From: Gemmata sp.
GTDB taxonomy: Bacteria; Planctomycetota; Planctomycetia; Gemmatales; Gemmataceae
Reading direction: 5' to 3'
DNA: 64,000 nucleotides
Assembly (NCBI GenBank): GCA_025055115.1
Contig: JANWYJ010000043.1
Location: 62,001 to 126,000 of the forward strand
Numbering within the stretch: the first letter of the stretch is position 1; every line of letters begins with the position of its first letter. The notes below the pieces were generated by a model. It had not been told where the DNA came from and did not search any database. It saw only the letters and a list, made by a program, of their open reading frames with translations. A program made the translations under genes and the position numbers. Of this stretch, positions 1 to 64,000 are shown piece by piece.

Positions 1-192
1 GCCCAGAACCTTGGCCCCGTGCCAACCATCTTTGTGGCTGAGTTCTCCATTGAGAGAGTAGATTGTGATTTCGTCCGCTTTTTCTAAAGCCTTGGCGATG
101 TCGTCGGGCAGTTTGTTGTCGGGTGTATCCTGGGCGGTTAAGGAGCCGAGGAGGAGAAAACTCAGAGTCAGGCCGCAGGAGCGAATCCACAT
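1..192 (-). CDS. Secreted protein of unknown function, N-terminal part only
   Basis: The reading frame is open from an ATG at 192 leftwards off the edge of the window, giving the first 64 residues. They begin MWIRSCGLTLSFLLLGSLTA, a basic start, a leucine-rich core and a small-residue cleavage region, so a Sec signal peptide is likely. The mature part seen is acidic and polar (QDTPDNKLPDDIAKALEKAD). I do not recognise the family from this fragment. It lies upstream of nothing else on its strand within the window, and the 234 bases to its right hold only a direct repeat and the end of the acpH-like gene. Confidence 0.6.
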   Translation of the reverse strand, partial: MWIRSCGLTLSFLLLGSLTAQDTPDNKLPDDIAKALEKADEITIYSLNGELSHKDGWHGAKVLG

Positions 193-341
193 CGTCGTTC
201 TCCGCAGAGGGGAATAGCCGGTGGCGTACTGTGATTGTCGCCACCTGTGGGCAGTATAAGAACCTGGGAGTTTTTGCACACGGCCAAGGTTTTCCTACGG
301 GGTGATGAGGCTGGGCCATGTGTGCGCCGCGGGCGAGGGGT

Positions 342-449
342 GTGGGGAGGATGGACTAGCGCAGTCTCTTTTCCGCGAGACAACCTCGGTGTGATCACCC
401 AGCACCAAGCAGGTGGGGAGGATGGACTAGCGCAGTCTCTTTTCCGCGA
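342..449. repeat. Spaced direct repeat pair (37 bp, period 71)
   Basis: Bases 342-378 and 413-449 are identical over 37 bp, with 34 unrelated bases between. The right copy contains the last codons and the TAG stop (427-429) of the acpH-like gene. The left copy lies outside the gene, so the gene end has been duplicated downstream. Confidence 0.9.
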
Positions 450-1023
450 CAAAGGCCATTAGTTCGGGGTAGAAGGCGTGGAAGTCGGCGGCTATGGCCG
501 CATCGTTCTGAATGAGAATTGGGATGGCATCGGTAAGAGGGATAGCTCGGTGGGGAAGGCGTTTGGCGATCACTTTGGACACGCGGGCTAACGTATCTTC
601 GATGCCTTCGCGGGTGGCATAGCGGTTGAGGCGATCTTGGTCGATGAACTTGCGGATGAAGTCGCGCGCGTCGTCGACCAGAAGCGGCAGGTGGTCTTCC
701 AGGACACGGTAGCTGCGGGCAGCAAACTCCGGCAGCGGAACGCGGCTATATCGGGACCATTCCCGCGCCAAGATGTGGTCGTAGTAAATGTCGATGACAA
801 TACCGCTAAACCAACCCATGACACGAGCAACACGGCTGATGCTGCGGAGGGTGATGGGGTGGCGATCGGTGAAGCCATCGATGAGGCGATGCAGCATCAC
901 ACCCCGGAGGATATCGGGCTGCAAATGGGGTAGATCGGGGTTGCGGATAAAATCGGCCGCGACGCCCCCGGCCATGTCGCCGGGGTCGCCATCGGCCAAA
1001 TGGAGGTGTGCCAGAAAGTTCAT
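427..1023 (-). CDS. acpH: Acyl-carrier-protein phosphodiesterase-like protein (AcpH family, DUF479)
   Basis: This 198-residue protein begins MNFLAHLHLA, the typical opening of the ACP phosphodiesterase family, and is close to the usual family length of about 190-200. Members remove the phosphopantetheine arm from acyl carrier protein and belong to the HD-like metal-dependent hydrolase fold. Visible likely metal ligands are His6/His8, the 'GGVAADF' segment near residue 19, 'MLHRLIDGFTDRHP' (residues 44-57) and a 'YYDHILA' motif near residue 80. The ATG at 1023 is the only sensible start because the family signature begins there. The last codons lie in a 37-bp direct repeat. The function of this family outside enterobacteria is inferred from homology only. 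Confidence 0.85.
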   Translation of the reverse strand: MNFLAHLHLADGDPGDMAGGVAADFIRNPDLPHLQPDILRGVMLHRLIDGFTDRHPITLRSISRVARVMGWFSGIVIDIYYDHILAREWSRYSRVPLPEFAARSYRVLEDHLPLLVDDARDFIRKFIDQDRLNRYATREGIEDTLARVSKVIAKRLPHRAIPLTDAIPILIQNDAAIAADFHAFYPELMAFVAEKRLR

Positions 1024-1111
1024 GCTCGGGTATTCCCGTGACCGGCTGTTGCTTTCAGTCTACGCAGTCCGGGACGCTCCGTCGCAAGACCTTTGCCGAT
1101 GCCGCCGCCGC

Positions 1112-1162
1112 GGGATTCGACTATCGGCGTGATCATTGGGGATTCGACTATCCGCGTGATCA
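1112..1162. repeat. Near-tandem direct repeat (24 bp, period 27)
   Basis: Bases 1112-1135 and 1139-1162 match at 23 of 24 positions. The right copy reaches the stop codon of the ThuA-like gene, so again the end of a gene is duplicated outward. Confidence 0.8.
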
Positions 1163-2074
1163 CTTCTTGGGGCGGCTGGGGGTCGCATCACCGGGGAGTT
1201 GACCGGTTGCCCACTTCAACCCCCCGAAGAGGTGTTGTTGGAAACGCTCATCGCGCCACACTTTCGGATCGTGTCCAAACGAGGTATAGAACACTTTCCC
1301 CTGACCTTCTTCGCGGCACCACGAAATCGCATAATCCCCATCTTTCCGCTCTTGCTTTTCATTGAGTTTCGTGTTGACCCATTCCCCGATGCTGAGGATG
1401 ATGTGCAACCGGTCCCGGGAGAACGGCTCGTCGCGAAAGATGTACATTTCGTCCTGATATTCCATACCATCGGTGAAACCGGCCGCGGCAGGATGCCGGG
1501 GGTCTTCCACCTTCACCTTGATCTTCTGCAACCCGGGGGGGTGAGTCTTGAAATACGCGCCGATCAGATCGCCGTAAATCGTTTGCCGGTAAAGAGTATC
1601 GGTGGCACAGTGTGTGCCGGCCAAAGCCCCACCGCTGCGCACCCACGCCCGCAGATCGTTCAATTCGTCGGGCGTGAGCGGATCGCCGGTGGTGAAGAAC
1701 AGCACGACATCGAAATTCTTCAATGTCTCCTTATTGATACGGCCACAATGCTCCTTCTCGACCGTCAGTTTCGTAGCCGCGCGGAACTTGTCGCGGTAGA
1801 CCTCCAGGGCACTTCGGCCCGATTTGTCACGGGCGTCCGGATCGCCCGTGAAACGCCAGCAGGTGACGTCGAAGCCGTGTTTCGGCCCAATTTCCTTCAA
1901 CACCTCCTCGGCGGTGGCCACCGAGGCGTGCACAAAGCCGCCACTGTGTGTGACCAACAACAGCCGCTTATTGTTTGTTGGGGCCGGGTTGGGCTTCGGT
2001 TGCTGGGCGACGAGGCACGAGAGACTGCCAAACGCGGCCGCAGCGACGGCAATCGACAACAGCAGGGGCTTCAT
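1160..2074 (-). CDS. Secreted ThuA-like domain protein
   Basis: The protein is about 304 residues from the ATG at 2074. This start gives a clean signal peptide (MKPLLLSIAVAAAAFGSLSC) and has a GGAGAG ribosome-binding site 8 bases upstream. The longer frame to 2137 adds 21 residues without a signal. The mature part opens 'KRLLLVTHSGGFVH', then 'DVVLFFTTGDPLT', 'WVRSGGALAGTHCATDT' and 'DEMYIF', which are hallmarks of the ThuA-like, glutamine-amidotransferase-fold domain. This family is abundant as exported proteins in planctomycetes. A link to sugar use is known for ThuA of rhizobia, but the role here is not shown. A cysteine at residue 20 may be a lipobox, though the cleavage context is loose. 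Confidence 0.85.
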   Translation of the reverse strand: MKPLLLSIAVAAAAFGSLSCLVAQQPKPNPAPTNNKRLLLVTHSGGFVHASVATAEEVLKEIGPKHGFDVTCWRFTGDPDARDKSGRSALEVYRDKFRAATKLTVEKEHCGRINKETLKNFDVVLFFTTGDPLTPDELNDLRAWVRSGGALAGTHCATDTLYRQTIYGDLIGAYFKTHPPGLQKIKVKVEDPRHPAAAGFTDGMEYQDEMYIFRDEPFSRDRLHIILSIGEWVNTKLNEKQERKDGDYAISWCREEGQGKVFYTSFGHDPKVWRDERFQQHLFGGLKWATGQLPGDATPSRPKK

Positions 2075-2147
2075 GATGAGGCTCTCCAACAGGAGGGTAG
2101 GAAGACGCAAGGGGGTGGGCAAATCGATTGTAAACATCCCCCCGGGT

Positions 2148-2245
2148 GCTGAGTAGAGGGGACATCACCATGGCCACCACACGGACTCAATTCCCTGTCG
2201 AATCTTTGGAACCAACAGGGGGCTGAGTAGCGGAGACATCACCAT
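2148..2245. repeat. Spaced direct repeat pair (24-bp core, period 74)
   Basis: Bases 2148-2171 and 2222-2245 match at 22 of 24 positions. Weaker similarity extends a few bases on each side. It lies upstream of the ThuA-like gene and downstream of the SpoIIE-type phosphatase gene. Confidence 0.75.
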
Positions 2246-2283
2246 TACTACCCCACCGCGACCTTGCAACCGGTGAGGTCATG

Positions 2284-3597
2284 CTAGCGAGACGCAGAAT
2301 CCACACGTTTGACGACGACCAAAGTTCGATCATCGACGGGTGTGGTACCAGCCGTAAACAGTGACAAGGAAGCGAGAATGGCCTTCAGCAACGCCTCGGC
2401 GGTGGGGTAGCAAGTCGTGAGTTCTTCATCGATGGGGGCGGAGCCAAAAACCTCTCCTTCGGTGTTCACCGCCTCAATGACACCATCGGTAAAGAAAACG
2501 ACTTGATCGCCGGGCAGCAGTGGCACGGTCTGTTCGATGTAGGTTTCGTCGAGTTTGATTCCCAACGGCAGTTTTTGGGCACGGTTGAGGGCGATTTTGA
2601 AGCCGTCGGCAGCGCGCAACAAGCGTGGCGGGTTATGACCGGCACTGGCGTAACTGAGGGTGCCGTGGCCTGGGTCGAAAACCGCGTAGAATGCTGTGAC
2701 GAAGCTACCCGTGGGTCGGGTGTAACGGCGCGTGAGGTGAGCATTGAGGTAAGTGAGAAATTCCGCCGGCCGTTGCGGCGGTTCTGCGCGCGTGTGGGCG
2801 ATGGTGTGAACTACCGCCATCAGAACGGCCGCAGGTGCCCCGTGCCCGCTGGCATCGGCAATCAAGACTCCCAAACGATCGTTGGATAGCGGGAAGAAGT
2901 CGTAGTAATCGCCGCCGGCACGTTTGGCGGTTTGGTAATACACGGCGACATCCAAACCCGGCACACGGGGTTGGCTTGCCGGCAGCAACGACCGCTGAAT
3001 CTCCGCAATCGAACGAAGCTCGTAATCCAGCCCATCGAACGCTTCTTTGACGGCTTGAGCCAAGACTACGGTTTGCGTGGCCCGGGCAAACAAGTTACTC
3101 AGCAGCACTAAGTCTGCCACCCGCTCCCGAGGGAAGTTGTCGGTGTCGTCGCGGGTGACGACGACCATCGTTTGGGCTGTTCCGGATTCGTAGTGGGGAA
3201 TGGCTACGAGAGTGCGTTGCCCCGCGAGGTAGTGGATGGCTGGGTCGTCAACTGCCAAATGCAGGTTGTCGATAATACGGGGTTGGTCGTTGTAGAGTAA
3301 TTCCGCCAATAATCCGCCGCTGTGAACGGGCAGACGGTGAGCCTCTTTCCAGGGGTTGATCGGCTCTTTCCACAAGCTGAACCGAGCCACTCGATAGTCG
3401 GGGTAGCGCAGTCCGCGACGCGAAATGGTCAGATGACGGCTAACAGGGAACAGCTGCGTGATCCGCCGGGTAAAAACGGTGTACATTTCCTGCGGGTCTT
3501 GGGCGCGGCTGAGTTCGCGCATCACCTCCACACTGACGGTCAAGCGGGTCCGCCAGTTGCGCGGTTCGGTGTCGAAGAAGTCGGGCGCTTCGGTCAT
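2284..3597 (-). CDS. PP2C-type phosphatase of the SpoIIE/RsbU class with an N-terminal GAF-like domain
   Basis: The 437-residue protein has an N-terminal region (about 20-180) with the length and pattern of a GAF sensor domain, a short coiled linker (180-205), and a C-terminal SpoIIE phosphatase domain (about 205-433). The metal-binding motifs are intact: GGDYYDFF at 228-235, DASGHGAPAAVLMA at 248-261, YASAGHNPP at 316-324, FFTDGVIEA at 368-376 and DDRTLVVVK at 422-430. Enzymes of this class dephosphorylate serine on anti-sigma-factor antagonists in partner-switching cascades. No antagonist or anti-sigma gene lies nearby, so the partner is unknown. No transmembrane segment is seen, so it is probably cytoplasmic. 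Confidence 0.9.
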   Translation of the reverse strand: MTEAPDFFDTEPRNWRTRLTVSVEVMRELSRAQDPQEMYTVFTRRITQLFPVSRHLTISRRGLRYPDYRVARFSLWKEPINPWKEAHRLPVHSGGLLAELLYNDQPRIIDNLHLAVDDPAIHYLAGQRTLVAIPHYESGTAQTMVVVTRDDTDNFPRERVADLVLLSNLFARATQTVVLAQAVKEAFDGLDYELRSIAEIQRSLLPASQPRVPGLDVAVYYQTAKRAGGDYYDFFPLSNDRLGVLIADASGHGAPAAVLMAVVHTIAHTRAEPPQRPAEFLTYLNAHLTRRYTRPTGSFVTAFYAVFDPGHGTLSYASAGHNPPRLLRAADGFKIALNRAQKLPLGIKLDETYIEQTVPLLPGDQVVFFTDGVIEAVNTEGEVFGSAPIDEELTTCYPTAEALLKAILASLSLFTAGTTPVDDRTLVVVKRVDSASR

Positions 3598-3921
3598 AGG
3601 GCCGCCTCCGCGGCACGGACTTGAATCAATCCTTGGGCGAATCGACCCGACAGGATATCGCTAGTAGACCGTTCCTACCACCAAAACGCAAGAACCACCA
3701 TGAAGTTAATGCGATTTTCATCAAATCATCCGTCGTGCTAGCCAGCTTCCGTGTACCACGGAGCACCCCGTTGTGATCAGTCCTGGTTCGTCGTGTCGAC
3801 CTCTGTGAAGACACCCCTCGGACAAGCCCTACCGATGGTTCTTTCCGAGGGGGATTTGACATAAATACTGATTTTGAAATACTTTGTGTCGCTTCGTCCG
3901 ATCGGTCGGAACGGCGATGCC

Positions 3922-3950
3922 TTGCAGATCGGTCTATTCAACTGTATAAC
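3922..3950 (+). promoter_or_regulatory. Candidate sigma-70-type promoter for hisDCB
   Basis: In the 455-base spacer between the phosphatase gene and hisD (3598-4052) there is TTGCAG at 3922-3927, 17 bases, then TATAAC at 3945-3950, about 100 bases before hisD. A second candidate is TTGACA at 3856-3861 followed after 17 bases by ATACTT. The surrounding DNA (3850-3960) is clearly more AT-rich than the genes. I see no gene, attenuator or leader peptide rich in histidine in this spacer. Confidence 0.4.
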
Positions 3951-4052
3951 AAAATAGAGTGTGACGAGCGGTGGCTTCCAACTGCCGTTCGATGGGCAGT
4001 CCCATTGCGGACAGGTGACAACGCGGGGTTGAGTTACCCACGAGGCCGAGCA

Positions 4053-5477
4053 ATGCCATCTTTGAAGCTGCGGCGGATCGATCTGACAACCTCGAATGCT
4101 GCAGCCCAAATTATCAAACTTCGCGATCAGTTCCGTACCGATGCGGAAGTTGTATCGGCAGCTAGCAAAAAGAAAACCCAAGCCGTTTTTGGGGAACCGT
4201 TGCCCCCCGGGCGTGCCGTGGAGCGGATTTGCTCCGAGGTCCGCGACAAAGGGTTATCCGCGGTTCTCAACTACACTGAACTTTTTGATGGTGTGAAGCT
4301 CAAGCCCGATCAGATTCGGGTTTCGGCCCAAGAAATGGCCGCAGCGCATGCGGCCGTCGAACCGCAATTTCTGGAAGTTATTCGCCAGGTTCGCGACAAC
4401 ATCGTGCTTTTCCAATCCGGCTTGCTCCACAGCGATGTGGAAATGCGCAAGCCCCTCAAGCACGATCTGCAGGTTCGTTACCGGCCGCTCAAACGGGTCG
4501 GGGTCTATTGCCCCGGCGGTGCGGCGGCCTATCCTTCGACCTTGCTGATGACGGTTTGCCCGGCCCAAGTTGCTGGTGTGCAAGAAGTTGTGGTTTGTAT
4601 GCCCCCCAATGACCGCGGGGCCTACAATCGTGAAATGCTCGCGACCTGCCACGAACTAGGGATCAGCGAAGTCTACCGCTTCGGGGGTGCCCAAGCTATT
4701 GCTGCGATGGCTTATGGTGTTGAGGGTCTCAAACCCGTGGATATGATCGTGGGTCCGGGGAATCAGTATGTCGCCCTCGCCAAGAAATATGTCTTTGGCC
4801 AGGTGGCGATTGACTGCCTGGCCGGACCCAGTGAAATTGTCGTGTTGGCCGATGATTCTGCCCATCCCGACTATGTTGCTCTGGATCTCATCGCCCAAGC
4901 CGAGCATTCCCCCGGGGTTGCTATTCTCGTCACATGGTACGAACCACTGATCGATGAAGTACACAATGCCCTGCAGAAACGGCTGGCCAAACTCACCCGC
5001 GCCGATCTAGCGCGGGATAGCCTCGAACGCTACGGGGCATTAGTTCTGGCACCCAATAAGGCCGCCGCGGCCGATTGCGTCAACACCCTTGCCCCGGAAC
5101 ACCTTCACATCCAAACCCGCGACCCCGACGCGACCCTGGAAGATATTGACAGTGCCGGTGCGGTCTTTCTAGGGCCGTTCACCCCCGTGGCGATCGGTGA
5201 TTACCTGGCCGGCCCCAGCCACGTTTTGCCGACCGGCGGCACGGCACGCTTCGCCAGTGGCCTCAACGCCAACGATTTCCGCAAGCGCACCAGTATCATC
5301 CGTTTCACCCGCAAAGGACTTCAAGAAATTGCCGACGATGTGATTTACATCTCGAATAAAGAAGGGTTGACCGGTCATGCCGCCAGTGTGGAGCTGCGAG
5401 CTAACGACAATGGCCCCGCCGCTCGGCCCAAGCCCAAGCCGGACAAGCTCGCCTCGTCGCTACCCGCGAAGAAGTGA
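4053..5477 (+). CDS. hisD: Histidinol dehydrogenase
   Basis: HisD oxidises L-histidinol to L-histidine in two NAD-dependent steps, the last reactions of histidine synthesis. The 474-residue protein carries GPGNQYVALAKKYVFG, the DCLAGPSEIVVLAD block, the catalytic 'QAEHSPG' Glu-His pair, 'APEHLHIQ', and a C-terminal block ending in 'GLNANDFRKRTS'. Zinc-binding Glu, His and Asp positions are in these blocks. I chose the ATG at 4053 (GAGG 8 bases upstream, family-like start) over the ATG at 4005. The last 30 residues are a lysine- and proline-rich tail not typical of the family. hisC begins nine bases after the stop. Confidence 0.95.
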   Translation: MPSLKLRRIDLTTSNAAAQIIKLRDQFRTDAEVVSAASKKKTQAVFGEPLPPGRAVERICSEVRDKGLSAVLNYTELFDGVKLKPDQIRVSAQEMAAAHAAVEPQFLEVIRQVRDNIVLFQSGLLHSDVEMRKPLKHDLQVRYRPLKRVGVYCPGGAAAYPSTLLMTVCPAQVAGVQEVVVCMPPNDRGAYNREMLATCHELGISEVYRFGGAQAIAAMAYGVEGLKPVDMIVGPGNQYVALAKKYVFGQVAIDCLAGPSEIVVLADDSAHPDYVALDLIAQAEHSPGVAILVTWYEPLIDEVHNALQKRLAKLTRADLARDSLERYGALVLAPNKAAAADCVNTLAPEHLHIQTRDPDATLEDIDSAGAVFLGPFTPVAIGDYLAGPSHVLPTGGTARFASGLNANDFRKRTSIIRFTRKGLQEIADDVIYISNKEGLTGHAASVELRANDNGPAARPKPKPDKLASSLPAKK

Positions 5478-5486
5478 CGGTGTGCC

Positions 5487-6553
<1,067 letters not shown>

Positions 6554-6554
<1 letters not shown>

Positions 6555-7141
6555 TGCCCCGCACCGCGCAGATTGAACGCCAGACGACCGAGACCGCCAT
6601 TGAGCTGAGCTTGAACCTCGATGGAACTGGCACGGCGGCCGTGGCCACGGGTGTTGGTTTCTTCGACCACATGCTGACCCACATCGCCAAACACGCCCTG
6701 TTCGACTTGAGCGTCCGCTGCCGCGGTGATACCCATATCGACGCCCATCACACCGTCGAAGATGTTGGCATTTGCTTTGGTCAAGCCTTGGTGCACGCGC
6801 TGGGTGAGAAACGGGGTATTCGCCGGTTTGGTGATTGTACTTTGCCGATGGAGGATACGCTGGTCACTGCGGCGGTCGATCTGAGCGGCCGGCCGTATTT
6901 GTTGTGGCGCGCCGAGGTTCCCCTCGAGCTTCTGGGGAGCTTTTCCTCACAATTGGGGGAAGAATTCTGGCGTGCGGCCAGCTCGGCGGGCCTGTTCAAC
7001 TTACATGTGGTGTTGCATCATGGGCGCAACACCCATCATATCCTTGAAGCGATTTTCAAGGCCACCGCCCGAGCGTTGCGTGCAGCAAGCGAACTCGATC
7101 CGCGCAGCGGTGGCATTCCCTCCACCAAAGGCGTTCTCTAA
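6554..7141 (+). CDS. hisB: Imidazoleglycerol-phosphate dehydratase
   Basis: HisB dehydrates imidazole glycerol phosphate to imidazole acetol phosphate, the step before HisC. At 195 residues it is the single-function form, without the histidinol-phosphatase domain seen in enterobacteria. The metal-binding motifs are 'FFDHMLTHIAKHA' (near 36), 'DTHIDAHHTVEDVG' (near 61) and 'LHVVLHHGRNTHHI' (near 150), and the end has 'STKGVL', as is normal for the family. It is the last gene of the hisDCB operon. The phosphatase that makes histidinol must be encoded elsewhere. Confidence 0.95.
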
Positions 7142-7167
7142 GCATTTCCTCGTTGGTTGGGCGGATG

Positions 7168-7198
7168 AGGCTTGCTTGACACAGCTTCGTGCAAGCCT
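7168..7198. promoter_or_regulatory. Inverted repeat overlapping a TTGACA box, upstream of the GrpE-like/Hsp70-like operon
   Basis: AGGCTTGC at 7168-7175 is perfectly inverted as GCAAGCCT at 7191-7198. A consensus TTGACA (7176-7181) sits in the loop, and an AT-rich stretch with TATCCT follows at 7203-7208. This could be the terminator of the his operon, but it lacks a T-run. An operator over the promoter of the next operon fits as well. The next ATG is at 7308. Confidence 0.4.
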
Positions 7199-7307
7199 TG
7201 ATATCCTATCCTGCCGACTGTGCCGGTGGGGCGGCCGTGGCCCCCGACACCTGGCACAGAAAACCTATTTTTCTTTCTATAACTAACAGTAGCCTGATGA
7301 TGAGGGC

Positions 7308-8300
7308 ATGGACGTGGCCAAAACAACAAAATCCCCCAAAGTTGTTTCCATTGACGAACTTATCACTGACGCCTTGATAAAAGCTGCCCATTCTGTTCAC
7401 CCGGTCAAACTCATGGGGAAAGAGGGGGGACTTTTTGCATCGGCCAGCGGCGCCAATAAGGCCGCGATCGCCGCATGTTTTGATCCGGAAACACCTTTGC
7501 TGCAGAGTGTGGGCAAGCAAGATCGTCAGGAGTTGGTAGTTCTCGCTCCTGCCGGCTTGGAGCGGGTGTTGCCCCATTTACCGCCCGAGAAGGTGGGAGC
7601 GGTTGCGAAAGCGGTCATTGTTGCGGCTCCACTCTCAGTGCGTGCCAAGCTTATCCAGAAAGTGATTTCTCAGGTTCCGGCCGCTGCTGGCGAACTGAAT
7701 GCCATTCTCGAAGAAACGATTGCCGCCGAAGCGGCCGAGGCCGAAGCCCGTATCCGGACCGCGCAGCAGCGGCGCGCCGAAGAGCACGACACACAACAAG
7801 CCTTGCAACGAGCCTTGGAATTGATCCGCCAACGGCAGCAAGCCCGACTCAAAGCTCTCCAGCGCGAATGGGAAGCCGAAGGTCAAGACCCCGAGGAGTT
7901 GCTGCGATTACTGCCAAAACCGCATCGTACTACCCCTGACGATGGCCAAAAACCACGAAAGCGGAGGGAAGATTCCTCGAAGGACACGGCTCCACCGCTC
8001 AAAACGCAGGAGGAAATCGATTTCCGCCGCCAGGAATGTGATCGCCTCGCTGCGGCCTGGCGTGAGGCCTGGGACGATGGCAAGCACGAAGCCCAAGACT
8101 ATCTCGAAAGCGCGATGTGGAACATCCTGGGTTTTCGCATGATTGGAGAGGTTGGAGCCATTGTGGATTTTGACGCACGCTACCATGAATGCGATCAGCC
8201 CCTGATGAGTGGGAAAGTGCGCGTCATCCGTCCCGGATGGTTACTCAAGGAGCCGAAGGGGGATTACGTCGCCCTCAAAGCCGTCGTTACCACACTCTGA
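7308..8300 (+). CDS. Coiled-coil protein with a GrpE-like C-terminal tail
   Basis: The 330-residue protein has no signal peptide or membrane segment. Residues 1-130 are a soluble region I do not recognise. Residues 135-200 are a long charged, alanine-, glutamate- and glutamine-rich coiled coil, residues 205-232 a low-complexity linker, and residues 235-330 a compact domain. The last 50 residues (VGAIVDFDARYHE, then VIRPGWLLKE) resemble the beta domain of the nucleotide exchange factor GrpE, whose consensus has 'FDPxxHEA' and 'GYxLxxRVxRPA'. The next gene, eight bases on, is an Hsp70-fold ATPase. I therefore infer a specialised exchange or adaptor factor for that ATPase. The GrpE assignment rests on pattern and context only. 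Confidence 0.6.
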   Translation: MDVAKTTKSPKVVSIDELITDALIKAAHSVHPVKLMGKEGGLFASASGANKAAIAACFDPETPLLQSVGKQDRQELVVLAPAGLERVLPHLPPEKVGAVAKAVIVAAPLSVRAKLIQKVISQVPAAAGELNAILEETIAAEAAEAEARIRTAQQRRAEEHDTQQALQRALELIRQRQQARLKALQREWEAEGQDPEELLRLLPKPHRTTPDDGQKPRKRREDSSKDTAPPLKTQEEIDFRRQECDRLAAAWREAWDDGKHEAQDYLESAMWNILGFRMIGEVGAIVDFDARYHECDQPLMSGKVRVIRPGWLLKEPKGDYVALKAVVTTL

Positions 8301-8308
8301 GGTCGGTC

Positions 8309-9745
8309 GTGCTGGATTACATCTTTTGTATTGACTTCGGCAGTGCGTATACCAAAGTGGCCCTGCGGCCCGCGCCCCAAGACAAGACAGTGCTACTGCG
8401 ATGCGACGACACCGCGGCGGAATTCTGGGTACCCACGATCGTCGCGGCCGACTATAGCGCGGGCAGCCATCCCCAGATGAAGTTTGGTTATGAAGCGGCG
8501 GGTATCAAGCCGGGTGGTTCGATTCACGTCTTCACTGACTTCAAGCGTCATCTCTTTTCGACAGCTCCCACCGCGGATGCTGAACGTTCCCCGATGGAGT
8601 TGTTGCTGCGTTCTCCCGAACTGGCGGAACTGGCGGCCAAATTTGGTGTTGCGTCGACGGAGCTGGCCGCCCTTCGCCATCTGGTGGCAGCGGCTCGGGA
8701 CCTGAACGGTCGGCGCGTGGGAGCCGGTACTTCTTCCCTGGCGCGCACGATTCATAACGCTCAGGCTGCGACTCACCACTACCTCACATGGCTGCGGCAA
8801 CGTGTCCTCACCGCGTGCCAACAATTACCGAACCGCCCGCCACGATGCGAGGACATCCCGCTGCGCTTGGCAGTGCCAGCCGTCGCCCCCGCCACCAAGT
8901 TGGCGCAACATGTGGGTTGCCAACGCTTGCGCGAGGCACTGGTGAATACCGGTTGGAAACTCGATGAACGCCCCTTTGTCCCCGAGCCGGAATCCAACGC
9001 GATCGGTATCCTCACCCGTGGCCTCAATGCTCTCCGACCCAACAATCGTCTCATTGACTACGGCAAAATGCTCGACTCCGGACCGCTGCTGACGGTGCTC
9101 AAAGGTGACCGCTATCATCCAACCTACCGGGCCTTGGTGATCGACATCGGCGCCTACACCACCGATTTCGCGGCTCTGTCAGTCGATACCGGAGGTCAAG
9201 TCCCTGACCTCGACGAAGGCATCCACTTCACCATCGAACAACACTCACTGGCCTATGGCGTGACCAATCTGGATGAGGCGATTCGCAATAACCTGCCCCG
9301 CGAGCAGCAAACCGCGTTGGCCGCCCTCTCACGCAAGGACTTCGAGGCATTTCAAATCAATGCCTATACGGAAGGGATTGGCTACCGCCTGGCACGCGGG
9401 CGAATTCTTGGTGGCCCAGCCGACCAACCGATGATCCAAACGTGTCTGCGCGACTTTGCCCAGCGGCTGGTGGAGGAAACGCGTTGCTTTTGTCAGCGCT
9501 TAGGCCCGCCCGCCGCGATGCAGGAGTTCATCCTCACCGGCGGCGGCGCGAATATCCCTCTGGTGGCAGAGACTCTCATTGACGCTATCACCACCCTCCT
9601 GCAGCCCCGAAGAATTCACGCGAGCCATCTGCCGCCCGCGATCCTGAAAAAACCGTTGCCGCAAAAACTCGATGGCTCTTGGACGCGGGCCGCCAGTGCC
9701 CTGGGGGGCGCCAGTATCTACTACGAACCGGCCGTTCATCTCTAA
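8309..9745 (+). CDS. Hsp70/actin-fold ATPase, divergent DnaK-like protein
   Basis: I place the start at GTG 8309. A TGAGG ribosome-binding site at 8298-8302 overlaps the stop of the previous gene, and the protein then opens directly into the ATPase fold. The longer frame from 8189 would overlap the upstream gene by 112 bases. The 478-residue product has the phosphate-1 loop FCIDFGSAYTKVA (residues 6-18), the phosphate-2 loop VIDIGAYTTDFA (277-288) and the adenosine loop LTGGGANIPLVAETL (409-423). The region after the ATPase core is only about 50 residues, too short for a normal DnaK substrate-binding domain. It is thus an Hsp70-like ATPase of a non-DnaK kind, probably working with the GrpE-like protein encoded just upstream. 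Confidence 0.75.
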   Translation: MLDYIFCIDFGSAYTKVALRPAPQDKTVLLRCDDTAAEFWVPTIVAADYSAGSHPQMKFGYEAAGIKPGGSIHVFTDFKRHLFSTAPTADAERSPMELLLRSPELAELAAKFGVASTELAALRHLVAAARDLNGRRVGAGTSSLARTIHNAQAATHHYLTWLRQRVLTACQQLPNRPPRCEDIPLRLAVPAVAPATKLAQHVGCQRLREALVNTGWKLDERPFVPEPESNAIGILTRGLNALRPNNRLIDYGKMLDSGPLLTVLKGDRYHPTYRALVIDIGAYTTDFAALSVDTGGQVPDLDEGIHFTIEQHSLAYGVTNLDEAIRNNLPREQQTALAALSRKDFEAFQINAYTEGIGYRLARGRILGGPADQPMIQTCLRDFAQRLVEETRCFCQRLGPPAAMQEFILTGGGANIPLVAETLIDAITTLLQPRRIHASHLPPAILKKPLPQKLDGSWTRAASALGGASIYYEPAVHL

Positions 9746-9920
9746 CATTCATCGATGGCCACAGGGGGGCCATTTCAAGTCCCGCGCAATTCCGTTCATT
9801 CTCAGGGATGGCCTCAGGACGTGGTATTGCATGGGGGAAGCAATTGCCTTCTCGCCTCATAGGGTTTACAAACACATCTGAGTGATGTGATGTTTTCGGA
9901 AGGCCACCACCGGATAGCCC

Positions 9921-12551
9921 ATGTCTTCCAATCCCAATAGCCCTCCCCCACCTCAGGGCCTCCCTGACGCTCGTCACGCTACAACGGAGCCGAGTGAGCC
10001 TGCGGCACCCACCACCGACCCGCAACAAACGATTCACCGCGAGTCGACCGCCGTCATTCCAACGGATCCCGATCAAACCGTCCGCCGCGAGCCATCGGCC
10101 CCATCGTCGTTACTACCTCACGAGGCCAACACCGTATTACAATCGAAACCACCGGTCTGGCCGGGTCACCTGAATGCCACAGCGACTCATCCCTCCCCTT
10201 CGGACCAAGAACTCCGGGAGCTGGAACAGGAAATCGAACAAAGCCAGCAGGACCAAGGGCAGGCACTCGCGGGGGATCACGAGCTGATTCGCCCTCTCGG
10301 ACACGGTTCCTTTGGCATCGTTTGGGAGGCTAAGAATCGCCATACGGGGGAACATGTGGCGATCAAGTTCTTTCGGGCTGAGGATGCCGATTGGGCCAAA
10401 TTGCTCAACGAAGTGGGAGTGGTGCAGCGTGTTGAAGGTTGTCGCGGGATTGTGTTGGTGAAGGAAGTGCGGCCTGGTAGCCCGGGATGCCGTCCTTACT
10501 ACGTCATGCCCTTGGCCAATCGCGGTTCACTGGCCGATTGGATCAAAAACGCGGGGAATCTGTCATCGAGTGAACGCCTGCGGATGGCGGAGCATATCTT
10601 TGCCCGTGTCGCCCGAGCGATGGCGGTGGTGCATCGTCGCGGTATTCATCATTGTGATCTCAAGCCGCACAACATTCTTTTGCATGCCACCGAGGAGAAC
10701 GCTGTCCCGGAACCGCTGGTGGCCGATTTTGGCCAGGCCCATTTGGCCAACGATCGGTCGCCGGCCCACGGTACCTTCTTCTACATGCCGCCCGATCAGA
10801 TCGACGCCATTCAAACCCAGGCCCCACCCGATACCCGGTGGGATGTCTACGCGTTGGGGGCTGTGGTGTATGAAATGATCACCGGCGACGCTCCGCGGCG
10901 CACGCCAGAACTACTCCAACAGATCAAGGATGCTCCCAAAAACCTCACACAACGAATGGCCATCTACCGCGCTGGCATCCTGGCAGCGCCTCCACCGACC
11001 GCGCACCATCGGTATTGCGACTCCATGCTGGCCACCATCATCGACCGCTGCCTAGCCTTGCAACCCGACCGTCGGCCCGCGGATGCCGGGGCCGTGCTCC
11101 AACTTCTGCAAGCCCGTGACCGGTGGCGGCGAACACGACCCCTGCTCGGTTGGGCCATCGCCGCGACCATCCTGGTGATCACCATGGCCTTGGCCGTGGC
11201 ATGGTGGTGGGCCCAGGATGTCACAGAGCGCGTCAAGAGGGACGTCACCGCGGAGCTATCCAAAAGCCTCGCCCGAACCAGTGGTTTTGCCGCCCGCGCT
11301 GTCGAAGACCGCCTACAGAAAAACATTCTGTTGCTGGAACATTGGGCCGAAGACGTGCACAGTCACAATCCCGCCGTCATCCGCGCCCTGGCGCAGGCCG
11401 CCGCTATTCCACGCCGTGCGCAGCTGACGGAATGCCCCGTTTTGCCGCAGGACGAGCATCAAGAACTCGGCCGTTGGCTGTTGCATCTCCATCGCCAGCG
11501 CGTCCGCCTCATGGGCCACACCAGCCATTTCCCAACCCTTGGGGTCATGTTGGTGACCGCCGATGCCGACAGCTCCACACCCGAGTCCCGGGGTTTCTTC
11601 TTGGCACGCGTCTTACAAAATGGTCGCGTGGAGGATTGGGAGACGTCGCGCGGAACGGTGGGGCAGGCGATTTACCACACGGATTTATCTTACCGCGATT
11701 ATTTTCATGTCGGCTCGGGGGAAACGGAACATCCCACCACGCCCCATCGCGTTGTTCGCTACTCGCACATCAGCCGCCCGTTTCGTTCCCGAGGCAATGA
11801 TTTCACGGGCAAAGCCATCGAGGCCCAACGGTGGAAATTCAACATCGTCACACCCTTGTGGAACGATCCCCACCGACGCGAACGGATCATCGGACTGTTG
11901 GTTCTGGGCTTTGATGTCGAAAACGATTTGGTTCCGTTGCTCGATCCGTCGTCGGAATCCTCCATGCCCTCACAGTCGGCGGTCGGGGACTTGGAGCTAT
12001 CCTACAACATTCATCAACTCACAAAAGTCGTTGTTACCGATCATCGTGGCCATTGGATTTGGCATCCCGATGCCCGCGAGGTCATCGAATCCAAGCAATC
12101 GGCGCTGGAGCGGCTCCCTGCCTATCCGACGTTGATACGAGAATTTCACTATACTCGTGACCAGGCGGGGCCGTGGGCGGCGTTCGTGTCCGATCAAGGT
12201 GATGGGCCGTCCTTCTCGGGGCAGCCATCCGACAGTTACATCGACCCGCTCGAAACGAAAATTGATGGGGATCGGGATGAAGAAATCGCCGCGTTTGTGA
12301 CCTTCAACCCCTTTGCGGCGAGCACTTACACCCGCGCCGATCGCGAACATCCGGCCGCTCCCCCCCGGCCGTGGTTGTTGATCGCTCAAATCGATAAGAA
12401 ACAAGCCCTGAAGCCTCTCGATGATCTGGAACATCGGATCATCTTGCGCGGCGGGGCTACAGTTGTCGGCATCATGACCCTGATTGCCGCGGGATTGTGG
12501 ATCGGTCTGATCTGGGTTCTGCGACGACTCGATGGGAGTTCCTCCCCCTAG
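9921..12551 (+). CDS. Membrane Ser/Thr protein kinase fused to a periplasmic Cache-like sensor
   Basis: The protein is 876 residues. Residues 1-95 are proline- and threonine-rich and contain two similar 'DPxQTxxRE' motifs (33-41 and 49-57) that look like phosphorylation or FHA-docking sites. A Hanks-type kinase domain follows (about 120-395) with the P-loop GHGSFGIV (127-134), lysine in VAIK (149), HHCDLKPHN (243-251) and DFG (269-271). One transmembrane helix is at 408-430, then about 415 residues outside the membrane with the size and pattern of a double Cache ligand-binding domain, then a second helix near 845-868 and a short tail. HRD is changed to HCD and APE to PPD. HCD kinases are non-RD kinases, usually not activated by loop phosphorylation. 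It lies 175 bases after the Hsp70-like gene on the same strand. Confidence 0.85.
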   Translation: MSSNPNSPPPPQGLPDARHATTEPSEPAAPTTDPQQTIHRESTAVIPTDPDQTVRREPSAPSSLLPHEANTVLQSKPPVWPGHLNATATHPSPSDQELRELEQEIEQSQQDQGQALAGDHELIRPLGHGSFGIVWEAKNRHTGEHVAIKFFRAEDADWAKLLNEVGVVQRVEGCRGIVLVKEVRPGSPGCRPYYVMPLANRGSLADWIKNAGNLSSSERLRMAEHIFARVARAMAVVHRRGIHHCDLKPHNILLHATEENAVPEPLVADFGQAHLANDRSPAHGTFFYMPPDQIDAIQTQAPPDTRWDVYALGAVVYEMITGDAPRRTPELLQQIKDAPKNLTQRMAIYRAGILAAPPPTAHHRYCDSMLATIIDRCLALQPDRRPADAGAVLQLLQARDRWRRTRPLLGWAIAATILVITMALAVAWWWAQDVTERVKRDVTAELSKSLARTSGFAARAVEDRLQKNILLLEHWAEDVHSHNPAVIRALAQAAAIPRRAQLTECPVLPQDEHQELGRWLLHLHRQRVRLMGHTSHFPTLGVMLVTADADSSTPESRGFFLARVLQNGRVEDWETSRGTVGQAIYHTDLSYRDYFHVGSGETEHPTTPHRVVRYSHISRPFRSRGNDFTGKAIEAQRWKFNIVTPLWNDPHRRERIIGLLVLGFDVENDLVPLLDPSSESSMPSQSAVGDLELSYNIHQLTKVVVTDHRGHWIWHPDAREVIESKQSALERLPAYPTLIREFHYTRDQAGPWAAFVSDQGDGPSFSGQPSDSYIDPLETKIDGDRDEEIAAFVTFNPFAASTYTRADREHPAAPPRPWLLIAQIDKKQALKPLDDLEHRIILRGGATVVGIMTLIAAGLWIGLIWVLRRLDGSSSP

Positions 12552-12620
12552 GCCAACTCGCTCGATCGTTTGGCCGTAGGGCTATCGTTGCGACGACTCG
12601 ACCTGACATCTGCTCTTGAC

Positions 12621-12845
12621 CAAGACGTTCGTCGCTCCAAGACGTTCGTCGCTCCAAGACACAGTGTCTCCCAGAGGCTGAGTTGAGAACCTCGGGAGTG
12701 TTGAGTTGAGAACCTCGGGAGTGTGTTGGTTCGAGAACCGGCAAAACCCTTGGGCGATGGAAGTGGAGGCACCGCGCGCCAAGCCGGTGCCGATCACTTG
12801 GGTTTCGTGTTTGGATTTCGTGTGCCGATCACTTGGATTTCGTGT
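12621..12845. repeat. Cluster of tandem and near-tandem repeats
   Basis: The 277-base spacer after the kinase gene has no gene but three duplications: a perfect 17-bp tandem (12621-12637 and 12638-12654), a perfect 23-bp tandem (12679-12701 and 12702-12724), and a 24-bp pair with one mismatch (12787-12810 and 12822-12845). The last pair contains the stop codon (12829-12831) and final codons of the neighbouring lipoprotein gene. Confidence 0.9.
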
Positions 12846-13260
12846 CGAAGTTGAATTCGTTGGGACCCTCCGCGGTGACTTCGCGCACAATTTCGCTTTT
12901 ATCGCCGTAGCGGGGAGGAAGAGCGTTTTCTTCCACTTCGGAGTCGTATCCCGGGCCGTCGAAGCCCATCTTCTCCTTCATCGACATCTTGCGAATCGCG
13001 GCGATGCGCACGCGGTTTTTGCCGACGGCCGCCAAACCCTCGTAGCGGCCGTCGAGGATATTCATCACCGCGGGAGCTTCTCCATTTTGGGGGTCGAAAA
13101 CAATGGTGCCGGTGGGCAGTTCTTTGCCATCAAGGGTCACTTTTCCCGAGACGCGAACCCGTTTGACATCCTTGACCTTTTGTTCACATCCCAGGGAGAT
13201 GACCAAGGCCAGCACAAGAAAGCTGCAAATGCCAATACCAGTACGCACGGTCAACCTCAT
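12829..13260 (-). CDS. Small planctomycete-type lipoprotein
   Basis: From the ATG at 13260 the product is 143 residues with a lipoprotein signal ending in the lipobox VISLGC. The mature protein has 'VSGKVTLDGKELPTGTIVFDPQNG', the opening strands of a carboxypeptidase-regulatory-like beta fold very common in exported planctomycete proteins, often encoded beside DUF1559 genes. Here a DUF1559 gene lies immediately upstream on the same strand (81 bases away), so the two are probably co-transcribed. The function is unknown. The upstream ATG at 13311 was not used because it would bury the signal peptide. Confidence 0.8.
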   Translation of the reverse strand: MRLTVRTGIGICSFLVLALVISLGCEQKVKDVKRVRVSGKVTLDGKELPTGTIVFDPQNGEAPAVMNILDGRYEGLAAVGKNRVRIAAIRKMSMKEKMGFDGPGYDSEVEENALPPRYGDKSEIVREVTAEGPNEFNFDTKSK

Positions 13261-13341
13261 CGCTGGTTGGGGGCTGCCGCCCGCTGGCACTCGCAGCAGG
13301 CGGGTCCGCACGATGTTGGGGGAAGCCGAGATTGGTGACGC

Positions 13342-14397
13342 TCAGTTGTCGCTGACGGGCAGGCCATCATCGCGGGTGGCGAGTGCGGCCAGAGTCGCCA
13401 GCGGTATTGAATCGCGCATGAAGCGTACGGAACCATCTCCCATCAGAACATTCACGCCTCCGCTGTGGGCCGAGTTGAGCGGGATATTGGTGCCCATGTT
13501 GTCACAGACACCCGTTTGACCGCAGTGGCCAGGTGGGTCGGTCCAGCCCGTTTTACGGTTGATGGTGTAGCGTATGGTCGTCATTTGGAACGTGCGCGCA
13601 TCGGTGACACTGCCGTTGGCGGGAGTTGAGGCGGAGTGCCAGCCGATCATCCAGCCGTGCAACAGCCCCGCTCCCCAACGAACCCGCGTGCCGTTCTGGG
13701 TCGTCAACCAGTCGTTTTGTTCACTGATGAAAATTTGGTTGCTGCTGCCATCGGGGATTTGGTTAATCGCTAACCGGAAGGTGATGCCAGGAATCAAAGC
13801 TCCACTGCCGCTGGCAATCCCACCGGCGCAACAGCTGGCGGTTCCGGAGTTACCTTGCCAGAAGCGCGTATCATTGAAGCCAGGGATAATGCCAGGTACA
13901 GCGCCGGTGACTGCGACATAGTGGTTCATGGAAATATTGGAGCCACTGTGGGGACTGGGTGTAATATCGCCCACCGACGACGAGGGACACAGATAAATCG
14001 TCATCCGAACGTTGCTGGCTGCGGCACAGTTGGTACTCGCCGATGCTCCCCAGCCTGAGCCGCCATTGAAAACAAAGTTGCGGAACAAGTTTTCTTGCTC
14101 AATGAATGGCAGGATGAATACGGTCCAGGCACTGCCCCAACCGCCGCCGCTGCCAAACGGCGGGGTATCCGTGACGCCTCCGGGGGGCAGATGACCGCGC
14201 GCGTCTTGGAAGGAGTGAATGGCGATACCGATTTGCTTTAAGTTGTTCTGACACCGCATGCGGGCCGCGGCCTCCCGCACCTTCTGCACCGCCGGAAGGA
14301 GCAGGCCGATCAAAATCGCAATAATCGCAATAACAACCAACAGTTCGATCAGGGTGAACCCACGACGGGTCCGATCCAAGCGAGAGAGAGACGACAT
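13342..14397 (-). CDS. DUF1559 protein with type IV prepilin N-terminus
   Basis: The protein starts with a short basic leader and the class III signal '[25 protein letters not shown]', shown here at residues about 11-35, followed by '[18 protein letters not shown]', which is diagnostic of the DUF1559 family. The C-terminus has '[17 protein letters not shown]', the H-x9-DG motif of these proteins. About 351 residues is the usual size. They are exported pseudopilin-like proteins, massively expanded in planctomycetes, with no established function. I used the ATG at 14397, which has GAGG 7-10 bases upstream, over a GTG at 14409. A lipoprotein gene follows downstream. Confidence 0.92.
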
Positions 14398-14976
14398 GGT
14401 GAGCCTCACAAAGAACGCCGATGGTGAAACGAGTTACAAATCGAAAAAAGGAGATGGCGGATGAGGTGTTATCGCAGTGCGAGTCTGCAACACCACCTGA
14501 TCTCCAAATCATCTCGAATTTTACTTGATCCAATAAGCCATGTGCAAGCAGAAAATTCTCCCCGAGGGTAGAGGATCGAGCGTGGCGGCACCATAGCTGA
14601 ATGTCCGGAGGCTGCGCGAGGTTTGCAACCGAGACCGTCCGCATAAGTACATGGTCGCCAGTTCATATTATACTTATGTTCAAAAATTCTCGTAGTGGCC
14701 GAATTCTGGGCCTGGCGGCGGTCGCGGCCACGAATCCCTGGCAAGCCAAGAAAAGTCGCCCCGGGGAGTGAGAAGTTGTGGCCACGGGGAGTGGAAAGTC
14801 GTGGTATCGTGGGCATTGATTGTTCCGTGAAATAATGTCCGGGAGAAGTCGCTGTTCGGAATTGAAAGTCGTCGCATCCGGCCTAAATTAACGTCGCGTC
14901 TGAAGTTTTTTGGCGGTTGCCGCTCCCGCCGCCGTGAAGGTGAGTTCTCGTTTCGCTTCTTGGCTGAGGATGCTGC
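14398..14976. other. Intergenic spacer with a candidate minus-strand promoter and a 23-bp tandem repeat
   Basis: This 579-base spacer holds no gene I can support. On the minus strand, a perfect TATAAT lies at 14672-14667 in an AT-rich stretch (14660-14690), a possible -10 box for the DUF1559 gene, though no good -35 is visible. Bases 14759-14781 and 14782-14804 are a tandem pair with four mismatches in 23. Confidence 0.4.
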
Positions 14977-17541
14977 ATGCCCGGTCGTACTATTCGCTCG
15001 TTTACTGTGCTGCCGTGCTTGCCCGACCGGCTTCGCCCCCTTCAAAAACTGGCATATAACCTGTGGTGGTCGTGGAATGCCGACGCGGTGGCGCTGTTTC
15101 GCCGCATCAACCCGGACTTATTTGAAGCCCTCGATCATAGCCCGATTCGGCTGCTGGGGGCCACCGATCAGAAGCGGTTTGAACAGCTTGAGCACGACGA
15201 TGGCTTCGTCGCCCATATGGACCGCGTCGCGGCGGCGTTGGAACACTACTTGCAAGCCCCCACATGGTTTCAGGAGACATTTCCCAACGATCGGGATACG
15301 CGCATCGCCTATTTTTCTGCCGAATTCGGCATTCATGAGAGCATCCCGGTGTATTCCGGAGGTCTGGGCGTTCTCGCGGGCGATCACCTGAAAAGTGCCA
15401 GCGATCTGGGTCTGCCTTTGGTCGGGGTCAGCCTCATGTACCGCCAGGGGTACTTCCGGCAGTATCTGGACGTGGACGGTTGGCAGCAGGAACGCTACCC
15501 CGAGAACGATTTTTTCACCCTGCCGCTGGTTCCGGAAGTCGATGCCGACGGCAAGCCGATCATTGTCACCGTACCGTTACCTGGGCGCGAGGTGGCGCTG
15601 CGCATCTGGCACATTCAAGTCGGTCGCGTCCCGCTGTATCTGTTGGACGCTAACATTCCCCAGAATGCCCCACAGGATCGGGAGATCACCGCACAACTTT
15701 ATGGCGGCGATCAACACACACGCATCCAACAGGAGATCGTACTGGGCATCGGTGGCATTCGCGCACTCCGGGCCTTAGGGCAGATGCCGACCGTTTGCCA
15801 TATGAATGAAGGGCATGCGGCTTTCACCGGTCTGGAACGTATTCGCCTCTTAATGGAGGAGCACAAACTCGATTTTGCAACAGCCCTCGAGGCGGTCAAG
15901 GCGGGCAGTTGCTTCACAACGCACACCCCAGTGCCGGCTGGTAACGATGCCTTCCCCCTCCACATGATCGAACAGTACCTGGGGGAATACGTGGGGAAGA
16001 TGGGCATCGACCGGGCCACCTTGGCGGGCCTAGGCCGCCAGCATCCCCACAATGAACACGAATTGTTCAGCATGACTGTGCTGGCCATCAAACTCTCCAA
16101 CACCTCCAACGGCGTTAGCCAACTGCATGGGCAAGTGTCGCGGAAAATGTGGCGGGAGCTGTGGCCGGAACTGCCCGTCAATGAAGTGCCCATCATGAGC
16201 ATCACCAACGGGGTCCACACACAAAGTTGGTTGGCTCCCGAAGTGGCCCAACTGTACGACCGCTATCTGGGCATTCAATGGGAGGCGCGGCCGACCGATT
16301 TTGCGATTTGGAAACGGGTGGAACACATTCCCGACGGCGAATTGTGGCGGACCCACGAACGGGGCCGGGAACGCCTGGTAGCCCTGGCCCGCGCCCGTTT
16401 GAAGGCGCAATTGAAGCGCCGCGGATCGCCACCCTCCGAGGTCGATGCGGCCGACGAAGTGCTCAACCCCGATGCGCTGACCATCGGCTTTGCCCGGCGT
16501 TTCGCTACCTACAAACGAGGCGATCTCATCTTCCGCAACCCGGAGCGGCTCGCGGCGATCGTCAATAACAAAGAACGGCCCGTGCAATTCATCTTCTCCG
16601 GCAAAGCCCACCCCCAAGACCGCGGCGGCAAAGAACTGATTCAGCGCGTGGTTCATCACTCGCGCAAGCCCGAATTCCGAAACCATATCGTCTTCATCGA
16701 AGACTACGACATGAATATCGCCCGGCACTTGGTGCAAGGTGTCGATGTTTGGCTCAACAACCCCCGCCGGCCACAAGAAGCCTCCGGCACCAGCGGGATG
16801 AAAATTTGCGGCAACGGCGGCCTCAACCTATCCATTCTCGATGGCTGGTGGGTGGAGGGGTACGACGGCGACAACGGCTGGGCCATCGGTGCTGGCGAAG
16901 AATATGGCGACAATATCGTTTATCAGGATGAAGTCGAAAGCCGCGCACTCTTGGAGCTGATCGAAGATGAGATTGTGCCGATGTTTTACAAGCGCGATGC
17001 CAGCGGCCTACCCCGGGAATGGATTCGCCGGATGAAACGCTCCATCATGAGCCTGGTTCCAGTGTTCAATACGAACCGGATGGTGGAACAGTACACCGAG
17101 TTGTGTTATCTGCCCAGCCATCGCCGAGCGGCGAAATTGAGTGCCGATCACCTCAAGGCCGCCCGGGAACTGGCCGCCTGGCGACGACGTTTGCTCGCCG
17201 CGTGGCCCCAAGTCAAGGTGGAGACCGTCGAAGGCAAGGTGGGCGATGTGATGCGAGTTGGCCATAAGTTTCCTGTGCGCGCCCGCGTCCACCTGGGGCC
17301 GTTCCAGCCCGATGAGGTCGAAGTGCAACTCTACCACGGGGTTTTGGATGCGATGGGCGACATTGCCGAACCGCACGTTACCCCGCTGCGTGTCGATGGG
17401 GTGGCCGATGGTTCCAGTGTCGTGTTCACAGGAGAAGTTCCCTGTACCAATAGTGGTCACTTCGGCTATTGTGTTCGGGTGCTTCCACGCCATCCCGATT
17501 TGCCGCACGTGTTTGAACCGGGGCTGGTCACCTGGGGCTGA
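14977..17541 (+). CDS. glgP: Alpha-glucan (glycogen/maltodextrin) phosphorylase
   Basis: The enzyme releases glucose 1-phosphate from alpha-1,4-glucans using phosphate and PLP. The 854-residue protein belongs to the shorter 'alpha-glucan phosphorylase' branch with a DUF3417-type N-terminus ('LAYNLWWSWNADA' near residue 26). It has 'AYFSAEFGIHESIPVYSGGLG', shown at about residues 109-129, and 'HMNEGHAAF'. The PLP lysine is in 'EASGTSGMK', about residue 608, followed by 'GNGGLNLSILDGWW'. After about residue 690 comes a beta-rich C-terminal extension of about 100 residues. It stands alone, with no other glycogen gene in the window. Confidence 0.93.
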   Translation: MPGRTIRSFTVLPCLPDRLRPLQKLAYNLWWSWNADAVALFRRINPDLFEALDHSPIRLLGATDQKRFEQLEHDDGFVAHMDRVAAALEHYLQAPTWFQETFPNDRDTRIAYFSAEFGIHESIPVYSGGLGVLAGDHLKSASDLGLPLVGVSLMYRQGYFRQYLDVDGWQQERYPENDFFTLPLVPEVDADGKPIIVTVPLPGREVALRIWHIQVGRVPLYLLDANIPQNAPQDREITAQLYGGDQHTRIQQEIVLGIGGIRALRALGQMPTVCHMNEGHAAFTGLERIRLLMEEHKLDFATALEAVKAGSCFTTHTPVPAGNDAFPLHMIEQYLGEYVGKMGIDRATLAGLGRQHPHNEHELFSMTVLAIKLSNTSNGVSQLHGQVSRKMWRELWPELPVNEVPIMSITNGVHTQSWLAPEVAQLYDRYLGIQWEARPTDFAIWKRVEHIPDGELWRTHERGRERLVALARARLKAQLKRRGSPPSEVDAADEVLNPDALTIGFARRFATYKRGDLIFRNPERLAAIVNNKERPVQFIFSGKAHPQDRGGKELIQRVVHHSRKPEFRNHIVFIEDYDMNIARHLVQGVDVWLNNPRRPQEASGTSGMKICGNGGLNLSILDGWWVEGYDGDNGWAIGAGEEYGDNIVYQDEVESRALLELIEDEIVPMFYKRDASGLPREWIRRMKRSIMSLVPVFNTNRMVEQYTELCYLPSHRRAAKLSADHLKAARELAAWRRRLLAAWPQVKVETVEGKVGDVMRVGHKFPVRARVHLGPFQPDEVEVQLYHGVLDAMGDIAEPHVTPLRVDGVADGSSVVFTGEVPCTNSGHFGYCVRVLPRHPDLPHVFEPGLVTWG

Positions 17542-17571
17542 CAGAGCCAGCGTACTAGCTCCCGAAATTCT

Positions 17572-17705
17572 TATCCGGTAATAACTTCCGTATCTGGTAA
17601 TAACTTCCGTAATCCGGTAATAACGTCTGCAATAGGTGGGCCACGAAGGGCAGGCCCCCTGGCTCGCCTGTTGTGGGTTCGCCTGTTGGCGGTTCGCCTG
17701 TTGGC
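17572..17705. repeat. Two short tandem repeat arrays between glgP and the Bax1-like gene
   Basis: A 19-20 bp unit is present about three times (17572-17590, 17591-17609, 17611-17629). A 15-bp unit is perfectly doubled at 17676-17690 and 17691-17705, with a poorer third copy at 17661-17674. The second array abuts the 3' end of the gene at 17711. Confidence 0.85.
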
Positions 17706-17710
17706 GAAGC

Positions 17711-18928
17711 TCACAGATGGGATAGTTGCTCCGCGATGCGTACGACCTCCTCCGGCAGCGGATTCCGCTTATAGCGGTAGACTTCCGGGCCATAGGTCAC
17801 ATCGCCTTCGTCGGCGCGGAATTGGTCGGAAACGCACAACACAAACCGCCCCGGAGCTTCGTGGCGAAGTTTGCGATAATGGGCTTCCAGGTCCACTTTT
17901 CGCCAAAAGCCGAAGACATCGACCAACACTTCGCGTCCGGTTTTGCGGTGTGTCAGCTGGAAATCGGGAACCCAAATGCCGCTGGGCAACGTGATGGGGT
18001 GTGGGTCGGCGTTTAAGGTCCAATCGCGGATTTTCGCGCGGAAGGCCTCCACAAACAGTTGAAGTTCGGGTGGGGTGTACGTTCCAAAATCCGCAGCGGG
18101 TGATTTCAAACCATCCAATCCGGATAAGTGAAAGAGTTTCTCTTTGCGCTGCGTGCCCCAACGAATATTGGCCCGCAGATCGAACGCCTTGCAGTGCAAG
18201 AGCGTGGGCAGGAATAGGGCGAGTTGTAAGCCGTATTTGCTCGTGCTGGAAAAGAGCGAGAGCGGCCCATTGAGTGTCAGTTTGTAGCTGTTGCCGGGGG
18301 TCTCTTCGATGGTGCAAATGAGGCGATGAAACTTGACCGCCCGGAACAGTTGCCGGAAGCGGGCGGGGGTTTCGGCGTAGACCCGCACTTCCATTTCGGT
18401 ACATCGCAGGAGAAGAGCTTGTGCCAAGGCGACGTTGTAGCGCTGGAGCAGCTGTTCCGGCGTCAGGTCGTTGAAACTCACCACCCGTTGTTCGGCTTTC
18501 AGATCGGCGAAGAGGCTTTGGTCGATTTGCTCGGCCGTCAGCGTTAACGACAGTCGGGTGGCGATGTCCGTTAAGACCGCTTGGCGATCGAAGGATCGAT
18601 GCTGGGTTGCCGCTTGGGCACGGGCGAGGGCCGCGGCGTGGAAAACGGCGTCGCGCAGGTCTTCCGGAGGATAGTCCGCGGCAATCTCGAATTGGCAGCG
18701 GTCTTCACACAGTTTCGCCAAACCTAAAGGAAGCAAGCCGCGTGGGCCTTCGGGAATGAAATCCTTCAATTCGTCGTCGATTTCCCCGCGCGTTCGCCCG
18801 AGCGCAGAACGATACACCCACAGAATCTGCTCGGCCAGCCCAAGCAAACCGGCATCGGTCGGTTCAACATACAACGGTACAAGCCGATTCTTCGCGTGGC
18901 GAACACGCACCAATTTCCCCGTGAGCAT
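17711..18928 (-). CDS. Bax1-like (DUF790) structure-specific nuclease
   Basis: The 405-residue protein matches the DUF790 pattern. It begins MLTGKLVRVRHAKNRLVPLYVEP, seen at residues 1-23, has a central 'RYNVALAQALLLRCTEMEV' block near residue 165, and near residues 315-350 has a PD-(D/E)xK-like nuclease core 'VPDFQL ... EVLVDVFGFWRK'. In archaea Bax1 pairs with the XPB helicase as a DNA-repair nuclease, and XPB usually lies next to it. Here no XPB helicase gene is adjacent; the upstream neighbour is a divergent MBL-fold gene and the downstream one is glgP. Family assignment is fairly firm, partner and role are inferred. Confidence 0.8.
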   Translation of the reverse strand: MLTGKLVRVRHAKNRLVPLYVEPTDAGLLGLAEQILWVYRSALGRTRGEIDDELKDFIPEGPRGLLPLGLAKLCEDRCQFEIAADYPPEDLRDAVFHAAALARAQAATQHRSFDRQAVLTDIATRLSLTLTAEQIDQSLFADLKAEQRVVSFNDLTPEQLLQRYNVALAQALLLRCTEMEVRVYAETPARFRQLFRAVKFHRLICTIEETPGNSYKLTLNGPLSLFSSTSKYGLQLALFLPTLLHCKAFDLRANIRWGTQRKEKLFHLSGLDGLKSPAADFGTYTPPELQLFVEAFRAKIRDWTLNADPHPITLPSGIWVPDFQLTHRKTGREVLVDVFGFWRKVDLEAHYRKLRHEAPGRFVLCVSDQFRADEGDVTYGPEVYRYKRNPLPEEVVRIAEQLSHL

Positions 18929-18965
18929 GGCTCCATTGTCGCCGCTTCCAGGAGTTGAGGCAATC

Positions 18966-18999
18966 GGAACAATCCTACTTACCTTCCTCGGATTGTTCC
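18966..18999. promoter_or_regulatory. Perfect 10-bp inverted repeat between divergent genes
   Basis: GGAACAATCC at 18966-18975 is inverted as GGATTGTTCC at 18990-18999, with 14 bases between. It lies 38 bases upstream of the Bax1-like gene and about 77 bases upstream of the divergent MBL gene. A two-helical-turn dyad in a divergent promoter is typical of an operator. No regulator gene is adjacent. Confidence 0.5.
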
Positions 19000-19075
19000 A
19001 ACCCGCTACAACTAAAAGATGGTTGCAACTTCATGAAGAATCAAAGGTTCGGTGGTGCTAGCCAGGACTGGGGGA

Positions 19076-20050
19076 ATGACACAACCGGCGCGATTTACGG
19101 TTTTGGCCAGTGGCAGCGATGGAAATGCCGCCTTTTTGGAGTACAACGGCTTTGGCCTATTGATTGATTTGGGCCTGAACGCGGATCACCTGACAGCTCG
19201 GTTGCGGTCCATCGGTGTCTCGTGGTCGCGCATTTCGGCCGCGATTCTCACCCATATTCACACTGACCACTGGAAAGATTCCACTTTGGCAGAATTGTGC
19301 GACCGCCGCATCCCGGTTTACGGCCACTGTTTACATTTTGAACACCTCGAGGCAGCGTCTGCGTCGCTGGTGTCGCTCCGCCAAGCCGGTCTGCTGCGCT
19401 TCTATCAGGAAAATACCCTCATCCCCCTGAATTCTGCATTGACCTGCTGGCCGGTGCGCGTCTCCCACGACGCGGAACCTACCTTCGCCTTTCGCTTGGA
19501 TGGACTTGATCATGAATCGAGTTGGCCGGGTGAAAATCAAGCCCCCTGGCCTGCCAATCCGGCCTGGGCCATCGGTTACGCCTCCGACCTCGGCTGCAGT
19601 TGCGATGAACTGATCACGGCATTTGCGGGTGTCGATGTCCTGGCATTGGAGTACAACCACGATGTTCATCTGCAACGCACCAGCCGCCGCCCCCCCTGGT
19701 TGATCAATCGGGTTTTGAGCGATCGGGGCCATCTGTCGAATAAACAAGCGGCCGAATTGACCGCCGCGATTGTGGCCCAATCGGCCGACGGTTTGCCGTC
19801 GTACCTTGTCCAGCTTCATCTCAGTAGCCGGTGCAACCGGCCTGAATTGGCGGCCCTCGCGGGCCGCGAGGCTTTGGTGGCATTACGACCGCGAACGGAA
19901 GTCATTACTGCGAAACAAGATACACCGACCAAAACGATTGTGCTGACCCGTCAGCACAACGCGCCACAACGATCCCTTCCGCGAACCAACAAGTCAGGCA
20001 AACGTAAGAACGTGCAACAGCAACTGCCCGGACTTGAGGAAACATGGTGA
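19076..20050 (+). CDS. MBL-fold metallohydrolase of the YycJ/WalJ type
   Basis: The protein opens 'RFTVLASGSDGNAAFLEYNG' (residues about 6-25), the usual start of YycJ/WalJ-type metallo-beta-lactamase-fold exonuclease-like proteins. The metal site is 'LTHIHTDHWKD' near residue 57, and later ligands are in 'VSHDAEPT', 'YASDLG' and 'EYNHD'. It is about 324 residues. Residues after about 275 form a basic, glutamine- and lysine-rich tail not seen in the short family members. The ATG at 19076 gives a family-like N-terminus; a GTG at 19052 is also possible. Some relatives act in DNA repair, but the substrate here is unknown. Confidence 0.8.
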   Translation: MTQPARFTVLASGSDGNAAFLEYNGFGLLIDLGLNADHLTARLRSIGVSWSRISAAILTHIHTDHWKDSTLAELCDRRIPVYGHCLHFEHLEAASASLVSLRQAGLLRFYQENTLIPLNSALTCWPVRVSHDAEPTFAFRLDGLDHESSWPGENQAPWPANPAWAIGYASDLGCSCDELITAFAGVDVLALEYNHDVHLQRTSRRPPWLINRVLSDRGHLSNKQAAELTAAIVAQSADGLPSYLVQLHLSSRCNRPELAALAGREALVALRPRTEVITAKQDTPTKTIVLTRQHNAPQRSLPRTNKSGKRKNVQQQLPGLEETW

Positions 20051-20066
20051 TTTCCCAACCAACACG

Positions 20067-20164
20067 CGTTGTGCTGTGACTCTAGCCCCCCGCAACTGTC
20101 CCAAACTCGTTGTTGAAACGAAAAATAACTATATCCCCCCGTTGTGCTGTGACTCCAGCCCCCC
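20067..20164. repeat. Spaced direct repeat pair (25 bp, period 73)
   Basis: Bases 20067-20091 and 20140-20164 match at 24 of 25 positions. The left copy starts 17 bases after the stop of the MBL-fold gene. The rest of the 385-base spacer (20051-20435) holds only this and a short tandem. Confidence 0.85.
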
Positions 20165-20278
20165 AACCGTTCTGAGGCAGCATCCCCCATCCGCATCGTC
20201 GTCGCAGGCTGTACACACCAAGGGCTTCGAAAGTATTGGCACCAGCGGTTTCGCGGTCGCTTTCCGCTTCCTTAAGGC

Positions 20279-20310
20279 ATGCCGTGGTGGAAAGTATGCC
20301 GTGGTGGAAA
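20279..20310. repeat. Short near-tandem repeat (15 bp, period 17)
   Basis: Bases 20279-20293 and 20296-20310 are identical. No gene covers them. Confidence 0.8.
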
Positions 20311-20435
20311 CCTGTGCGGGTTGTATCAATTCGCTTTGGTGAATTGTGTTCGCCGCGTGGATTCCAACTTCTCCCCAGTTCCCGGCGGTTCCGAAATTGC
20401 GCTAGGAAGTGAATTGCTCCGCAGGGAGGCGGAAC

Positions 20436-21251
20436 ATGAAGCGGTTCCTCATAGCGGTCCTGACCAGTTGTTGTACATTCTCAGTCGCTCTGGCGCAAAC
20501 GGGGATGTTAGCTCCGACGGTGCCCGTTGTACCGTCACCGGTGCTGCAGGATGGACGGATTCAGAATCCCGGAGATAGCCGCCGCTGGCACGCGACCACA
20601 ACGCCGCGGTTATTTTCGGCGAATTGGTCGCCGTTTCGCAATCCCGTGGTGGCCAGTCCCAGTGCTGGGCAGCTTGCTTCCGCCTATCCGTATCACGGTT
20701 ATACCTTGCCGCCGCTGCCTGCGGGGGTCAGTGATCCGGGGGTAGTGGGTGATGCCCGAGCGGTTTCGGCGGCCCCGGTGGGCACGCCTGTGGCGGAGAG
20801 CCATCGGTCGAAAAACGGATGGTGTTGGGAACGCATCCGGGCGTGGATCTGTTATCGACCTTCGAAATCCGATTTGCCGAAGCTGAATCCGGTACCGTAC
20901 ACAACACCGTTGCAAGGTATGTTCCCGTGTGTGTCTGTGGGTGGTGCGGGGCCTTGCTGTCATCCGGGAAGCTATCCCGCTATTCCGTCGTCCCCGATGT
21001 TGCCTCCCGGCTACCCCGCGCCGTTGCCGATGCCTGCACCGATGCCCAAACCCGGCTCCAGTGACAGTCCACCGGGGGTAATGCCCACACGGGGGGTGAG
21101 TGGAGCGGCCCTGCACCCCGCGTTGAGTGGTCGGACTCATGCTGCGTATGTCAATGGTGCTGTCGCTCCGAGTACTTCGGCCAGTTCTTCGGCAATTCCT
21201 GCCACGTTACCGCCGCTTGGGCCGTCCGGTCACCACGCGTCGAATCGTTAA
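20436..21251 (+). CDS. Proline-rich secreted protein of unknown function
   Basis: The start at 20436 is set by a strong GGGAGGCGG ribosome-binding site at 20424-20432 and gives the signal peptide MKRFLIAVLTSCCTFSVALA. The 271-residue product is low in charge and rich in proline, serine, glycine and alanine, with a cysteine-containing middle (about 115-185) and a proline-methionine-rich stretch 'PMPAPMPKPG'. I recognise no domain. Such proline-rich exported proteins are common in planctomycetes and may belong to the cell surface. Confidence 0.65.
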   Translation: MKRFLIAVLTSCCTFSVALAQTGMLAPTVPVVPSPVLQDGRIQNPGDSRRWHATTTPRLFSANWSPFRNPVVASPSAGQLASAYPYHGYTLPPLPAGVSDPGVVGDARAVSAAPVGTPVAESHRSKNGWCWERIRAWICYRPSKSDLPKLNPVPYTTPLQGMFPCVSVGGAGPCCHPGSYPAIPSSPMLPPGYPAPLPMPAPMPKPGSSDSPPGVMPTRGVSGAALHPALSGRTHAAYVNGAVAPSTSASSSAIPATLPPLGPSGHHASNR

Positions 21252-21294
21252 CGAAGTGGAGCTAGCACCCATGGGATCGGGTTCTGGGTAATGA

Positions 21295-21330
21295 GCTTGG
21301 GCGTCAGGGGGTGATTCCCTACGCCCAAGC
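21295..21330. terminator. Hairpin between convergent genes, likely bidirectional terminator
   Basis: GCTTGGGCGT (21295-21304) is perfectly inverted as ACGCCCAAGC (21321-21330), a 10-bp stem in the 126-base gap between two convergent genes. No long T-run follows, so termination efficiency is uncertain. Confidence 0.6.
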
Positions 21331-21377
21331 CGTTGTGTGGTGGTGATTGCCGCCCAGCGCAAGGACATGAACCACGA

Positions 21378-22676
21378 TCAGTTCCCCGCGGCTTTGACGT
21401 CGTAGCAATGGAGCACGGTCTGATCGCGGATGTACATTTTCCCGTTGACGATCACGGGGTGAGGCCAGCTGGCCCGGTAATTCGGTTGATCCGGAGGAGG
21501 CAGTTTGAACGAGGAGACGACTTTCAATTCCTCCGGCGAGGGTTCGATCAGGACCATCACACCGTTTTCGTAGCGGAAGTACAGCCGTCCATCGGCATAA
21601 AGTACGGCCGCCGAACGCTGCCCGCCGGCGGGGGAGCGTTCAGGCCCCCACTTGATTTCACCGGTCTTGAAATCCACGCACACCGGGCTGCCGCCATTTT
21701 GATCGTGGCCAAAGTAGATGTAATCGCCCACTAACACCATGCCGCCGTGGTGATTGTTCAATTGGGGTTTCTTGTAGGTTTTTACTTCTTTCACTTCAAA
21801 CTGGTCTTTTCCTTTGGCGTTGATCTGGAGGAGTGCAGCGCCGCCATTGTAGCTGGTCGAAACCCAGACTTTGTTATCTTTGACGATCGGGATGGGAATT
21901 TGGGCAATCCCACCGGTCGCCGCGGTACCTTTGTATTGCCACAGCAGTTTCCCCGTCTCGGTATGAACACCGACGACACCTGATGAAGCCCCTAACAGGG
22001 CCACATACATCGGTGTGCCGTGGATGGTGGCTTTGAGGGCTGAAGAGTAACCATTGGCTCCGCCCACGTTGCCGACATCGGTCTTCCAAATGACCTGGCC
22101 GGTATCGGCTTTGAGGGCCACGACCGCAGCCCCCCGTCCGCCTGGCAGGCAGATGACCTTATCGCCATCGACCAGTGGCGATTCGGTGAAGCCCCATTTC
22201 GGTTGTGCACCGCCAAAATCCTGGACATAGTCTTTCGTCCACAAGGATTTTCCCGTATTCGCGTCAAGACAGGCCAATTTACCGCTGGCACTGACCGCGT
22301 AAAGTTTGCCATTGTGATAGGTTGGTGTGCTGGCAGGGCCGTTGGTTTGCCCGCCGAGGCCACTGGCCGCTGGGGCAATCGGAGTGAACCACAATTCCGA
22401 ACCATCGGCTTCTTTCAAGGCCCAAATACCGTCTTGGCCATTGCGGGTGCCGATGCCGAAAATCTTGCCGTCGGCGATGGAAGGCGTTCCCCAGCCCAGG
22501 CCGAGGTTCTTTGCAGTCCACAATTTCGTGGGGCCATCTTTCGGCCACGATGGTAATAGCCCCGTTTCAAGGCAAATCCCATCACGATGGGGGCCACGAA
22601 AAGCCGGCCAATCGCCCGCCACAGCCGTGGCCGCAAGCCAAAACGCACTCGCCAACAGTGGCATTCGCAAGGTCAT
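21378..22676 (-). CDS. Secreted PQQ-like beta-propeller (quinoprotein-type) repeat protein
   Basis: The protein is 432 residues with a signal peptide (MTLRMPLLASAFWLAATAVAG). It then begins 'DWPAFRGPHRDGI', the standard opening of the planctomycete outer-membrane-assembly/BamB-like PQQ repeat family. Blades recur as 'G.dGkifgig', 'LYAVSASGKLACLDANTGKS' (about residues 147-166), 'VVALKADTGQVIW' and 'VGVHTETGKLLWQYKG'. Enzymatic PQQ use is not implied, because key dehydrogenase residues are not evident. The start at 22676 has GGAG 10-13 bases upstream. A paralogue is encoded at 33492-34871. Confidence 0.9.
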   Translation of the reverse strand: MTLRMPLLASAFWLAATAVAGDWPAFRGPHRDGICLETGLLPSWPKDGPTKLWTAKNLGLGWGTPSIADGKIFGIGTRNGQDGIWALKEADGSELWFTPIAPAASGLGGQTNGPASTPTYHNGKLYAVSASGKLACLDANTGKSLWTKDYVQDFGGAQPKWGFTESPLVDGDKVICLPGGRGAAVVALKADTGQVIWKTDVGNVGGANGYSSALKATIHGTPMYVALLGASSGVVGVHTETGKLLWQYKGTAATGGIAQIPIPIVKDNKVWVSTSYNGGAALLQINAKGKDQFEVKEVKTYKKPQLNNHHGGMVLVGDYIYFGHDQNGGSPVCVDFKTGEIKWGPERSPAGGQRSAAVLYADGRLYFRYENGVMVLIEPSPEELKVVSSFKLPPPDQPNYRASWPHPVIVNGKMYIRDQTVLHCYDVKAAGN

Positions 22677-22764
22677 AAGCAGCGACTCCAGAAGGAGTTT
22701 CGGCAGGATACAGGGGAGAGAATGTCAGTGTAGTGGCCCACCACCCGGACGAAAACCCCACAGG

Positions 22765-22791
22765 AAGAAACGCATCGCCAAGAAACGCATC
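22765..22791. repeat. Short near-tandem repeat (12 bp, period 15)
   Basis: Bases 22765-22776 and 22780-22791 are identical, in the 284-base spacer upstream of the PQQ-like gene. No gene was found in that spacer. Confidence 0.7.
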
Positions 22792-22960
22792 TCCGCGGCC
22801 GTCCCATCCGTGAACCCCAATCAGCTCCAAGCGTACCGTGCTTGCCCCCATTTCAAAACGGGTGATAGCCATTCTGGGGGCACATGGAAAAACCCTGTGC
22901 CGATTGAAGTTGTCAAAGAACACCCGGGTACGGTGCCGCGGCGTTTCTAACACCAGACAT

Positions 22961-23593
22961 CTAGCGGCAGAAATAGAAACCACCGCTATAGCGGTAGCGC
23001 ACTGGAGGCCCGACCACCATCACCGGGGCGGGACGAACTACCACCGGTGTTGGAACAGTTTCATAAATCACGGTGGTAGGGCGTGGATCACGCACCACCA
23101 CGGGCGGTGGGGTCACGGCTCGTGAAGCCTGCATCTCAGCGATGACACGATCGGAGACCCCGCTGTTTTTCAACATTGTGAGGTCCGAAACGGTCAGATG
23201 GAAGGTGCTTCGCGTACTACGGATTTGGTTGATAATGACCTGGTCGTTATGCCCCGCTTGGGCGAGAGCGATGACATCGGCAATCCCCAGTCGTTCGCGC
23301 TGCTGGTGGGCTTCCGCCAGAGCCGCGGCTTGTGCGATTTCCCGCTGTTGGGCCTCGTCTTTGTCGGCCTCGTTGCCTAACAGTGCTCCGCCGGCGGTAC
23401 CGGCCAAGCCACCGATGGTGGCTCCCAGTAGCGGTTTGCCGGTAGCGGCACCAATCGCGGTGCCGGCGGCGGTGCCGATGATGCCCCCGCCCAAGGCTCC
23501 GCGTTCGGTATTGTTCATCGTGGCGCAACCGCTTGTTGCGCATGAAGTTACTATCACCAGAAGCCCGAAGGTCCGCCAATTCATTCCACACAT
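22961..23593 (-). CDS. Glycine-zipper lipoprotein
   Basis: From the ATG at 23593, with GGAG 10-13 bases upstream, the product is 210 residues; an ATG at 23584 is also possible. It has a lipoprotein signal ending 'CATSGC', then a glycine-zipper segment (GALGGGIIGTAAGTAIGAATG and the following repeat, about residues 28-72) that probably inserts in or spans a membrane. A charged helix comes next, then 'ADVIALAQAGHNDQVIINQI' (about 100-119), and a proline- and valine-rich tail. Glycine-zipper outer-membrane lipoproteins are known in many Gram-negative bacteria. The exact role here is unknown. Confidence 0.8.
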   Translation of the reverse strand: MCGMNWRTFGLLVIVTSCATSGCATMNNTERGALGGGIIGTAAGTAIGAATGKPLLGATIGGLAGTAGGALLGNEADKDEAQQREIAQAAALAEAHQQRERLGIADVIALAQAGHNDQVIINQIRSTRSTFHLTVSDLTMLKNSGVSDRVIAEMQASRAVTPPPVVVRDPRPTTVIYETVPTPVVVRPAPVMVVGPPVRYRYSGGFYFCR

Positions 23594-23711
23594 CGGTCGA
23601 TACTCCAGTCGATCCGTGGATGGCATATGCCCTCTGTGGTTGGTGGGGTCAATCCCGGTTGCGCTCGCTGTTGAGTTGTGGTCGCTGTTGAAATGCGCGC
23701 CGACTCCCGGA

Positions 23712-23824
23712 CTTGCAACGGCCTGCGGTGCGATTCGGCGACTTCATACGTTGTGAAAATGGGGTGTTGATAGAGTTTTTGTGAAGCTTACAGTGGTCTT
23801 CGGTGCGATTCGGCGACTTCACAC
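23712..23824. repeat. Spaced direct repeat pair (38 bp, period 75)
   Basis: Bases 23712-23749 and 23787-23824 match at 32 of 38 positions, with a perfect 21-bp core (23726-23746 and 23801-23821). Five of six differences are transitions. The intervening 37 bases are unrelated. Confidence 0.85.
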
Positions 23825-23839
23825 AACGCAGTTTTTCTT

Positions 23840-23958
23840 TCCCAACCGACATTCCTTACTCAGAATTCGGAAGTAGCGCAGGCAAGCACGCTCACGTTCG
23901 GCGGCCGAGAATATGTCCCAACCGACATTCCTTACTCAGGATTCGGAAGTAGCGCAGG
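23840..23958. repeat. Spaced direct repeat pair (43 bp, period 76)
   Basis: Bases 23840-23882 and 23916-23958 match at 42 of 43 positions, with 33 unrelated bases between. This is the best-conserved long pair in the window and lies directly after the previous pair, in the spacer between divergent genes. Confidence 0.9.
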
Positions 23959-24052
23959 GTGGGGTGAGTGAAACCAGCCGTGAACCTCGGCCATGAGCCG
24001 CGGTGTCGGTAGAATGCGAAAGTCCGCAAATGTCGAACACGAAAGAGCCGCT

Positions 24053-24904
24053 ATGACCGATCGGCCTGTCGAAAATGCTCCCTACCTGACGCACACCCAC
24101 GGCACCTTGACCATTGAGGGCTGGTCCCGGGCCGCGGTTCAAAGTTACTGGCGCATTCCCGAGTTGAAGATCGGCTTTGATCTCGGCGCACAGCCATGGG
24201 ACTTCATGGGAACGCCGACGTGGTTTGTTTCGCACACGCACTTGGATCATGTCGCCGCGCTGCCGGTCTATGTGGCCCGCCGGCGGATGATGAAAATGGA
24301 CCCCCCCACACTCTATGTTCCTGTAGAAATGGTGGACGACATCCGCCGGCTTCTGCACATCATGCACCGGCTCGACCGTGGACGGCAATTGGCAGAAGTG
24401 CAAGGATTGAAAGCCGGCGATGAGGTGGAGCTGGGGCGAGAACATGTGGTTCATGTATTCGACACCGTCCACACGGTACCGAGTCGCGGGTTTGTCGTTT
24501 TTGAACGGCGTCACAAGCTCAAGGAAGAGTTTCTCGGCCTACCGGGCGAGAAAATTCGCGACTTGAAGCTCAGTGGTGTGGCAATCACCCGGGAAGTGCG
24601 GATTCCGCTGGTCGCATACACCGGCGATACTGCGCCGGCGGGCTTGGATGCCTGCCCGGCATGCTTCAATGCCAAAATTCTCATCACGGAGATGAGTTTC
24701 ATCCGGGCTGCGCATCGGCGCGATAAAATCCACAAGTTTGGCCACATGCACCTCGACGACTTTGTCGAACGGGCATCACAATTCCACAACGAATTGATTA
24801 TTGTCGCCCACTACAGCACCCGCTACCATCCCAACGAGGTCCGGAAAATCCTGGATGCTAAGCTGCCGGCGGAACTCAAAGCGCGGATGAAGCTGTGGAT
24901 CTGA
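24053..24904 (+). CDS. MBL-fold hydrolase, RNase Z-like
   Basis: The product is 283 residues from the ATG at 24053. The zinc-binding motif '[14 protein letters not shown]' is near residue 61, with further ligands in 'YTGDTAP' and the C-terminal '[10 protein letters not shown]'. The order and spacing fit the tRNase Z side of the metallo-beta-lactamase superfamily, and close plant-type short tRNase Z proteins have the same 'SHxHxDH ... GDT ... H' layout. The exosite flexible arm typical of bacterial RNase Z is not obvious. 3'-end processing of tRNA is therefore a reasonable but unproven role. Confidence 0.75.
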
Positions 24905-24923
24905 GCGGAGCGGCCCAACAACA

Positions 24924-24940
24924 GCCCCCGCGCGGGGGGC
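24924..24940. terminator. GC-rich hairpin between convergent genes
   Basis: A compact palindrome GCCCCC-GCGC-GGGGGC-type sequence fills the 39-base gap between two convergent stop codons. It probably ends transcripts from both sides. Confidence 0.6.
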
Positions 24941-24943
24941 ACA

Positions 24944-27022
24944 TCAGAACGCCAAGATCATCTCGACGAATCCGGAGAACAGGGTGGGGGCTTTCCCCTT
25001 TTGGTTGTTGTACAATTGTCGGAAGCCACCTCCGGGAATCAGGCATGAAAGCCCGGTGAGCATGATCGCCTGGTTATTCAAGCGCGGGCGATATTCGGCC
25101 CCGGTACTCAGATCGACCCCGATGAAACGATTTGTAACTCTTTGGTAAATAAAGGTTTCGAGCGAATTGGTCTTGTCAAAAAATAACACGTTGACGTTGT
25201 TGACCGAGCGCAAACGCGGGGTGACGTCGAAATCGACGCCACTATTGATCAACCACAACCCTGGATTAACGAAGTTACTCTGCCCCTGAATGCGGCTGGA
25301 ACGCAGGTTCACCAACTGGCTTTGATCGTTGGTCAGCCCCACGCCAAAAAGCGGAATCCGCTGGCGACGCCAAAAGCTGAATTCCCCGCCGAAGTTCTGT
25401 TGGTCGATGATGGTATCAAATCCGGTGCCGATGCCGTTGTTGGCGTTGCCATCGCCCGAGGCGTAGAGGCCGCTGACACGGAAGCGGGCCCAATCCCGGT
25501 CGTAGGACAGTTCCACGGCAGCGAATTGGGCATTGATCGCAATTGGCTGGCCAGCCAAGGGATTGCGGCTATCACGCCCGATCACCCAATAGAAAGCATG
25601 GGAGATGTTGTAGCGGTCAAGATGCCCATCGCCGGCCCAGCCGAAATAGTGAGCTTCGACACGGTGGGGGCGAAATACCCCAACGGGGTCGGGGCGAGCC
25701 AGAAAGTCGTTTTTGTCGAACTGGAAGTCGGGGCCGTCATTGTTGTAGTGGTAACTCAGCGAGGCCGTATAACCGGGGAAAATGAAGTCTTGCCGGTAGA
25801 TGTTGGCGATGATGATGTCCTGATCGCGATCGGTGAAGGTGTTCAGGCCGCTGTTGATGTCTTTGTCGAGCTGTCGGAAGTAGGCCAGGTTGAACTGCGT
25901 GCGGTTGCCATCGTAGTTCCCAAACAGACGAATACCGCGGTTCACGTCGCTAAAAATGAAACCCCGGAAGTCGGAGGTGAACGGTTGGGAACCGGCGCGT
26001 ACGGAGATGAAATCATACTGTGGGCTTAAGTCGGCCAATTTGTATTCCACAAACCACTCTTGGAGAGTCGTCCACGAGCGGTTGCGGATCAGCCCTTTGC
26101 GCACATCGGGATTGATCACCGCCAACTCTTGGGCACTGAGCGTGTTGGCATTGAAGGCGGGGGTGAGGACGACGGCCCAATCGCGCGGTTTGAAGGCGGC
26201 ATCGCCACGGAATAGCTCGAAACGCGTGGTTATTAATTCGGAGAAGACAAACTGACCTGGTCGGCCAAAGAATTCTGTGGTGAAGGGCCGTTGCGTACTT
26301 TCAAACGGGGTGGTGGCCGTCGGGATCATCCGGCCTTCAAACAGTGTGCTACTTGTGCCGGTGAAGTTGAAGAAAATATGCTGCCCGATGACCGGGTAAT
26401 CGCCTTTTAGCACGTTTTGCCGGTAGGGATCGTACCACCGGCCCGGTTGCCACGGGTAATCGAAGACGCGCGGATGACCCAACCCATAACGATCGTATTC
26501 GGGAAGACCGATCCGCCAGCGGTCTTCCATGGGTTCGTACTCCTCATTGGCCCCGCTCCGCGGCATGACCCCGCTTTTGCCGGCAAAACCGGGGGTGGGG
26601 AAATGGGGATAAGCAGCCGCGTCCACTTCCGCCGCAACTCGTTCGGGGGTCGGTAGGGGACTGGCTGGTTGCAACAGCCGGTCGATGGGTTGACCGGTGG
26701 TGTCCCGCGGTAATGGCCGCGGCTCGGCTTGGGCGACCCCGGGCGCTGTCGCCAGCCTCAGGGTATGTGGAATTTCGGGCCACAAGCGATGCCCTGGCCC
26801 AGGCTCTCCAAGCTCTCCAGAAGGGACCGGAGCTGGGGAGCGCGTCGACGGGATCGCAGGGGCGTTGGTCGACGGGATCGCAGGGGCGTTGGCTGTGCGT
26901 AGGGGGAGGGGTTCCGGTAACGACGCCTGCGGTACCACGGGTTCGGCCGCAGCTGTCACCGATCCTCCGAGCAAGACGAAGCCGTTGGCAACGGCTCGTC
27001 GCCATGTCCACCGACGGTCCAT
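24944..27022 (-). CDS. Large outer-membrane beta-barrel-like protein
   Basis: The 692-residue protein has an N-terminal signal sequence (residues 1-26), a proline-rich segment (27-140), and from about residue 170 a long region of alternating polar and aromatic residues typical of barrel strands, such as 'TASLSYHYNNDGPDFQF' and 'AAVELSYDRDWARFRVSGLYASG'. It ends in phenylalanine, as outer-membrane barrels often do. It carries no signature I can tie to a specific porin family. Residues about 44-59 contain the doubled motif NAPAIPST, the product of a perfect 24-bp tandem duplication in the gene. Confidence 0.75.
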   Translation of the reverse strand: MDRRWTWRRAVANGFVLLGGSVTAAAEPVVPQASLPEPLPLRTANAPAIPSTNAPAIPSTRSPAPVPSGELGEPGPGHRLWPEIPHTLRLATAPGVAQAEPRPLPRDTTGQPIDRLLQPASPLPTPERVAAEVDAAAYPHFPTPGFAGKSGVMPRSGANEEYEPMEDRWRIGLPEYDRYGLGHPRVFDYPWQPGRWYDPYRQNVLKGDYPVIGQHIFFNFTGTSSTLFEGRMIPTATTPFESTQRPFTTEFFGRPGQFVFSELITTRFELFRGDAAFKPRDWAVVLTPAFNANTLSAQELAVINPDVRKGLIRNRSWTTLQEWFVEYKLADLSPQYDFISVRAGSQPFTSDFRGFIFSDVNRGIRLFGNYDGNRTQFNLAYFRQLDKDINSGLNTFTDRDQDIIIANIYRQDFIFPGYTASLSYHYNNDGPDFQFDKNDFLARPDPVGVFRPHRVEAHYFGWAGDGHLDRYNISHAFYWVIGRDSRNPLAGQPIAINAQFAAVELSYDRDWARFRVSGLYASGDGNANNGIGTGFDTIIDQQNFGGEFSFWRRQRIPLFGVGLTNDQSQLVNLRSSRIQGQSNFVNPGLWLINSGVDFDVTPRLRSVNNVNVLFFDKTNSLETFIYQRVTNRFIGVDLSTGAEYRPRLNNQAIMLTGLSCLIPGGGFRQLYNNQKGKAPTLFSGFVEMILAF
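26844..26891. repeat. Perfect 24-bp tandem repeat inside a coding sequence
   Basis: Bases 26844-26867 and 26868-26891 are identical. The unit is eight codons long, so the reading frame of the barrel protein is kept and the peptide NAPAIPST is doubled. Confidence 0.9.
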
Positions 27023-27065
27023 GTCCGAACCCCGTGAGATTCGCGGTGGTGAAGTCTCCGCTGCT

Positions 27066-27098
27066 TAGGTCTGCTGACGTTTTCGTAGGTCTGCTGAC
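27066..27098. repeat. Short near-tandem repeat (13 bp, period 20)
   Basis: Bases 27066-27078 and 27086-27098 are identical, in the divergent spacer between the barrel protein gene and the DUF336 protein gene. Confidence 0.7.
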
Positions 27099-27237
27099 TT
27101 TTCCATCGGTTCCGGTCTGGCTGGTCATGAGGAATCTTCGGAATGTAGCCTCTTTATCAGAAAATCCGTGCAGTCTGAGAATTCGCCGAACCGATGGGAA
27201 GATAGGGGGAACGAATCGACCTTCACCGGGGTGGATT

Positions 27238-29622
27238 ATGGACACCGCCGCAACCCAACGCTTGGCCCGGCGTACCGCCCTCGGCTGTGAGCCTCTCGAA
27301 GACCGGGCCTTGCCAACCACCGCCAGCGTTTTTGCCAGTACACTCACCATTGCTGGTACTGCGGGCGATGATCGGATTCGCGTGTTTTCCGACGGCCACT
27401 CCGTGCGCGTCTTCGAAGGAACCCTTGAAATCGGCGCGTTTGACCCCTCAACGTTCACCGCGATCGCGGTGGCAACGGGCGATGGCGATGATGTCGTTCT
27501 CATCGATCCGCAACTGACTCAACCCACGACAATCGTTGGGGCCAGCGGTCGGAACAAGTTCGTGGGGGGAGGGGGGGCGACCACTTTCAACGGGGGGGCC
27601 GATCGCGACATCTTCTTTGGCAGCAATAACGCCAACACGTTCAATGCCGGAGGTGGGGAAAACGACATTTATAAAGTGAAGACGGCGGATGTGGTCGTTC
27701 CCCATCCGGGGGATCGCTTTCTGGCCGCTTTGCCACCAGCCACGGCCGTGGCGGTACCGCAGGAAACCCTCACAGCGGCGGAAGTCGAAATCTTGCTTCA
27801 GCGGGCGGCAGCGGCTTCAGCCAGCGACGACGCGATCATCGTCATTGCGGATCGCAACGGCCGTATTTTAGGTGTTCGTGTAGAAGCTGGCGTCGATCCG
27901 GCTATCACGAGCAATATCAACAATCTCGTCTTTGCGGTCGATGGCGCGTATGCCAAAGCCCTCACGGGGGCGTATTTTGGGAACAATCAGGCCCCGCTGA
28001 CCTCGCGGACGATCCAATTCATCAGCCAATCCACTATCACCGAACGGGAAGTCAACTCAAATCCCAACATCACCGATCCGAACTCGACAGTCCGCGGGCC
28101 GGGGTTTGTCGCTCCGGTGGGAGTGCGGGCGCACTTCCCGCCGAATGTTCCCTTCACCCCCCAAGTGGATTTGTTCCAGATCGAGCATACCAACCGCGAC
28201 GGCACTTTCCACGTCGGCAACGACCGTATCAAAGGCACCTTCGACGATGTCTTGTTGCCAGCGCGATTCAATATCGACCCAGCCTTTGTACCACCGGGTA
28301 ACATGCTCTTTGCGCCCGATTCCTATGGGTTCCAATCCGGTTTCTTCCCCGGAGCGCAAAATCGGGGCATTGCGACCTTGCCGGGGGGGATTCCGATATT
28401 CAAAAACGGACAAAGTGTTGGCGGCATAGGGGTGTTTTTCCCCGGTAAAACCGGCTATGCCACCGAAGAAAACTCCGTTCTCAGCACCACTTACGACCCC
28501 ACTCGGCCGGATCGGTCGTTGGAGGCGGAGTGGATCGCTTTTGCCGCCCTCGGCGGAACCCGCACGGCCGTTGGAAACGTACCCATTGCCCCGGTGGATA
28601 CTCTCAATGGCATTCCGTTGCCGCCGGGGATTGGCTTACCGGCCGGCCGGATCGACCTAGTGGGCATTCAGTTGGAAGTCTTTGGACCAGGCGGTTCCGT
28701 GGAAGGCCCGCGGGTATTGCTCGAAGTTGGCAACACGGTCGGTCGAGGCGACCCCAATAGTGGGACCAATCTGCCTGTGAATCCGGGACCCGATAACATT
28801 GCCGGAACGGCCGACGACATCTTTTTCCGCGACGGGTTGCCCGTGCCTGAGGGCTTCTTGGTAGTTCCGCGGGATGGAGTCGGCATCACGGCGCAAGAGG
28901 TGGCAGCGATTATTGTTGCGTCGCTCGAACAACAAGCCAAGACCCGGGCGGCGATTCGTTTGCCCGTCGGAACGCGGGCCAAATTCGTCATCGCCGTGAG
29001 CGATTTGGAAGGTAACATCGTCGGTTTGTTCCGCGAACCGGATGCGACCGTCTTTTCCATCGATGTTGCTGTGGCGAAAGCCCGAAATACGGCCTATTAT
29101 GCCAACCCGGCGCTATTGCAACCGCAGGATCAGATTCCGGGTATTCCGGCGGGTACGGCCCTGACCAACCGCAGTTTCCGTTTCCTGGGCCAACCGCGCT
29201 ATCCGCAAGGCATTGATGCCGCCTTCCCCGGGCCATTCTCACAACTCAACGACGACCCCTTGGGCACGAACCGCTTCACGGGTCGGTTGGCTGGCCCACC
29301 GCAGCCCGCGTCGGCCTATCAGAGTGTGGTTGGCTATGATGCGTTCAACCCGGGGACCAATTTCCGCAATCCGGGCAATATTTTGAATCAAAACGGCATC
29401 GTCTTCTTCCCTGGCAGTGCTCCCCTGTATCGCCACACTGGCGGCACAAGTGTTCTCATCGGTGGTTTCGGTATCAGTGGTGATGGGGTAGACCAAGACG
29501 ACGTGGTAACCGTCGCCGGTCAGAGTGGTTTTGACGCTCCGTTGGCGATTCGGATTGATCAGTTCTTCGTCAACGGTGTCCGCCCGCCGTATCAGAAATT
29601 CAATCGCAATCCGGAAGGCTGA
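27238..29622 (+). CDS. Exported protein with two GlcG/HbpS-like (DUF336) heme-binding-type domains
   Basis: The ATG at 27238 has a GGGGTGG site just upstream and gives a 794-residue protein. The N-terminus has 'GCEPLEDRALP', the motif seen at the start of many very large exported planctomycete proteins in place of a classical signal peptide. Residues about 30-145 are a Gly/Asp-rich region with an RTX-like flavour ('GDDRIRV', 'GDGDDVV', 'NGGADRD'). Two DUF336-like domains follow: one from 'LTAAEVEILLQRA' (about 180) with 'VIADRNGRILGVRVE', and one from 'ITAQEVAAIIVASLEQ' (about 550) with 'AVSDLEGNIVGLFRE'. The family includes heme-binding HbpS. The role here is unknown. Confidence 0.75.
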   Translation: MDTAATQRLARRTALGCEPLEDRALPTTASVFASTLTIAGTAGDDRIRVFSDGHSVRVFEGTLEIGAFDPSTFTAIAVATGDGDDVVLIDPQLTQPTTIVGASGRNKFVGGGGATTFNGGADRDIFFGSNNANTFNAGGGENDIYKVKTADVVVPHPGDRFLAALPPATAVAVPQETLTAAEVEILLQRAAAASASDDAIIVIADRNGRILGVRVEAGVDPAITSNINNLVFAVDGAYAKALTGAYFGNNQAPLTSRTIQFISQSTITEREVNSNPNITDPNSTVRGPGFVAPVGVRAHFPPNVPFTPQVDLFQIEHTNRDGTFHVGNDRIKGTFDDVLLPARFNIDPAFVPPGNMLFAPDSYGFQSGFFPGAQNRGIATLPGGIPIFKNGQSVGGIGVFFPGKTGYATEENSVLSTTYDPTRPDRSLEAEWIAFAALGGTRTAVGNVPIAPVDTLNGIPLPPGIGLPAGRIDLVGIQLEVFGPGGSVEGPRVLLEVGNTVGRGDPNSGTNLPVNPGPDNIAGTADDIFFRDGLPVPEGFLVVPRDGVGITAQEVAAIIVASLEQQAKTRAAIRLPVGTRAKFVIAVSDLEGNIVGLFREPDATVFSIDVAVAKARNTAYYANPALLQPQDQIPGIPAGTALTNRSFRFLGQPRYPQGIDAAFPGPFSQLNDDPLGTNRFTGRLAGPPQPASAYQSVVGYDAFNPGTNFRNPGNILNQNGIVFFPGSAPLYRHTGGTSVLIGGFGISGDGVDQDDVVTVAGQSGFDAPLAIRIDQFFVNGVRPPYQKFNRNPEG

Positions 29623-29716
29623 TCGAGCCGATAAGCGAAAGAAAACACCGTTTGGGTCGTCAGAAGTGGGATTCTGGCTCCCAAGGTGAGTTTCCTTCAA
29701 AAAGGCTCGGTGCCCA

Positions 29717-30253
29717 ATGCGCCGGTATTTCTGGGTTTTGGTAACTCTTCTGATCCCCCTTGCGCTGTCGCTTCGTGCGGGGGAATTCACTTTTCTTGAG
29801 CGTTGGGCAATGCGTACGCCACAACCGCTCAAACCCGTTGAACACTCGATGGCGCGGGCGGGTTATCCCCTTTCGGTGAACCGCCTGGCTGCTCCCAGTG
29901 TAATGCGGAACGAACTGGGGGGCTATGTCGGTGGCGGTTCGTTGAAGAAGAATGATTGGCTCGCCCGAGGCCCGATGTCGGCCACCGGTCCCCTTCAGGC
30001 GGGAACCTACGGCACGGATTTCGGCGGGTTCCGACAACGGCTGAGTCGGGTTTTCTTGGCTCCGTCGAACGATCCATCGCGGGGGTATCCGATCAGTTGG
30101 AACTACCGGGCCGAAGGTCCGCGCCTGACCGATATTGGCACGCTCCGTCCGTTCCGCAAGGCCGTTCTTGAGTGGCGTGACGACGCCGCGCAGCGCCACC
30201 ACGGTGGGGACGGCCACCCCACCGACTCTCTGCACCCTAGGCCAGCACCCTAG
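29717..30253 (+). CDS. Secreted protein of unknown function
   Basis: The 178-residue product has a clear signal peptide (MRRYFWVLVTLLIPLALSLRAG). The mature part is basic and aromatic with no domain I recognise; 'YGTDFGGFRQRLSRVFLAPS' (about 98-117) looks like a conserved core. The last residues (HHGGDGHPTDSLHPRPAP) come from the edge of a 13-bp tandem repeat that also supplies the stop codon, so the C-terminus may be recently changed. It lies 94 bases after the DUF336 protein gene on the same strand. Confidence 0.6.
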   Translation: MRRYFWVLVTLLIPLALSLRAGEFTFLERWAMRTPQPLKPVEHSMARAGYPLSVNRLAAPSVMRNELGGYVGGGSLKKNDWLARGPMSATGPLQAGTYGTDFGGFRQRLSRVFLAPSNDPSRGYPISWNYRAEGPRLTDIGTLRPFRKAVLEWRDDAAQRHHGGDGHPTDSLHPRPAP

Positions 30254-30257
30254 GCCA
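30232..30257. repeat. Perfect 13-bp tandem repeat carrying a stop codon
   Basis: Bases 30232-30244 and 30245-30257 are identical and contain CCCTAGG. The gene stop at 30251-30253 is the TAG of the second unit. The first unit is read through in another frame. Confidence 0.85.
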
Positions 30258-30400
30258 TGAGCACGGGTTCCGCGCGCCCGGATTTCTTCACAATGGTTGT
30301 ATAAGTCCTTTCAACGATTGATCTTGTGGCCGAGAAGCGTTTTCGTCTTCCGTCGCCTCGGCTTCGCGTGGTAGGGTGCTGACGGTTGTAGGAGAAACGG

Positions 30401-30985
30401 ATGCCGACACGGTGGCAACTGTTGCTGGCAACGGTGGTGGTGGCGCTGATCGTGGCGGCCCCCCTTGTCTATTCCGCGCACTACCAGACCCACCTGCGGA
30501 ATTTCCGGGTCGTTGAAGACGGGGTGTTGTACCGAAGCGGGCAGTTGACTCCAGAGGGACTTGAGCGCGTCATTCGCGAGAAGAACATCCGCCTGGTCAT
30601 TTCGCTGCGTGGCTCCCGCCGACCCGGGGATCCCCCCCCGGATGCCTGGGAGGAAACCTTCTGCCAAGCACGCGGGGTCACTTATGTCCGGCTGGAACCC
30701 CGCGTGTGGGGTGAGAACGACAAGGGCGAAATCCCCGCCGAACACAACGTGACACGCTTCGTCGAATTACTCGCGGATTCCCACAATCATCCGGTGCTGG
30801 TTCACTGCTTTGCCGGCATTCATCGCACCGGGACCTTGTGTGCCATCTATCGTATGCACTTCCAAGGCTGGCCAGCCGATCGGGCTATCGACGAAATGCA
30901 ACTGTATGGCTTCGCCCCGGAAGATATGCACGAACACATCGCCGGCTATTTACGGAACTATCCCCATCGTTGGCGGAAAAAGTAA
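30401..30985 (+). CDS. Membrane-anchored cysteine (dual-specificity/tyrosine) phosphatase
   Basis: The 194-residue protein has an N-terminal hydrophobic segment (residues 6-25) that probably anchors it in the membrane. A cysteine phosphatase domain follows, with 'VEDGVLYRSGQL' near residue 39, which is usual for bacterial DSP-like enzymes, the 'VISLRG' strand, and the catalytic P-loop VHCFAGIHRTG (about 131-141) with Cys and Arg in the CX5R spacing. The general acid is probably in the 'WGENDKGEIP' loop. Phosphotyrosine, phosphoinositide or RNA substrates are all possible for this fold. Confidence 0.85.
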   Translation: MPTRWQLLLATVVVALIVAAPLVYSAHYQTHLRNFRVVEDGVLYRSGQLTPEGLERVIREKNIRLVISLRGSRRPGDPPPDAWEETFCQARGVTYVRLEPRVWGENDKGEIPAEHNVTRFVELLADSHNHPVLVHCFAGIHRTGTLCAIYRMHFQGWPADRAIDEMQLYGFAPEDMHEHIAGYLRNYPHRWRKK

Positions 30986-31107
30986 TCGCCGTTCCCCAAG
31001 AGGATGTACAGCGTTGCGGCGGTTGGAAGTGGGGCTGTACTGTTGCCTTCGTTGAGATTGTCCGCTACTATTCAGAGTGTTGAACGACCAATCAGACGCG
31101 GATCACG

Positions 31108-31905
31108 ATGCTGACCAAGCGAATCATACCGTGTTTGGATGTGGACCGCGGGCGGGTGGTAAAAGGCACGAATTTTGTCGGTTTGCGTGACGCGGGCGAT
31201 CCGGTCGAAGTGGCTCGGCGCTACGATGAACAAGGGGCCGACGAACTGGTTTTTCTCGACATTTCGGCCAGTCACGAAGGCCGGGCGATCATGGTCGAAA
31301 TGGTGCGGCGAGTCGCCGAAGCCATTTTCATGCCCTTTACCGTGGGGGGAGGGATTCGCTCGCTGGAAGATGCCACCCGCCTGATTCAGGCCGGTGCGGA
31401 GAAGGTCAGCCTCAATTCGGCCGCGGTGAAGACCCCGGAATTGATTGAACAGGTCAGCCGTCGTTTTGGTTCCTGCGCCACCGTTGTCAATATCGACCCA
31501 CGACGGGTGAGGAAACCACGGGCGGGAGGCGAAGCCCCCTCCTCGGCCGGGGAGGAATGGTGGGAAGTTCACATCAACGGCGGTCGCGTTCCCACCGGCT
31601 TGGAAGCGGTCGCTTGGGCACGGCAGGTCGTCGCCTTGGGTGCCGGAGAAATCGTGTTAACATCGATGGATGCAGATGGAACTAAAAACGGCTACGATCT
31701 ACCGATGATTGAAGCGGTCAGTCGGGCGGTTGACGTACCGGTTGTTGCCAGTGGCGGCGCAGGCCATCCCGAGCACCTCCGGCAAGCCCTGGCCGCGGGA
31801 GCCGATGCGGCACTGGCAGCCAGTATCTTTCACTATAACGAATATACGATTGCGGAAACCAAGGCGTATCTGGCGTCGCAAGGAATACCCGTTCGTGTGG
31901 TGTAG
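31108..31905 (+). CDS. hisF: Imidazole glycerol phosphate synthase cyclase subunit
   Basis: HisF takes ammonia from HisH and converts PRFAR into imidazole glycerol phosphate and AICAR. The 265-residue TIM barrel has '[15 protein letters not shown]' with the catalytic Asp11, 'FTVGGGIRS', 'VSLNSAA', '[14 protein letters not shown]' with the second catalytic Asp, and 'VVASGGAG'. It is about ten residues longer than usual because of an insertion near residues 130-150 ([18 protein letters not shown]) in a loop. It is separate from hisDCB, and hisH and hisA are not in the window. Confidence 0.95.
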
Positions 31906-32025
31906 CTTGGATCGAAAGCCAGGCGCTTCTACCATCGCAGGAGACACCGGTTCGGCTCGTGAAACAATCGTCGAACGGTGAGTTCATTGTTCGAGGTCTT
32001 TTTCGCGTCACCAGGAACAGTTCGT

Positions 32026-33234
32026 ATGCCCCCGACATCACCACCGCCCCCTCCGGCACCGGCGCCGGCCTCGGCCCATGCCCCGCCGATTCCGATCAAC
32101 TCGCCCGAACCTGGGCTGAAAGTGGCTCCCCTGCCGCCGGGGGAACCCCCCATCAACCAGCTTTTCCGAACCGTGATGTTGCACAAAGGTTCGGATCTGC
32201 ACCTCAAAGCCGGCTTGCCCGGGATGATGCGCCTCCGCGGTGTGATCCAAAAAATGAACACACCGATTCTCACTCAAGAAACCTTGGAAAAACTCATTTT
32301 CCCCATCATGCGGGAAAAAGACAAAAAGGTCTTTGAAGATACCGGAGGAGCCGACTTCGCCCATGTGGTCGGCAATGGCGAAGCCCGCTTCCGCGTCAAT
32401 CTGATGAAGCAACGCGGCCAATTGGCCTTGGTCGCCCGCTTGGTGAATCAAACCATTCCCTCCTTCGAGAAACTGTACTTACCGCCACAGATCGAAAAAC
32501 TCTGCCATTACGAGATGGGTATGGTGTTGCTGGCCGGCGTGACCGGCTCCGGCAAATCGACCACCATCGCCGCGATGCTCGATTACATCAACCAAAACGA
32601 ACCGCTGCACATTCTCACCCTCGAAGACCCCATCGAATTCGTCTTCACCGACAAAATGAGCGTGGTCAACCAGCGCGAAATTTACCTCGATGTGTGCGAC
32701 TGGCACACGGGGCTCAAACACGCCGTCCGGGAAGACCCCGATATCATTCTGGTCGGTGAATTGCGCGACTCGGAGACCTTCGAAGCCGCGGTGCATGCCT
32801 CAGAGACCGGTCACGTCGTCTTCGGCACGATCCACGCCTCAAATGCCTACAACACGATCGACCGGATTTTGGGGTTGTTCCCCCCCAGTCAGCACGGGGC
32901 GGTGCGGCAGTCGCTGTCGTTCAACCTGAAAGCGGTTGTGGCGCAAAAGTTGCTACCCTCGATCATTCCGGGCGTCTCCCGGGTGCCGACCAACGAAATC
33001 ATGATCGTCAACCCCCGCATTCGCGAACTGATCCTCAAAGGCGAAGACTCGAAACTGCTCGACGCTATTCGAGCCAATTACAACGAAGGCATGGTGGACT
33101 TCAACGAAAACCTGCGGCAATTGGTCGAATTGCAGCGGATCGACAAGGCCACCGCCCTGGAGTTTTCGCCCAACCCCGAACAGCTGCGCATGGCCCTCAA
33201 GGGGATCAAAGTCGCGGCCAGCGGCCTGGTCTAA
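32026..33234 (+). CDS. pilT: PilT/PilU-type twitching-motility ATPase
   Basis: I use the ATG at 32026, which has AGGA 10-13 bases upstream, rather than the GTG at 31978, giving 402 residues. After a proline-rich N-terminus (1-40) comes 'KGSDLHLKAG', then Walker A GVTGSGKST (about 170), the Asp box 'LTLEDPIEFVF', Walker B 'IILVGELRDSETFEAA' and the His box 'GHVVFGTIHASNA'. These are the standard motifs of PilT retraction ATPases. The length is slightly over the usual 345-370 because of the N-terminal extension. No other pilus gene is adjacent. Confidence 0.9.
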   Translation: MPPTSPPPPPAPAPASAHAPPIPINSPEPGLKVAPLPPGEPPINQLFRTVMLHKGSDLHLKAGLPGMMRLRGVIQKMNTPILTQETLEKLIFPIMREKDKKVFEDTGGADFAHVVGNGEARFRVNLMKQRGQLALVARLVNQTIPSFEKLYLPPQIEKLCHYEMGMVLLAGVTGSGKSTTIAAMLDYINQNEPLHILTLEDPIEFVFTDKMSVVNQREIYLDVCDWHTGLKHAVREDPDIILVGELRDSETFEAAVHASETGHVVFGTIHASNAYNTIDRILGLFPPSQHGAVRQSLSFNLKAVVAQKLLPSIIPGVSRVPTNEIMIVNPRIRELILKGEDSKLLDAIRANYNEGMVDFNENLRQLVELQRIDKATALEFSPNPEQLRMALKGIKVAASGLV

Positions 33235-33251
33235 GCCGATCTTCCGGCCCG

Positions 33252-33294
33252 AATCGTTCGTTACTGCAGCAACAATCGTTCGGTACTGCAGCAA
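33252..33294. repeat. Near-tandem repeat (21 bp, period 22)
   Basis: Bases 33252-33272 and 33274-33294 match at 20 of 21 positions. They start 18 bases after the stop of the PilT-type gene. Confidence 0.85.
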
Positions 33295-33309
33295 AAGCAA
33301 AAAGCAAGC

Positions 33310-33421
33310 CGGGGCGTTGCCGGATCACCGCCGCCAACGCCCCAACAGACCCGTGAAAAAAGGTAAGGGGGGTAGGGGCGGAGCGTTGCCGGATCACCGC
33401 CGCCAACGCCCCAACCGACCC
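33310..33421. repeat. Spaced direct repeat pair (43 bp, period 69)
   Basis: Bases 33310-33352 and 33379-33421 match at 41 of 43 positions, including a perfect 33-bp core (33314-33346 and 33383-33415). The gap is 26 bases. It lies between the convergent PilT-type and PQQ-like genes. Confidence 0.9.
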
Positions 33422-33491
33422 CCTCTTGGCGCTGGAAAAATCTTCAGCTTCTGAACTTGCGTCGAATTCTGAAAATTTGTCCAATTTCTGG

Positions 33492-34871
33492 TCACTTGGC
33501 CAGACTGAAGCATTTCAGCTCTTTATCATTGCGAACAAAAATGCAGCGGTCCGCGAACGCCGGGTGCATCCAAACCACCAACCGGCCACGGCCAGCCATG
33601 GTGTTTGTGGGTTCGATGATGTGGGCCCGGTCGATTTCCTTGTAGCCCTCGGGGCTGAGTTCCGCGATGATCAGGTCGCCCTGTTCGTTGAAGAGGAAAA
33701 AGCGCTCGCCGTGGGGAATGAGAAAGGCATTGCTCCAGCGTTCGCTTTCTGCGGGGGTGTCTTCGGCGGCCACTTTCGGATCGGTGCGTGCACCCCGGGT
33801 GGCTTGCATCGTTTCCCAGAGGCGTTTGCCCGTTTCGGCTTCGATACAGCGGAGTTGGCCATAACTACAGATACCGTAGATGTACTTTCCGCGCACCACG
33901 GGCGTCGGCATGATGGAGCTGAGGTCCGTGGTTTGCGTGGGCCGCTCACCACGGGCTTGGCTTTTCCAAACCACCTCGGCTTGGTCGGCGCTGACTTTCA
34001 GCAGCAGCGAGCCGTTGTAGAAGGAGGTCACGAACAAATAGTCGGTGCCCACTTGGCGGGGCGTGGGGGCGGTGAGTGCCGAGCGAACGTCAAAATCGAC
34101 TTTCCAGAGGCGTTTGCCGGTTTCTGGTTCCAGGCCCACAACGGCCCGGGTATGCCAAATGATCAACTGTCGCTTGCCGCCGAAGGTGTAAATCATGGGA
34201 GGGCAATAGCCGAAGTCGCCGGCACAGCTCTCCGCAGCCCACAATTCCTGACCGGTTTTTTTGTCGAAGGCCACCACGAGCCGATTGTTGCTTCCGCCCA
34301 CCAAGCAAATGAGCTTGTTGCCGTCGACCAACGGATGAGCGGCAAAGCCCCACACGGGAAGCCCGGCTTCGTAGTCTTTCATGAAGTTTTTCGACCACAC
34401 TTCCGTGCCATCCGTGGTTTTGAGAGCTTTCAGGTCGCCCATCGCTCCCAGGGTAAAAACCATGTCGCCATCGACCGTTGGCGTGCACCGCGGACCGGCC
34501 GGGTAGCTCATGGTGTACTCGACCGGATAGCGAATTTTCCATAACTGCCGACCCGTTTTGGCATCGAAGCAAAGCACCCGCTCATCCCCAGCAAAACGAC
34601 CTTTGGTGAAGCCGCTGGCAGGCAAGGTGGTTTTGTCCCCCTTGGTGAAATCCGTCACAAAGACCTTCCCTTGAGCCACCGCGGGTCCGGCGTAGCCGAT
34701 ACCGATTTCGGTTCGCCACAACAGTTTCGGCCCGCCGGGCGGAAATTTGTCGAGAATGCCCTCTTCACGCCATAGTCCGTCGCGTTGCGGGCCTAACCAC
34801 TGTGGCCAATCGTCGGCGACAGACACTCCTCCCCACGCAGCAAGCACAAGGATATTCCACAACCAACGCAT
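33492..34871 (-). CDS. Secreted PQQ-like beta-propeller protein
   Basis: The 459-residue protein has a signal peptide (MRWLWNILVLAAWGGVSVAD), then 'DWPQWLGPQRDGLWREEG', the same opening as the paralogue at 21378-22676. Blade motifs recur as 'VFVTDF', 'CFDAKTGRQLWKIRYP', 'GDLKALKTTDGTEVW', 'VVAFDKKTGQELW' and 'CIEAETGKRLWE'. The start at 34871 has GGAGG seven bases upstream. As with the paralogue, a structural or sugar-metabolism-linked periplasmic role is possible, but none is shown. Confidence 0.9.
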   Translation of the reverse strand: MRWLWNILVLAAWGGVSVADDWPQWLGPQRDGLWREEGILDKFPPGGPKLLWRTEIGIGYAGPAVAQGKVFVTDFTKGDKTTLPASGFTKGRFAGDERVLCFDAKTGRQLWKIRYPVEYTMSYPAGPRCTPTVDGDMVFTLGAMGDLKALKTTDGTEVWSKNFMKDYEAGLPVWGFAAHPLVDGNKLICLVGGSNNRLVVAFDKKTGQELWAAESCAGDFGYCPPMIYTFGGKRQLIIWHTRAVVGLEPETGKRLWKVDFDVRSALTAPTPRQVGTDYLFVTSFYNGSLLLKVSADQAEVVWKSQARGERPTQTTDLSSIMPTPVVRGKYIYGICSYGQLRCIEAETGKRLWETMQATRGARTDPKVAAEDTPAESERWSNAFLIPHGERFFLFNEQGDLIIAELSPEGYKEIDRAHIIEPTNTMAGRGRLVVWMHPAFADRCIFVRNDKELKCFSLAK

Positions 34872-35121
34872 GGTGCCTCCGGAAGTTCGTCAGGGCGCGA
34901 AAATTATTGCTCAGGTGTAGCTTTTTTCAGGGGCTGGGGCTGTTTCGTCCACCGTGGGTAACCCGCCACACAACCGGTTCCCCGGCGCTCCGACCAGGCG
35001 CGGACCTGCTTGGGCGAGAAGGGGGCCGGAAGGGGTCCTGTTGAAGCGGGCTGCTCCTTGTCTTAGAGTAAACGCATACCCGAGGCGACGGCACATCCGA
35101 GTTCCGTTCAGGTGGCGTCTT

Positions 35122-36567
35122 ATGTTTGAAGGGATTACGCGATCGTTGGGTGAAGCGCTGAAGAAACTCCGCGGTCGCGGTCGATTGACGGCGGAAAACA
35201 TCAAAGAAGGGCTGCGGGAGGTGCGTCGCGCCTTTCTGGAGGCGGACGTGAACTTCAACGTCGCCAACGATTTCATTGCGCGCGTTGAAGCCAAATCGCT
35301 CGGTCAGGATGTTCTGGCCCGGGTCGATCCATCAGAACAGATCATTAAAAACGTTTACGAAGAACTCGTGGCCTTGATGGGGCCCGTCGACCACACCATT
35401 CCGCGCCGCTCCGATCGCCCCGTGGTGTTGATGCTCTGCGGCCTCCAAGGTTCCGGGAAAACCACGACCGCCGCCAAATTGGCTCTCACTCTGAAAAGTC
35501 AAGGCCGCAAACCTCTTTTGGCCGCTGCCGACTTGCAGCGCCCTGGGGCGGTCGAGCAACTCCGCACTCTGGGCGAACAAATTGGGGTTCCAGTCTATAG
35601 CGAAGCCACCAATCCGGTGGATGTTTGCCGCAACGCGGTGGCCCAGGCGAAACGGACCCTCTGCGATGCCGTCATCCTCGATACCGCGGGCCGGTTGCAA
35701 ATCGACCAGGAACTGATGGAGGAATTGAAACGCATCGACAAACTCGTCAAACCTGACGAGGTGTATCTGGTGGTCGATGCGATGATTGGCCAAGAAGCGG
35801 CCAATGTCGCCAAAGCCTTCAACGATGCCCTGGAACTCAACGCCTGCATCCTCACCAAGCTCGATGGTGATGCCCGCGGCGGTGCGGCGCTATCGATCAA
35901 AGGCGTCACCGGGGTGCCCATCAAGTTCATTGGGATGGGGGAGAAGGTCGATAAGCTCGAAGAATTCGTGCCCGAGCGCATGGCCGGCCGTATCCTCGGG
36001 CAAGGCGACATGATGGGGGTTGTCGAGAAGATCGCGGCGATTCAACGGCAAATGTCGGAGGAGGAGCTACGCAAACAGCAGGAAGCGATTCAGAAGGGCC
36101 AATTCACCCTCGACGATTTCCGCAAGCAATTCGGGATGATTGCCCAAATGGGCATGAAAGACCTTATCAGCCGCATGCCCGGAATGGCCGAGATGATCCC
36201 TGAGGGGGAAGACCCCGAGGTGGCCCTCAAACGTGTTCAGGGCATGATCGACTCGATGACCAAGCAAGAACGGGCCAACCCGGACATCATCGACACGCCC
36301 CGCCGCCGCCGCATCGCCAAAGGCGCGGGGGTTGAACCCCATGAGGTCAATCAGTTCCTCAAACAATTCGAGCAAGTGCGTGTCTTGATGAAACAAATGG
36401 CCCAAATGAGCCTATGGCAACGGTTGAAGATGGTCACCGGTTTGGGGAAGATGGGAGCCTTCCTCCCCGGCGGGATGGACGGCCTGAAGCTCAAAGGCGA
36501 TACCGGCCACCGCAAAAGTGCCAAAGAACGGGCCGAAGAACGCAAAAAGAAGAAAAAACGCCGCTGA
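35122..36567 (+). CDS. ffh: Signal recognition particle protein Ffh
   Basis: Ffh binds SRP RNA and signal peptides and, with FtsY, delivers nascent membrane proteins. The 481-residue protein starts MFEGITRSLGEALKKLRGRG (the family norm) at the ATG 35122. It has an N domain (1-90), the G domain with 'GLQGSGKTTTAAKLA', 'DLQRPGAVEQL' and 'DTAGRLQID', and a methionine-rich M domain (about 320-460) with the RNA-binding 'TPRRRRIAKGAG'. The end is a lysine-rich tail. The stop codon lies inside a 45-bp duplicated sequence. Confidence 0.96.
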   Translation: MFEGITRSLGEALKKLRGRGRLTAENIKEGLREVRRAFLEADVNFNVANDFIARVEAKSLGQDVLARVDPSEQIIKNVYEELVALMGPVDHTIPRRSDRPVVLMLCGLQGSGKTTTAAKLALTLKSQGRKPLLAAADLQRPGAVEQLRTLGEQIGVPVYSEATNPVDVCRNAVAQAKRTLCDAVILDTAGRLQIDQELMEELKRIDKLVKPDEVYLVVDAMIGQEAANVAKAFNDALELNACILTKLDGDARGGAALSIKGVTGVPIKFIGMGEKVDKLEEFVPERMAGRILGQGDMMGVVEKIAAIQRQMSEEELRKQQEAIQKGQFTLDDFRKQFGMIAQMGMKDLISRMPGMAEMIPEGEDPEVALKRVQGMIDSMTKQERANPDIIDTPRRRRIAKGAGVEPHEVNQFLKQFEQVRVLMKQMAQMSLWQRLKMVTGLGKMGAFLPGGMDGLKLKGDTGHRKSAKERAEERKKKKKRR

Positions 36568-36680
36568 AAAGCCCCTGTGGTGTTGGCTGCGGCGAAAAGC
36601 CCCTGCGAACTCAGGCACAGAAGGCAAAGGAAGTTCCGCAGAAAAGCCCCTGTGGAGTTGGCTGTGGCGAAAAGCCCCCG
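36561..36680. repeat. Spaced direct repeat pair (45 bp, period 75)
   Basis: Bases 36561-36605 and 36636-36680 are similar over 45 bp with only a few mismatches. The left copy contains the ffh stop codon (36565-36567). The gap is 30 bases. Confidence 0.85.
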
Positions 36681-36706
36681 TCTTCCGGCTTTCCGATGCC
36701 CCTCTA

Positions 36707-36823
36707 CGTCCTCACACTCGTTTCAGGGGAGACTGTGGGATTATTGACCGCCAACCCCCCAGCAGGCCATCGCCAGCAAGCGTTGCCACACTCGTTTCAG
36801 GGGGATTGTGAGGGGATTGTGAC
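36707..36823. repeat. Spaced direct repeat pair (17-bp core, period 74)
   Basis: Bases 36713-36729 and 36787-36803 are identical, and weaker similarity with small gaps runs on for about 25 more bases. It lies in the ffh-rpsP spacer. Confidence 0.75.
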
Positions 36824-36850
36824 CCCCTATAGGAAGCTCTCGTTCCCTTC

Positions 36851-36880
36851 TACGATGCGAAAAAATACGATGCGAAAAAA
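36851..36880. repeat. Perfect 15-bp tandem repeat
   Basis: Bases 36851-36865 and 36866-36880 are identical. With the two spaced pairs just upstream, the 406-base ffh-rpsP spacer is almost entirely made of duplicated DNA. Confidence 0.9.
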
Positions 36881-36973
36881 ACACGCCGCGATGGCCTGCC
36901 GCGGTAGTCGCGGATATCGTGGCTCGCTATCATAACTGTTCTCTGGGAATTCCGCTGTTGGGGAGAATCGAAC

Positions 36974-37306
36974 GTGGCCGTTCGTATTCGGATGAAGCAA
37001 ATGGGCCGGACGCACCGGCACTTCTATCGCATTGTGGCGATCGACAGTCGCCAACCGCGCGATGGCAAAGTCATTGAAGAGTTAGGAACCTACGATCCGC
37101 ACGTTCCCGATGCGGATAAATCGGTCACTCTTCGCCCGTCGCGCATCAAATATTGGCAAAGTGTCGGGGCGAAAGCTTCGGAACACTGCGAAGCTATCTT
37201 CAAAAAGTACATGAAAAAGTGGGAGGAGATTGAAGCCCAACAAGCCGCCCAAGCGGCCGCGGCCGCAGTTCAGCCGGACGCAAGTGCTTCGCCACCAACA
37301 AGTTAA
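36974..37306 (+). CDS. rpsP: 30S ribosomal protein S16
   Basis: The GTG at 36974 follows GGGGAG at an 8-base distance, and the product begins 'AVRIRMKQMGRTHRHFYRIVA', the standard S16 start. Residues 1-80 form the S16 domain, ending 'LRPSRIKYWQSVGAKASE'. The last 30 residues are a helical tail rich in alanine and glutamine, longer than in enterobacteria. It is followed by trmD and rplS, the classical S16 operon, but the usual rimM gene between rpsP and trmD is absent (35 bases separate them). Confidence 0.95.
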   Translation: MAVRIRMKQMGRTHRHFYRIVAIDSRQPRDGKVIEELGTYDPHVPDADKSVTLRPSRIKYWQSVGAKASEHCEAIFKKYMKKWEEIEAQQAAQAAAAAVQPDASASPPTS

Positions 37307-37340
37307 GGGCAATTGATCGCCGGAGACACCGGCTCCAGCC

Positions 37341-38057
37341 ATGCCCCGCACCATCCGCTTTGATGTGCTCACGTTGTTTCCGGGCATCTTCACCAGCTAC
37401 TTGCAACACAGCATTCTGGAGGATGCCATTACGGCCGGATTGGTGCAGGTCCATACTTGGAACATCCGCGATTGGACCCACAATAAGCACCACCGCGTCG
37501 ATGATCGCCCCTACGGTGGCGGACCGGGAATGATCTTGGCGGCACAACCGGTCGTCGATTGTGCCGAAGCGGTCCAGGCGATGGCTGAGCCGCCGGGTCG
37601 GATCATCCTGTTGACCCCGGCCGGTGAACGGCTGACCCAGCGGATTGTCGAGCAATTGGCCCAAGAACCGCGCTTGCTGCTGCTGTGTGGCCGTTACGAA
37701 GGGTTTGACGACCGCATCCGCCAGTTGCTCAATCCTTGGGAAATTTCCATCGGCGATTTCATTTGCAACGGCGGTGAAGTCCCGGCCATGGTGATTATTG
37801 ATAGTGTCATCCGCCTGATTCCGGGGGTTTTGGGCGAACAAGCCAGCATCGTGGACGAAAGTCATAGTGAACTGGGCTGTCTGGAATATCCCCAATACAC
37901 GCGACCTCGGGTCTTCCGGGGCTTGGCGGTACCTGAGGTTCTACTGAGTGGTAACCATCAAGCGGTGGCCCAGTGGCGCAAAGAGCAAAGCGAGCTACGC
38001 AGCCGCGCTCGTCGCCCAGCGCCGCCTCCGCCATCGCCCAACCCACGACCCGATTGA
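37341..38057 (+). CDS. trmD: tRNA (guanine-N1)-methyltransferase TrmD
   Basis: TrmD methylates G37 of tRNAs with a G at position 36, which protects the reading frame. The 238-residue SPOUT enzyme has 'FDVLTLFPGIF', 'DDRPYGGGPGM', 'LCGRYEGFDDRI' with the catalytic Asp region, and the knot block 'ISIGDFICNGGEVPAMVIIDSVIRL', seen at about 135-159. The C-terminus is a basic, proline-rich tail. It sits between rpsP and rplS, the normal gene order. Confidence 0.96.
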   Translation: MPRTIRFDVLTLFPGIFTSYLQHSILEDAITAGLVQVHTWNIRDWTHNKHHRVDDRPYGGGPGMILAAQPVVDCAEAVQAMAEPPGRIILLTPAGERLTQRIVEQLAQEPRLLLLCGRYEGFDDRIRQLLNPWEISIGDFICNGGEVPAMVIIDSVIRLIPGVLGEQASIVDESHSELGCLEYPQYTRPRVFRGLAVPEVLLSGNHQAVAQWRKEQSELRSRARRPAPPPPSPNPRPD

Positions 38058-38108
38058 AGCGCAAGATTAGTAATGTCGATCCGATTTCGCTGCCGAGAAG
38101 GGTGAAAC

Positions 38109-38615
38109 ATGATAACGCCGCTGATCCAACTTGTTGAAAAGCCCCAGTTGCGGACCGACCTGCCCGATTTTCGCGTCGGTGATCGCATTGAGGTTCACCA
38201 AAAAATCCTCGATGGTGCCAAGGAGCGGATTCAGGTCTTTGAGGGTGATGTGATCGCCCGGCACAACGGCGGGATTCGCGAAACCGTGACCGTCCGGCGG
38301 ATCGTTCAGGGGGAAGGCGTCGAGCGGATTTTCCCCATTCACTCCCCCCGGATTGCTAAGATCGTCGTCAAGAGAGCCGGGATGGTCCGCCGGGCTAAAC
38401 TCTACTACCTGCGCGATCGGGTGGGTAAAGCGACCAAGATCCGCGACGATGTCAAGCGCCAAGCACAAATCGACTTGCAACTGAAACAAGCGGCTGAAGC
38501 GGCCGCGAAAGCGGCCCAAGAAGCCGCGGCGGCCGCCACGGCCGCCGGTGGCGAGAGCAAATCGGCCGCCAAGAAACGAGCACGCAAAGAAGCGGAAGCT
38601 GCGAAGAAGAAGTAA
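38109..38615 (+). CDS. rplS: 50S ribosomal protein L19
   Basis: The core L19 domain (residues 1-115) shows '[20 protein letters not shown]', '[14 protein letters not shown]', 'ETVTVRRI' and '[13 protein letters not shown]', which is unmistakable. A C-terminal extension of about 50 residues is almost only alanine, lysine, glutamate and glutamine, giving 168 residues against about 115 in E. coli. Such charged alanine-lysine tails on ribosomal proteins are common in planctomycetes. Confidence 0.96.
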
Positions 38616-38618
38616 GCT

Positions 38619-39077
38619 GTGGCTGCGCCTGATGTTAAGTCCCGCGACGCCGAACCGCCGCCCTGGGTACCGTGGCGGTGGTGGCGCCGTTGGTTCGGGC
38701 AGCGCAGTGAACGCGCGGCGGCCCAATTCCTGCGGCGGCGAGGCTATCGTATTCTCGCGGCCAATGTGGCCGATCGCCGCGGCGAACTCGATCTTTTGGC
38801 CCTCGATGGGGATACCTTGGTGGTCGTGGAAGTCCGTTCGACTTCCAGTACCCACCCTGACGCCCTGACCCTCACTGCGGCCAGCGTTGATATTCGCAAA
38901 CAGAAGCGAATTACGGAAACCACCACGCGGTTTTTGGCCCAACGCGGATTATTGGGGCGCATCGCAGTTCGTTACGATGTGTTAGCGATTGTTTGGCCCC
39001 CCGCGGCCCGCCAACCCACCATCCGGCACATCTTGAACGCGTTTGAATCAACCGGGCGGTTCCAATTCTTCACCTAA
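38619..39077 (+). CDS. yraN: UPF0102 (YraN) family endonuclease-like protein
   Basis: The GTG at 38619 lies four bases after the rplS stop. Residues about 28-140 carry the YraN pattern: 'AAAQFLRRRGYRILAANV', 'RRGELDLLALDGDTLVVVEVRS' (the PD-(D/E)xK-like core with Glu-Leu-Asp and Val-Glu-Val-Arg) and 'ITETTTRFLAQ'. The usual lysine after 'VEVK' is arginine here, a change found in some family members. The function is not established; relatives lie near ribosomal genes in many genomes, as here. Confidence 0.9.
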   Translation: MAAPDVKSRDAEPPPWVPWRWWRRWFGQRSERAAAQFLRRRGYRILAANVADRRGELDLLALDGDTLVVVEVRSTSSTHPDALTLTAASVDIRKQKRITETTTRFLAQRGLLGRIAVRYDVLAIVWPPAARQPTIRHILNAFESTGRFQFFT

Positions 39078-39105
39078 GACCCAATGCCAGCGGTTTGAGG
39101 TTGCT

Positions 39106-40323
39106 ATGCCCTTTTTATCGGTGGACGAACAGCTTGCGATCCTGCTGCGCGGCGTTGCCCAAGTGGAGACGCGCGAAGAACTTCGGAAAAAACTCGAACG
39201 CAGTGCGGCCAGCGGTCAACCCTTGCGCGTCAAATACGGCATCGATCCTACCGGCTTCGATGTCCACCTGGGGCACACGGTGCCCTTGCGGAAATTGCGT
39301 CAGTTCCAACAGCTGGGACATACCGCAGTTCTGATCATCGGCACCGCCACAGCCGCGGTGGGCGATCCCTCGGGACGGGATGTCAGCCGGCAAGGGCTGA
39401 CCCCGGAGCAAATCGAACACAATGCCCGGACGTATTTGACGCAAATCGCGAAAGTGATCGATGTTACGAAGACCGAAGTTCGTCCAAACGGGGAGTGGTT
39501 CAACGCCTTCCGCTTCGCAGATATGCTGCGGTTACTCGGGCACACCACGATCCAACGCATGCTCGAACGCGACGACTTCACCAAGCGCCTCAAAGCGGGT
39601 ACCCCGATTTACCTTCATGAATGTCTCTACCCACTGATGCAGGGACACGATTCGGTGGTGGTTCGGGCCGATGTCGAGCTGGGGGGGACGGAGCAGTTGT
39701 ATAACCTCATGGTTGGTCGTGACTTACAGCGAGCCGCCGGACAGGAACCCCAGATTTGCCTGACCATGCCCATTCTTCGCGGGCTGGATGGCGAAAAGAA
39801 GATGGGCAAAAGCCTCAACAACTACATCGGCCTCAACGAACCGCCCAAAGAGATGTTCGGGAAGACTATGCGGATTCCCGACACTCTGATGAAAGAGTGG
39901 TTTGAGCTTCTCACCGATTTTTCCGACGAACAGATCGCGGCATTCTTACGTGGAAAGCCCAATGAGGCGAAAAAAGCGCTCGCCGCCGCGATTGTTCGCT
40001 TCTACCATGGCGACAGTGCCGCGGCCAGTGTTCTGGACGACTGGCGGAAGCAGTTTGAAGAGAAAGGCGACCCCGATGAAATGCCTGAAATTACCATTCC
40101 CGCTGGCAAACTGACCCACGGGCAACTCGCCGCCGTCGATCTGATCGTCGAAGCCAAGCTCGCCAGCAGTAAAAGCGAGGCGCGTCGCAAAATTGATGAG
40201 GGCGCGTTCAACTATGGCCCCGACCGCACCAAAGTGACCGACGTGAAAGCCACCGTACCTGTGGCCGATGGCCTGGTGGTTCGCCTAGGGCGGAAAATCG
40301 TTCGTGTGCGGATCGGAGAGTAA
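39106..40323 (+). CDS. tyrS: Tyrosyl-tRNA synthetase
   Basis: The ATG at 39106, with GAGG six bases upstream, gives 405 residues. Class I synthetase motifs are 'GIDPTGFDVHLGHT' (HIGH-type HLGH) and 'KKMGKSLNNYI' (KMSKS-type), with tyrosine-pocket residues in 'GTATAAVGDPSG' and 'GGTEQLYNLMVGRD'. The C-terminal S4-like RNA-binding domain begins near residue 340. This is the TyrRS type with a KMGKS signature (the TyrZ-like branch). It overlaps no other gene and ends the ribosomal cluster. Confidence 0.95.
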   Translation: MPFLSVDEQLAILLRGVAQVETREELRKKLERSAASGQPLRVKYGIDPTGFDVHLGHTVPLRKLRQFQQLGHTAVLIIGTATAAVGDPSGRDVSRQGLTPEQIEHNARTYLTQIAKVIDVTKTEVRPNGEWFNAFRFADMLRLLGHTTIQRMLERDDFTKRLKAGTPIYLHECLYPLMQGHDSVVVRADVELGGTEQLYNLMVGRDLQRAAGQEPQICLTMPILRGLDGEKKMGKSLNNYIGLNEPPKEMFGKTMRIPDTLMKEWFELLTDFSDEQIAAFLRGKPNEAKKALAAAIVRFYHGDSAAASVLDDWRKQFEEKGDPDEMPEITIPAGKLTHGQLAAVDLIVEAKLASSKSEARRKIDEGAFNYGPDRTKVTDVKATVPVADGLVVRLGRKIVRVRIGE

Positions 40324-40418
40324 CCTGAAGGAAGGTGGTAGCCCCTGGGCCAGTCGGTCGACGATTTTCATTTTCATCATGAAGCCCCTGACCGCGTCGC
40401 GGATCGCATCGGGGCAAC

Positions 40419-40531
40419 CTGTCACGAGTCGATGTACAAGGAAAAGGTTGGCACCTGCGGTAGATGGCTCCTTTCGTCCCCTGCCACATGCTCTTACGAG
40501 CCGTTATACGAGGAAAAAGTTGGCAGCTGGG
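40419..40531. repeat. Spaced direct repeat pair (41 bp, period 72)
   Basis: Bases 40419-40459 and 40491-40531 match at 32 of 41 positions. The right copy holds the TAA stop (40494-40496) and last codons of the zinc-type ABC ATPase gene. The left copy is outside, downstream of that gene. Confidence 0.8.
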
Positions 40532-41270
40532 TACCGAAAACGAGGGCGAGATTGATCGGTGTCAACACTTCCGCCGGTGAACCTTGGCATTGAATCGCCC
40601 CATGACGCAGACACATCACCTCATGGGCGTAGGTTCGCACCATGTTGAGGTCGTGGGACACCATCAACACGGTGACTCCGGTTTCACGGTTGATTGTGGC
40701 GATCAGGTCGTAGAACCTCTGCTGATCCTTGAAGTCGATGCCCGCCGCGGGTTCGTCGAGAAGTAGCAATTCCGGTTGGGGTTCCAGAGCCAGTGCCAGA
40801 AGTACCCGTTGGAGTTGTCCGCCGGAAAGTCCTTCCACCGGCACGTCCAAACATTCGGCAGCACCAACGCGTTCGAGGATGCTTTGGCTTTTTTGGGCTG
40901 TGGCTCGGGAAATGCCGAAAAACAAAGGCCGGCGGGAGAGTGTAAGGGCGAGAAAATCGCGGACCGTCAGTGGTAAGCGGGCATCCAGGGTGAGCCGTTG
41001 GGGAACGTAGCCAATGGCTTCCGGGTAAGGTTGGGAGTGGTCGTGGCCGCAATGGAATTCGATGGTGCCCGTGTGGGGGTATTCGTTGACCAGAGTACGA
41101 AGCAGGGTGGTTTTTCCCGACCCGTTAAGGCCAATCAAAGCTGTGATTTGTCCGCGTGCGATGTCGGCTGTCACCCCGCGGAGTATGGGTTGCCCTCCCA
41201 GCACAACCCGGACATTGCGGAGGGAGACCAAGGGTTTCGTCGCAACGGGCCGTGGCGGTGGGCTGATCAT
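40494..41270 (-). CDS. znuC: ABC transporter ATP-binding protein, zinc/manganese type
   Basis: The 258-residue protein has Walker A 'GLNGSGKTTLL', the Q-loop 'YVPQR', the signature 'LSGGQLQRV', Walker B 'LLLLDEPAAGID' and the switch histidine in 'VSHDLN'. Its sequence is nearest to the ZnuC/MntB type, and its ATG overlaps the stop of the zinc-binding-protein frame (ATGA). It would power uptake together with a membrane permease of the ZnuB type, but no permease gene lies in the 40-43 kb region on either side. The metal assignment rests on the neighbour. Confidence 0.88.
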   Translation of the reverse strand: MISPPPRPVATKPLVSLRNVRVVLGGQPILRGVTADIARGQITALIGLNGSGKTTLLRTLVNEYPHTGTIEFHCGHDHSQPYPEAIGYVPQRLTLDARLPLTVRDFLALTLSRRPLFFGISRATAQKSQSILERVGAAECLDVPVEGLSGGQLQRVLLALALEPQPELLLLDEPAAGIDFKDQQRFYDLIATINRETGVTVLMVSHDLNMVRTYAHEVMCLRHGAIQCQGSPAEVLTPINLALVFGTQLPTFSSYNGS

Positions 41271-42261
41271 TTGAGCTTCTCGGCCAATTCGGCCAGGTTG
41301 GCCCGCATGCGTTGTTCATACCACTCAGGGGTCAGGTCCGCTGGTTTCGCAGTTTCCAGGGTGTCGATTTCTGCCAATACCGCGTCTTTAACTCCTTTGA
41401 GTTCCAACTCTTTGCGGAGCACTTCGCCCGAATTGCTCTTGGAATACTGGGGTTCGACCGCGATGACCCGTGTTGGTTTTGTTTCGTCGGTGCAGATGCG
41501 AATGAGTTTTTTCATTTCCCGTTCATCGGGTTCTTGACCGGGTTTTGGGTCAGCACACCGCGGATTTCGAGCTGGAAGCAGTTGGCGAAATAGGTGAGTG
41601 AGTCGTGGAAGCTGACAAGCCGATTATTGGTTTTGCCCGCAAGCAGCGCCAGTCCGTCGGCTTTGAGCTTTTCCAGCTTGGCGATATACTCCGCAGCGCG
41701 GCGGTCGTAGTTGGCAGCACGGTCGGGATCGGCCGATTTCAGCTCATCGCGAATAGCCTGCACGAGATAAATCGCGTGTTCGGGGCTGAGCCAGACGTGC
41801 GGATCCAGGTCGTGCTTGTGGTCCGGATCATCTTTATGGTGAGCGTGCGTGCAGACGCCTTCGCATAATTTATGGGAGGGAATTCGTGCGGCGAGTTCCA
41901 CAATGCGGAGTCGGGTGTTCCCTGAGCCATCCTTCATCTTTTGGGCAATGTGTTCGTCCAACCCTAGCCCAATGACGAACATGATGTCGGCTTGGGACAG
42001 CAGCCGGGCGTCTTGCTCGGTGGGGTTGAAGTCGTGAGGCCCCGTTGTGGTCATCACATTCTTCACATGGGCATCGTCGCCGGCGACATTGACCGCAAAG
42101 CAATACAGCGGAGCAAATGACACAACCACTTTCGGTCCCGGTTTATTGGGCCAATGCTCGGTCTCCGCGTGGTTGCGATCGCACCCAGACAAAGCGCACA
42201 CCACCGACCAGCAGATGCCCACCCACGCCAGCGTTTTGCCGAAGGCCCGATCAGAATGCAT
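41267..42261 (-). pseudogene. znuA: Zinc-binding periplasmic lipoprotein (ZnuA-like) interrupted by a frameshift
   Basis: The gene is in two overlapping frames. The first (42261 to 41512) begins with a lipoprotein signal ending 'ALSGC' and has metal-ligand motifs 'GPHDFNPTEQD', the His-rich loop 'HAHHKDDPDHKHD' and 'SFHDSLTYFAN', but ends too early in 'NPMNGK'. The second (41515 to 41267) continues the family with 'VIAVEPQYSKSNSGEVLRKEL' (about its residues 17-37) and 'LTPEWYEQRMRANLAELAEKL'. Reading the second frame backwards gives 'PGQEPDEREMKKLIRIC', the normal ZnuA sequence. One missing base in the short C-run (G-run on plus) at 41540-41542 explains it all. Real inactivation, a sequencing error or programmed frameshifting cannot be told apart here. 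Confidence 0.85.
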
Positions 42262-42285
42262 GCCATCCTCCCGCTCGGGTTCGGG

Positions 42286-42298
42286 ATAACAGGGTTAT
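42286..42298. promoter_or_regulatory. Small palindrome upstream of znuA, weak operator candidate
   Basis: ATAAC-AGG-GTTAT lies 25-37 bases upstream of the znuA-like start, with a further GTTATC at 42305-42310. The position and TAAC/GTTA half-sites are reminiscent of Zur-type sites, but the match is short and no Zur gene is present. Confidence 0.25.
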
Positions 42299-42480
42299 AC
42301 CACCGTTATCCTATCCCTTACCAAATACCGGGACAAGAGAACGCCTTTACAACTCGGCAAAAGCTTGGAATTAACAGGTTCGATGGGATGGAAGGGGAAA
42401 AAGTCGCAGGGCACACAATCATCACTATGTGTATGAATATTGACCGAATGACTCTAGAACCATCTCTCGGAAACCGTCCG

Positions 42481-42717
42481 GCTTGCTGACACTGTGGCAG
42501 GCCTGTTGCTGGCCTTGAACCTGTCTTTCGACGTTCTGTTCTTTGTCTTTCGACGCTCTCTTCTTGAGGTAGACCAAGCTTGCTAACGCTGTGGCAGTTG
42601 ATGCTGTGGCCGGTCTGTTGCGAGAGCGGTGAGAGTGCCTCCGGGGAACTGCTGATGGAGACGACAACAGCCGCCTTCCTGGCATCGAAGACGACAACAG
42701 CAACCTTCCTCGCATCG
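42481..42717. repeat. Repeat-rich spacer upstream of znuA
   Basis: The 625-base spacer 42262-42886 has no gene I can support. It holds a 20-bp pair (42481-42500 and 42578-42597, two mismatches), a pair of 12-bp units near 42522 and 42544, and a 29-bp pair (42659-42687 and 42689-42717, three mismatches). Confidence 0.75.
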
Positions 42718-42851
42718 CCGAGCCTCATCCCCGTGACATCGTTCCAATCCCACGATCTACCGACCCACGCCGGGGGCGAGTTCGAATCTCGGCGGGTACC
42801 ACCCATGTGCCGTGGGGATGGCTCGATGCGCCCAAGCCACCGCGTATGAGG

Positions 42852-42887
42852 AATCGTTGGTGGCGAGATAATCGTTGGTGGCGAGAT
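42852..42887. repeat. Perfect 18-bp tandem repeat at the end of the sigma-factor gene
   Basis: Bases 42852-42869 and 42870-42887 are identical. The second unit ends on the first base of the minus-strand stop codon (42887-42889). Confidence 0.9.
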
Positions 42888-43702
42888 CAGGATGTTAGAC
42901 CTTCACACAATTTCGCGAGGGCTTCGTACTCGATTTGTCGGACGCGTTCGCGGGTCAGACCCAGTTCGGCGCCGATTTCCTTAAGAGTTTTCGGCTCTTC
43001 ATCATCGAGGCCAAAGCGCATCCGCAGCACAGTAGCCTCACGGGGGTCCATCTGATCCAGAAGAACCATCACTTGCTTCAGATCGTCGGTTTCACCCAAC
43101 AGATCGTCAGCTGATCGGCACCGCGAATCAGTGAGCATTTCCTCAATGGTCCAACCTTCCTCGACACATTCGGTTTGTGAACCAGCACTGGCAACACGGA
43201 TCGCCTTCTTGATGATCGCCAACTTTTTCTTGGATAAGCCGAGAAATCGGGCGATTTCGTCCTGGGTGGGAGGGCGACCGAGTTCGTCGGTCAGCTTATT
43301 GGTGGCCCGGCGCCATTTGGTGAGCAGTTCGGTCATGTAGGCCGGAATGCGAATCGTCCGCGCCGTATTGATAATCGCCCGCTTGATGCTCTGTTTGATC
43401 CAGTAACTGGCATAGGTGCTGAAACGGGTGTTCATCGATGGATCGAAACCTTCGACAGCCCGCAAAAGCCCCATATTTCCCTCCGCCACCAAGTCTTCCA
43501 GCGGCAATCCTTTGCCCACATAGCCCCGGGCAATGTTGACCACCAAGCGAAGATTGGCACGCACCATCTGATCGCGAGCCTCGACATCACCTTGGAGGAC
43601 ACGTTGGGCCAATTCGCGTTCTTCCTTGGCGCTGAGAAGTGGCGTCCGATCAATCTCGCCCAAGTAGGTACTAAAAGGTACTCGATCCGATGCGGTACTC
43701 AC
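42887..43702 (-). CDS. Primary-type RNA polymerase sigma factor (RpoD/SigA family)
   Basis: The protein has a conserved region 1.2 segment ('FSTYLGEIDRTPLLSAKEE'), region 2 with 'RANLRLVVNIARGYVGKGLPLEDL' and 'YASYWIKQSIKRAI', region 3 'GRPPTQDEIARFLG', and region 4 'LDQMDPREATVLRMRFGL ... TLKEIGAELGLTRERVRQIE'. At about 271 residues it lacks the long N-terminal region 1.1 and is shorter than a housekeeping RpoD, so it may be an alternative primary-like factor (RpoS/HrdA-like). I place the start at GTG 43702 because similarity begins there; an open frame continues to a TTG at 43798. Confidence 0.88.
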   Translation of the reverse strand: MSTASDRVPFSTYLGEIDRTPLLSAKEERELAQRVLQGDVEARDQMVRANLRLVVNIARGYVGKGLPLEDLVAEGNMGLLRAVEGFDPSMNTRFSTYASYWIKQSIKRAIINTARTIRIPAYMTELLTKWRRATNKLTDELGRPPTQDEIARFLGLSKKKLAIIKKAIRVASAGSQTECVEEGWTIEEMLTDSRCRSADDLLGETDDLKQVMVLLDQMDPREATVLRMRFGLDDEEPKTLKEIGAELGLTRERVRQIEYEALAKLCEGLTS

Positions 43703-44062
43703 GGTTGTTGTGCCCGAAAAAATATTGAGTGCGAGTCGGGAGACGTTCAGGCAGGTGAAGAAATCCTGCGTCGCTTGAATGTGGTACACGAATTTCAATC
43801 CGTCAAATCAGAAAAAGCAGCAAAATGCTTGTTCCTCATCGGATTGGTAATTTGTGCTGATGGTGAAAAAGTTGATGTCTGAGAAGAATTTGCGGCTTCG
43901 GCAAGAATCGTAATTTTCCGCTTTGGTGCGAATCATTCGGCGGCAGGGGCACGCCATCAGGCGGTTTGTCATCCTGTCGTTCACATTTTGGCATACTTCA
44001 TGCACTTCTGAAGCATGATGCCGCACGGCAGAGTTGCGACCACATCTTCTGGTGAGGGTGAA

Positions 44063-44236
44063 ATGTTCAGCTTGAATCTGATGCCATCGTCCCAAGACAC
44101 GTTGGCCGACGACAATCCCCGGTATTTTGTGAGTGAATGGCACAATCGCGATCTCGATCCCGGGTGGTGGTTGGAATTGGGGCATGTGGAGTTGGAAACC
44201 ATTCACCCGACCGACAACCGGTCGTTCTCCCTCTGA
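44063..44236 (+). CDS. Small acidic protein of unknown function
   Basis: The ATG at 44063 is preceded by GAGGGTGA with good spacing, and the 57-residue product (MFSLNLMPSSQDTLADDNPR...) is acidic, aromatic and contains 'WWLELGHVELETIHP'. I recognise no family. Codon use and the strong ribosome-binding site make it a plausible real gene. It lies in the divergent spacer opposite the sigma-factor gene. Confidence 0.45.
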   Translation: MFSLNLMPSSQDTLADDNPRYFVSEWHNRDLDPGWWLELGHVELETIHPTDNRSFSL

Positions 44237-44319
44237 ACGGAAACGCTCATCACGGGAGAACGCTCATCACTTGCGAGAAAAACTTCCCCAAAAAGGATGA
44301 AAATTACAAGGACGCTGCA

Positions 44320-44517
44320 ATGAAGGACAAGATTTTCGACCCGTATTTGACGTTGTTGCTCGATCCCTTTCTAACCGCGGATGAAGCGGCGCGAGAAGCG
44401 CAAGCCGCGATTCAAACCGCGCCTGGGCTAGTCTTTCCTCGTAACCTAGTCGATCGGCTGAACGTGCGGGCAGCCACCGCGTCGGTGAAGTTGAATACAC
44501 CAAGTTGGGACTTTTAA
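44320..44517 (+). CDS. Small protein of unknown function
   Basis: The ATG at 44320 follows AAGGA at a suitable distance. The 65-residue product starts MKDKIFDPYLTLLLDPFLTADEAAREAQAAI-like (about residues 1-31), an amphipathic helical pattern, and ends in 'NTPSWDF'. No domain is recognised. It follows the other small gene by 83 bases, and a 12-bp repeat (44242-44253, 44259-44270) lies between them. Confidence 0.45.
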   Translation: MKDKIFDPYLTLLLDPFLTADEAAREAQAAIQTAPGLVFPRNLVDRLNVRAATASVKLNTPSWDF

Positions 44518-44593
44518 CGTTGTAGCAGCCTCTGTGGCCGAGGCGTGGGTGGGGGCGACGGTGATGATTCTGATCGAACGACGGGGGCGGAGG

Positions 44594-46144
44594 TCAACTG
44601 GATGGATGGCGACGGAGTAGTTCCACAACCGCAGCGATCAAACCGTCTTCGGTGTACGTGCGGGCCTCGGCTGCGACCGGTAGGCCACACTCACGAATGG
44701 CATTGCCCGTCACGGGGCTGATGGCGACCAACTGAAGCTCACCCCGTTCGACGCGACCACGGATCGTTTCATCGAAGGTGGCTATGAACCGGCGGGCAAT
44801 TGTCGAACTGGAAAGCAGTACGAAGCGTATTTCGCCGCGGCGGAGAGCATCCAACACCTGGGGATCGGGTTCGATAATGTCGACCTGATCATAAACCGCG
44901 ATTTGTTTGACTAGGGCCACAGTGGCGAGCTGTTCGCGGAGAACGTCGCGGCCGCGATTGGCCCGCGCCAGCAATACCCGTTGACCGGCCACATGCGGTT
45001 GGAGGGCTTCCACCAGGCCTTCCGAGGAAAAAACGTCCCTTGGCACCACATCCGCTCGTAACCGGTAGTCGCGAAGAGCCTGCGCCGTTTTGGGACCAAT
45101 GGCGGCTAAGCGGATGCGCCCCCAATCGCGCAGATCGCGGCCTGACGCATCGAGCCGACGGATCAATGCATGCACCCCGTTGGCACTGGTGAAGACTAAC
45201 CAATCCCACTGCCCCTGGCGAATTTCCTCCAAAGACTGGTCGATGGGTGCCCAATCGTGCGGTTCGTGAATTTCCACCACCGGCAGGCGGGTCACCACAG
45301 CCCCCAGGTGCTCGAGCTTACGGGTTAGCCCATCGGCTTGGTGCTTGGGTCGCGTAACCACGATCCGTTGACCAAACAGTGGCCGGCTTTCAAACCACGG
45401 ATGGTGGGCGCGGTGACTGACCGCATCGCCAATCAGGATCAGTCCGGGGGCTTCCAAACCGGCTTGGCGACGGGCTTCTTCCAAGCGGGCCAATGGGGCG
45501 AAAACTGAGCGTTGTTCGCCTGTGGAGGCCCGTTCGATGATTCCCGCCGGTGTGTCTGGAGGTTTGCCATGTTTGAGCAACTCGGCAATGATCAGCGGCA
45601 GCCGGGCGATGCCCATGTAGATGGCCAGTGTGCCGGGGAACGCAGCCAGGGCTTTCCAATCGAGTTTCTGGCCAGGTTTGTTGGGAAGTTCGTGACCGGT
45701 GACGAGGGCGAAGGCGCTGGCATAAAGTCGGTGTGTCAGGGGAAGCTCCAAGTACGCTCCGGCGGCCAAGGCCGCGGTCACCCCCGGAACAATCTCATAG
45801 GGGATTCCCGCGGCGCGCAAGGCCTCGATTTCCTCACCGCCGCGGCCAAAGATCAGGGGATCGCCGCCTTTGAGCCGGACAACGGTTTTGCCCGCCTGGG
45901 CCGCCTCAATGAGTTTTTGATGAATGTGCGGGTATTTGTCCGGATGTTGGCCGGGGAGGTCACGCACACAGACACGTTCTGCCGTTGGCGGAGCGAAATC
46001 GAGTAATCGGCTGGGGACCAGTTGATCGTACAACACAAGGTCGGCTTGCGCGAGCACCTCGGCACCACGCAAGGTCAAAAGCCCCGGATTGCCGGGACCA
46101 GCACCGACAAGAAACACACGCGGGGAGGCAGGGTCAGGATTCAT
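44594..46144 (-). CDS. cobA-hemD: Fused uroporphyrinogen-III C-methyltransferase / uroporphyrinogen-III synthase
   Basis: The 516-residue protein has two parts. Residues 1-255 are a SUMT domain (CobA) with 'VFLVGAGPGNPGLLTLRGAE', 'VRLKGGDPLIFGRGGEE', 'VPGVTAALA' and 'TGHE', which methylates uroporphyrinogen III at C2 and C7 on the way to siroheme and B12. Residues about 265-510 are a HemD domain with 'IVVTRPKHQADGL', 'WLVFTSANGV', 'AIGPKTAQAL' and 'LLSSSTIARRF', which closes the ring of uroporphyrinogen III. The fusion is common in several phyla. It lies 87 bases downstream of tatC on the same strand. Confidence 0.93.
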   Translation of the reverse strand: MNPDPASPRVFLVGAGPGNPGLLTLRGAEVLAQADLVLYDQLVPSRLLDFAPPTAERVCVRDLPGQHPDKYPHIHQKLIEAAQAGKTVVRLKGGDPLIFGRGGEEIEALRAAGIPYEIVPGVTAALAAGAYLELPLTHRLYASAFALVTGHELPNKPGQKLDWKALAAFPGTLAIYMGIARLPLIIAELLKHGKPPDTPAGIIERASTGEQRSVFAPLARLEEARRQAGLEAPGLILIGDAVSHRAHHPWFESRPLFGQRIVVTRPKHQADGLTRKLEHLGAVVTRLPVVEIHEPHDWAPIDQSLEEIRQGQWDWLVFTSANGVHALIRRLDASGRDLRDWGRIRLAAIGPKTAQALRDYRLRADVVPRDVFSSEGLVEALQPHVAGQRVLLARANRGRDVLREQLATVALVKQIAVYDQVDIIEPDPQVLDALRRGEIRFVLLSSSTIARRFIATFDETIRGRVERGELQLVAISPVTGNAIRECGLPVAAEARTYTEDGLIAAVVELLRRHPSS

Positions 46145-46231
46145 TGGCCATTCACGCCCGGATCGGCGGTGGTTGCCAGATGGCCGATCAGTGGATCACG
46201 AAAGACTTCCGGGGCTGGTAACGCCCCACCT

Positions 46232-47422
46232 CTAGACGGCCATTTCTTCCGCTTCTTGGTATTCTTCGTCCTCGTCGGGGTCGAAACCGGGGAAGAAGTG
46301 ACAGATGGCGATGCCGAGCATGTACAGCCCAAACATCGGGGCAAATAAGTACATCATGGTGACCACATCGGGTGTCGGCGTGATAATCGCCGCAAATAAC
46401 GCCAGGATAAAGCAAGCGTAGCGCCACTTCGAAAGATAATCAGCGGCCGAAAATACCCCAATGCGGTTGAGGAAAATCATCACCAACGGTGTTTGGAAAG
46501 AGATGCCAAATACCAACGGCAAGATAATGGCTAGACTGAGCCATTCGTTGAGCCGAATATCCGGGTCGAAGCCCAAAAGCTCGTTGAAGCGTAACAGCGC
46601 TTTCACAGCTCCGGGCAAAACGATGAATTGGCACAGCAACACCCCGGCGACAAAGAGAAACAAACTAGGACCGAAAAACATGTACACATAACGCTTTTCG
46701 TGTGGATACAAACCCGCCGCCACAAAAGCCCAAAATTGATAGAAAATGAAGGGACTGGCCAGCACAATCCCACACAAAATCGAGACTTTGAAGTAAACCA
46801 CAAAGCCCTCTTGCACACTCAGCGTGGTCAGATATTGCCGGGCTTCGAGCAGGGCTGCCCCCTGTTCACTGAAGGAGCTGATCTGCGCGGGGATCACATC
46901 GACTTCGAGCTGCACCTCCGCGGCTTGCACCTGTTCGGGGGGAATGCCCAGCGCTTTGGCCAGTGCCGCCGTTTTCACGAGCATCGGCAGCGTTTGCGGC
47001 GCCCCCATGAGTTTGGCGCGCTCGTCGGCGGTCAGTTCCGTCAGATTGTTGCCGTTGAGTTCCAATTTCTGGCGGATGCGCTGAATTTCCGCGGCATCGG
47101 TTTGTGCCAGTTCCTTGAGCTTTTCATCTTCGATCCGCCGGTGGCGGCGGTAGTAGAAATCCCGCACTTGCGATTCCACCGGTTCGGTAATGACCGCCAA
47201 CATCGGTTTGCCAATACCGATGTTCTTATTCCCCACCATTTCGCCGATCGCGTCAAGAATGAAACCGATGACCAGAAACAGCAGAAGCCACTTGAGGGCA
47301 TAAATCATCCGGGTGCGGAGCTCTTCGATATGATCGCCCAAGGGCATCCGCGAGCTGGCGAAGATATCGTCGGGATATTCGTCGTATTTCTGGACGAACT
47401 TTTTCAGGGCTTTGGTGGCCAT
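46232..47422 (-). CDS. tatC: Sec-independent protein translocase TatC with a long periplasmic insertion
   Basis: TatC recognises twin-arginine signal peptides in the inner membrane. From the ATG at 47422 it is 396 residues, against about 250 usually. The conserved N-terminal 'MPLGDHIEELRTRMIYALKW' (residues about 25-44) and transmembrane helix 1 are followed by about 120 residues of mostly charged helix (about 65-190, with 'EIQRIRQKLELNGNNLTELTADE'-like sequence) before helix 2 and the family block 'SPFIFYQFWAFVAAGLYPHEKR' (residues 224-245). The final helices and 'ITPTPDVVTMM' are typical. An acidic C-terminal tail completes it. No tatA gene is visible. Confidence 0.93.
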   Translation of the reverse strand: MATKALKKFVQKYDEYPDDIFASSRMPLGDHIEELRTRMIYALKWLLLFLVIGFILDAIGEMVGNKNIGIGKPMLAVITEPVESQVRDFYYRRHRRIEDEKLKELAQTDAAEIQRIRQKLELNGNNLTELTADERAKLMGAPQTLPMLVKTAALAKALGIPPEQVQAAEVQLEVDVIPAQISSFSEQGAALLEARQYLTTLSVQEGFVVYFKVSILCGIVLASPFIFYQFWAFVAAGLYPHEKRYVYMFFGPSLFLFVAGVLLCQFIVLPGAVKALLRFNELLGFDPDIRLNEWLSLAIILPLVFGISFQTPLVMIFLNRIGVFSAADYLSKWRYACFILALFAAIITPTPDVVTMMYLFAPMFGLYMLGIAICHFFPGFDPDEDEEYQEAEEMAV

Positions 47423-47836
47423 GACGGCAACCCCGCGCTGGGAAGCCCAACCCGAGGCGAAGGTGCCCAACCGGTTGGCAGATGAGTTCAAAACGGCAGG
47501 TTTGTGTTTATCGTATGGATCGGTCAAGGATGGCTCAAGACAGCCGCCGGGTGCCTTCCCGGACAGCCAGTTGTTCTCCCCGATGGCTTCTTAGCAGGGC
47601 CCCAGCGGTTGGCGACTTCACAACGGACGTGGCGGAAGGCTTCGGGGGAGGGCCAGCTCGAGAAGGGGGGTACGGTGGGTTTCGTGGGACAAGCCAAAAG
47701 AGGAAAAAATTCCGGTTTATAGTGGATGGTCGTTTTGAACCTCTCGGTGCTTGTGGGAAGTTGCTGCACGTTCGAATTCCGTTATGGCGATAATGGCGGG
47801 GAAGGGCGGGGGATGGCGTCCGAAAAGGAGGCGACA
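47423..47836. other. Divergent spacer between tatC and a small lipoprotein gene
   Basis: I see no gene, repeat or clear hairpin in these 414 bases. A strong ribosome-binding site (AAGGAGG, 47824-47830) belongs to the gene at 47837. Confidence 0.5.
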
Positions 47837-48073
47837 ATGGGTCGGTACTTGCTGGGTTTGATGGCCTTCGGTCTGCTGGTGGGTTGTAATCGCTTCAGCG
47901 GCCCCTTGGAGACGCGGCGCTGGGAACGTCCCGATGCTCCATCACCCGATGGTGTGCCTTATACGATCTACGAACAGCAGAAGCGGGGCCGCGAACGCTT
48001 GGCCATCTCAGAAGACGACTTTCGCATCGGTCCCAAAGCCTACATCGACCGCCCCAGCCCAATTGGTCGGTAA
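47837..48073 (+). CDS. Small lipoprotein of unknown function
   Basis: The start at 47837 is fixed by a near-perfect AAGGAGG six bases upstream. The 78-residue product is MGRYLLGLMAFGLLVGC with a lipobox (LVGC), then a charged, arginine-rich mature part 'YEQQKRGRERLAISEDDFRIGPKAYIDRP' (about 45-73). The last codons lie in a 21-bp repeat present about three times, the stop being within the second unit. No family is recognised. Confidence 0.6.
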   Translation: MGRYLLGLMAFGLLVGCNRFSGPLETRRWERPDAPSPDGVPYTIYEQQKRGRERLAISEDDFRIGPKAYIDRPSPIGR

Positions 48074-48111
48074 ACCAGCCCGATTGGTCGGTAAACCAGC
48101 CCGATTGGTCG
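48054..48111. repeat. 21-bp tandem array of about three units
   Basis: Units at 48054-48074, 48075-48095 and 48096-48111 (partial) differ by at most one base. The first unit holds the end of the lipoprotein gene. Confidence 0.9.
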
Positions 48112-48199
48112 CGAAAAAAAGAGAATATTCTAAAGCTCTATCATGGGGCGTCGAACTTACTGTTGAGCGGAGATACGCCTCACCAGGAGAGTTTCCATC

Positions 48200-48227
48200 C
48201 CTGTAGAGATTTTCCTGTAGAGATTTT
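48200..48227. repeat. Perfect 14-bp tandem repeat
   Basis: Bases 48200-48213 and 48214-48227 are identical, about 90 bases upstream of the SPFH gene. Confidence 0.85.
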
Positions 48228-48318
48228 GAACACCGGGGCAGTTAATCCTTTACCCGATGGCGTTTTTCCGGCACACTGGGGAAGTCCCAACACACTTCAC
48301 TTCTGGGGGAGAATCATC

Positions 48319-49461
48319 ATGGGACTGATGGATTGGGCGAAAGGGCAGTTCATCGACATCATCGAATGGACTGAACCGAGTCAGAATGAAATCCTGGCCC
48401 ATCGCTTCACACGGCACAAAAATGAGATTAAAAACGGAGCAAAACTGGTCGTCCGGGAAGGTCAGGCCGCGGGCTTTGTAAAAGAGGGCCAACTAGCCGA
48501 TGTGAAATTCCCCGGCATGTACACCCTCGATACAAAAAACCTCCCCATTCTCTCGACGATCCTAGGCTGGAAATACGGTTTCGAATCTCCCTTCAAATGC
48601 GAAGTGTACTTCATTTCCACGCGGCAATGGACCAACCAGAAGTGGGGCACGCAAAACCCCATCCTTTACCGCGACCCCGAGTTTGGTCCGGTACGGCTCC
48701 GCGCCTTCGGCAACTACGCCTTCAAAGTCACTGATCCAGGGACCTTTTTGAAGGAACTGGTGGCCACCGATCCATCGTTTGAACTTTATGAGATTTCAGC
48801 GCAGTTCCGGAACGTGATCGTTTCGCGCTTTGTTGATGCTCTCGGCTCGTCGCGGATTCCAATGCTGGATTTGGCCGGCAATTATGAGAAGGTCAGTAAG
48901 ATCGCGCTGGACAAAATCGCTCCAGAACTGGCCAAAATGGGCATTTCCTTGACACAATTCTTCGTCGAGAACATCTCGCTGCCGCCCGAGGTGGAAGCGG
49001 CCCTGGATAAACGCTCGCAAATGTCGGTGCTGGGCAATCTCGATCAATACACGAAGTTTCAAACGGCCGAGGCCATCCCCACGGCGGCAGCCAATCCCGG
49101 TGGCTTTGCGGGTATCGGAGCGGGTCTGGGGGCGGGAATAGCAGTCGGCCAACAGATGGGTAGCGCATTGGCCGGGGCAGCAGCCAGTCCTGGAACCGTG
49201 ACTCCGGGTCACACGACGCCCCCGGCCGCAGGGACGAGTGCCCCTCCACCCCTCCCCACCGCGGTCGCTTTCCATGCCGCCATCGACGGGGCAGCCGCGG
49301 GGCCGTTTGACCTGGCCACCCTCGCCCAACATGTCGCTGCGGGCAAGATCAACCGTAATACCCTGGTCTGGAAAGCGGGTATGGCCAACTGGGTTGCGGC
49401 TGGAACCGTTCCCGAATTGCAATCGCTTTTTGCGAACGTTCCGCCGCCGTTGCCCTCCTGA
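48319..49461 (+). CDS. SPFH/band-7-like protein with a C-terminal GYF-like domain
   Basis: The ATG at 48319 has GGGGGA 8 bases upstream; the longer frame to 48163 lacks similarity. Of 380 residues, about 1-250 match the SPFH-type 'virion core protein' family: 'MGLMDWAKGQFIDIIEW', 'LADVKFPGMYTLDTKNLP', 'RLRAFGNYAFKV' and 'ALDKRSQMSVLGNLDQYTKFQ' (about 235-255). A glycine-alanine-rich linker follows (about 260-320). The end (322-375) has the GYF_2 pattern 'AIDGAAAGPFDLATLAQHVAAG' and 'NTLVWKAGMANWVAA'. GYF_2 domains bind proline-rich ligands, and the next gene encodes a protein with proline-rich ends, a possible partner. Confidence 0.85.
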   Translation: MGLMDWAKGQFIDIIEWTEPSQNEILAHRFTRHKNEIKNGAKLVVREGQAAGFVKEGQLADVKFPGMYTLDTKNLPILSTILGWKYGFESPFKCEVYFISTRQWTNQKWGTQNPILYRDPEFGPVRLRAFGNYAFKVTDPGTFLKELVATDPSFELYEISAQFRNVIVSRFVDALGSSRIPMLDLAGNYEKVSKIALDKIAPELAKMGISLTQFFVENISLPPEVEAALDKRSQMSVLGNLDQYTKFQTAEAIPTAAANPGGFAGIGAGLGAGIAVGQQMGSALAGAAASPGTVTPGHTTPPAAGTSAPPPLPTAVAFHAAIDGAAAGPFDLATLAQHVAAGKINRNTLVWKAGMANWVAAGTVPELQSLFANVPPPLPS

Positions 49462-49628
49462 GAGATTCACCAGCCCGCGCATGCTCGTCCTCCAGAAGCG
49501 CGGGCTGATTCGTACCGTGATTCGCACGGCCCTGGCGCCAGCGAATGGGCCTGACCATTGCCGATGGCCGATATGGAATCACCCTCCATCACCGCCTCAA
49601 TGACCGAATGTCTTGTGGAACGACCGCG

Positions 49629-51206
49629 ATGAGTCTACCGCCGCCACTACCCCCCGCTGAACCCACGCCGCCGCCCTTGCCCACGCCCGATGCACCGGCC
49701 GTGACCAAAGCCCCCACACTCTCCAAGACTCCGCCGACCGGGAAACTTTTCCCCTGCCTCAGTTGCGGCGCAAAGGTTGAATTCGATCCGCGCTTGCGCG
49801 CGTTGAAATGCCCCTATTGTGGTCATACGTCCGCTGTCGAAGATGGCCGCGGGGATGTGGAAGAGCGGGACTTCAACGCCTACGTCCAACGGCTAGCCCA
49901 GCAAGACTTTCAGCCGATTGAAGGGCGATCCACCCAAACCCGTTGCGGCGGCTGTGGGGCTATGGTGTTGCTCGAAGATAAAGTGGTCACGGATGCGTGC
50001 CCTTTTTGTGGAACCCACTTGGAAAATCAGCCGGAAGCAGTCCGGCACATGATGCCCCCCGAATCCTTGATCCCCTTCCGCATCGATTTACGCCAAGCGC
50101 GTGAATCATTCACGCAATGGCTCCACGGGCTGTGGTTCGCTCCCACGGAACTCAAACGTGTGGCCAATCTCGGCCAACTGACCGGCGTCTACATCCCCTA
50201 CTGGACGTACGACGCCATGACTTACACCCGCTATACCGGCATGCGCGGGGATAACTACCAAACCACCGAAACCTACACCGAACGCGACGCCAACGGCAAC
50301 ATGGTGACGCGGACCCGCACCGTCACCAAAATCCGCTGGTATCCTGTCGCGGGCGAAGTCGATCACTTCTTCGACGACGTGCTCGTGTGTGGCTCGCGGA
50401 GCGTCCCGGCCCATCTGGTCGATCGGCTCGAACCGTGGAACACCCAGGAATTGGAGCCGTTCCAAGATTCCTTCCTCGCCGGTATGAAAACCGAACGCTA
50501 TGCCATCGACCTCCAAGAGGGGTTCACCATCGCCAAACAAAAGATGCAACCGGTGATCGAAAACCTCATCCGTAGCGACATTGGCGGAGATCACCAACGC
50601 ATCCTCACCATGAACACCCGGTATCTGGGTGTGACGTTCAAACATTGTCTGTTGCCGGTGTGGGTCGCCCACTACCGCTATCATGAAAAACTCTTCCAAA
50701 TCCTCATCAACGGACGGACCGGTAAAGTTGCGGGCGAACGCCCCTGGAGTTGGTGGAAGATACTCCGCCTCATTCTGATCATTGCTCTTGTGATCGGTGC
50801 CATTATCGCGATCGTCATGGCGATGAAGGGCCAGACGAGGGTCAGTGATCGCGGCACGGATGAACCCGCGACCATCGCCGCAATCTCGCCGGCTGGTGGG
50901 AGCCAGACGAGGGTCAGTGACCGCCGCACGGATGAACCCACGACTGCGACGGCGTGGATCGCCACTGCTGCAACCAAAGGCCCATCGTCCGTGCCCAGCC
51001 TAACCGACTCAGGAGGATGGCCAGCCGAGTTGTGTTCTCACTCACATTCGCATCGACCACCGCGGCGCCCCACGGCATCTGGTGCAGCGACAGCACTTTT
51101 CCATCCCCATGCAGGCGCCTTTTGCCAGCCACGGGAGCTGCCCGGCTCTGAGGACCTCGTCCCGATCGGGAGTTATCGCTTTTTCTCGTCACCTGGGGCA
51201 CCATAG
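49629..51206 (+). CDS. Zinc-ribbon membrane protein with a duplicated C-terminal tail
   Basis: From the ATG at 49629 the protein is 525 residues. A proline-rich start (MSLPPPLPPAEPTPPPLPTP) is followed by two zinc ribbons: 'CLSCGAKVEF ... CPYCGH' (about 43-65) and 'CGGCGAMVLL ... CPFCGTH' (about 104-127). A soluble domain follows (about 140-370), then one transmembrane helix (about 375-400). It is encoded after the SPFH gene and resembles proteins often found beside it. After the helix, about 125 residues form a low-complexity tail built partly from two copies of 'QTRVSDRxTDEP', the translation of a spaced direct repeat. The tail looks like captured intergenic DNA. Confidence 0.75.
   Translation: MSLPPPLPPAEPTPPPLPTPDAPAVTKAPTLSKTPPTGKLFPCLSCGAKVEFDPRLRALKCPYCGHTSAVEDGRGDVEERDFNAYVQRLAQQDFQPIEGRSTQTRCGGCGAMVLLEDKVVTDACPFCGTHLENQPEAVRHMMPPESLIPFRIDLRQARESFTQWLHGLWFAPTELKRVANLGQLTGVYIPYWTYDAMTYTRYTGMRGDNYQTTETYTERDANGNMVTRTRTVTKIRWYPVAGEVDHFFDDVLVCGSRSVPAHLVDRLEPWNTQELEPFQDSFLAGMKTERYAIDLQEGFTIAKQKMQPVIENLIRSDIGGDHQRILTMNTRYLGVTFKHCLLPVWVAHYRYHEKLFQILINGRTGKVAGERPWSWWKILRLILIIALVIGAIIAIVMAMKGQTRVSDRGTDEPATIAAISPAGGSQTRVSDRRTDEPTTATAWIATAATKGPSSVPSLTDSGGWPAELCSHSHSHRPPRRPTASGAATALFHPHAGAFCQPRELPGSEDLVPIGSYRFFSSPGAP
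50830..50944. repeat. Spaced direct repeat pair inside a gene (43 bp, period 72)
   Basis: Bases 50830-50872 and 50902-50944 match at about 40 of 43 positions with a 29-base gap. The period of 72 keeps the frame, so both copies are translated in the C-terminal tail of the zinc-ribbon protein. Confidence 0.85.
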
Positions 51207-52018
51207 GGTGTCGGAATGTACTGGACCGTGGGTTGACGCTGCAGAGGTTGGGGAAAGAGGGCCATGAGCTGATAGAACTCCGCGGGCATATCACTTTGTA
51301 CAGGAAGGCCCAACTCCTTGGCTTGCTGAAAACCGATGGGGTGATCGTGTGTCCAAGTTCCCTGCGACAGTTTATCGGCCAAAGCTTCGGCACGGTCGCG
51401 GGGCATTTTGTCTTCGAGTAACTCCAACACTTCCGCGCGAATTTGCTGAAGGGCCTTATCGGCTACATCGGCGAGAATGAGCGTCTTGTCATCCACTTCG
51501 TTGATGTCTTTCGACTTCACCACTTTCACCAAGGAGGCTGCGGGATACTCCCCCAATTGGGGATCGACAGGACCCAGAACCGCGTGACAATCCATCACGA
51601 TTTCGTCGGCCGCTAATGCGATGAGCGTTCCCCCTGACATGGCATAGTGCGGGACATGGACGGTAACTTTGGCCTTCCGGGCTTTGACAGCACGGGCGAT
51701 CTGCAAACTTGCCAGAACCAGACCACCCGGGGTGTGCAGCACCAAATCGATGGGAATATCGTCATCCGTCAGATGAATGGCCCGGATCACCTCTTCCGCG
51801 TCGTTGATGTCGATGAACCGGAATAGCGGGATTCCCAGAAGGCTCATCGTTTCCTGGCGGTGGACAAGGAGGATGACGCGGCTTCCCCGTTGGCGTTCAA
51901 TCCGCCGCATCAGCCGCCATCGGGCACTCTCGAGCATTTTTTGCCGCAGCCACGGTTGCAAAAACGTAATAATCAGAAAAATCCAAAAAATATCACCAAT
52001 CCCGCCGCTCATCGTCAT
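51173..52018 (-). CDS. Membrane-anchored ClpP-fold serine protease (SDH family)
   Basis: The 281-residue protein has an N-terminal membrane helix (residues 5-24), then a ClpP/crotonase-fold protease domain: 'RVILLVHRQE', 'IPIDLVLHTPGGLV' (oxyanion region), and 'HYAMSGGTLIALAADEI' with the nucleophile Ser (about 128). These are the marks of the 'SDH family Clp fold serine proteinase' group, related to SppA/NfeD-type proteases. The gene starts 16 bases after the stop of the rhomboid gene, so the two form an operon, and its 3' end overlaps that of the convergent zinc-ribbon gene by 34 bases. Confidence 0.85.
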   Translation of the reverse strand: MTMSGGIGDIFWIFLIITFLQPWLRQKMLESARWRLMRRIERQRGSRVILLVHRQETMSLLGIPLFRFIDINDAEEVIRAIHLTDDDIPIDLVLHTPGGLVLASLQIARAVKARKAKVTVHVPHYAMSGGTLIALAADEIVMDCHAVLGPVDPQLGEYPAASLVKVVKSKDINEVDDKTLILADVADKALQQIRAEVLELLEDKMPRDRAEALADKLSQGTWTHDHPIGFQQAKELGLPVQSDMPAEFYQLMALFPQPLQRQPTVQYIPTPYGAPGDEKKR

Positions 52019-52034
52019 GTTCTCCTGGCCAGCA

Positions 52035-52727
52035 TCACCACGGCCAATACTCGTCCGCGTAGAAGCGTCCGTATTGCCGACGGCTTTTCCGAAAAATCGG
52101 CAGTAAGGCTAATCCGGCGATGAAACCACCAATGTGCGCCCACCACGCCACACCGGCGTAGAGTTCCGGACCGATCAAGGCGAGTGTGCCGCTCAAAAGT
52201 TGACTGACAAACCAGATGCCGATGAAAAAAATCGCTGGGATTTCGATAATCAAGGGGATGAAAAAGACCGGTACCAAAGTGATGATCCGCGCCGTGGGGA
52301 AAAGCACAAAGTAGGCCCCCAAAACACCCGCGATCGCGCCTGAGGCACCAATGGTCGGCACCTCGCTCCATGGATCAATCAGAATATGACTCAAACTGGC
52401 GATGATCCCACACAAAAGATAAAAGAGCAAAAAACGCCCCGAACCCATCCGATCCTCAACGTTGTCTCCAAAAAGGTACAACGTCCACATATTGCCGAGG
52501 ACATGCGTCCATCCACCATGCAAAAACATACACGTGATGAGCGTCCAACGCGCGGTGGGATCAGAAACCACCTGCGCCGGGATCATTCCCCACGTCGCTA
52601 CGAACTGTTCCAATCGCTCCGGAGGCAAACTCAGCTCCCGCAGAAACACCAGACCGTTGAGTCCGATCAAACCCCACGTCACCCATGGCACACTCCGCGA
52701 TCGTACAGTGTCCTGAATCGGAATCAT
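52035..52727 (-). CDS. Rhomboid-family intramembrane serine protease
   Basis: The 230-residue protein has six or seven transmembrane helices. Diagnostic motifs are 'FLHGGWTHVLGNMWTLYLFG' (residues about 67-86), 'GASGAIAGVLGAYF' with the catalytic Ser (about 126), and the histidine of the dyad in 'VAWWAHIGGFIAG' (about 197). Rhomboids cut transmembrane segments of substrates within the membrane. It is encoded directly upstream of the ClpP-fold protease and close to the SPFH gene, pointing to a membrane quality-control cluster. Confidence 0.92.
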   Translation of the reverse strand: MIPIQDTVRSRSVPWVTWGLIGLNGLVFLRELSLPPERLEQFVATWGMIPAQVVSDPTARWTLITCMFLHGGWTHVLGNMWTLYLFGDNVEDRMGSGRFLLFYLLCGIIASLSHILIDPWSEVPTIGASGAIAGVLGAYFVLFPTARIITLVPVFFIPLIIEIPAIFFIGIWFVSQLLSGTLALIGPELYAGVAWWAHIGGFIAGLALLPIFRKSRRQYGRFYADEYWPW

Positions 52728-53278
52728 AACGCTGGTCAGCGCACTGGTGACAGAGAATGAGGACGCCGGGTGGGGATGGTCGGCTGTTTATCGTCGGGTG
52801 GTGATCACGCCCCCAAGATGAGTCTGAGGGCATCCGGACGAACAGTTTCCCTTCCCGTTTCTGACAGCTTCGTTGCGATTGTATGACCTCACCCGGTCAG
52901 CAGTCAGGGATCAGCTCCGCCGAATCGAAGTTATCCACAGACACCTTGATCGAAGGTGGGATTTCCACGGTGCGGCCAAGTTGCTAGGATTTCGGGAGGT
53001 TGGTAAACTGCATAAAAGCTCTCGTATGTTGGTGACGCCAGCGCGAAGCCGGCACAACGGCCGGCACAACGACTGTCGCCCGCATTGTCGCGGCTTCTGG
53101 GATACCTCGGACAGAACGCGATCAAGACTTGCTGGGCCGGGATTATCGCCTCTGAACAAGGATTGACCCATAGGAATCATTAAAACGTGCTAAGGTCAAA
53201 GCCGAAGGTGCGAAGCCCAAGGTCGAGGGATGAATTTTCACTCGGACCTGAATTTTTCGGTGGAGGCATTATTCTTTT
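52728..53278. other. Spacer upstream of tRNA-Ser
   Basis: In 551 bases I see no convincing gene. There is a perfect 12-bp tandem (53048-53059 and 53060-53071). The open frames here have no ribosome-binding site or recognisable content. Confidence 0.5.
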
Positions 53279-53365
53279 GGAGAGGTGGCAGAGTGGTTGA
53301 ATGCGTCGGTCTCGAAAACCGATATACCCGCAAGGGTATCGAGGGTTCGAATCCCTCCCTCTCCG
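53279..53365 (+). tRNA. tRNA-Ser (anticodon CGA)
   Basis: The 87-nt cloverleaf folds fully. The acceptor stem pairs GGAGAGG with CCTCTCC and G is the discriminator. The D-loop has GGTTGAA-type bases, and the anticodon loop CTCGAAA has anticodon CGA, reading UCG serine. A long variable arm (about ATACCCGCAAGGGTAT) marks a class II tRNA, and the T-arm is GAGGG-TTCGAAT-CCCTC. The 3' CCA is not encoded. Confidence 0.95.
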
Positions 53366-53425
53366 CTTGATCCACGGACCATTTGTCGCGGCGAATCGCT
53401 CAGGGTGGCCCAACAATGGCCACCC

Positions 53426-53532
53426 CGTCGTCGTTGATGTCCTCGATCAGCGAGTTGCTGTGTAAACGATGGGAAGGTCAATACACGCTTCGTAAACGTC
53501 GTCGTTGAAGTCCTCGGTCGGCGAGTCGCTGT
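53426..53532. repeat. Spaced direct repeat pair (36 bp, period 71)
   Basis: Bases 53426-53461 and 53497-53532 match at 32 of 36 positions with a 35-base gap. It lies about 60 bases after tRNA-Ser. Confidence 0.85.
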
Positions 53533-53627
53533 CGTTCCTTACCACTACCTGCTACTACACCGCTTTTTGCAGCGCAACGGCATCGCTTTCTGCAGCGTGT
53601 GTGCCCGCTCGAAATGCTCGTCCGCCG

Positions 53628-53746
53628 TCTGGACGTGGGGTCCTGGACGTGGGGTCTTCGGCTCACCTGGGAATTGTGCCCTGTCGTGCTCACAACCTCA
53701 TTTACCAGGAATAGTTCGAGCATTATTGACCAGGAACAGCTCGAGC
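53628..53746. repeat. Two more short repeats in the tRNA-cas spacer
   Basis: A near-perfect 15-bp overlapping tandem at 53628-53642 and 53642-53656, and an 18-bp pair at 53704-53721 and 53729-53746 with two mismatches. Confidence 0.75.
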
Positions 53747-53799
53747 CTTCGATTGAATGAGGTTTCGCAGCCATTTCTCAGGGCGAAAAACGTGATCCA

Positions 53800-53839
53800 G
53801 TGATGACCAATCCTCTCGGGTGATGACCGATCCTCTCGG
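53800..53839. repeat. 20-bp tandem repeat
   Basis: Bases 53800-53819 and 53820-53839 match at 19 of 20 positions. Confidence 0.85.
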
Positions 53840-53941
53840 TCGAAAAGCGCGATCTGGTGCTGATGGCCAGGTGGCAAGTCTGGCGGGAATCGAAAAAAGA
53901 GGTCCGTCTTGGTCAAAAGGCGCGATCTGGTGGCGTTGGCC
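53832..53941. repeat. Spaced direct repeat pair (about 37 bp, period 73)
   Basis: Bases 53832-53868 and 53905-53941 share a core of 20 positions with two differences (53840-53859 and 53913-53932) and weaker similarity on both sides. The gap is about 36 bases. Confidence 0.65.
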
Positions 53942-54024
53942 GCGGTTTACCCACTGGTGGTAATGGCCAGGGGCTACCCCATCTCCCCAGAAGGTTCCGT
54001 GGTTTTCCGTTTGAAGTGGCGTGT

Positions 54025-54159
54025 GAGGGATGGCTGGAGGGATGGCTGCAAAGGCACTGGAGAAGCGCCGCGACGGCACCATGACCGACCCAGTGATGAA
54101 GAACGCCGTGCAGAGGCTGGCTTATGGACTGGTTTAGGGATTATGGACTGGTTTAGGGA
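54025..54159. repeat. Two perfect tandem repeats
   Basis: A 12-bp tandem (54025-54036, 54037-54048) and a 19-bp tandem (54122-54140, 54141-54159), both perfect. From 53366 to 54269 I find no gene, only this dense set of duplications. Confidence 0.9.
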
Positions 54160-54269
54160 TGTTGATAGGCTGGCTCAGGGCACCGTTGGGGATGATGGGC
54201 AAAAAAAAGTTGGCAGGAGCGATAGCGTACATTGACATCGATGACCCGGGCTTCTAGTATGAAAATGAA

Positions 54270-54384
54270 GTCAGCCGCGCGAGGTGCTGCAACACCCCAC
54301 GCGGCTGACTGGCTCCGACATCGCTCGCGATGCCGGGGGTGCCTGCGCACCCGTCCGATGACAAAGATAGGGTAGCTGGTCATC
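54270..54384. ncRNA. Candidate structured element of four consecutive hairpins
   Basis: Four inverted repeats follow one another. Stem 1 is GTCAGCCGCG (54270-54279) with CGCGGCTGAC (54300-54309), plus an inner GGTG/CACC. Stem 2 is CATCGC (54319-54324) with GCGATG (54327-54332). Stem 3 is GGGTGC (54337-54342) with GCACCC (54347-54352). Stem 4 is GATGAC (54357-54362) with GTCATC (54379-54384). The strand is not known. It lies 40 bases before a small gene and about 600 before the cas operon. It may be an RNA, a leader or a relic of a mobile element. Confidence 0.35.
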
Positions 54385-54423
54385 CCCCGCAAAGCAAGCC
54401 TCACTCATATTCGAGGTGCCCTC

Positions 54424-54819
54424 ATGCTGGGTGTTACCGGCCATCCTTGTCCCAAGTCGGGTATTTGGCGTTCATGCTATTGCCACCCCGTCGCGATCGC
54501 ACTGTCGATCGGTGAGATATTCCCGCCCTGTCGCTTGTGCCGAAAACCGGTGATTGGGGTGCTGATCGACCCAACTCACGTCGGATCGGTTCACGACACT
54601 CCGCGTTTTCTTTCTTCGAGGCGCGGTCGCATTGAAGGGCAGGAGCGATTGCGGTCTTCACCCGAAGATCAACTCTTCTCCACGGCCGAGATGTCGTGGC
54701 CGAATTTCCTCAACGATGGACAGGTGCAACCCGTGGGCAGGATGCCCACGGGATTTCCTCCGACGCAGCCCGGGAAAAACGAAAACCACCTGTCTATCGG
54801 ATTGTACGGATTCCAATAA
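54424..54819 (+). CDS. Small cysteine-rich protein with an unusual C-terminal extension
   Basis: The ATG at 54424 follows GAGGTG. Residues 1-48 (MLGVTGHPCPKSGIW..., then 'ALSIGEIFPPCRLCRKPVIGVL') have the layout of a small zinc-binding fold found in many bacteria, 'CPxSGxW ... C.C ... IALxxGExFPPCxxCxxPV'. Cysteines are at 9, 18, 20, 36 and 39. The remaining 83 residues have no recognisable content, and the DNA there holds a 9-bp hairpin (54730-54752), so the true gene may once have ended near 54575. Family placement is from memory of the pattern only. Confidence 0.5.
   Translation: MLGVTGHPCPKSGIWRSCYCHPVAIALSIGEIFPPCRLCRKPVIGVLIDPTHVGSVHDTPRFLSSRRGRIEGQERLRSSPEDQLFSTAEMSWPNFLNDGQVQPVGRMPTGFPPTQPGKNENHLSIGLYGFQ
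54730..54752. repeat. Perfect 9-bp hairpin, REP-like
   Basis: CCCGTGGGC and GCCCACGGG with a 5-base loop AGGAT. Hairpins with a GGGCAGGATGCCC-type core are common intergenic elements in several bacterial phyla. Here it is a single copy. Confidence 0.5.
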
Positions 54820-54988
54820 TTCGGCCCTTCGAACAAAGGAAACCATCCGTCCATGGGGTGGTGTTGACTCCAGAAATTCCGCCCTACTGATATCGCGAGA
54901 CTGACCCGAGCGTGTTACCCTCGATTGCGATCAAACGTTCTGTTGTTTGAATGGCGGTCGTGCGGATAGCCTTGAAAATCGCAAAATC

Positions 54989-57660
54989 ATGAGTGATACC
55001 GACTTCCCCAACTGGTTTACTACGATCACCGGACATGCCGCACCACACCCGTGGCAACGCGACCTGGCGGACGATCCTGTGTGTCGCAATCGCCTGATCC
55101 GCATCCCCACGGGCCTGGGTAAGACGGAAGGCGTGCTCGCGGCCTGGAGCTATCATCGGAGCCGGCGTGCTGACGACACTTGGCCTCGCCGGCTGGTCTG
55201 GTGCCTGCCCATGCGCGTGCTCGTGGAGCAAACCGAACAGGTCGCGCGACGACTTGCGGCACGAATGCCCGAACCCGATCGGCCTTCCATCCATTTGGCG
55301 ATGGGTGGTGAAGACAGTGGGGAATGGTTCCTTCACCCCGAGCGACCAGCGATCATTATCGGCACCCAGGACATGTTGCTGTCGCGGGCGCTCAACCGCG
55401 GTTATGCGAGTGCCCGCGCTCGTTGGCCCATGGAGTTCGGGCTACTGAATCAAGACACACTGTGGGTGATGGACGAAGTCCAGTTGATGGATGTCGGTCT
55501 GGCGACTTCGGCCCAACTTCAGGCATTTCGCGATTACGATTCCACAAAAGGCCTCAGACCGTGCTTCACGTGGTGGATGAGCGCGACACTCCAGCCCCGT
55601 TGGTTACACACAGTCGATACGGCCGATTATTACCGCCGCTGGGTGCAAAACCCTTGTGTGATCGCGCCAGCGCAACGGACTGGCGGTCTGTGGACCATTA
55701 CCAAAACACTCACCACGGCAACAATTGCTTCCAAGAACCCCGCAGCGTTTGCCCAACGAATCCTGGCTGAACATAACCAACTCAGTGACGGCGAGTTCGG
55801 GAAGATCACCTTGGTTGTTTGCAACACGGTGGAACGGGCGTGTCAGACGATGGATGCGATCACCCAGCGCCGCCGCGGAGAAACGCGACTGATTCACAGC
55901 CGCTTTCGCCCGGCGGATCGGGAACACTGGCAGTCGGAATTTCTGCACAAAAAAGCCTGTCATCCGGAGGTGGACCGAATTATCATCGCGACGCAGGTGG
56001 TGGAGGCCGGTGTCGATATTTCTGCCACTTGCCTCATCACCGAACTCGCTCCGTGGTCCAGTTTGGTACAGCGATTTGGTCGTTGCGCCCGTTACGGCGG
56101 GACGGGCCGGGTCGTGGTCGTCGATCGTCGCCAGAATGTTGATGATGCGGCCCCCTATCAGCCTGAAGAACTTGAAAGTGCTTGGGAAACCCTTCAACAG
56201 CTCCGCGATGTGGGTATCTCGGCTCTGGAAACCCACGAAGCGTCATGGAGTGAGCACGACCAACAGCGCCTCTACCCCTACACCCCAGCCCATCTGCTAT
56301 TGCGAAAGGAATTCGATGAACTCTTCGATACCACACCCGACCTCACCGGTGCCGATCTCGATATCAGCCGCTTCATCCGCTCTGGCGAAGAGCGCGATTT
56401 GCACGTCTTCTGGCGGGACATTCCACCCGATAAAAAGGGTGAGCTGCCGCATCAGCCACCGGCCGATGTGAAACCACACCGACGCGAATTGTGCGCCATT
56501 CCCTTCCTCCACGCCCGCGACTGGCTGTGCGGTGAAGAGACCAAGACCAACACGAAGCCAAAACTCCGCCGCGGAATGCGAGCCTGGGTATGGGATTGGC
56601 TCGATGGAACATGGGTCGAAGCGACCCGGGCCAGTCTACTACCCGGTCGTGTGGTTTGTGTTGCCAGCGACAGTGGCGGATATCACCCGGATCGTGGCTT
56701 CGATCCAGCCTTGCGGCTAGTGGTTCCACCTGTGGTTGCGCCAGCGATGGCCGCTCCGACCCGAGCGTTGGACGAAGCCGATGATCAGCACGATGGCGAG
56801 GACTTGAGCTTTACTCCCTGGAAGACGATCGCCTGCCACACTCAGGAAGTTGCGACCCGTGCCCGCGAGATCGCTCAGAGACTGGGCCTTTCCAAGCGGC
56901 TTGAGGCTCTTGTGGAACTGGCCGCACTGTGGCACGATTGGGGCAAAGCGCACCCGGCATTCCAAGGCTCGATCCGAGGCAACGACAACACTCCGCGTCT
57001 GCAGCGGATGGACTTGGCCAAGGCTCCGAATGAATGTTGGCCCAAGAAATCGCGGTACACGTATCTGGACGACAGCGAAACACGTCCGGCGTTTCGGCAT
57101 GAACTGGCCAGTGCCCTCGGTCTATTCGCTCTGTTGCAAACCTACGCCCCAGATCATATGGCCCTGCTCGGTCCGTGGCGGTCTGTCTTGGCTGAACTGG
57201 GATGCCCTCCGCCCAACGGTAGTCCGCCTCCTCCACCCACTCCGCTTCTCGAACGACTTTTGCACTGCCAGGCGGAAGAATTCGACCTTGTGGCTTATCT
57301 GGTCGCCAGTCATCACGGCAAGGTGCGCGTCGGCCTGCACGCGGCCCCTCAGGATCAGGACTTCCCCGACCTCGACGGCCGCGGTCTGCCCATCCGCGGT
57401 GTCCGCGAAGGAGACCGCCTGCCCCCTGTCGTGTTGGTGCCGGGGCAACCGCCGATCCCCGAAGTCACGCTGACGCTGGCACCGGCAGCCGTCGGGCTTT
57501 CCTGTCGAACTGGGATCAGTTGGCGGGAACGATGTATCGGGCTTTTGGAGCGATACGGCCCAGCTGCCCTGGCCTTCCTGGAAGCGATCCTACGCGCGGC
57601 CGACGTGCGCGCATCCCAACTGCCGACCACGGACCCCGCCTTGACGACGGAGGCGACACA

Positions 57661-57664
<4 letters not shown>
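54989..57664 (+). CDS. cas3: Type I-G CRISPR helicase-nuclease Cas3 (helicase first, HD domain last)
   Basis: The ATG at 54989 gives 891 residues; an upstream ATG at 54947 lacks family similarity. The SF2 helicase comes first: Walker A 'IPTGLGKTE' (about 39-47), the DEAD-like box 'VMDEVQL' (about 160), 'SATLQPRW', motif V 'ATQVVEAGVDIS' and motif VI 'QRFGRCARYGG' (about 360). The HD nuclease follows near the C-terminus with 'HTQEVATRAREIAQ' (about 617) and 'LWHDWGKAH' (His-Asp about 649-650). This reversed domain order is the mark of type I-G/I-U Cas3. It degrades DNA targeted by Cascade. It starts a four-gene operon and overlaps csx17 by ATGA. Confidence 0.92.
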
Positions 57665-61120
<3,456 letters not shown>

Positions 61121-61131
61121 AGGAGCACGCC

Positions 61132-62787
61132 ATGCCGACCGTGAAACTCCGGTTCCCCGGCGGGCGCTACCATGCCACGCCGTGGGGGCATCATGTCAAC
61201 GAAGGCCTCATCGAGTGGCCGCCCAGTCCGTGGCGGTTGCTGCGTGCCCTCATCGCTTCTGGCTTCACCCATCAGGGATGGGGTGAGGCCCCAACCGTCG
61301 CCCGACGGTTGATCGATAAGCTCGCCACGGTGCTACCGGTGTATCATCTGCCACCGGCCAGTGCGGCCCACAGCCGGCACTTTATGCCCGTCATCGAAGG
61401 CAAGTCCCAAAGAACCACCCTCGTCTTTGATACCTGGGCCAACGTCGGTGATGGTGTGATGTTCATCCACTGGCCCTGTGAACTGGCGGTTGAGGAAAGG
61501 GAACTTCTGGGCCAATGGGTCGCGGCTCTGGGTTATCTGGGACGTAGCGAGAGCTGGGTCGAGGCGCAGCTGACCGACGAGAACCCCCACGAGTGGAATG
61601 CGGTGCCCTGCCAGCCGGGGGAGCATCGCAACTGGGAGTGGGAACAGGTGTCAGTGCTGGCTGCGATTCCACCGCACGATTACCTGTTCTGGCGCGCCCA
61701 ACAAGTGTCCGCGGCATTCTCACCGAAGGCGAAACCCGGGCGCGGGAAAAAGATTCCAGAAAACGAGGGGCCATACCCACCCGATTTGTGGTCCTGCTTG
61801 ACCAAGGACACCTCGTGGTGGAAAGGGCACGGTTGGTCGCAGCCGCCCGGCTCGCAACGTGTCCTCTACTGGCGCCGACGGGATGCCCTCGAGGTGGCCG
61901 TCCCCCCCGAGCCGCGATCATTCCATGCCCCACCGGTGGAGTTCATGTTGTTGGCCCTCAGCACGCCGTCGGGCCAGACGGCCGCACTCGAGCCGATAAC
62001 GCGGACGCTGCCCCAAGCCGAAATTTTTCACCGCACCATCGTGGCCAACACCGCCCAGAGGGGGCGGATTTACTGCCCCGAATTGACCGGTCAAGATGAA
62101 CAGGGCCAACCCCTGCACGATCGACATAGTCATGCCCACACCATTCCGTTGGCACTCAATGATCGTGGTCGCATCGATCACATCCTCATTTATTGCCCCG
62201 CGGGGTTAACCCACGCGGCCCAACAAGGCATCCGACGCTCCCGGGAAACCTGGCGCAAAAAAGGCCCAAATCTGCAGGTTGCCCTTGTAGCCTCCGGGTC
62301 GCGCACAGACCTCTATCAACTTCCCCGAGAAGTTTTGCGGTTCTTGTTGCCCATCATCGCGGCCCCGGATGGCGCGACGATCTGGGAGAGCGTCACGCCG
62401 TTTGTCCCCCCGCGATTTCTGAAACCGCGCGGCAAAAACACTCTCGAAGGTCAGGTGCTGGCCGAACTTCTTTCGCGCGGCCTGCCCGCGGCCGTCGAGA
62501 TCGAGTACGATCGACCGCTGACTATCCACCTCCGCCATTTCATTCGGCGACGCACCCACGGCGGAGTTCCACCCAAAGTGGATGTCGGCTTCGGACTACG
62601 CCTGCGCTTCGCACAGCCCATCCGAGGTCCTCTCCTACTCGGTTATGCCTCCCACTATGGCATGGGCTTATTTCGTGCTTGCTCCAGCAAACTATCGACG
62701 TGGCATCACAACGATTCACCGTCGAGTAGCTCTGACCCCGTACCAGAGCTACAAGCGGATGAATGGCCTCAACTTCTGCGCGTCTGA
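61132..62787 (+). CDS. csb2: Type I-G Csb2, fused Cas5-Cas6 (GSU0054 family)
   Basis: The ATG at 61132 follows AAAGGAG. The 551-residue protein has a Cas5-like N-terminal RAMP part ('VKLRFPGGRYHATPWG' at 4-19, 'EWPPSPWRLLRALIAS' at 28-43) and a C-terminal Cas6-like part that ends with a glycine-rich loop 'GPLLLGYASHYGMGLF' (about 499-514), the hallmark of Cas6 RNA binding. In type I-G this protein both holds the crRNA 5' end and processes pre-crRNA. A likely catalytic histidine is in 'HSHAHTIPL' or near the G-loop, not established here. It is the last gene of the operon. Confidence 0.93.
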   Translation: MPTVKLRFPGGRYHATPWGHHVNEGLIEWPPSPWRLLRALIASGFTHQGWGEAPTVARRLIDKLATVLPVYHLPPASAAHSRHFMPVIEGKSQRTTLVFDTWANVGDGVMFIHWPCELAVEERELLGQWVAALGYLGRSESWVEAQLTDENPHEWNAVPCQPGEHRNWEWEQVSVLAAIPPHDYLFWRAQQVSAAFSPKAKPGRGKKIPENEGPYPPDLWSCLTKDTSWWKGHGWSQPPGSQRVLYWRRRDALEVAVPPEPRSFHAPPVEFMLLALSTPSGQTAALEPITRTLPQAEIFHRTIVANTAQRGRIYCPELTGQDEQGQPLHDRHSHAHTIPLALNDRGRIDHILIYCPAGLTHAAQQGIRRSRETWRKKGPNLQVALVASGSRTDLYQLPREVLRFLLPIIAAPDGATIWESVTPFVPPRFLKPRGKNTLEGQVLAELLSRGLPAAVEIEYDRPLTIHLRHFIRRRTHGGVPPKVDVGFGLRLRFAQPIRGPLLLGYASHYGMGLFRACSSKLSTWHHNDSPSSSSDPVPELQADEWPQLLRV

Positions 62788-63299
62788 ACAAATAGCCGCC
62801 GCGCCCAGGATCGAATCGGACGGGAAGTCCGGCCGGATGAAGTGTTTTTCGCGTCCTCGTTCGCCATCCCATTCGCGGGTCGGGCGGTTTCATCGCGAGT
62901 CGCGTTGCGGGTGTGCCACTCGCCTCGTCATGGCTCAGCCGGCATCCTCCTCGCATACCCCCTGATCCAACGCGGAGTTTGTAAGCCGGGCGCTTCGCGT
63001 GGGAACACAATCGGGTTGTCAACCGGGGCGTGTAAGCTCGTTATTTCCCAAGACCGTGTCAGACGTGGTTTCTGTTCCGACTTGGTGCTCTATTGAGTCG
63101 GCGTGGGTAGTGGGGTACTCGAGAGCTGCTCGCGTGGCCTCACGCTCCTTGAGGGATAGCATCGGAATGATCCGGAAGCCGCGTCCGGCAGTGGCGGTGG
63201 AATCCGCCACGTGGATTCTATCAACTCCGTTGGGATGATGGAGCAGCTTTACCCTATAATAATTGGTGCCTTCCGCCGACCTCTGAGGTCTGCTGCTCG
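62788..63299. other. Spacer after the cas operon
   Basis: The 512 bases after csb2 hold no CRISPR repeats, no cas1/cas2/cas4 gene and no gene I can support. There is a hairpin GTGGCGG/CCGCCAC (63191-63210). An open frame on the minus strand (63019-63312) overlaps the promoter of the next gene and has no recognisable content. Confidence 0.6.
63230..63260 (+). promoter_or_regulatory. Candidate promoter of the cytochrome-assembly gene
   Basis: A consensus TATAAT lies at 63255-63260, 40 bases before the start codon, with TTGGGA at 63230-63235 (19-base spacing). The region is AT-rich relative to its surroundings. Confidence 0.45.
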
Positions 63300-64000
63300 A
63301 TGAGTGTCTCACCGTTGCAAGGTGTTACCCACGCTTGCTTTGCCTTGAGCTACCTGTGCGCTTTGTTGCTGGAAATCGCTCGCCTCCTGTGGCCCGCCAC
63401 CGGCTGGCGGCTGGCCAGTCTGGCGTTTGGCGGCGCGGGTATTGTCGCCCATACCGCATATATCCTCTACAACCAGCCCACGCCGGCAGCTCCGTATGGT
63501 TCGTTGTTGTTGCTAGCCTGGGTGCTGGCTCTCTTTTACATCTACGGGACCATCCATCATGCCAAACAGGCGTGGGCGGTGTTTGTTTTGCCGGTTGTAC
63601 TGGGGCTGGTGGTACTCTCCTTGGTGCTGGTCAGCATGAACCCCGCATCGACACGTTTTCATGTCCCTGATTGGGCCGCGGCTAATCGTTTTTGGGGAGC
63701 TATTCACGGCCTGCTGTTACTTCTGGGAGCTGTGGGGGTGAGTGTGAGCTTTGTCGCCAGTGTGATGTACCTGATGCAAGCCCGCCGACTGCGAAACAAG
63801 GTGTTGCCCGATGACGTGGCCCCGATTTTGAGTCTTGAGCGACTCGAAACGATGAACCGGCGAGCCTTGAATATCGCTTTTCCGCTTCTGACGGCTGGCC
63901 TGTTTCTCGGTTCACTGCTTCTGCCCGAGGCGTATCGGTTCGGTGGCAATTGGTTATCGGTGAAGGTCGTGTCAACAGCGGGTTTGTGGCTGGTATTTCT
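63300..64000 (+). CDS. Cytochrome c assembly / HemX-like membrane protein, N-terminal part
   Basis: The frame opens at ATG 63300 and runs off the window after 233 residues. It has about seven transmembrane helices, for example 'LSYLCALLLEIARLL', 'LLLLAWVLALFYIY', 'VFVLPVVLGLVVLSLVLV' and 'GLLLLLGAVGVSVSFVASVMYLM'. The block 'FWGAIHGLLLLLG ... SVMYLMQARRLRNK ... LERLETMNRRALNIAFPLLTAGLFLG' is the layout of CcsA/ResC and HemX proteins, which handle heme at the membrane for cytochrome c maturation. Both groups share this fold, and the missing end prevents a choice. Confidence 0.8.
   Translation, partial: MSVSPLQGVTHACFALSYLCALLLEIARLLWPATGWRLASLAFGGAGIVAHTAYILYNQPTPAAPYGSLLLLAWVLALFYIYGTIHHAKQAWAVFVLPVVLGLVVLSLVLVSMNPASTRFHVPDWAAANRFWGAIHGLLLLLGAVGVSVSFVASVMYLMQARRLRNKVLPDDVAPILSLERLETMNRRALNIAFPLLTAGLFLGSLLLPEAYRFGGNWLSVKVVSTAGLWLVF

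Follow-up and report, generated by a model that had tools for sequence, protein, structure and literature searches.

A conserved two-gene unit of Gemmataceae pairs a stand-alone ATPase domain with a protein that has a predicted GrpE-type tail

In a 64,000-nucleotide stretch of the genome of a Gemmata sp. (the window), we identified two adjacent genes encoding a protein with a predicted GrpE-type tail and a stand-alone ATPase domain of predicted Hsp70/MreB fold, which lie together in all Gemmataceae genomes where the first gene was found. The conserved set is two genes, not three: a membrane kinase that adjoins the pair here, and that a preliminary description had counted as a third member, is separable from it. 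We tentatively read the pair, with somewhat less than even confidence, as a lineage-specific ATPase/exchange-factor machine whose exchange factor carries a targeting domain.

Conservation and surroundings of the gene pair

Gene 1 (7308..8300, + strand; a 330-aa ORF), gene 2 (8309..9745, +; 478 aa) and the kinase gene (9921..12551, +) are three same-strand ORFs, placed as the preliminary description had them. Gene 2 starts with a GTG at 8309, 8 nt past the gene 1 stop. The intergenic gap ranged from -1 to 12 nt in all 17 pairs inspected and the gene 1 stop codon lay within a TGAGG in 12 of these 17, which together suggest coupled translation; promoter and terminator scans returned nothing above chance.

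Whole or partial copies of gene 1 were found in 25 of the 95 Gemmataceae genomes searched, a count that leaves out six further genomes with an isolated match to its N-terminal domain only, and gene 2 adjoined gene 1 on the same strand in 25/25 (two copies being fragmentary or partial). The ATPase itself was present in 26 genomes, the single exception to pairing being an intact ATPase (genome G497, locus L088) whose locus lacks gene 1 and whose genome has an isolated N-domain match elsewhere. A scan of genome contigs recovered 17 loci, one of them on a contig labelled Bacteroidales whose length and pair coordinates are identical to those of a contig in the Gemmataceae set. In a phylum-wide search for gene 2 (E limit 1e-10), its own genome alone gave a match (1/392), and none of the 21 entries listed was another Gemmataceae genome. 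Distances of gene 1 and gene 2 co-varied beyond those of hisD/hisC (partial r 0.61), a signal that is weak because it comes from nine loci and non-independent pairs. Canonical GrpE and DnaK are encoded elsewhere in the same genome, so the pair is an additional system. The adjacency in related genomes, together with the predicted folds, supports the earlier idea of a dedicated chaperone-like ATPase with a GrpE-like partner.

Membership of the third gene did not hold up. Its product is a membrane Ser/Thr kinase, as first described (Pkinase at 1.7e-37 in Pfam; intact kinase motifs; two hydrophobic stretches that begin around residues 408 and 848), with an extracytoplasmic sensor region, and it adjoins the pair in this genome only. 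The Cache-like label given to that region stands on thin ground, as the window protein had no Pfam match there at E<=10 and one of two orthologues scanned matched dCache_1 with an E of 0.0054 that falls short of the cut-off. Searching at E<=1e-30 with 15 candidates scored per genome, we found a kinase orthologue in 8 of 18 other genomes of the genus, and in all eight it was unlinked, either on a different contig or some 570 kb away from the pair; something else lies beside the pair in seven of these, and the eighth contig stops at that point. In the closest relative (71/77% identity), the stretch from the pair to the next shared gene holds no kinase, and the genome gave no full-length kinase match. 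On this linkage the kinase was ruled out as a member. The preliminary description had set linkage in related genomes in advance as the test of kinase control over the ATPase, and that linkage was absent; of its three-gene set, only the first two genes are kept together.

Upstream of the pair lie hisD, hisC and hisB (4005..7141, +; identified by Pfam and by tblastn over loci). In 21 of the 25 loci with a visible upstream region, across several genera, hisB is the gene directly in front of the pair and has the same orientation (his neighbours were counted by tblastn, some his genes lying under longer opposite-strand ORFs), and part of the pair's linkage may thus be conserved chromosome order. 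Downstream, a protein of about 550 aa with a Zn-finger-like start (C5) follows the pair in nine loci; it was dropped as a candidate third gene, being seen neither in the window nor in the closest relative and having no Pfam match. The window ORFs scanned included no J-domain protein, and those scanned between 427 and 22676 no GTPase. Viral or plasmid carriage of the pair was set aside, as viral contigs and plasmids yielded no relatives of gene 2 and a viral fold library no match to gene 1 at E<=0.001.

Predicted structures of the two proteins

Gene 2 encodes a stand-alone ASKHA (Hsp70/MreB-fold) ATPase domain, modelled by AF2 with pLDDT 85.5 and pTM 0.81. In VIA comparisons this predicted model aligned with Hsp70 ATPase domains at Z 27.5-29.8 across 322-342 residues, and such domains filled the best 50 entries; MreB or ParM did not appear among these 50, which excludes nothing, and Foldseek scores of MreB and Hsp70 were close. 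Residues D9, G11, K16, K79, E226, D279, T284, D286 and G411-413, which include the nucleotide site, are invariant in 18/18 members, and T410 is kept in 17 of them. Invariant G60 and K79 lie 19 residues apart, as do the Gly and Lys of a planctomycete DnaK whose lysine we take to be the counterpart of catalytic K70 of E. coli DnaK; hhalign places K79 a few residues off. The protein stops where the Hsp70 ATPase domain stops, with no linker and no substrate-binding domain, and all 18 members (469-484 aa) end a few residues past the ATPase domain; fold and C-terminal end thus agree with the initial account of an Hsp70-fold ATPase, eight bases on from gene 1, that lacks a substrate-binding domain. 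At the profile level, PF00012 (HSP70) matched none of the 18 members at 0.1, and gene 2 scored 62.7 against an MreB profile (14/19 loci) vs 51.3 against a DnaK ATPase-domain profile (22/30 loci). Since its profile lies nearer MreB than DnaK, we do not class gene 2 as an Hsp70. Sub-threshold resemblances included MreB-like_C (8/18 members, best E 3.7e-4) and MamK; hhalign against PilM gave nothing, a blank that carries no weight as only two PilM sequences were caught.

The AF2 model of gene 1 (pLDDT 85.9, pTM 0.47) places, in order, a winged-helix-like N-domain (7344..7598, +; residues about 13-97, delimited by VIA and homologous domains), a long stalk-like helix (7677..7877, +; residues 124-190, from AF2 secondary structure and pLDDT), a disordered, flexible linker (about residues 202-232) and a C-terminal GrpE-type part (8001..8297, +; residues 232-330, from VIA, Foldseek and hhalign) made of two helices (234-257, 260-271) and a beta-wing (276-329). 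For residues 232-330 of this predicted model, the best six VIA entries were all GrpE (Z 8.1-9.3), followed by an entry at 6.5 (996 chains aligned, each entry giving a single row), and the top Foldseek match was likewise a GrpE, 8gb3_E, at an E of only 0.18 and a probability of 0.93. Profile-profile comparison with GrpE by hhalign scored 34.7, above the maximum of 25.0 from 200 column shuffles, with an FDxxxH motif in register, at a probability of only 34%, or 57% when the C-terminal part is compared by itself. PF01025 (GrpE) matched neither the window protein at E<=10 nor 17 gene 1 members at 0.1. The GrpE-like tail first noticed in this protein is therefore backed by the predicted fold and by comparison above shuffled controls, with no support from Pfam.

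The N-domain aligned with MarR-type regulators in VIA at Z 5.2-6.0, below the tool's safe level, and such values may reflect just a common arrangement. Its putative recognition helix has a net charge of 0 or below in 16/16 members having that stretch; the wing stretch ranges from -1 to +2 (+2 in 3 of 17 members) and the whole domain from -3 to +2 among 17 members, one partial. Because the putative recognition helix is never net positive, we favour contact with protein rather than DNA. Furthermore, N-domain homologues occur in Gemmataceae proteins that are some 270-330 aa long, and another kind of ATPase adjoins in five of six loci fetched from the nine isolated N-domain matches; recurrence beside another kind of ATPase is the behaviour expected of a partner module.

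A proposed exchange-factor machine and its alternatives

In Hsp70 biology, the ATPase's own second domain grips the client, and GrpE is the reset factor. Under our preferred reading, gene 2 would be an ATP switch that binds and hydrolyses ATP, altering the angle between its two lobes, with no built-in domain for binding clients. Gene 1 would be its exchange factor, probably dimeric via the long helix, with the GrpE-type wing and short helices wedging the lobes apart for the ADP to ATP reset. The recognition step would thus be shifted to the exchange factor, whose flexibly tethered N-domain may dock onto a protein target, and the ATPase cycle might then hold and release, or assemble and disassemble, a complex there. 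A more elaborate version, which we consider rather improbable, casts the pair as a split Hsp70-like machine in which client binding has been transferred to the exchange factor, coupling target binding and nucleotide reset in one molecule; the same GrpE-type wing occurs within portal proteins of Gemmata prophages (two genomes, both with the pair), and this portal wing might recruit or jam the ATPase during DNA packaging or entry.

Among the alternatives, an actin-like filament system is unlikely yet credible. MreB, MamK and ParM polymerise, and gene 2 might do the same with gene 1 as adaptor or anchor, its winged helix tethering cargo; at the sequence level gene 2 most resembles actin-like proteins, the close Foldseek scores fit as well, and gene 2 shares the ASKHA fold. 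Gene 2 differs from these three ATPases in its longer region after K79 and its GrpE-type partner, and we know of no role for a GrpE-type C-terminal part in actin-like filament systems. ParMRC-type segregation, moreover, has repeated centromere sites beside the operon, and a ParM-like centromere was dropped when five regions upstream of gene 1 showed no iteron-like array. The winged-helix-like fold does recall the DNA-binding adaptor of such systems, but a putative recognition helix that is not net basic would suit DNA poorly. The same charge pattern, and the low MarR Z values, weigh against gene 1 as a MarR-type transcription factor gated by the ATPase, a reading that has the winged-helix-like fold, the MarR entries in VIA and the few wing stretches at net +2 on its side and that we find decidedly improbable.

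Scarcely better placed is the idea that the pair is an accessory that tunes the house-keeping DnaK system, with gene 1 exchanging nucleotide on canonical DnaK or gene 2 sequestering GrpE. The GrpE-type wing and the presence of canonical DnaK and GrpE would suit it, but gene 1 tracks the adjoining ATPase and not DnaK, occurring in 25 of 95 genomes when HSP70-family genes were found in 26/26 relatives searched. The recurrent hisB neighbour might suggest that the pair serves or controls the histidine genes upstream; we regard this as very improbable, since three loci with whole or partial pairs (L051, L085, L157) lacked any his gene in the upstream sequence covered, the distance from hisB to gene 1 ranges from tens of bases to hundreds, and neither protein hints at histidine synthesis. 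Least probable of all is the three-gene pathway in which ligand sensing by a Cache kinase would lead to phosphorylation of the ATPase or of its partner: intact motifs and adjacency in this genome speak for it, and the unlinked orthologues and the closest relative's kinase-free pair against it.

Relation to known systems and implications

Gene 1 shares with the GrpE family the short helices, the C-terminal beta-wing, the FDxxxH-type motif and an Hsp70-fold ATPase partner, and departs from it in escaping PF01025, in its winged-helix-like N-terminus and in the linker that separates the long helix from the short ones. Similarly, gene 2 resembles DnaK, HscA and HscC in ATPase-domain fold and in the residues of the nucleotide site, and differs in lacking the linker, the substrate-binding domain and an HSP70 profile match, and in its profile lying nearer MreB. 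Within the phylum, a second GrpE is encoded beside a full-length Hsp70 at three loci (L146 and L148 by GrpE profile, L149 by genome search); these GrpE/Hsp70 gene pairs are unlike ours in matching the GrpE profile and, strongly, the HSP70 profile, in an ATPase long enough for a substrate-binding domain and in a third protein of 798-918 aa.

The preliminary description knew of no system with this exact make-up. Kaur et al. 2020 (PMC7159879) describe HSP70 and GrpE in the gene neighbourhoods of GAP1-N2 GTPases, mostly from actinobacteria and firmicutes, and a subset also has an HSP70 without the peptide-binding domain as a second copy beside a full one; not every element of the pair is therefore new. 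Those neighbourhoods, as described there, contain a GTPase and FNIII/DnaJ proteins, whereas the set here is two genes and the window ORFs scanned include no GTPase.

If our reading is correct, the pair would test whether the nucleotide cycle by itself, read out by an exchange factor, is enough to power assembly or release, and it would offer a minimal system for GrpE action without a substrate-binding domain. Independently of this, the fusion in prophage portal proteins gives a testable hint of interplay with phages.

Conservation and linkage of the gene pair

Three ORFs occupy 7308–12551 on the plus strand of the window, whose source genome comprises 4.93 Mb in 100 contigs: gene 1 (7308–8300, 330 aa), gene 2 (8309–9745, 478 aa, with a GTG start at 8309) and a membrane Ser/Thr kinase (9921–12551, 876 aa), with hisD, hisC and hisB located upstream of gene 1. 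Among 95 Gemmataceae genomes searched, gene 2 was present in 26, and the gene 1 profile matched in 31, six of which contained an isolated N-domain match only and were omitted. In all 25 genomes that remained, gene 2 directly adjoins gene 1 on the same strand (including G004 and G461, with fragmentary or partial copies), and the intergenic gap spans −1 to 12 nt in 17/17 pairs inspected. Of the three-gene set in the preliminary description, it is these two genes that stay together. Genome G497 carries gene 2 alone, as an intact copy (L088, 3358–4809), and no gene 1 was detected in this locus even without search filters. A species-wide scan returned 17 loci, and among the matches listed for 392 genomes across the phylum no gene 2 was found outside the source genome at E≤1e-10. 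Within the sensitivity of the searches run, the pair looks like a Gemmataceae invention. It can also be lost, since fragments of both genes persist in G004 downstream of full-length his genes (L052, 7931–8938).

The kinase had been proposed as the third member of the set, a claim that linkage across same-genus genomes rules out. Orthologues were found in 8/18 other same-genus genomes (E≤1e-30, 15 candidates evaluated per genome): seven at 47–56% identity across most of their length, one of these with an internal stop, and one in G016 in two pieces (61% and 37% identity). All eight are unlinked to the pair, lying on other contigs or, in G016, ~570 kb distant. The gene following the pair, visible in 7/8 of these genomes (the G001 contig ends there), is never the kinase. 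The nearest related genome, whose pair shows 71% and 77% identity, has no kinase in the interval that separates the pair from the following shared gene. Three loci have other Ser/Thr kinases (27–32% identity) at a distance of 4–6 kb from the pair, and one of the three holds a second, more distant kinase. The assignment of the ORF as a Ser/Thr kinase stood; the Cache-like assignment traces to a single below-cut-off match, in an orthologue only.

Upstream, same-strand hisB precedes the pair in 21/25 loci with a visible upstream region (L088 counted as a miss; the L076 contig starts within gene 1). Despite this recurrent neighborhood, we consider it very improbable that the pair serves or regulates the histidine genes in front of it. 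A SpoIIE-type phosphatase (window 2284–3597, minus strand) accompanies the his block in the examined loci of 11/26 genomes, window counted. Ahead of gene 1 in locus L082 (6821–6892) lies a perfect inverted repeat of 30 nt around a 12-nt loop; none was reported in the four other loci examined.

Domain composition of gene 1

Gene 1 matched no family in Pfam or PHROGs, and none scored above cut-off in NCBIfam. Its AF2 model (17-row alignment) reached a mean pLDDT of 85.9 and a pTM of 0.47, a low value of the sort that flexibly linked domains are expected to give. Six GrpE entries occupied the first six VIA-align rows (Z 9.3 to 8.1; next Z 6.5); four align 84–92 residues at 2.7–3.0 Å inside residues 232–330, and the other two cover more of the chain at rmsd >20 Å. 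GrpE was also the first Foldseek match, albeit at a weak E of 0.18. Profile–profile comparison with 30 planctomycete GrpE frames scored 34.7 (probability 34%) with the beta-wing in register, exceeding the maximum of 200 column shuffles (25.0) and the reversed alignment (19.5). The C-terminal part, previously described as a GrpE-like tail, can thus be taken as GrpE-type in its predicted fold and is probably homologous to GrpE.

Two same-genus genomes that carry the pair have the same GrpE-type wing a second time, within portal proteins (phrog_21) of their prophages: residues 881–952 in L141 (protein 3521–7918, minus strand) and residues 615–737 in L142 (4199–7147, minus strand). An IMG/VR contig locus, L255, is identical to L141 in that region; the portal wing was not found in the phage records searched.

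The N-domain resembles winged helices, with MarR rows at Z 5.2–6.0, a level VIA-align calls uncertain. Its putative recognition-helix stretch has a net charge ≤0 in 16/16 members. The wing stretch carries −1 to +2, and in 17 members the domain overall ranges from −3 to +2; these charges suggest contact with protein rather than DNA. The domain recurs in other Gemmataceae proteins of about 270–330 aa (nine matches), and in five of six loci inspected (L143, L144, L145, L158 and L160) an AAA_16/STAND-like ATPase (787–877 aa, three measured) immediately follows the N-domain protein of about 300 aa. These two genes form a second Gemmataceae pair, in which the N-domain behaves as an ATPase-partner module.

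Gene 2 as an ASKHA ATPase

The gene 2 model (pLDDT 85.5, pTM 0.81) places it in the Hsp70/MreB fold: by title, nearly all of the 50 VIA matches listed are Hsp70-family ATPase domains (Hsp70 rows Z 27.5–29.8, 322–342 residues aligned), with a Foldseek MreB score almost equal to that of Hsp70. At the sequence level gene 2 does not qualify as an Hsp70, and none of 18 members matched HSP70; eight matched MreB-like_C (best E 3.7e-4, below its cut-off) and four PF13941 MutL, while profile scores were 62.7 for MreB vs 51.3 for the DnaK ATPase domain (60 shuffles of both ≤23.3). Fold and profile together indicate a separate family of ASKHA ATPases whose domain has the size of that in Hsp70. Only a few residues follow this domain; linker and substrate-binding domain are both absent. 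The earlier Hsp70-fold designation is upheld by the predicted fold, and the sequence is nearer MreB by profile. Invariance of D9, G11, T15, K16, K79, E226, D279, G281, T284, D286 and G411–413 in 18/18 members indicates a presumably active enzyme (T410 is conserved in 17/18). The stretch separating K79 from the VPA-motif Pro measures 111 residues in gene 2 vs 71 in a planctomycete DnaK; the model has helices in this longer region, a possible extra contact surface.

Predicted mechanism and relation to known systems

In canonical systems, the GrpE wing and short helices wedge apart the lobes of the Hsp70 ATPase, as described in PMC12987570. Given GrpE contact elements in gene 1 and a lone ATPase domain always adjoining it, the simplest mechanism predicted has gene 2 as a switch and gene 1 as its dedicated reset partner. 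Because gene 2 lacks a client-binding domain, recognition must sit elsewhere, the candidate being the N-domain that gene 1 carries on its tether. HscA and HscC are Hsp70s thought not to use GrpE and lack the GrpE signature, according to PMC8215388. Hsp70-like behavior of gene 2 is the leading reading, at somewhat below even odds, with actin-like behavior a less probable alternative.

The nearest description found in print, by Kaur et al. 2020 (PMC7159879), concerns GAP1-N2 GTPase neighborhoods that carry HSP70 together with GrpE; some of these also contain a second HSP70, which is without the peptide-binding domain. Other planctomycetes differ in placing a second GrpE (L146, 3623–4669; L148, 4920–5774; L149, 4815–5516) beside a full-length Hsp70 and a 798–918-aa protein without a Pfam match. 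No two-gene arrangement in which the GrpE protein has a winged-helix-like domain was found among the open-access papers listed for Hsp70/GrpE, GrpE-like fusions, Hsp70s without a substrate-binding domain, and planctomycete Hsp70-like or actin-like ATPases. The pair is real, conserved and lineage-specific, a novel variation on the pairing of Hsp70 with GrpE.
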